Origin: a virus
Length of the DNA stretch: 23,573 bases
Virus record (IMG/VR): IMGVR_UViG_3300001450_000020
Location: 32,577-56,149 of that record
Direction: 5' to 3' (one strand)
The translations under genes and the position numbers were made by a program. A model generated the notes under the pieces. The model searched no databases. It saw only the letters and a list, made by a program, of their open reading frames with translations, and was not told where the DNA came from. Shown one piece after another: positions 1-23,573 of this stretch (position 1 is the stretch's first letter; each line of letters begins with the position of its first letter).

Positions 1-255
1 GCAATACTCGTCCCAGCGGGACATCCATTACCGGCAGGAGATTATGTAATGATTAAACCATGGACAAGTTCTGGAAGTACAGTACTAAGCAATATTGTAT
101 GGAAAGGAGAACCTTGGGCAGATGCAACTAGCTCTTCATATTCAGGTCTAACAACTATAACTTTTGATAACCGAGTAATTATGGAATATGAAATGAATAT
201 TGAATCTTGTGATGTAACAGGATCACCTGCTCTTTTTTACAAAAGATGTAAATAA
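1..255 (+). CDS. C-terminal end of a virion protein (partial)
   Basis: The frame is open from base 1 to the TAA at 253-255, so the 5' part of the gene lies outside the window and the ATG at 49 is probably internal. The 84 visible residues start AILVPAGHPLPAGDYV and are rich in Ser, Thr, Gly and aromatic residues, with alternating hydrophobic positions typical of a beta-structured C-terminus. No catalytic motif is visible. It lies directly upstream of a run of phage structural genes, so a tail or fibre subunit is the most likely role, but that rests on position. I do not recognise a named family. Confidence 0.6.
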   Translation, partial: AILVPAGHPLPAGDYVMIKPWTSSGSTVLSNIVWKGEPWADATSSSYSGLTTITFDNRVIMEYEMNIESCDVTGSPALFYKRCK

Positions 256-258
256 AAC

Positions 259-462
259 ATGATAGACAAAGACCTAGTTAAAAAACTAATAGATAAATAT
301 GATTTACCAGACTTTGTAATAGAAAGTATAGTTAAGTCACAGTTTAAGTTTGTTCAAAATAAGATTGAAGAAGGTAAATGCGCTAAGGTAAGATTACATC
401 ACTTTGGAGTATTTAAAGTAAAACCAAAAAGATTGTATATAATAAATAAAGAAACTAGCTAA
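259..462 (+). CDS. Short HU/IHF-like DNA-binding protein
   Basis: A 67-residue protein. Two N-terminal helices (about residues 3-38, with LVKKLIDKYDLP followed by VIESIVKSQFKFV) lead into a VRLHHFGVFKVKP segment. This matches the HU/IHF core, where a helical dimerisation part is followed by a strand reading roughly V-x-L-x-x-F-G-x-F-x-V. Usual HU/IHF subunits are 90-100 residues. This one stops soon after that strand, so the long DNA-wrapping beta arm with its conserved Pro and the last helix are missing or very reduced. Similar short HU-like proteins are known in Bacteroidetes phages and in crAss-like phages near structural genes. It may bind or bend DNA during packaging or act as a virion protein. 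The stop overlaps the next start (TAATG), implying coupled translation. Confidence 0.6.
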   Translation: MIDKDLVKKLIDKYDLPDFVIESIVKSQFKFVQNKIEEGKCAKVRLHHFGVFKVKPKRLYIINKETS

Positions 463-716
463 TGCCAGTAGTACAGATAGGAGGAGACCCAGTAGAAGCA
501 CTGAGACTGTTAAAAGCTCAGAAAAGCGAATTAGAAAGTAAAAAATCAGCTTCAGATCTAATGAGAGATGAAAAAGGGATTAGAGCTTATGAGTCAGGAG
601 TAAAACAAAAAGAAAACGAAATGGATCAACTTGCATCTGGACAACCTATGCCTATAGTTCCTGGTTTTAATGCTTATATAGTAAACAACCTTGTAAAACC
701 AGTAGGATTTGTATAA
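462..716 (+). CDS. Small helical hypothetical protein
   Basis: An 84-residue protein. Residues about 10-58 are charged and helical, with heptad-like spacing (VEALRLLKAQKSELESKK and GVKQKENEMDQLA), suggesting a coiled coil. The tail from about residue 59 is Pro/Gly-rich and hydrophobic and ends in KPVGFV. Both ends overlap neighbours by one base in TAATG junctions (462 and 716), so it is probably translated in tandem with the HU-like gene before it and the structural gene after it. No known domain is recognised. A small virion assembly or chaperone role for the next protein is possible but unproven. Confidence 0.6.
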   Translation: MPVVQIGGDPVEALRLLKAQKSELESKKSASDLMRDEKGIRAYESGVKQKENEMDQLASGQPMPIVPGFNAYIVNNLVKPVGFV

Positions 717-1747
717 TGGCAGCATTAATAAACATACCAGGAGTTGGGATTATATCAATGGATACTCAAGCTGATGTAGATAATGCTAATAGTTTCTTAG
801 ATATTGTTTTATTAAGAGGTAGTATTGTGCATACTAATATGGATAGTGAGGCTGAAGGGTCTTTAATAGACCCTTTTATTAACACTGAAGACCTTTCAAT
901 AAATGGTATGGGCTATAATACAGCTAAACTAAAAGGATATACTCAAGTTGAATGGGATGCTATATTTGGAACTAATAGTACATTTAAGCCTTCACAAAAT
1001 ACAATACCTACTTCTGTAAATGCTACATCAACTATTGTAGATCAAAGTAAAGCCCAAAAAGCTAGAGCTGCTAGATTAGCACCTCCTCCGAGTTGGGTAA
1101 CATATTCCTGCCTTTCAACTGTTTTACAGTTTGTTCTTTTTGATTGTTTTAAATCAAGCGGTGCTTGTAATGGTAATAATGCAGATGGAAGTATAGTTTG
1201 GAGTATACACTGTGCCGATCCATTACCAGCCCAAACTGGACCAAATGCATATTATGAATGGTCTGTTATAGATAGCCTTGGTACTGTTGTACATGCTGGA
1301 ATATATGATGGAGGAGCAGGTACTGTTACAGAATCAGTAGGATCAGGAGTAATTACTAGTCTGCCTCCAAGTTCTTTTACTCAAAGTAATTTTCAAACTA
1401 ATGGTTTACTTCCAGGTAATTATACTTGTAGTATTTTTAACTTTACTGGAGGAGGAAATACTTATGGAACTTATAATATCTCAGGAGTAGTATTAGGAAG
1501 TACACCACTAAATTGTATACCAGGAGATCCTAATTATGATGTTAGTTGTTGCCCTCCTATTATTTATGGATGTACAGATCCAGCGGCTACTAATTATGAC
1601 CCAACTGCAACTAATGATGATGGTAGTTGTACATATCCTCCACCGCCACCACCACCGCCTGCAGGAAATCCACCTATGCAAGAAGATGGTTGTCCGTGTG
1701 AAGGGGCACAAAATTGTGAAGAATGTGGAGATAATGGAAATTATTAA
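716..1747 (+). CDS. Cysteine-rich virion surface protein with Bacteroidetes-type CTDP motif
   Basis: A 343-residue protein. Residues 1-120 are soluble and mixed. Residues about 125-280 look beta-sandwich-like, with Ser/Thr/Gly-rich alternating strands and scattered Cys. Residues 285-307 carry a motif starting GCTDPAATNYDP and ending DDGSCTY. This motif is common in secreted and surface adhesins of marine Bacteroidetes. It is followed by eight consecutive prolines (about 308-315) and a Cys/Glu-rich tail containing CPCEG and CEECG. The proline run looks like a rigid spacer that projects the last Cys-rich knob. Position among structural genes and the surface-protein motif suggest a fibre or decoration protein. 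The exact role is inferred. The start is fixed by the TAATG overlap with the upstream stop. Confidence 0.7.
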   Translation: MAALINIPGVGIISMDTQADVDNANSFLDIVLLRGSIVHTNMDSEAEGSLIDPFINTEDLSINGMGYNTAKLKGYTQVEWDAIFGTNSTFKPSQNTIPTSVNATSTIVDQSKAQKARAARLAPPPSWVTYSCLSTVLQFVLFDCFKSSGACNGNNADGSIVWSIHCADPLPAQTGPNAYYEWSVIDSLGTVVHAGIYDGGAGTVTESVGSGVITSLPPSSFTQSNFQTNGLLPGNYTCSIFNFTGGGNTYGTYNISGVVLGSTPLNCIPGDPNYDVSCCPPIIYGCTDPAATNYDPTATNDDGSCTYPPPPPPPPAGNPPMQEDGCPCEGAQNCEECGDNGNY

Positions 1748-1758
1748 AATAAAAGAAT

Positions 1759-2298
1759 ATGTCATTATTTGATTTAAAAAATGGAAATATAGTACTTAAC
1801 CCTGATTCATTAGCTTTACCATGTTTTCATAAGATATGGAAAAGGGATAAGACAAAAGAAAAAGAAAAGGCTACACAAGAAATATCATATGTATACTTTA
1901 TGTGTGATTATAACAGCCCTTATGCAGTGTATCCTGCAAATAAAAAGAGGCAAGTAGTAGTAGATGATTTTATAGGTGATAAAAAATGGAAAGAAACGCC
2001 GGAAATTTTATTAGCTATGAAAACATATAAAGAACTCCAGGAGACTCACACAATGAGACTCATGAGAGCGGCTAAAGGAGCATCAGATAAATTAGCTGGA
2101 TATTTTGAGAACATAGATTTTCTCAGAATGGATGATAATGGTAAACCTATTTATACTGCTAAAGATGTAGCATATAATTTAGAAAAAGTAGGAACCATTG
2201 TAGATAGTTTAGATAAACTAGAAACACGAATTAAAAAAGAAGTTAGAACAGATTCTCGTGTTCGTGGAGGAGGAGAAATTGGAATGTTTGAACGTTAA
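1759..2298 (+). CDS. Conserved phage protein of unknown function, helical
   Basis: A 179-residue, charged, mainly helical protein. The N-terminus (MSLFDLKNGNIVLNP) leads into an aromatic patch, ISYVYFMCDYNSPYAVYP at about residues 42-59. Long amphipathic helices follow: EILLAMKTYKELQETHTMRL, then a Lys/Glu-rich segment near 130-165. The C-terminus is basic and glycine-rich (VRGGGEIGMF). The layout resembles a conserved hypothetical protein I associate with structural regions of Bacteroidetes phages, but I cannot name a function. The ATG follows the previous stop by 11 bases with an A-rich leader. Possible roles include a neck, minor head or assembly protein. Confidence 0.65.
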   Translation: MSLFDLKNGNIVLNPDSLALPCFHKIWKRDKTKEKEKATQEISYVYFMCDYNSPYAVYPANKKRQVVVDDFIGDKKWKETPEILLAMKTYKELQETHTMRLMRAAKGASDKLAGYFENIDFLRMDDNGKPIYTAKDVAYNLEKVGTIVDSLDKLETRIKKEVRTDSRVRGGGEIGMFER

Positions 2299-2316
2299 AT
2301 AAAAAAATAAGAAATT

Positions 2317-2703
2317 ATGGGATGTGGATGTAATAAAAATAAAAAACCTGCAGCAAATCAGAGTTATTCAGCTAAAATAAATTCTAGATTAGGATTTGAT
2401 AGTGTACCTAATTCTAAAGATTTTCCTGCTACACCGATAAAGACAGAAGAGAAAGTAGAACCTAAATCTCCATCTTTATTTGCTAAAGCTTTGAATTTAG
2501 GAGAGGCTTTAGCAAACCATGTAGCAGATGGAATGAGTAAAGTCACTAAAGAACAAATGGCAGATAGATTAAGTGTATGCCAAAGGTGTCCATTTATATC
2601 AGGCGGGAATTGTACAAAATGTGGTTGTATATTATCAGTAAAAGCTGGATGGAAAACATCTGAATGCCCTGATAACAGATGGCCTATATTAATAGAAAAA
2701 TAA
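2317..2703 (+). CDS. Small zinc-ribbon-like protein
   Basis: A 128-residue protein with three parts. The N-terminus is MGCGCNKNKKP. A flexible Lys/Ser/Pro-rich linker runs to about residue 65. The C-terminal module, about residues 85-124, has Cys pairs spaced as CQRCP, then CTKCGC, then a final CP before RWP. The CxxC...CxxC arrangement is that of a small treble-clef or ribbon zinc site. Similar C-terminal modules occur in short proteins of marine tailed phages. Function is unknown. Zinc binding, and therefore nucleic-acid or protein contact, is inferred from the cysteine spacing. The N-terminal CGC pair may join the metal site. Confidence 0.6.
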   Translation: MGCGCNKNKKPAANQSYSAKINSRLGFDSVPNSKDFPATPIKTEEKVEPKSPSLFAKALNLGEALANHVADGMSKVTKEQMADRLSVCQRCPFISGGNCTKCGCILSVKAGWKTSECPDNRWPILIEK

Positions 2704-2711
2704 AAATAATA

Positions 2712-2921
2712 ATGGAAGAAATATTTCAACTTATAGAAGGTTATGGATTACCTTTAGTGTTATTGCTAGGAGCATTATACGCTTTATATAGATTCTTAGT
2801 ATTTTCGTTATATGAAGTGAAGAATCAATTTTCACGTCATCACGAAAGGGCGGCTGATAATATGACAGAACTAAAAAAGAAAATAGATATAATTTTAGAA
2901 TATATAAGAAATACAAAATGA
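2712..2921 (+). CDS. Small membrane protein, holin-like candidate
   Basis: A 69-residue protein. I place the start at ATG 2712 rather than 2679, because 2679 lies inside the upstream gene while 2712 follows its stop by 8 bases in an A-rich leader. Residues about 8-30 (YGLPLVLLLGALYALYRFLVF) form one hydrophobic membrane segment. A charged helical cytoplasmic tail with coiled-coil character (MTELKKKIDIILEYI) follows. One N-terminal membrane helix followed by a charged tail resembles BhlA/UviB-type holin-like proteins. The M15 peptidase downstream makes a lysis role plausible. It could equally be an unrelated membrane protein. Confidence 0.55.
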   Translation: MEEIFQLIEGYGLPLVLLLGALYALYRFLVFSLYEVKNQFSRHHERAADNMTELKKKIDIILEYIRNTK

Positions 2922-2922
2922 T

Positions 2923-3168
2923 ATGGCAATTACAAGGAAACAATTAGTAGAGCATTATGGGTTTAGACCTACTAAGGATAATAAAAAACTATTAACCCGA
3001 AAAGTAGGAGGAGAAGAAACAATAGATGTATATGGAAACGTATTATTTTATCATGGAAAGGCAATCTTAACATTAGAATGGATGCCATCCGAGATGTTTT
3101 CCAGATATTTAGAAAAAATGATAAGTAGTGTTAAAAAGAAAATGAAATATGCCGAGAGAGAAATATGA
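2923..3168 (+). CDS. Small hypothetical protein
   Basis: An 81-residue, strongly basic soluble protein. It begins MAITRKQLVEHYGFRPTKDNKK, has a short beta-like centre (TIDVYGNVLFYHGKAILTLEW, about residues 34-54) and ends in a basic helix (EKMISSVKKKMKYAEREI). The start lies one base after the preceding TGA, and the last 20 bases overlap the next gene. I do not recognise a family. The basic character would permit nucleic-acid binding, but no specific motif is present. Confidence 0.5.
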   Translation: MAITRKQLVEHYGFRPTKDNKKLLTRKVGGEETIDVYGNVLFYHGKAILTLEWMPSEMFSRYLEKMISSVKKKMKYAEREI

Positions 3169-3385
3169 TCAAGAAATATTAGATGAAGCTATGCGAAATG
3201 CATATGCTATTGTAACTGGAAAATTTACATTAGAAACTTTAATGGATCTGTCCGAAGAAGTAGCATTACCATTTAATATAGAAAAAGAAAAGCCCGATTA
3301 TGATGCAATGATCGAGTATTTTATAGAGACGGAAGAATATGAAAAGTGCGAACAGTTAGTAAAATTAAAAAATGAATCAGAATAA
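3149..3385 (+). CDS. Small acidic hypothetical protein
   Basis: A 78-residue acidic, helical protein starting MPREKYDQEILDEAM and ending with YFIETEEYEKCEQLVKLK. The C-terminal 'MIEYF-x4-EEYEKC-x-x-L' pattern is one I associate with short conserved proteins in Bacteroidetes phages, without known function. The gene overlaps the upstream gene by 20 bases and the next tiny membrane-protein gene by 14 bases, consistent with a compact polycistron. No enzymatic motif is visible. Confidence 0.55.
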   Translation: MPREKYDQEILDEAMRNAYAIVTGKFTLETLMDLSEEVALPFNIEKEKPDYDAMIEYFIETEEYEKCEQLVKLKNESE

Positions 3386-3470
3386 ACAACAAGAAATTAT
3401 AGGATGGAAAATAGTATTTATATACTTACTTGTAATGGTATTAGTTTATTTGGTTGGAACAATTATTTAA
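3372..3470 (+). CDS. Tiny single-pass membrane protein
   Basis: A 32-residue ORF from ATG at 3372 to TAA at 3468-3470. It starts MNQNKQQEIIGWK and continues with one uninterrupted hydrophobic stretch (about residues 14-31, IVFIYLLVMVLVYLVG) before the stop. It overlaps the upstream gene by 14 bases and ends 3 bases before the next start, filling what would otherwise be an unexplained gap. Position between two other small membrane proteins and close to the M15 peptidase suggests a lysis accessory such as an antiholin or a minimal holin. This is an inference from size and position only. Confidence 0.4.
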   Translation: MNQNKQQEIIGWKIVFIYLLVMVLVYLVGTII

Positions 3471-3473
3471 ATA

Positions 3474-3698
3474 ATGGGAGATTTTAAAAATATATTTAAA
3501 AATAGTAATGATTATAATGAGAAAACTATAATAGGTTTTATAGCGTTTGTTATTATGATCTTAATAATGTTAGCCGATCTTATTACAGGTTGGATAGGAA
3601 AAGATTTAGTAATTAATGAATTTGTATATGACTCATTCCTATTCCTAGTATTAGGATGTTTTGGGATTGCAGGCATAGAAAAATTCGCAAAAAAATAA
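3474..3698 (+). CDS. Two-helix membrane protein, holin candidate
   Basis: A 74-residue protein with two predicted membrane segments: residues about 19-41 (IIGFIAFVIMILIMLADLI) and about 54-69 (DSFLFLVLGCFGIAGI). They are separated by a short polar loop, and the protein ends with the positively charged EKFAKK. A short charged N-terminus, two helices and a basic C-terminus fit class II holins. The downstream M15 peptidase supports a role in membrane permeabilisation at lysis. No sequence signature unique to a named holin family was recognised, so the assignment rests on topology and neighbourhood. Confidence 0.55.
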   Translation: MGDFKNIFKNSNDYNEKTIIGFIAFVIMILIMLADLITGWIGKDLVINEFVYDSFLFLVLGCFGIAGIEKFAKK

Positions 3699-3702
3699 AA
3701 TT

Positions 3703-3867
3703 ATGGCAGGAGAAGCAAAAGAATTTTTACACTCTGATGAGTTAAGTGAATGGGATACAGTATTTGATCCAGGTGGTAAACAAGAATATACTGAAGAACA
3801 ATTAATACGCTTTGCAGAAATGTGGGCAGATATAAAACTAAAAAAAGATAATAATGAAAAAATGTGA
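3703..3867 (+). CDS. Tiny acidic hypothetical protein
   Basis: A 54-residue ORF from ATG at 3703 to TGA at 3865-3867, preceded by an A-rich leader 4 bases after the previous stop. It starts MAGEAKEFLHSDELSEWDT and has a helical centre (EEQLIRFAEMWADIKLKK). It is acidic, soluble and without cysteine. Its last 14 bases overlap the CDGSH-like ORF in another frame. No family is recognised. The tight packing and in-phase gap filling support a real gene. Confidence 0.45.
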   Translation: MAGEAKEFLHSDELSEWDTVFDPGGKQEYTEEQLIRFAEMWADIKLKKDNNEKM

Positions 3868-4024
3868 ATGTGGACAAACAAGTAATGTGGATGGATGGTG
3901 TGATGGCACTCATCAAAAAATTAAAAGTACTATTACAAAGGTTAAAGAAGCAGTATGTAAAGGAGTCTGTAAAATTACAGGAAACAAAATCCAACTTGGA
4001 TGGTGTGGAACTAAATGCTGTTAA
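3854..4024 (+). CDS. Mini CDGSH-like iron-sulfur protein
   Basis: A 56-residue ORF from ATG at 3854 to TAA at 4022-4024. Its N-terminus, MKKCECGQTSN, runs into WCDGTH at residues 15-20. This matches the CDGSH iron-sulfur signature C-x-C-x2-S/T-...-C-D-G-S/A/T-H, whose three Cys and one His bind a [2Fe-2S] cluster. Predicted ligands are Cys4, Cys6, Cys16 and His20. The spacing between the second and third Cys is 9 residues rather than the usual 8, and the usual Pro is replaced. A second Cys set (35, 39, 51, 55, 56) gives 8 Cys in 56 residues. The ORF fills the gap before the M15 gene, whose natural start follows one base after this stop. Zinc binding is an alternative. Confidence 0.6.
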   Translation: MKKCECGQTSNVDGWCDGTHQKIKSTITKVKEAVCKGVCKITGNKIQLGWCGTKCC

Positions 4025-4025
4025 A

Positions 4026-4544
4026 ATGACAAAAATAAGTGATCATGTAAGTTATAAAGAAGGTATTTATAGTGCTACTGCTTTACGAAAAGGAATAGAG
4101 AATACTCCTGGTCCAGATCAGTTAAAATGTATGATGGAAATTGCAGAGAATGTATTTGAACCTTTAAGAGAATGGGTAGGGGGACCTATAAAGATTAATA
4201 GTTTTTTTAGAGGTAAAAAATTAAATACTGCTATTGGGGGATCTAAAACTTCTCAACATATGAAAGGACAGGCTATGGATATAGATGATACATTTGGACA
4301 TAAAACAAATGCTGAAATGTACTACTATATAAAAGATAATTTAGTATTCGATCAAATGATCTGGGAGTTTGGAGATGATTATAACCCTAATTGGTTACAT
4401 GTTAGTTTTGTTACTCATAGAAAAAACAGAAAGAAATTAACTGTTGCATATAAAGATGAGTTTGGAAAAACTAAATACATGCATACAGAAAAACATGAGA
4501 CTAGAACCGGAGGATTATCTCCAGATTGCGGACCAAGAATATGA
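4026..4544 (+). CDS. M15-family peptidase, probable endolysin
   Basis: A 172-residue protein starting MTKISDHVSYKEG. It is a short zinc peptidase of the Peptidase M15 group (D-Ala-D-Ala carboxypeptidase/endopeptidase type) that cleaves peptidoglycan stem peptides. Visible motifs are the FEPLREW core, NSFFRGKKLNTAIGGSKTSQH, then GQAMDID, IWEFG and LHVS. The probable zinc ligands are His78, Asp85 and His125. I choose ATG 4026 because the frame open from 3864 would cover the CDGSH-like gene, while 4026 starts right after that gene's stop and matches the family's usual N-terminus. It has no signal peptide, so a holin would be needed for access. After residue 130 it has a basic tail. The stop overlaps the next gene (ATGA). 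Confidence 0.88.
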   Translation: MTKISDHVSYKEGIYSATALRKGIENTPGPDQLKCMMEIAENVFEPLREWVGGPIKINSFFRGKKLNTAIGGSKTSQHMKGQAMDIDDTFGHKTNAEMYYYIKDNLVFDQMIWEFGDDYNPNWLHVSFVTHRKNRKKLTVAYKDEFGKTKYMHTEKHETRTGGLSPDCGPRI

Positions 4545-5092
4545 AAAGAATAGGAGAATATGTATTTGAATGGGTAACTAGATTTAGGTCATATGTTTAC
4601 TTTAAAAAGATTGATGCATCTACATCTGTCAAAGTTATTGTTATAGATGAAGATGGTAAATTAGGAACTAATTATGTTGCAGGACCAAGAGGAAATCAAG
4701 GCCCTAAAGGAGACACTGGCGATAGAGGGGCACAAGGCGACCAAGGTATACAAGGAATACAAGGAATTCAGGGGATACAAGGTATCCAAGGTGATAGAGG
4801 AACTCAAGGCGCTACAGGATCTCGTGGAGCAACAGGAACAACAGGAAGTCAAGGAGCAACAGGTGCCAAGGGAGATACAGGAGACCAAGGTATTCAGGGT
4901 ATTCAGGGTGTTAGAGGAGATACCGGAGCACAAGGTACCCCAGGAGTTAATGGTGTATTAGATATAACTTCTGGCTTTGCAGCAGCGTTAGCAGTAACTG
5001 AAAGTAGAGGTATTTATACATTAACAATTAACGTTACTAATAGAAGCATTTCAGGTTTTGGTACTAAATCAGTAGCATTTACACTGAGATAA
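4541..5092 (+). CDS. Collagen-like phage fibre protein
   Basis: A 183-residue protein. I start it at ATG 4541 (ATGA overlap with the upstream stop) rather than the TTG at 4526. Residues 1-47 form a small N-terminal domain (MKRIGEYVFEWVTRF...). Residues 48-137 are 30 uninterrupted Gly-X-Y triplets, including five consecutive GIQ units and another GIQ pair. The triplets contain Asp/Gln/Arg/Lys but few prolines in the Y position. The C-terminus (about 138-183) is a beta-rich segment, probably the trimerisation foldon. Bacterial and phage collagen-like regions form triple helices without hydroxyproline, stabilised by charged and Gln side chains. The role is probably a thin head or neck fibre. Synonymous codon differences between repeats argue against very recent duplication. 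Confidence 0.85.
   Translation: MKRIGEYVFEWVTRFRSYVYFKKIDASTSVKVIVIDEDGKLGTNYVAGPRGNQGPKGDTGDRGAQGDQGIQGIQGIQGIQGIQGDRGTQGATGSRGATGTTGSQGATGAKGDTGDQGIQGIQGVRGDTGAQGTPGVNGVLDITSGFAAALAVTESRGIYTLTINVTNRSISGFGTKSVAFTLR
4682..4951 (+). repeat. Collagen GXY coding repeat, 30 nine-base units
   Basis: Thirty in-frame nine-base units, each starting with a GGN codon. The densest part, about 4745-4790, is a near-tandem array of GG-N-AT-N-CA-R units encoding Gly-Ile-Gln. A second GIQ pair lies around 4889-4906. The units differ mainly at third codon positions. Confidence 0.85.
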
Positions 5093-5106
5093 AAAATAAT
5101 ATAATA

Positions 5107-5439
5107 ATGACATATTTAGAAGCAAGAGAAAGCACAACAGTTAATAGACTATTTAATCATGATTCTGTGCCGGGTAATATAGAATTACCTTATCAGAATG
5201 ATAAAGATATTAGATTTTTAAGAATAACTAATATAACACCTTTACCTTTAATATTAGATATATATGTAGAAGGTAAGCCTCCCCAAAGTCTAAAATATTA
5301 TGTATGTAAAGATATTACTATTAACAATGGAGCAAGTTTAGAATTTAATGAAGATGATATTTTTATAGCCCCTGGATATAAATTAATGGTAAAAACACCA
5401 GTTGCTAATTCTTTTTCTGCAATATATAGATTAAAATAA
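5107..5439 (+). CDS. Small beta-rich virion protein
   Basis: A 110-residue protein with alternating hydrophobic strands (RFLRITNITPLPLILDIYVEG, KYYVCKDITI) and a C-terminal segment DIFIAPGYKLMVKTPVANSFSAIY. The fold is probably a beta-sandwich. Its place just upstream of TerL might suggest a small terminase, but it lacks the helical, basic DNA-binding N-terminus expected of one. A decoration, fibre-tip or neck protein fits the sequence better. No family is named with confidence. It starts 14 bases after the collagen-like gene and ends one base before TerL. Confidence 0.6.
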   Translation: MTYLEARESTTVNRLFNHDSVPGNIELPYQNDKDIRFLRITNITPLPLILDIYVEGKPPQSLKYYVCKDITINNGASLEFNEDDIFIAPGYKLMVKTPVANSFSAIYRLK

Positions 5440-5440
5440 T

Positions 5441-7453
5441 ATGAATCATTTTCAGATAGTACCCAGCTTTGTTAACACAAGAGAATTTTCTTGTGAGGCT
5501 AAATCATTTATAAAAAATGGTTATTATACTAATTCGCCTGCAGGTACATATGCCTATAGAGAATATTGGGAAGAGCAGACTCGTAGATGTATGGAAGGTT
5601 TTGAAGTAGGAGGAGTTAGAATTACAGGTGCTCACTATTTTTATTTAAACTTTACACAGATAAAAGCAACAGTTAAGCAAGGAAAAATAGAAAGAAAAGT
5701 ATTAACATTTCCATCTTTTCTAGATATGGATTACTATTATTTTATGGAATGTGAAATAGCTAGAGAAAATGGACAAGGAATTATCGTAGCCAAAGCAAGA
5801 CGAAAAGGATTCTCATATAAAAATGGAGCACTATGTGTATATCAATATAATTTTTACAGAGACTCTACAAGTATAATAGGTGCATATTTAAATGAATATT
5901 CTAATGCAACTATGAGTATGGCATTTGAAATGTTAAACTTTATTAATAAACATACAGCATGGGCAAAACGTAGAAATCCTGATAGAAGAGATTTTGTAAA
6001 AGCTAGATTTAAAGAAGTTGTGGACGGGCAAGAAGTTTGGAATGGATATAACAGTGAGATATTTACACTAACATTTAAAGATAACTTCTCAGCAGCTATT
6101 GGTAAAACTGCAGATCTAATGTTATTTGAAGAAGCGGGAAAATTCCCTAATTTAATAAATGCTTATATGGTAACGGCACCAGTATTTAGAGACGGTAATG
6201 TTATGATTGGTATGCCATTAATATTTGGTACAGGGGGTGATATGGATGGAGGATCAAATGATTTTGCTGAAATGTTTTATAACCCAGAAAAGTATTGGTT
6301 AAGGGCTTATGAAAATATTTGGGATGATGGAGGTGCTGGAACAAATGCTGGATTCTTTATTGATGATATGTGGTATAAGCCCGGAAAGGTAACTATGCCA
6401 GATGGAGAAGTTGTTAATATGGTAGATGATCAAGGGAATTCAAATAGAGAAGCAGCTGAAGTATTTTTAGATCAAGAACGTCAGATTTTAAAAACTACAG
6501 ATTCAAGATCTACATGGGAAAAATATATTACACAATCTCCTAAAACACCTAGAGAAGCATTCTTAAAAACAAGCGGAAATATATTTCCTACTATTGAACT
6601 TAATACATGGTTAGCAGAAATTGAAACTACAAAAAAGGCACAAGATCTAGCTATGGTAGGAGAGTTGTATTGGGAAAAAGATAAAGTAAAATGGATGCCT
6701 AATAATGAACTTAAGCCTATTAATAAGTTTCCATTAAAACCTAATGAAGATAAAACAGGATGTATTGTTATATGGGAACATCCATACCATGATAAAACAT
6801 CAGATGAAATTCCATTTGGATTATACATAGGAGGTACCGATCCTTATGACCAGGATAATTCTACAACTAGTTCTCTTGGAAGTACTTTTATATATAAGAC
6901 ATTCCAAAAATTTGATAAAACATATAATCTACCAGTAGCAGAATATACAGGTAGACCAGAGACCGCAAAAGAATATTATGAGAATATAAGAAAACTTCTT
7001 ACATATTATAATGCGCAAACCTTGTATGAGAATAACTTAAAAGGTTTGAAGATATACTTTGAGCAGAAAAAATCTTTACATTTATTAAAATCTCAACCAA
7101 GTATATTAAAAGATATAGTAAATAGATCTACAGTATCTAGAGGGTATGGAGTACACATGAGTGAGCCTATTAAGATACAATCTGAGATTTATTTGAGAGA
7201 TTGGTTGTTAGAAAAAAGAGCGGATACAGATGAAGGGGATAAATTAAACCTACATTCTATTTTATCTATTCCGCTACTAAAAGAATTAATTGCTTATGAT
7301 AAACAGGGTAACTTTGATAGGGCAATAGCGTTTATGCTTTGTATTCTACATAGCCATGAAAACTATCATATAGATCTAGAAAGTCAGTTCGATCATGGAC
7401 AAAGTGATAAATTCTGGCGTACAAACCACTTTAAAAAAAGAAAAGTATGGTAA
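5441..7453 (+). CDS. terL: Terminase large subunit (DNA packaging ATPase/nuclease)
   Basis: A 670-residue protein with the two-domain layout of TerL. The N-terminal ATPase has a Walker A-like segment KARRKGFSYKNG at residues 118-129 and a Walker B-like LMLFEEAG at 226-233 (acidic pair Glu230-Glu231). The C-terminal nuclease (RNase H-like) region starts near residue 460 with IGGTDPYDQD (Asp467, Asp470) and continues with an ETAKEYYENIRKLLTYY helix and LYENNLKGLKIYFEQ near 525-545, matching the metal-binding and strand order of terminase nucleases. It moves DNA into the prohead through the portal encoded next and cuts the concatemer. The conserved N-terminal extension (EYWEEQTRRCMEGFEVGG) is typical of TerL of Bacteroidetes phages. 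No small terminase was recognised nearby. Confidence 0.9.
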   Translation: MNHFQIVPSFVNTREFSCEAKSFIKNGYYTNSPAGTYAYREYWEEQTRRCMEGFEVGGVRITGAHYFYLNFTQIKATVKQGKIERKVLTFPSFLDMDYYYFMECEIARENGQGIIVAKARRKGFSYKNGALCVYQYNFYRDSTSIIGAYLNEYSNATMSMAFEMLNFINKHTAWAKRRNPDRRDFVKARFKEVVDGQEVWNGYNSEIFTLTFKDNFSAAIGKTADLMLFEEAGKFPNLINAYMVTAPVFRDGNVMIGMPLIFGTGGDMDGGSNDFAEMFYNPEKYWLRAYENIWDDGGAGTNAGFFIDDMWYKPGKVTMPDGEVVNMVDDQGNSNREAAEVFLDQERQILKTTDSRSTWEKYITQSPKTPREAFLKTSGNIFPTIELNTWLAEIETTKKAQDLAMVGELYWEKDKVKWMPNNELKPINKFPLKPNEDKTGCIVIWEHPYHDKTSDEIPFGLYIGGTDPYDQDNSTTSSLGSTFIYKTFQKFDKTYNLPVAEYTGRPETAKEYYENIRKLLTYYNAQTLYENNLKGLKIYFEQKKSLHLLKSQPSILKDIVNRSTVSRGYGVHMSEPIKIQSEIYLRDWLLEKRADTDEGDKLNLHSILSIPLLKELIAYDKQGNFDRAIAFMLCILHSHENYHIDLESQFDHGQSDKFWRTNHFKKRKVW

Positions 7454-7477
7454 ACTAGTGGATTATTAAAATAAATT

Positions 7478-7490
7478 ATATATTTTTGTA
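7478..7490 (+). promoter_or_regulatory. Bacteroidetes-type promoter element before the portal gene
   Basis: The 59-base gap between TerL and portal contains TATTTTTG at 7481-7488, matching the TAnnTTTG -7 element. The G lies 24 bases before the portal ATG. The surrounding 13 bases (ATATATTTTTGTA) are identical to those before the scaffold gene. No clear upstream TTTG element was found, so only the -7 part is supported. Confidence 0.5.
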
Positions 7491-7512
7491 GGTTGAAAAA
7501 CAGTACTGAATA

Positions 7513-9999
7513 ATGGGAGATAATAACGGAGCATATGTATTAGCAGATTTACCTAGACAAAAATTGTCTCGTAGTGCTAAAGGCAAAAAGTGGGGACAGA
7601 CCTGCATAGATGAATTAGAAAAAATCACATATAGTGAGATGGAATACAATGGTAGATCTTCTCGTTATAGAAAACAAGTTAACTATGATCTATATAATGG
7701 CAAATTAGATCAAGGAGATTTTCAATATGTTTTAAATCCTTTTGGAGTAAACGAAGCAGAATTCCCAGCTAAGATGCAACACTATGATATTATTTCTCCT
7801 AAGTTACAATTACTTATGGGGGAAGAAATAAAAAGACCATTTAATTTTAAAGTAGTTTCACATGATCCAGATGCTATATCTAAACTTGAAGCTATGAAAA
7901 AAGAGATGCTTATGGAATTTTTATATTCTGTAGTAGTACCTCCTAGAGAGCAAGAAGCTCAAATGCAAGAACAACAGCAATTAGCGGAAACAGACCCAGA
8001 AAAAGCTGCTCTATCAAAACCAAAAACTCCTGCTGAAATTGAAAAATATATTAATTATGATTATCAAGATATACGAGAAACAGTAGCACAACGTATCTTA
8101 GAATATCTTGTACGAGAAGACAACTTAGAAGTTAAGTTTAATCAAGGATTTAAAGATGCACTTATAGCGGGAGAAGAAATTTATTGGGTAGGAGATATTT
8201 CAGGGAATCCTACAGTAAGAGTATGTAACCCATTAGATATACGAGTAATATTAGATCCAGATTCTCCATACATTGAGGAATCTCAAGCAGTTATTGAAGA
8301 AAGATGGTTAACTATGTCTACTGTTATGGACGAGTATTATCAATCTTTAACACCTAAAGACTTAGATAGATTAGAAAGCGGAACAAATAGAGGTACAGAT
8401 CAAGGTGGGGTTAACTACCCTTATAGTGAATTTAATATTGTTAATGTAGATAGAGTATTAGACACAGTAGGAAATGGAACTTTTGATCCTGCAGCTATTA
8501 GATCTTATAGACGAGATGGTATGATAAGAGTAATACAAGTAGAGTGGAAGTCTATGAGAAAGATTGGTTTAGTTACTTATACTGATGAAGCGGGAATTGA
8601 ACAACAAGATATAGTAGATGAGATTTTTGAAATACCTGAATACGCAGAAAAGAAAGGAGATGTTTATACTTTTGATGATGTAGAATTAAAATGGTATTGG
8701 GTAAATGAATATTGGGAAGGTACTAAAATTGCAGAAGATATTTATGTTGATATTCGACCAAAGAAAAATCAGCGTAGAGATATGAATAATCCTAGTGATG
8801 TAAAGTCAGGTTATGTAGGGTATATTTATAATGAAAGAAATTCAGAATCTATTTCATTAATAGATCGTATGAAGCCGTTCCAGTACTTGTATAATATTAT
8901 TTATTACCGAACTGAATTAGCTATTGCTAAATCTAAAGGTAAAGTTGCACTGATGGATATATCTCAAATACCATCTTCTGAAGGATGGGATGTTTCTAAG
9001 TGGATGTATTATTTAGAATCTATGGGTGTTATGTTTATTAATTCTAGGGAAGAAGGAAATAGATCTAGAGATGCTGCACCATTTAATCAATTCCAAAGTG
9101 TAGATCTTTCTATGGGTAATTATATAAATACTCATGTACAATTATTAGAGCAAATTAAAACTGAACTCGGAGAACTTTCTGGAGTAAGTAGACAAAGACA
9201 AGGTCAAGTAACTTCTTCTGAGTTAGTTGGAAATACTGAAAGAGCGGTTACACAATCTTCTCATATTACAGAATACTGGTTCTATAATCATAATGAATGT
9301 AAGAAAAGAGTATTAAGCGCATTAGTAGATGTAGCTAAGATGAGTTATAGAAAAGGAAAAAAGATACAATATATTGGAGACGATATGCAAAGAACTTTTT
9401 TAAATATTGAAGCAGATGACTTTACTAATTCTAGTTATGGAGTATTTGTTTCTAACTCAGCTAAAGATGATAAAGCTTTAGAAACTTTAAAAGGATTAGC
9501 GCAATCTGCATTACAGGCGGGAGTTGTATCATTTACTGATGTAGCTAAAATATTAAATTCTGATTCAATAGTAAAAGTGAAAAAAGAATTAGAAGCTTCA
9601 CAGATTCAAGCTGAACAGAAACAACAAGAAGCTAGTCAAGCTGAACAGCAGTCTTTACAACAACAAGCTCAAGCTCAACAACAGTTTGAGATGATGAAAG
9701 AAGATAGAGAAGATCAACGTACTTCGATGGATAATCAAACAAGAATTGAGGTAGCCAGAATAAATGCTGAGGCTAAAATGATTGATGCTGATGAGAACAA
9801 TGATGGTTATGTAGATCATAAAGAAGCAGAGGATGGGGCTAGACAAGCTGCTGATAATGCTAAAGCTCAAATGGAAAGAGAAAAAATGCAAGGTGAACTA
9901 GGTCTAAAGAAAGAAGAGTTACAAGAAAAGAAAAGAGCCAATAAAGCAGACGAAAGTATAAAGCGTAAAGCCGCAACTAACAAACCAACTAATGGGTAG
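7513..9999 (+). CDS. Portal protein with C-terminal EF-hand-like loop
   Basis: An 828-residue protein immediately downstream of TerL. It would form the dodecameric ring at one capsid vertex through which DNA is packaged and released. Length and composition fit large portals of Bacteroidetes phages. The helical N-terminal half contains SRYRKQVNYDLYNG and KMQHYDIISPKLQLLMGEEIKRPF. A central clip/stem region includes YLYNIIYYRTELAIAKSKGK, followed by LSGVSRQRQGQVTSSELVGNTE, a motif common in such portals. Residues about 690-828 are a Gln/Glu/Lys-rich coiled-coil tail. Inside it, residues 760-771 read DENNDGYVDHKE, fitting a calcium-binding EF-hand loop. The tail probably lies inside the head. 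The gene overlaps the next by 8 bases. Confidence 0.85.
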   Translation: MGDNNGAYVLADLPRQKLSRSAKGKKWGQTCIDELEKITYSEMEYNGRSSRYRKQVNYDLYNGKLDQGDFQYVLNPFGVNEAEFPAKMQHYDIISPKLQLLMGEEIKRPFNFKVVSHDPDAISKLEAMKKEMLMEFLYSVVVPPREQEAQMQEQQQLAETDPEKAALSKPKTPAEIEKYINYDYQDIRETVAQRILEYLVREDNLEVKFNQGFKDALIAGEEIYWVGDISGNPTVRVCNPLDIRVILDPDSPYIEESQAVIEERWLTMSTVMDEYYQSLTPKDLDRLESGTNRGTDQGGVNYPYSEFNIVNVDRVLDTVGNGTFDPAAIRSYRRDGMIRVIQVEWKSMRKIGLVTYTDEAGIEQQDIVDEIFEIPEYAEKKGDVYTFDDVELKWYWVNEYWEGTKIAEDIYVDIRPKKNQRRDMNNPSDVKSGYVGYIYNERNSESISLIDRMKPFQYLYNIIYYRTELAIAKSKGKVALMDISQIPSSEGWDVSKWMYYLESMGVMFINSREEGNRSRDAAPFNQFQSVDLSMGNYINTHVQLLEQIKTELGELSGVSRQRQGQVTSSELVGNTERAVTQSSHITEYWFYNHNECKKRVLSALVDVAKMSYRKGKKIQYIGDDMQRTFLNIEADDFTNSSYGVFVSNSAKDDKALETLKGLAQSALQAGVVSFTDVAKILNSDSIVKVKKELEASQIQAEQKQQEASQAEQQSLQQQAQAQQQFEMMKEDREDQRTSMDNQTRIEVARINAEAKMIDADENNDGYVDHKEAEDGARQAADNAKAQMEREKMQGELGLKKEELQEKKRANKADESIKRKAATNKPTNG

Positions 10000-12130
10000 A
10001 TTCTACAAAGAATATTTAAGAGACATGTCTTATAAAAATGCTTCTAGTAAAGTAGAAAGGAGATATTCTATGGGAGGAGATTGGACTGGAGGTAGAGAAG
10101 ATATTACTGGTATGGGGATGGCTCATTTAACAGACGGATCTTTAATTAGTCCATATAATCCACAATATGTTCCTGGTGTACAAATGGGGGGTAGTGAAGC
10201 TTCTAATCCAAGTGGAGATTATGTCTATAGACAAAACGCTAAAAAACCTATAAGATTTTATGAATTTGGAGGAGACATAAAGCCTTTAGATGAAGATGGA
10301 AATGAAAGACAAATGCCTAAGCTTGATACAGCTAATTCTATAATCACAAATAATAAAAGGAGTGCAATGACGAGCGAGGAGGCAGCTATGTATTCTATTG
10401 ATAGTGCAAATGCAGTTTCTACTTTTGATTGGTTTAAAAGTTTAGGAACACAAACTACAGATGGTGTAATTAATGTTTTTGAAAATCTTAAAAAGAAAGT
10501 GACAGGCAGCGACAGCGACTCTCCACCACCTAAGCAAGGAGCTACTATGACTACTGATGATGGTGTGAAAATGAAATTTTTGAATGATGCTTGGATTCCT
10601 GATAAAGGATCTGGTAATGTAGAGACATATCAATTAAATTTAAAAGGAAAAAAAGGTAAAAGCTCTGCTTCGAAAGACTACGTACCTGAAGGAACTAAAA
10701 AGAACGGTAAGTATTTACATTATACTGAAGAGGGGCCTAAATGGCTAGATGATCCATTAGGTGTTTCGTTTGAACAAGAAGCTTCTGAGGGTACAGTTAA
10801 ACCATTTGCATCTGGTTATGAATATATTAAGGGTCAGGGCTGGACTTATAAAGGCGGCGTTCCTGCAGCTCCTACTGTTAAAGAAAAGGACAAGAAAAAC
10901 TGGAGAAGTAGAATACAAGATGAAGAAGATAAAAAGATTATAAAGCTCCCATCAAGATCAATAGAGCAAATCTCAACCTCTGACTTAGAAATGGAATTAC
11001 AAAAAGCAGCACCTTTTGAATTGAGAGGAAATTCTGATTATTATACAACAGAGATAAAAGGTAAGCGTGGGGGTTCTTATGTGAAAGGAGATGATGGTAA
11101 GTCTGAAATGAATTTAAGAGATCAAGCAGGTAGATTAGTTTGGTCAGGAACTCAAGCAGAATACCAAGAAAAGTATGGAGACTTTCTTGAACAAGGAACA
11201 ACTCAATCTGGTGAACGGAGAAAAGATAGATTATATCTAAAAGAATATGGTGGGGACACAGGCGAATTAGATTCATTAAAAATGAAGACCCTAGGAATAA
11301 ACATGATGCCTACAGATAACCCAACTTGGACTCCTATTGATCCAGACTCTGGAACTGTTACAGTAAATCTTCCAGAAAAATCGCCAAAGTTTTTATTAAA
11401 TAAAAACGGGTGGGCAGATGTAGATGAGTATAGAAAAAAAGCTAAAGATTCTAAATTTATTAAAGGTACTCAAGATCTAGTTATTACAGATGGATTTGAT
11501 ATTGATAATGATGGAGTGTGGGGGAATAAAACTTACAATGCAATAAATCAAGATTTAGTAAATAAACAATTAAATAATTATACTAAATCAAACTTTACTG
11601 AGGATCAGTTTACAGCTCAAATATATAAAGAATCTACAGGAGATAATTCTGTTGTTTCTGGTGCAGGAGCTATGGGTATTGCACAATTTTTACCAAGTAC
11701 ATTTAAATGGGCAAAAGAAAAAGGATGGATACCGGAAACATCAAAGATTACTGATGTAGCTGCTCAATCTTTAGCTCAAAGAAGATACATGGATTATCTA
11801 TATGAAGATAGAGACAATATAAAATCTGCTAAAACTAGCAGTGAAAGACAGGCGCGTACATTTGCTTCTTATAATATGGGTCCAGGTAATTTTGATAAGT
11901 TTTGGAAGAAGCTTTCTAAAAAAGAAAAAGCAGCGGGATGGGGTACGTGGTATAAAAAAATGAATAACGAAACTAAGATGTATGTTCTTTGGAATATGGA
12001 TAGAGCGACTTATAAAAAAGATTATTCAACTCCATATAAAAATACGCGAGGTGTAATGACTTCTAAATGGAATGATGTAAACTATGGTTTTAATAACTAT
12101 AAAAACAAAAAGTTAAAATATAGATATTAA
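9992..12130 (+). CDS. Virion-associated lytic transglycosylase with peptidoglycan-binding segment
   Basis: A 712-residue protein. Residues 1-490 are low-complexity and Gly/Lys/Asp-rich with repeated short YEFGGD/KEYGGD elements and an acidic-Pro linker (SDSDSPPPK), probably disordered or spread through the virion. Residues about 500-525 (FDIDNDGVWGNKTYNAI) resemble a peptidoglycan-binding repeat. Residues about 535-645 form a soluble lytic transglycosylase (goose-lysozyme-like) domain. It has catalytic Glu547 in QIYKEST, GAMGIAQFLPST at 559-570 and ASYNMGPGN at 625-633. The enzyme would cleave the glycan strand between MurNAc and GlcNAc. Its place between portal and scaffold suggests it is packaged in the head or neck and used at DNA entry rather than at lysis, for which the M15 peptidase is the better candidate. 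Confidence 0.82.
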   Translation: MGRFYKEYLRDMSYKNASSKVERRYSMGGDWTGGREDITGMGMAHLTDGSLISPYNPQYVPGVQMGGSEASNPSGDYVYRQNAKKPIRFYEFGGDIKPLDEDGNERQMPKLDTANSIITNNKRSAMTSEEAAMYSIDSANAVSTFDWFKSLGTQTTDGVINVFENLKKKVTGSDSDSPPPKQGATMTTDDGVKMKFLNDAWIPDKGSGNVETYQLNLKGKKGKSSASKDYVPEGTKKNGKYLHYTEEGPKWLDDPLGVSFEQEASEGTVKPFASGYEYIKGQGWTYKGGVPAAPTVKEKDKKNWRSRIQDEEDKKIIKLPSRSIEQISTSDLEMELQKAAPFELRGNSDYYTTEIKGKRGGSYVKGDDGKSEMNLRDQAGRLVWSGTQAEYQEKYGDFLEQGTTQSGERRKDRLYLKEYGGDTGELDSLKMKTLGINMMPTDNPTWTPIDPDSGTVTVNLPEKSPKFLLNKNGWADVDEYRKKAKDSKFIKGTQDLVITDGFDIDNDGVWGNKTYNAINQDLVNKQLNNYTKSNFTEDQFTAQIYKESTGDNSVVSGAGAMGIAQFLPSTFKWAKEKGWIPETSKITDVAAQSLAQRRYMDYLYEDRDNIKSAKTSSERQARTFASYNMGPGNFDKFWKKLSKKEKAAGWGTWYKKMNNETKMYVLWNMDRATYKKDYSTPYKNTRGVMTSKWNDVNYGFNNYKNKKLKYRY

Positions 12131-12167
12131 TAAAACGCTATAATAAACAATAAAAAATTTATTTTTT

Positions 12168-12186
12168 CCTTTCAAAAGGTTTTTTT
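12168..12186 (+). terminator. Possible weak intrinsic terminator
   Basis: A short hairpin, CCTT-TCAA-AAGG at 12168-12179, is followed immediately by seven T residues at 12180-12186. The stem is only four base pairs (five with a two-base loop), so termination would be weak. It lies about 38 bases after the transglycosylase stop and just before a promoter-like element, which supports a transcript boundary. Confidence 0.4.
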
Positions 12187-12200
12187 ATGTAATTAATTAA

Positions 12201-12213
12201 ATATATTTTTGTA
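12201..12213 (+). promoter_or_regulatory. Bacteroidetes-type promoter element before scaffold and capsid genes
   Basis: ATATATTTTTGTA at 12201-12213 contains TATTTTTG (12204-12211), a TAnnTTTG -7 element. Its G is 22 bases before the scaffold ATG. The 13-mer is identical to the one before the portal gene. It lies in the 103-base gap after the transglycosylase gene and would drive the scaffold-capsid unit. Confidence 0.5.
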
Positions 12214-12233
12214 AATTCTTAAAAAAATAAACT

Positions 12234-13427
12234 ATGTCAACAGAAACCAACGAAAATTCACTAGAGGGATTTAAAAACTTAGCAGCAGATATAATGCCTG
12301 CTGAGAGTATAGAAGTAAAAGAAGTAACAGATGTACCAGCAGATGATCTTGAAACATTAGGATCAGATACAGGTATTGTAGATTTAACTCCAGGAAATAA
12401 CCTGGAAAAAGAATCAGAAGCTCCAGAGAGTATGGATGAAACTACGGAGGATAAAAAAGAAGATAAGGAAGTACTATCTGCAGATAATTTAGAGATACAA
12501 TATAAAAATGAAATCCCTGAAGGAGAATCTACAGAAGAAGAGTTAGCAGAAGGAGAAGAGGAAGAAATATCTCAAATTGGAGTTGTTGCTAATTTCTTAA
12601 AAGAAGAAGGTATTGTTGATTTTGATTCTGAGGAATTTGAGGACACTGAAGAAGGGTTCGCAAAAGTTATCCAGAGTGAAATATCAAAAGGAGTAGAAAA
12701 ATATAAAGAAGATTTAGAACCTTTAGCTAAAGAGTTTTTAACTTATATAGAAAAAGGCGGAGATCCTTCTAAGTTTGTAAAAGCTACAAGCGATGTAGAC
12801 TTCAGCAAAATAGATGTTAAAATGATTGACGGAAAAGAAAATCTACAAAAGCAACTAGTAGCTGAACTAATGCGTAAGGAAGGATATAGTAATGATGAAA
12901 TAATGGAAGATGTAAAAGATTTTACAGATGGAGGACTCATTGCTAAAAAAGCTAAACGAGCTTTAACTAAATTAAAAGACTTACAATTAAAAGATCGTGC
13001 TTCATTATTAGCAGATCAAGAAAAAGCAGAAGAGACAAAAAAAGAAGAGTATCAAACTTTTTTGTCTAGTTTAAAAGAAGATATTGAATCTAGAGAAGAG
13101 ATCGCTGGGTTTTCTATTAATACAAAATCAAAAAAGGATTTCTATAATTATATAACTAAAGTTGACCGTAAAACAGGAAAGACTAGATTAGTATCAGATT
13201 CTGAGGCTGATCAAGATTCTCAATTAAAGATGGCTTGGTTATATTATAATAAGTTCGATTTTAAACATGTTGAAAAAAAGGCTAGAACAAAAGCCACTTC
13301 ATCATTAAGAGCTAGTTTAGAACGTGCGAGTGGAGTATCTACTCGTAAGCTTAAAAGTAAAACACGTACTAAAGTAACTAATAGTGATGTTGATTTCAGT
13401 TTGTTTGCAAACGCACTTAAAAAGTAA
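12234..13427 (+). CDS. Capsid scaffold-like protein
   Basis: A 397-residue protein directly upstream of the major capsid gene. Residues 1-115 are strongly acidic, with runs of Glu/Asp such as EEELAEGEEEEISQ. The centre (about 150-300) is helical and highly charged, with coiled-coil character (LLADQEKAEETKKEEYQTFL). The C-terminal 50 residues are basic (KKARTKATSSLRASLERA and STRKLKSKTRTK). An acidic elongated body with a basic C-terminal capsid-binding segment is the usual pattern of scaffolding proteins. It would guide shell assembly around the portal and then leave. No protease motif was recognised. It could also be an internal head protein. The assignment rests on composition and position. 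Confidence 0.6.
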   Translation: MSTETNENSLEGFKNLAADIMPAESIEVKEVTDVPADDLETLGSDTGIVDLTPGNNLEKESEAPESMDETTEDKKEDKEVLSADNLEIQYKNEIPEGESTEEELAEGEEEEISQIGVVANFLKEEGIVDFDSEEFEDTEEGFAKVIQSEISKGVEKYKEDLEPLAKEFLTYIEKGGDPSKFVKATSDVDFSKIDVKMIDGKENLQKQLVAELMRKEGYSNDEIMEDVKDFTDGGLIAKKAKRALTKLKDLQLKDRASLLADQEKAEETKKEEYQTFLSSLKEDIESREEIAGFSINTKSKKDFYNYITKVDRKTGKTRLVSDSEADQDSQLKMAWLYYNKFDFKHVEKKARTKATSSLRASLERASGVSTRKLKSKTRTKVTNSDVDFSLFANALKK

Positions 13428-13458
13428 AATAATTTAATAACTAAAAAAGAAAAAGTGA

Positions 13459-14907
13459 ATGGCTATAAACGGATTGCAACTTTACAAAACAAAATGGCAT
13501 TCGGGATTGACCCAACAAAATCACCTTTCGTCAGCATATTTAACTGAGCCTGAAGTAATGAGTACATTAGTTACTCGTATCTTCGGAATGCAAGGATCTA
13601 ACCCTATCCAATATTTAACAAGTGGAATGGGAAGATCTAATGAAATCGGTAACAGAGAATATGATTGGCACTTACAAGGAGATGATGAGAAGGCAATTCC
13701 AGTGACTGGAAATTTAGGCGATGGTGGAGTAACACCAGGTTTAAATAGAACAACTTTCCGAGTTAAGTTCGGAGAAAAATGGTTCGCTAACCAAGAAGTG
13801 TTAGTGGCAGATGATAGATCTTACAGAGTGAGAGTAATGGAAGATCCATATTTTGATGGATCAGACTGGATTTACACGTTAAAATTAACGACTCCAGATC
13901 CAACTAAATTCATGGATCCACTATTGATTAATGCTGGTTCTGAGTTCTCGAAAGAGTACACTACAGTACCTGAATTCTCAACTGGTGGTAACACTACATT
14001 TAGTGCTCCATTTAAAATGAGAAATCATTTATCGACTTTAAGAAAGTCTTATACAGTAACAAGATCAGCAGCAACTGATGCTCTTGTTATACAACTAGCT
14101 GATCCAGCTAACCCAGGTAAAAAAACTACAGTATGGACAAGATATGCTGAATGGGAAGCAATGGCTCAGTGGTACAGAGAGATTGAAAGATCATACTGGT
14201 ACTCAACATTCTCTGCTAACGCTAATGGTGTTACAGATATGTTAGGTAACAACGGTCTTCCAGTTTATGAAGGTGCTGGAATTAGAGAGCAAATCGCTCC
14301 AGCAAACAGACGTTACTATTCTGATTTATCAGAAAATATTATCAGAGATTTCTTAATTGATCTTTCTTATAATGTAATGCCTGAGTCTTCTAGAGAGTTT
14401 GTTGCATTTACAGGTGAGTATGGATTCGCAGAATTCGACAGAGCTATGAAAACTGCAGCTTCAAATTGGACTCTAGTAGATTCAACATTCATTACTGGTA
14501 GCGGGCAAAACTTGTCTTTAGGTGGACAATTCAAAACTTACCTAGGATTAAATGGTACTAAGATTACTCTTAAGCATTTACCATTATATGATAACACAGT
14601 AATCAACAGACAATTACATGCTGATTCTGGAAGACCTATTGAGTCTTACAGGTTCACATTCCTTGACTTTGGTATGGCAGGTGGAGAATCAAACATCCAA
14701 GCTGTTCATAAAAAAGACTCTAAGGATATGATGTGGCATACTGCTGGTTCTGTAGATCCATTTGGAAATACAGCTAAATCTGTTAACACTATGCGTTCTG
14801 ACAACCTTGATGGTTATTCAGTACACATGTTAACTGAGTGTGGAATTATGATTAAAAATCCTATGGCATGTGGTGAGTTGATTTGTACTAAAGTAGCACA
14901 AAACTAG
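13459..14907 (+). CDS. Major capsid protein
   Basis: A 482-residue protein right after the scaffold-like gene. It is rich in Gly, Ala, Ser and aromatic residues with mixed alpha/beta character (YAEWEAMAQWYREIERSY, then YYSDLSENIIRDFLIDL). The segment GNREYDWHLQGDDEKAIPVTG near residues 60-80 and the C-terminus (GIMIKNPMACGELIC) are consistent with an HK97-like shell protein, though I cannot confirm the fold from sequence alone. Size, gene order (portal, scaffold, capsid) and a more even codon choice with more C-ending codons, as in highly expressed genes, support this call. No N-terminal pro-domain for cleavage is evident. Confidence 0.8.
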   Translation: MAINGLQLYKTKWHSGLTQQNHLSSAYLTEPEVMSTLVTRIFGMQGSNPIQYLTSGMGRSNEIGNREYDWHLQGDDEKAIPVTGNLGDGGVTPGLNRTTFRVKFGEKWFANQEVLVADDRSYRVRVMEDPYFDGSDWIYTLKLTTPDPTKFMDPLLINAGSEFSKEYTTVPEFSTGGNTTFSAPFKMRNHLSTLRKSYTVTRSAATDALVIQLADPANPGKKTTVWTRYAEWEAMAQWYREIERSYWYSTFSANANGVTDMLGNNGLPVYEGAGIREQIAPANRRYYSDLSENIIRDFLIDLSYNVMPESSREFVAFTGEYGFAEFDRAMKTAASNWTLVDSTFITGSGQNLSLGGQFKTYLGLNGTKITLKHLPLYDNTVINRQLHADSGRPIESYRFTFLDFGMAGGESNIQAVHKKDSKDMMWHTAGSVDPFGNTAKSVNTMRSDNLDGYSVHMLTECGIMIKNPMACGELICTKVAQN

Positions 14908-14929
14908 ATTAATAAATTAAACATTAAAC

Positions 14930-15694
14930 ATGAAAGGAAAAATAATTTTAAAGGCTTTAGAAAGACAATCTTGGTCAGGATTTAGCAGATTCCCTAAATG
15001 TAAGGATACGGTAATAGCTTCCCTCGGAAGAGGGGGCTATGCTACCGGTCTTACTGAAGCGGATGAGAAAAAACTTGAAGCAGAATTGCAAATGAAGCCA
15101 GGTACTCTTGGTAAATATTCCGAGTACTGGAGAGACTATACAGTAATTCTTAATGATAAGGATAAACCCTTAGTATTAGATAGACCACGAGATTTTATAG
15201 ATTATAAAATTTTAATGGCTAGTAACCGTGTAGCTAATTCAGTAAATGAATTATCTTCTTGGCCTAAAGCAGAATATGTAATATATGATGCTGAAGAAGA
15301 CGCTAAAAAAGATAATTTAAAAATTAAAGAAAAGCGTAAAGCATATAAAGAATTTAATAGCATGACCTCAACTGAAATGAGAAATGTATTAAAATTAATG
15401 GGTAAGAAAGCAGCTAATGCTTCAGATACATTAATTGAAAATACACTTGCAGATATTTTAGATAAGGACCCAGCAATATTTAATGAAACTATGGCTATGC
15501 CAGACTTTAAAACAAGAGTATTAATAGAAGATTTGGTAGCTATAAATGCATTACGTATTAGAGGCGGACATTATATGTTCGGCGATAGTGCTATAGGTCA
15601 CGACCTAGAAGCAACGTGTATATATTTAAAAGAACCAAAAAACCAGGACATTGTATTATCACTTAAGTCAAAACTTAAAGCTAGTAAAAAATAA
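14930..15694 (+). CDS. Conserved structural protein after capsid, function unknown
   Basis: A 254-residue charged protein starting MKGKIILKALERQSWSGFSRF. An N-terminal part with GRGGYATGL precedes a tyrosine-rich stretch (YSEYWRDYTVIL). Long helices follow, including a helical bundle at about 145-185 (STEMRNVLKLMGKKA...). The C-terminus is RIRGGHYMFGDSAIGHDLEATCIYLKEP. Position between capsid and the likely connector gene suggests a head-completion or neck role. Its stop overlaps the next start (TAATG), implying coordinated synthesis with that connector candidate. I do not recognise a named family. Confidence 0.6.
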   Translation: MKGKIILKALERQSWSGFSRFPKCKDTVIASLGRGGYATGLTEADEKKLEAELQMKPGTLGKYSEYWRDYTVILNDKDKPLVLDRPRDFIDYKILMASNRVANSVNELSSWPKAEYVIYDAEEDAKKDNLKIKEKRKAYKEFNSMTSTEMRNVLKLMGKKAANASDTLIENTLADILDKDPAIFNETMAMPDFKTRVLIEDLVAINALRIRGGHYMFGDSAIGHDLEATCIYLKEPKNQDIVLSLKSKLKASKK

Positions 15695-16395
15695 TGACAT
15701 TAGCGGAAATGCATATAGAATTCAAAGTGGGGTTAGATAAGACTGATAGTCTTAACTACCCCAATTTTGAACCTGAAGAAATCGACTTGTGGCTTAATAG
15801 GTCACAGGACCGTTTTGTAAAACAACGTTATTCACATGATCCGAAAAATGAAACTTTTGAGTTAACTCAGAAACGAACGGATGATTTGAGAAAAGTAGTA
15901 ACAGAGGTAACATTAATTCCATCTGCAACGCAAACCCCAGTTAAACCTAATGGTATTCTTTTTGAATTACCAGATGGCACAACCGGTACGGACATTTATT
16001 GGTTCGCCATTAACGAAGAATGCGAAATTCGTTATGAAGACTGCAATGGCAGTTGGGTAGATGAAAGAAATGGTGTCTATGCTATTCAGCACGACGACTA
16101 TAATAAACTTGTAGATGATCCTTTTAACCAGCCTACTAAGGATGTGGTTTTAAGATTGATGCATGGTCGATTTGCTGAGTTACTTACTGACGGGACTTTT
16201 ACAATAAATCAGTACTTTTTGAGATATATAAGACAACCAATTAGATTAGATATATTAAATACACCAGGTGTTTCCTGCGAATTAGCCGAACACACGCATG
16301 CTGAAATATGTGCAGGCGCTGTAACAATGGCATTAGAGAATATAGCTAGTCCTAGATTTCAATCTCATATTATTTCAGAAATGACTCAAGAATAG
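15694..16395 (+). CDS. Putative head-tail connector / neck ring protein
   Basis: A 233-residue protein. Residues 26-46 (EPEEIDLWLNRSQDRFVKQRY) form an N-terminal helix resembling that of structural neck proteins in Bacteroidetes phages. A beta-rich centre follows, with NPGILFELP-like and YWFAINEECEIRY strands. The C-terminal helix (about 203-220, HTHAEICAGAVTMALENI) has an 'E-x-C-x-x-AV-x-x-ALE' pattern seen in adaptor proteins. Together with position after capsid this suggests a portal-proximal ring or adaptor. The assignment is moderate and could be wrong in detail. The start is fixed by the TAATG junction. Confidence 0.5.
   Translation: MTLAEMHIEFKVGLDKTDSLNYPNFEPEEIDLWLNRSQDRFVKQRYSHDPKNETFELTQKRTDDLRKVVTEVTLIPSATQTPVKPNGILFELPDGTTGTDIYWFAINEECEIRYEDCNGSWVDERNGVYAIQHDDYNKLVDDPFNQPTKDVVLRLMHGRFAELLTDGTFTINQYFLRYIRQPIRLDILNTPGVSCELAEHTHAEICAGAVTMALENIASPRFQSHIISEMTQE
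15729..15762 (+). other. Stem-loop inside the start of the connector gene
   Basis: TAAGACT (15738-15744) pairs with AGTCTTA (15748-15754) around a three-base loop. An outer GGGG (15729-15732) pairs with CCCC (15759-15762) across an asymmetric internal loop. It lies in codons 12-23 of the connector-like gene and may only reflect coding sequence. Confidence 0.35.
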
Positions 16396-16428
16396 TAAAA
16401 TAAATAATTAATTTTAAAATAAAAAGTA

Positions 16429-17415
16429 ATGGCAAGACATGAAAATTATAAAATCCTAATCGGAAAAGATGTAGCAAGAACTGCAGCTTTAACTGTAGCT
16501 AACATCGCTGATGGGGAAATAGCTGTTGTAAAAAACGACATGACTATAATGAATGCAGGTGATACTATCGCGAATAGTGAATACTGCTATATTGTTCAAG
16601 GAGTATTTGAGAATGGTGTGAGAGTAGCTCCACGTTTCTCAGCTAAAATCCAAGGAGCACAAGTAACTAAATGGGGAGGAACTTCTTTCCAAGCTGCAGT
16701 ACAGCAAGTAACAACAGTTGGTGCAGTAGCAGCTGGTGCAGGTTCTGTAAATTTAGTAAACGCAACAGAGTATAGATTATCACTAATCTTTACATTTGAT
16801 AAAGTAATAGGTTCAGAAAGACAATTAGTAAGACGTTTTTACTATACTTCAGATTCAACAGCTACACAAGCTGAAATTACTGCGGCTATGGTTTTAGCAA
16901 TTAACGGTGATGATGTTGCTAAAGATTTAGTAGTAGCAGCACAAACTACAGGAGCAGTAGCTACTGATAGTGGTTTAACAATAACTGCAAAACCACAAGC
17001 TTATAAAATTATTGACGGTTACGAGCAAGTAACATTTAAAACTGTAATGGATGCAGGTTTTTCTGATGGTGGTACAACTACTTTAGGAGAAGCACTTCCA
17101 AATTACGGATCTGGTACATTTGCTCATGTTTCTGATTTAGAAAGAGCAGCATTAGGATATGACGGTATAACGAATCTTATGAGATTCCCAGTACCTTCTT
17201 ACCCAGTATATGCTGTTTCTACGGCTACGTATGATGTATATGCTATACAGCATTCTGACAGACATGCAACAGCTAATCTTAACAAAGATGGATTAAGTCC
17301 AGAGATGACATTAGTAGCTATGCCAGTAGGTGCAGGAGATCAGTTAGCTTTTGAAGGGGAAATTAATCCTTGGATGGCTTCAACTCCAGGTAACTTTGCT
17401 AACGTAGCACTGTAA
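16429..17415 (+). CDS. Abundant virion protein, tail tube or decoration candidate
   Basis: A 328-residue, Ala/Thr/Val/Gly-rich protein starting MARHENYKILIGKDVARTAALTV. It has many beta-prone alternating segments (YCYIVQGVFENGVRVAPRFSA, YRLSLIFTFDKVIG, RQLVRRFYYTSD) and an insert with helical EITAAMVLAINGDDVAKDLVV. The codon pattern resembles that of the capsid gene, with more C-ending codons than the lysis-region genes, which suggests strong expression. A major tail protein, sheath-like protein or head decoration protein would fit. Without a fold search I cannot separate these. It is separated from neighbours by short A-rich gaps of about 33 bases on each side. Confidence 0.55.
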   Translation: MARHENYKILIGKDVARTAALTVANIADGEIAVVKNDMTIMNAGDTIANSEYCYIVQGVFENGVRVAPRFSAKIQGAQVTKWGGTSFQAAVQQVTTVGAVAAGAGSVNLVNATEYRLSLIFTFDKVIGSERQLVRRFYYTSDSTATQAEITAAMVLAINGDDVAKDLVVAAQTTGAVATDSGLTITAKPQAYKIIDGYEQVTFKTVMDAGFSDGGTTTLGEALPNYGSGTFAHVSDLERAALGYDGITNLMRFPVPSYPVYAVSTATYDVYAIQHSDRHATANLNKDGLSPEMTLVAMPVGAGDQLAFEGEINPWMASTPGNFANVAL

Positions 17416-17449
17416 TAAACTAAATCAATAATTTTAAAAATATAAGATA

Positions 17450-17836
17450 ATGGCAAATATAATAGAAAAAAGAGCAATAAACGGTAACATTGAGTTAGCG
17501 TCAGTTGCTATAGTATATGATGGATCAGCAGCTGGATCAGCATTCGTTTCGGATGCTATGATTCCAGTAGGTTCTACTATAACAGGTGTTTACTTAAATA
17601 CTAGTACTGCAAACGGAGGTGTTTTAGCAGGTACCGGAACACTAAGAGTAGCAGTAGGTGGAGCTACTAATTGGGTTACTGGATCTATTGCTGCAGCTGC
17701 TTGTAAAGCAGGCCCTGCAGTACTATACTCAGGTGGTAACCAGTCTGGAGCAATCCATGTAACTGCAGGTGGTACAGTAACAGCGGTTAATGGCGTACAC
17801 TACATCACAGTAGCGTACGTTAGAGGTAACGCGTAA
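17450..17836 (+). CDS. Small beta-rich virion protein, probable capsid decoration
   Basis: A 128-residue protein starting MANIIEKRAINGNIELASVAIVYDG. It is dominated by Gly, Ala, Thr, Val and Ser with short strands (GSTITGVYLNTS, GTLRVAVGG, GTVTAVNGVHYITVAYVRGNA). It contains only one Cys, no catalytic pattern and very few charged residues. Small, Gly/Ala/Val-rich beta proteins near capsid genes are often head decoration or cement proteins, and that is the likeliest role. A fibre-base subunit is an alternative. Confidence 0.5.
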   Translation: MANIIEKRAINGNIELASVAIVYDGSAAGSAFVSDAMIPVGSTITGVYLNTSTANGGVLAGTGTLRVAVGGATNWVTGSIAAAACKAGPAVLYSGGNQSGAIHVTAGGTVTAVNGVHYITVAYVRGNA

Positions 17837-17857
17837 GCAGTTTAATAATTTTACATA

Positions 17858-17885
17858 ATACAGGAGGGAGAAATCCCTTCTGTAT
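17858..17885 (+). other. Strong intergenic RNA hairpin with GAAA tetraloop
   Basis: In the 73-base gap between two virion genes, ATACAGGAGGGA (17858-17869) pairs with TCCCTTCTGTAT (17874-17885) around the loop GAAA. The 12 base pairs include one G-U pair. GNRA loops are especially stable in RNA. No T-run follows, so it is not a standard intrinsic terminator. It could be an mRNA processing or stability element. The AGGAGG inside the stem is base-paired and about 40 bases from the next start. Confidence 0.7.
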
Positions 17886-17909
17886 CTATGTATATAAAAA
17901 AGTATATGA

Positions 17910-18509
17910 ATGGCTATAAAGTTAAACTTCAAAGTTGCTGAAGCATGTGATAGTAAAAGTATTTTATTTACCGATACAACTGGTGCATATTCCACTAATA
18001 ATACTACTGGATGGGGAAGTCCAAACCCTCTACTGGGAGCAGTCATAGATGTAGAAATAATTATCTTAGCTCCAGATGGGAATACGTATGTTATTTCTAT
18101 GTTAAATATTAATGGAGATCTTCCTAATTCTACTAATGGAATATTTAATATTCATATGGGATATTTAGGTGGAACTGCAGGACACGTAGTTCAACAGGGG
18201 GTATATAATGTAGAATATCGTGTTATATACGATGATGGAACTCCTACAGGACAACTTGTATCATTAAGAAAATACATACTTGCAACAAGTGTAATTAAAT
18301 GTTGCGTCCATAAAATGTTAGCAAATTTAGATATGTGTGATGACTGCCCTTGTGGTGAAGATAAGTCAAATGCATTAGAAGCTTATACTCTTTATAAAGC
18401 CATGTTATATGCTTATAAATGTGGTAGTACTGTCAAAGCAGGAAAGATGGCTACCCAAATAAATAAGATGTGTAACTACAGAGGTACTTGTTCATCTTGT
18501 ACTTCATAA
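17910..18509 (+). CDS. Virion protein with beta domain and cysteine-rich helical tail
   Basis: A 199-residue protein. Residues 1-125 are beta-rich (MAIKLNFKVAEACDSKSILF..., then VYNVEYRVIYDDGTP), consistent with an immunoglobulin-like or sandwich domain. Residues 130-199 are helical and cysteine-rich, including IKCCVHK, MCDDCPC, YKCG and a final MCNYRGTCSSC, about ten Cys in 70 residues. Such a tail could bind metal or form disulfides after virion release. It precedes two more genes with Cys-rich terminal modules, suggesting the three products contact each other. The sequence resembles hypothetical proteins of Bacteroidetes phages that I cannot name. Function is unknown; a fibre adaptor is the best guess. 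Confidence 0.6.
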   Translation: MAIKLNFKVAEACDSKSILFTDTTGAYSTNNTTGWGSPNPLLGAVIDVEIIILAPDGNTYVISMLNINGDLPNSTNGIFNIHMGYLGGTAGHVVQQGVYNVEYRVIYDDGTPTGQLVSLRKYILATSVIKCCVHKMLANLDMCDDCPCGEDKSNALEAYTLYKAMLYAYKCGSTVKAGKMATQINKMCNYRGTCSSCTS

Positions 18510-18523
18510 AAAAAGAGTAAATA

Positions 18524-19414
18524 ATGGCATGTAATAATTGTAACAATGGATGTGTTAATCCACAAACTTGCGCGTGCGACTGTACGTCTTGTGCTGAAGC
18601 AAACTCGTGTGATATTCCTGTAGGAGATACAGGTCCTCAAGGGCCTGCTGGGCCTATGGGTCTTCCTGGAGTAAATGGTACAGACGGTGTAAACGGAACT
18701 GATGGTACAGATGGTTGTACTCTTTTAGATGTTTATATTTCAGACGGTAGTGATGGGAATGTACAGGGTGACGTAATAGTTACTACTGGACCTACGCCTA
18801 CGCCTTGTAATCAAGTTATTAATGCCGGAAATATAATCCAATCAGTAATTAACCAGGGAGCTCTTATTCCATCAGGAATAATTGTAATGTGGTCTGGTCC
18901 TTTAGGTTCTATTCCTCTTGGATGGAGTCTTTGTGATGGTACCGGAGGTACACCAAACCTTGCAGGAAAATTTATAGCTTCTTATGGAGCAGGGGATCCA
19001 AACTTTGGTGCAGTTTTAGCAGCAGGGGGTAGTCCTACTGTTACACTTTCTAAATCTAATATACCTGCTCATGTACATAATATAGGATCATATAGTGCTA
19101 ATATAGCTATGTCTGGAGCTCATGCTCATAGATGGAGAGGATGGTATGCGCTCGATGCTTTACCAGATCAACAGGAATGTAAAAGCCGATTTAGAATTGG
19201 TAGTGACGCATTAGAGTGGTGTACAGCAAGACCTAATGATGGAACAACTGATTGTACAGGTGATGCGGATCCTAATTGTGGGGCTCACACACATAATGTA
19301 TCCTTAACAGGTAATTCAGGAGACGGACAAGCAGATAGTCTTAATTTTCCACAAGGTGTTCCTTTTAATATATTACCAGCGTTTGTAACCTTAGCATATA
19401 TAATTAAAAATTAA
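18524..19414 (+). CDS. Tail fibre protein with collagen-like and collar domains
   Basis: A 296-residue protein with four parts. Residues 3-29 hold eight Cys (MACNNCNNGCVNPQTCACDC...). Residues about 34-64 are short Gly-X-Y triplets (GDTGPQGPAGPMGLPGVNG). Residues about 115-170 carry a phage tail-collar signature (PSGIIVMWSGPLGSIPLGWSLCDG, then TPNLAGKFI). The C-terminal domain ends in FNILPAFVTLAYIIKN, as in short tail fibres. HxH pairs occur at residues 183/185, 200/202 and 255/257. In T4 gp12 and gp37, histidines of this kind hold metal ions in receptor-binding tips. The product is probably a trimeric receptor-binding fibre. The start follows the upstream stop by 14 bases in an A-rich leader. 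Confidence 0.8.
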   Translation: MACNNCNNGCVNPQTCACDCTSCAEANSCDIPVGDTGPQGPAGPMGLPGVNGTDGVNGTDGTDGCTLLDVYISDGSDGNVQGDVIVTTGPTPTPCNQVINAGNIIQSVINQGALIPSGIIVMWSGPLGSIPLGWSLCDGTGGTPNLAGKFIASYGAGDPNFGAVLAAGGSPTVTLSKSNIPAHVHNIGSYSANIAMSGAHAHRWRGWYALDALPDQQECKSRFRIGSDALEWCTARPNDGTTDCTGDADPNCGAHTHNVSLTGNSGDGQADSLNFPQGVPFNILPAFVTLAYIIKN

Positions 19415-20073
19415 TGGGATTTAAACCAATTACACAAGAAGACCTAATTTATAGGTTAAATAAATTAAAATGTTGTTTTGCAACTAAGGCAGCAGAAGTA
19501 ACTGATAAACAGCGTCTAGGCAAATTATGCAAAGATGAAATGTGTAATTTAAAACTTTTAGGAGCATACATTGAAATGATTGAATGCTATGCCCCAATTC
19601 CATGTGACTGTTATAAAGAATGGGTAACAGATGGAGAGTTATATTGGGATGAAACTACACCATTTAGTGCAGGACAAGTTGTTAAAATATTCCCAAGACC
19701 TAATGCAAACATAGGAGAATTTTTATACTTAAGGTGGCAAAACGCTTTACCACAACCCTCTGGCACAAACTGTTTTGATCCTGTATTAGGTTGGGCCCCT
19801 TGTTGGTCCGGTATATACGGAATAACTCCAGGAGCATGGAGTGTTTGTGGCAATTTAAAAGTTGCATGGGAAGCTAGAGGAAGTTTAATATGGAATGATG
19901 CACTTACATATGATATAGGAGATATAGTAAAATTTATGGGAGGAGGCCCAGGAGCAATACAAACAGGAAGAGGCAAGTATTACATCGCTGCTTCTTCTCC
20001 TACTACTACAGGATCTGGTTTTTTTGAAAGCGGTCATTGGGTAGAATTACAATGTTTTAACGAACCCGGATAA
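19414..20073 (+). CDS. Virion protein with chitin-binding-like modules
   Basis: A 219-residue protein. Residues 1-68 are helical and Cys-rich (LKCCFATK, LCKDEMC, CYAPIPCDCY). Two modules follow that resemble the type 3 chitin-binding (CBM5/12) pattern, W...Y..GD.V...YY.A...W. The weaker one spans about residues 70-110 (LYWDETTPFSAGQVVKI). The clearer one spans about 155-214 (LIWNDALTYDIGDIVKF, then KYYIAAS and GHWVELQC). Such modules bind polysaccharide surfaces. With the preceding collar-domain fibre this suggests a host glycan-binding accessory. Carbohydrate binding is inferred from motif order. Its start overlaps the fibre gene's stop (TAATG), so the two products are probably made together. 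Confidence 0.6.
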   Translation: MGFKPITQEDLIYRLNKLKCCFATKAAEVTDKQRLGKLCKDEMCNLKLLGAYIEMIECYAPIPCDCYKEWVTDGELYWDETTPFSAGQVVKIFPRPNANIGEFLYLRWQNALPQPSGTNCFDPVLGWAPCWSGIYGITPGAWSVCGNLKVAWEARGSLIWNDALTYDIGDIVKFMGGGPGAIQTGRGKYYIAASSPTTTGSGFFESGHWVELQCFNEPG

Positions 20074-20085
20074 AAAATATAATAA

Positions 20086-23000
20086 ATGGCAACATCAGAT
20101 AATTTTGAAAAACAGTTTACAGGAAGAAGTGTCTTAGCAAACTTGACAGCTAATCCTCCTACTATGGGAAACGTTCCAGGAGCTCTTGGAGTTGCAGATG
20201 CTCCTTATAGTAGTTGTACAATAGTATCAGCTTCAGCTCAAACATTTGGAGTCGGAGCTTCAACAACTACCTTTGCTGATGGAGACATTTTATTTTATTC
20301 AGACGGTTACAGAATATATGATTCTACTGGAGTAGCAATGTTAGGTGCTGAAGCAACAATAGCAAATAATAAAACTGGTGGTGTAAGAGCTGCTCCTCAA
20401 GCTGTTACATTTATAAAAGTTCCTGATTATTTATCTTCTACTGTAACAGCAGGTCAGGATCCTGGCGCAGGTAATTCTACAGGTGCTATATTTTGGGCAT
20501 TTTTTAATGGCATGTATGGAGGTATAAAAGCAGGTGTTGTTGATATGAATGGTAATGGAGGAAAAGGAAAGTTTTTTAATCATCTAAATATAGGCCAATC
20601 AGGAGTAGCTCCAAATGATGGCCAGCTAAAAGATTCTATTTGTGATGGTCGTATGGTTTCTTTTTGTTGTCACATAGGCGGTAAAGAGGCTCCGGGATTA
20701 ATTATTAAAAAACATGACTGGAGTGGAGCTGCAGATAACAATAGTTATAGTGTATTTAGATTTTCTACAATTAGTAGTATGGGGGCTCCAAATTTATACG
20801 GAGGAACTTCCCTAACTGGAGACCCTGTAGAAACATCAATAGGAGCTACAACTGAAAGTAATGATGGAGCTAGAATGGGTATATTGAGTGTAACCAAATC
20901 AGATTTAGATCCTACTTCTTCTAGTTATAACTTATTTAAATTTGCTACTATTATACAAGACAAGGTAGGAAGTCCGGTTGCACAAAACGATTTCGCAACT
21001 GTACAAGTTTTTAACCTTAGTGCTATTACAGGCGTAATATCTAACGCTTCTCTAATTACTGCTCCACAAGCTGTAGTAGAACAATTAGATAGAGGTCCTA
21101 TATCTTGGCCACAAAGTGCAAGTACTGCAAGTAGATATTTTAGTATGCATAGTTGTTTTACTAGTGATAGTAATACAGATAGTTGTACACTTTATTTCGG
21201 TTGGTTTGATAGTACTTCTGTACCAGGAGGAGAATTAAAAATAAAATATATAACATTAAATGCTACTAACGCTATAACTGCTTCTTCTCCAGTTAATTAT
21301 GGACATATAGAAGATGGGGCAGGAAATAATATATGGAATGGGATGAATGGCCCATCAAGAATAATTGCAGGTATTTGGCCAGACCCAGTATACAGTGATC
21401 GTATCCTATTTTTATGTCCAGAACAAATAGATAAATTTAATCTATCAGTTATAGCATCTGCTCCAGCTTGGACAACTAATTATCCAGAAGAATATGGAGA
21501 CCCAAACAATCCTGAAGTCTACAATATAGGAGTAATAGATAATGCTACAAATCCTGCAACTGCACAATTTGGTTTTGAAGGGACACCTGTAGCAACTACT
21601 TTTATAAGATATGGAGCTCCAGCAGAACATATATGTTCTAATAATATTATAGTACCAGAACTAGATGTAAAAAGATGTGATACTGTAGGTACATATACAC
21701 TAGATTTAAATAAAAACTTATGGAAAAATACTGTATTGCCTACTGGGGCTGAGATGAATTTAATTACTTCAGTAACAGGTACTGATTTTAGAGGACTATC
21801 TTTTAACATGTATACTGCAATGTTGAGTATTTGGGATTCTCCTACACCATCAACATTAGCTTATCAAATATTTCATCCTGATTTAAATACAGTAACAAAT
21901 CCTACAGCTGTTACAGCTAATGCAACATGGGAAAAATATAATGCATTTACAAACACAGTAGGACTTTCTAGTACAGTTACTGGTGCAGCTATTAGTGCAG
22001 CGCACCTTTGTAACATACATTGGTTTATGGGTAAAAAAACAGGAGCAGCCCAAGAATATGGTTTTGGTTTATTTGATCAAAGTGCTAATACAGTGAGTAA
22101 TGTTGTTGGGACCCACATAAATTTGGCTACTTTTATGGGTGGCGCTCTTACAGGGTTAGCCCCAGTTTCTATTGCTGGAGCTCAGGCTGGGAATCTAAAC
22201 CCACAAGTTAGTCTAGTTGGTGGATACATGTATATTGCAATAGGTACAAGAATTGTTGCATATGATACAAATGCAAATACATATACATTATTAGCAGGAG
22301 TTGCTCCTGCATCTATTAATGATATATGGTTAGAATTTGATGGAACAGGTATTAATGGATATACATTAAAAGGTACTACAGGAGTAGCTGGTGCTCAGAT
22401 AGCTTATGATGTAAACCAAGGAACTGGAGCATTTACTGTTCTAGGTCCAGTCGTTACTAATCCCGGTGGATTTGCTTGGCCTGGAAAATCTTTAGCAACA
22501 GCTTATGATAGTTCATTTCGTAATTGGTTATCTTTCCCATTAAAAATATTTGGGACAGATCCAAATTTTATTGCTGTAAGTAATTACTGTGCCTCAACTC
22601 CTGTAATGGTCTGGAATTGGGCTAGTTTAAATATAGCCGGATGTTTTACTTGCTCTGTTCCTGCAAGTACTACATATCATACAAATGCTACTTCTTGTGA
22701 AATTTATGGAGCAGCATCTGCATCTTATCCAACTTGTAGAGACTGTATAGATGCTATAGATAATCAATGTTCTTCTTTTATACCGTGCTGTGCTATAGGA
22801 AATTCTGGATATAATTCTGGGCCTATACATTTACCTGCAGTAACAACAGATGCGGTAACTCCTGGAGATGTTTATTCAGTTAGTGCTAACGGAAATACAC
22901 CTGAATGTTCTGTAGCTTTTACTCCTCAACAGCAGATACTTATGTCTTTTAATAATGCTATAGATGGTGGTAATAATAATATTGTAGAAATACCTAGTCT

Positions 23001-23573
23001 TGTTGGTAGTGGGACAGTAATACCAACTCTTACAGCCGCTTCAGGTATAACCTTTTCTCAAGGTGATGTAAATGATATTGCTTTTGATAAACATAATAAT
23101 CTTGCTATAACTCAAACAAATAATAATATTTGGTTATCCGCAATACCTGGATATGAAAGTCCGCCAGTAACATTTAGCCCAGGTTTTATACAATGGACAT
23201 GTTCTGACTATGATTACACAGCTGCAGGACATCTTGTTGTTGCTTATAATTTTGCAGGTGATGCATATTTTGTAAAATATAATCAGGATTTAGTTAGTAT
23301 AACTCAAGTTTCTAATTTTACAAACGTTGGTATTTCTGTAGGCCATGATATTTCAGTTGATTATAATACAGGAGATTATTGGTTAATAGGAGATAGTACT
23401 AATTCTGGAGGACTAAATGATTTAATGACTATAGATGATGCTAGTGGAGCATCTAGTTTAGTAAGTGATTTATCAGTAATATGTTCTTATGCTGCTGGAG
23501 AGTTCACTTGTGGTGTAGAGTCAGTAAGAGCATCAGGGTCTACTACTTCTTTATATATAATTTCAGCTGTACC
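20086..23573 (+). CDS. Very large beta-rich virion protein (partial, runs off the edge)
   Basis: The frame is open from ATG 20086 to the window end, giving at least 1,162 residues without a stop. It starts MATSDNFEKQFTGRSVL after an A-rich leader 12 bases from the previous stop. Most of it is Ser/Thr/Gly/Ala/Asn-rich with beta-strand alternation. Residues 853-902 form a Cys cluster (853, 856, 871, 884, 887, 895, 901, 902). From about residue 960, repeated units such as VNDIAFDKHNNLAIT, HLVVAYNFAGDAYFVKYN and HDISVDYNTGDYWLIGD resemble beta-propeller blades of the NHL/WD type, with an earlier possible blade group near 725-760 (YMYIAIGTRIVAYDTNAN). It is likely a giant tail spike, fibre or baseplate protein for host contact. 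No enzymatic motif was recognised. Confidence 0.75.
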   Translation, partial: MATSDNFEKQFTGRSVLANLTANPPTMGNVPGALGVADAPYSSCTIVSASAQTFGVGASTTTFADGDILFYSDGYRIYDSTGVAMLGAEATIANNKTGGVRAAPQAVTFIKVPDYLSSTVTAGQDPGAGNSTGAIFWAFFNGMYGGIKAGVVDMNGNGGKGKFFNHLNIGQSGVAPNDGQLKDSICDGRMVSFCCHIGGKEAPGLIIKKHDWSGAADNNSYSVFRFSTISSMGAPNLYGGTSLTGDPVETSIGATTESNDGARMGILSVTKSDLDPTSSSYNLFKFATIIQDKVGSPVAQNDFATVQVFNLSAITGVISNASLITAPQAVVEQLDRGPISWPQSASTASRYFSMHSCFTSDSNTDSCTLYFGWFDSTSVPGGELKIKYITLNATNAITASSPVNYGHIEDGAGNNIWNGMNGPSRIIAGIWPDPVYSDRILFLCPEQIDKFNLSVIASAPAWTTNYPEEYGDPNNPEVYNIGVIDNATNPATAQFGFEGTPVATTFIRYGAPAEHICSNNIIVPELDVKRCDTVGTYTLDLNKNLWKNTVLPTGAEMNLITSVTGTDFRGLSFNMYTAMLSIWDSPTPSTLAYQIFHPDLNTVTNPTAVTANATWEKYNAFTNTVGLSSTVTGAAISAAHLCNIHWFMGKKTGAAQEYGFGLFDQSANTVSNVVGTHINLATFMGGALTGLAPVSIAGAQAGNLNPQVSLVGGYMYIAIGTRIVAYDTNANTYTLLAGVAPASINDIWLEFDGTGINGYTLKGTTGVAGAQIAYDVNQGTGAFTVLGPVVTNPGGFAWPGKSLATAYDSSFRNWLSFPLKIFGTDPNFIAVSNYCASTPVMVWNWASLNIAGCFTCSVPASTTYHTNATSCEIYGAASASYPTCRDCIDAIDNQCSSFIPCCAIGNSGYNSGPIHLPAVTTDAVTPGDVYSVSANGNTPECSVAFTPQQQILMSFNNAIDGGNNNIVEIPSLVGSGTVIPTLTAASGITFSQGDVNDIAFDKHNNLAITQTNNNIWLSAIPGYESPPVTFSPGFIQWTCSDYDYTAAGHLVVAYNFAGDAYFVKYNQDLVSITQVSNFTNVGISVGHDISVDYNTGDYWLIGDSTNSGGLNDLMTIDDASGASSLVSDLSVICSYAAGEFTCGVESVRASGSTTSLYIISAV

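Follow-up and report, generated by a model that had tools for sequence, protein, structure and literature searches.

What does a 56-residue protein with a putative iron-sulfur motif do immediately in front of a phage endolysin gene, and is it a genuine protein at all? The locus raising this question lies in a window of 23,573 nucleotides (the whole stretch of DNA that was analysed, to which coordinates refer unless another locus is named), which spans 32577-56149 of a virus record 86,270 bases long. A terminase, a portal protein and a major capsid protein of the crAss type are present (PHROG 6681, 6547 and 11589), and the terminase is about 40% identical to that of cr118_1, a crAss-like phage, over 98% of its length. 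The source of the window is a marine crAss-like phage, and its host probably belongs to the Flavobacteriia.

The open reading frame (ORF) at 3854-4024 on the plus strand is translated to MKKCECGQTSNVDGWCDGTHQKIKSTITKVKEAVCKGVCKITGNKIQLGWCGTKCC. Its residues 1-20 make up a short CDGSH-type segment (hereafter mini-CDGSH), while residues from about 22 to 56 form a helix module bearing a ladder of cysteines. An earlier note, made from the letters of the window, had pointed to four correctly ordered ligands, a spacing one residue longer than the classic form and a second set of cysteines, and all three are borne out by the translation. The motif reads C4-x-C6-x9-C16-D-G-T-H20 (in full C-x-C-G-x-T-x4-G-x-C-D-G-T-H, positions 3863-3913 on the plus strand, 36439-36489 of the record), with C4, C6, C16 and H20 as putative ligands and x9 in place of the classic C-x-C-x8-C-x3-H. 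The second set comprises cysteines 35, 39, 51, 55 and 56 (3956-4021, plus strand; referred to as the C-module), to which relatives add C43 and C47. A search for C-x-C-x9-C-D-G-x-H throughout the 86,270-base record returned this ORF as its one match, and the reversed pattern returned none.

The ORF is flanked by an M15 peptidase gene and a holin-like gene on the same strand. Its stop codon occupies 4022-4024 and the ATG of the peptidase, the presumed endolysin (4026-4544), follows after a single base, in agreement with the earlier note. The peptidase scores 3.6e-13 against Pfam Peptidase_M15_3 and 8e-28 against PHROG 894 (endolysin), both values having been computed on a GTG-extended frame, although the conserved start is 4026. 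Upstream, at 3474-3698, a 74-residue protein with two predicted transmembrane stretches and a lysine-rich tail is holin-like by its sequence; it had no family match above threshold, and orthologues occur in loci L001-L004 and also in L032, where the gene adjoins a stand-alone C-module. The note had placed the mini-CDGSH gene between membrane proteins and the peptidase. The ORF that separates it from the holin-like gene (3703-3867, plus strand) encodes an acidic, soluble protein of 54 residues and overlaps the mini-CDGSH start. Because this ORF is not conserved, being absent from this place in L001-L004, it was rejected as a partner of the mini-CDGSH protein, and it probably stands outside this system. 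Two other features of the region may be recorded here. At 2317-2703, a cysteine-rich protein of 128 residues (Pfam DUF6171, PHROG 13558) is kept upstream in the relatives, and directly 3' of the peptidase gene, at 4526-5092, lies a collagen-like Gly-x-y repeat protein, the counterparts of which in L002 and L003 carry unrelated C-terminal domains, indicating domain swapping in a fibre-like protein.

The ORF is recognised by no family library: scans of Pfam, PHROG and NCBIfam gave no match at threshold, a single-sequence search of the PDB gave none, and tblastn of this ORF and other CDGSH-type viral proteins against the INPHARED phages gave no significant match. Moreover, a GTG-started reading frame of the peptidase extends back to 3864 (3864-4544), and the ORF could then be an out-of-frame stretch within a longer M15 gene, carrying a fortuitous motif. 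The relatives speak against this. Four were found directly and further ones were reached through the M15 gene; in nine complete related contigs the orthologue precedes the M15 gene, has exactly 56 residues with no indels, and leaves a gap of one base. In the seven distinct full-length sequences, C4, C6, C16, D17, G18, H20 and the x9 spacing are all kept, so that the loss of ligands in homologous phages, which the earlier note had named as grounds for abandoning its proposal, did not occur. T19 and the five later cysteines (35, 39, 51, 55 and 56) are also invariant in the relatives, and residues 10-15 vary by subclade (SNVDGW, ANVDGW, SNLEGW or SDPNGN). When the window was compared with each relative, pN/pS was 0.19-0.48 in the true frame and approximately 1 to 2.7 in the most distorting shifted frame; one within-clade pair gave 1.09, with few sites. 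The GTG-extended frame was thus rejected as a real gene, since conservation marks 4026 as the start and the constraint lies in the CDGSH frame. ORF 3854-4024 is real and is constrained at the protein level.

The spacing of the motif leads to the same answer. The pattern C-x-C-G-x-[ST]-x4-G-x-C-D-G-[ST]-H (x9) occurs in at least 119 viral stretches of IMG/VR and in at least 120 stretches of a bacterial genome collection, as against a chance expectation of about 0.04 in IMG/VR (2^-41 per position times roughly 9e10 positions, with the collection size assumed). With the classic x8 spacing, at least 120 stretches were found in IMG/VR; with x10 there were 3, compared to about 2.6 expected by chance, and the reversed-pattern control gave 0/50. 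A chance motif is ruled out by the x10 and reversed-pattern controls, and the notion of a fortuitous, non-coding stretch, already refuted by the constraint described above, keeps virtually no probability.

Is the motif truly of the CDGSH type? Pfam zf-CDGSH (PF09360) gives the ORF 14.3 bits, below its cut-off of 29.5 (E 0.005 in its genome), and this model also misses the gene in 9 of the 15 host genomes that carry it. With the window ORF at its head, a profile of the family was run against all PDB chains and retrieved, at E<=10, seven sequences, 3TBN (E 0.0013) among them; every one is a CISD/NEET protein. The universal residues of CISDs are C2, C4, S/T7, P11, C13, D14, G15, S/T/A16 and H17 (Lin et al. 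2011, PMC3174974), and the x9 family keeps every one of them but P11, the S/T7 equivalent in the window ORF being T9. In addition to the C-x-C...C-D-G-[ST]-H ligands and the S/T two residues past C-x-C-G, the family shares with CISD/NEET proteins a frequent aromatic residue before the third cysteine, and a predicted turn and helix after CDG. It differs in that the loop is one residue longer and has [ND]-x-[DNE]-G in place of the conserved proline. In CISDs, a beta-sandwich with an N-strand and a lid-Pro motif was judged necessary, and the smallest CISD solved in the same study, PcCISD (3TBO), has 53 residues (Lin et al. 2011, PMC3174974); the x9 proteins lack beta-sandwich, N-strand and lid-Pro motif and often total 22-30 residues. 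Only three residues precede C4 in the window ORF, and its model contains no sheet.

Both spacings meet in one protein, encoded at L187:922-1161 in a gammaproteobacterial MAG. This 80-residue, type-6-like CISD has a first motif of x9 and a second of x8, scores 1.1e-16 as a whole against zf-CDGSH (the x9 half by itself reaching 28.4 bits) and aligns with type-6 CISDs, and its model fits 3TBN with a TM of 0.74. On these alignments, L187 is a bridge between the two spacings. It shares the tandem architecture of type 6 (MmCISD, 3TBN; human CISD3/MiNT), while tandem x9 proteins of the Opitutae (L226 and others) carry the loop twice but lack a beta-strand module, and in the window ORF one loop is combined with a helix. 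Tandem x9 proteins, 54-63 residues long, were seen in L200, L226, L228, L225, L269, L284 and other loci of Opitutae/Verrucomicrobiota, and possibly represent a natural paired form. Phages also carry CDGSH peptides of classic spacing, which are likewise short (24 residues upward), but these have x8 with the proline in 97 of 97 distinct proteins among the matches listed. Many phages encode such proteins (viral x8 loci L305-L424, some of 24 residues), in some cases joined to an N-terminal domain of about 50 residues (L384, L389 and L394) or to a protein of about 280 residues (L358 and L411). Since P11 is missing, there is no room for a sandwich, and 57 of 57 motifs in the classic bacterial CISDs examined have x8, the x9 family is, by its motif, a variant of CDGSH that stands outside types 1-7. 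The CDGSH-like character proposed by the earlier note is thus upheld by the universal residues except proline, by the profile's exclusive PDB matches to CISDs and by L187, which joins x9 and x8.

Most members of the family, of 22-45 residues, consist of the cluster loop alone. Among the matches listed, 69 of 108 distinct viral proteins and 97 of 114 bacterial ones have at most 45 residues, the shortest having 22 and 24. At the two S/T positions the DNA search would also have accepted R, C, W or a stop. Among the matches listed, none of the 231 distinct DNA motifs (104 viral, 127 bacterial) has anything but S/T there, encoded by several synonymous codons, and selection therefore acts on the protein. 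Position 8, which was free in the search, was N or D in 88 of the 104 viral and all 127 bacterial motifs among those matches. We consider that the x9 motif defines, by these sequence features, a family of tiny proteins, large and uncatalogued, that is shared by phages and bacterial hosts. In L190, L281, L271, L076, L093, L102 and L154 the mini-CDGSH forms the C-terminal tail of a larger protein, be it RicT/PSP1, ribosomal protein bS16 or an XkdF-like phage protease.

The small size of these proteins bears directly on what the loop binds. SEC-C is a short zinc-binding tail, C-x-C-x8-C-[CH], fused to many proteins and lacking CDGSH. The x9 family likewise provides a short C-x-C-G... tail to many proteins, but it has CDGSH, and no sequence match to SEC-C was seen in this analysis. 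The loop might be a zinc (C3H) knuckle, a small structural or adaptor tail added to many unrelated proteins, instead of an iron-sulfur site: in a stand-alone protein of 22-30 residues no known arrangement would bury a [2Fe-2S] cluster, the stretched loop is without the proline of the Fe-S-binding CISDs, and fusions occur promiscuously, at the C-terminus of RicT/PSP1 (L190 and L281), bS16 (L271) and an XkdF-like phage protease (L076), as well as at the N-terminus of YceI (L199). However, the other universal CDGSH residues are all kept, S/T7 and D14, which are not ligands, included; the x9 loop sits within a true CISD architecture in L187; and among solved structures, [2Fe-2S] proteins are its sole relatives by sequence. 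We regard the zinc reading as unlikely, and lean towards the mini-CDGSH loop binding an Fe-S cluster, as its relatives would suggest.

The remainder of the protein also occurs by itself. Stand-alone peptides of 31-44 residues (L023, L028, L029, L032 and L036) match the C-module in hhalign with a probability of 96% and an E of 3.8e-9; these were compared separately, as they misaligned when mixed into the CDGSH alignment. In four of the five loci the peptide gene lies directly ahead of M15. L032 contains the unfused parts, in the order M15, a 94-residue transmembrane protein, a 23-residue mini-CDGSH protein, a thioredoxin-like protein, the C-module and a holin-like protein of the window type. 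In terms of these matches, the window ORF joins two modules that are each also found independently. The thioredoxin-like protein of L032 (Pfam 4.3e-6) has an N-terminal hydrophobic, signal-like stretch. Proteins of this kind, with a signal-like N-terminus and no CxxC, are encoded at L032:3988-4314, L073:6836-7159 and L080:2485-2805, and the same protein was noticed in the lysis neighbourhoods of L112, L103, L036 and L023.

The AlphaFold model of the window protein (mean pLDDT 79, 85-90 over the motif; pTM 0.50) predicts a bridge 3/15, the CDG turn and a helix at 19-42, a local pattern that recurs at the x8 motif of L187. Foldseek with this 56-residue model returned no match, a result that is uninformative at such a size. 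The helix at 22-42 is amphipathic (hydrophobic moment 0.50, shuffle P 0.007). In orthologues of the L003/L008 type, cysteines occupy 35, 39, 43, 47, 51 and 55, that is, every fourth residue, and this six-cysteine ladder lies in a predicted, partly helical tail (residues 35-55). Csp proteins bind Cu(I) through helices lined with CxxxC. With this precedent, the C-module could be the working part, binding Cu(I) or Zn or forming disulfides as a thiol or metal buffer, and the CDGSH part would be secondary. The regular ladder (by our own count, the chance of seven cysteines so placed in 22 positions is about 2e-4) and the related phages in which a C-module lacking the CDGSH part occupies the corresponding position in front of M15 agree with this. 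On the other hand, the window protein has lost two rungs (G43 and Q47) and yet has kept every CDGSH ligand, and in most of the family the C-module is missing. We consider a primary role of the C-module quite unlikely.

The note's placement of the gene in a lysis region proved to be correct, and to apply more generally. Among the matches listed there were 50 longer phage records, 37 of which have an M15 gene (PF08291) or a three-transmembrane holin gene (PHROG 3427), and 13 neither. The mini-CDGSH gene was within 1.1 kb of one or the other in 25 of the 37 (3.3 expected, P<=1e-5), this distance having been picked after seeing the data; at 600 bases the count was 22/37 versus 2.3 expected. The holin model was built from mini-CDGSH neighbours. 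M15 considered alone gave 17 of 26 records with 2.4 expected, or 7/12 versus 0.97 with one contig per clade, the clades having been grouped by hand by motif. In 9 of the 26 M15-bearing records the two genes are 2-14 kb apart. With the same gene models, none of the 120 viral x8 loci listed had an M15 or holin gene of the kind neighbouring x9, although these loci come from other phages, which may use other lysis genes. A lysis link for all viral CDGSH proteins was rejected, as the x8 loci listed have no such neighbours. Late regions collect all kinds of small genes, and position alone is therefore no proof of a lysis function.

In the bacteria the setting is different, the host homologues adjoining YceI and not murein genes. 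In the Flavobacteriia, a mini-CDGSH gene of about 27 codons directly follows YceI in 62 of the 118 loci listed (L172-L291), with a gap of 24-85 bases in nearly all 62, and in two loci (L199 and L214) it is fused to the N-terminus of YceI. Other neighbours in the bacterial loci listed include MarR (20), FMN reductase (15) and pirin (6); the Paenibacillaceae copies lie near a nitroreductase in three loci and near MarR/pirin in one. These redox neighbours of the cellular homologues are the only functional hint available. They suggest that the phage gene might be a host-type redox-stress gene, a passenger of the late operon serving cell survival or metal handling and unconnected with lysis, with the lysis region merely gathering small late genes. 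Operons resembling those for redox or electrophile stress, the distance from M15 in several phage clades, and the other small cysteine-rich genes crowding the same region are all consistent with this possibility, to which we give a little less than an even chance. Against it stand the association with M15 or holin genes across many phage clades, on the same strand and with gaps down to 3-30 nt, the position next to M15, on its upstream side, in all complete contigs seen for the window clade, and L032, where the same lysis parts stay together in a different order.

The explanation we favour is that the ORF encodes a late-expressed accessory microprotein of the crAss-like phage lysis module, with a minimal x9 CDGSH cluster loop, and as a whole we would give this an even chance of being correct. 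The first 20 residues would form the loop, most likely holding [2Fe-2S] via C4, C6, C16 and H20, and the amphipathic helix at about 22-42 would pair two chains in place of the beta-sandwich, by which CDGSH loops are usually brought together; this pairing is a tentative element, and rather doubtful. The cysteine-ladder tail might add thiol or metal sites. As a partner in the envelope or cytoplasm, the protein would then probably respond to redox state or carry metal while holin and endolysin are made, and the host mini-CDGSH beside YceI may act likewise. That the tie to lysis is functional and not merely positional is, in our judgement, somewhat unlikely. The idea of the earlier note, that a cluster beside lysis genes could sense membrane collapse or redox state, is a speculative one, to which only the gene position and the redox neighbours of the cellular homologues lend some support. 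The sequence, its conservation, the family, the two modules and the genomic association are thus established by the data, and the type of cluster, the pairing and the role are inferred. A bolder proposal, which we regard as improbable, is that a widespread, uncatalogued class of 22-30 residues binds [2Fe-2S] by the CDGSH loop alone, paired through partners or add-on helices, and that phages of Flavobacteriia have repeatedly brought it into their lysis cassettes, where its sensitivity to redox state or acid would time holin and endolysin.

The wider family and its associations with lysis genes and YceI are of more interest than the single ORF. A paired beta-sandwich and a universal proline are considered requirements of the known CDGSH proteins. 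The x9 family retains the ligands and has neither of the two, and its members, the shortest of 22 residues, escape Pfam and NCBIfam. Because these proteins are repeatedly placed beside M15 or holin genes in phages and behind YceI in hosts, they offer an inexpensive means of testing what the minimum size of a natural [2Fe-2S] or zinc site is, and whether redox or metal chemistry plays a part in phage lysis.
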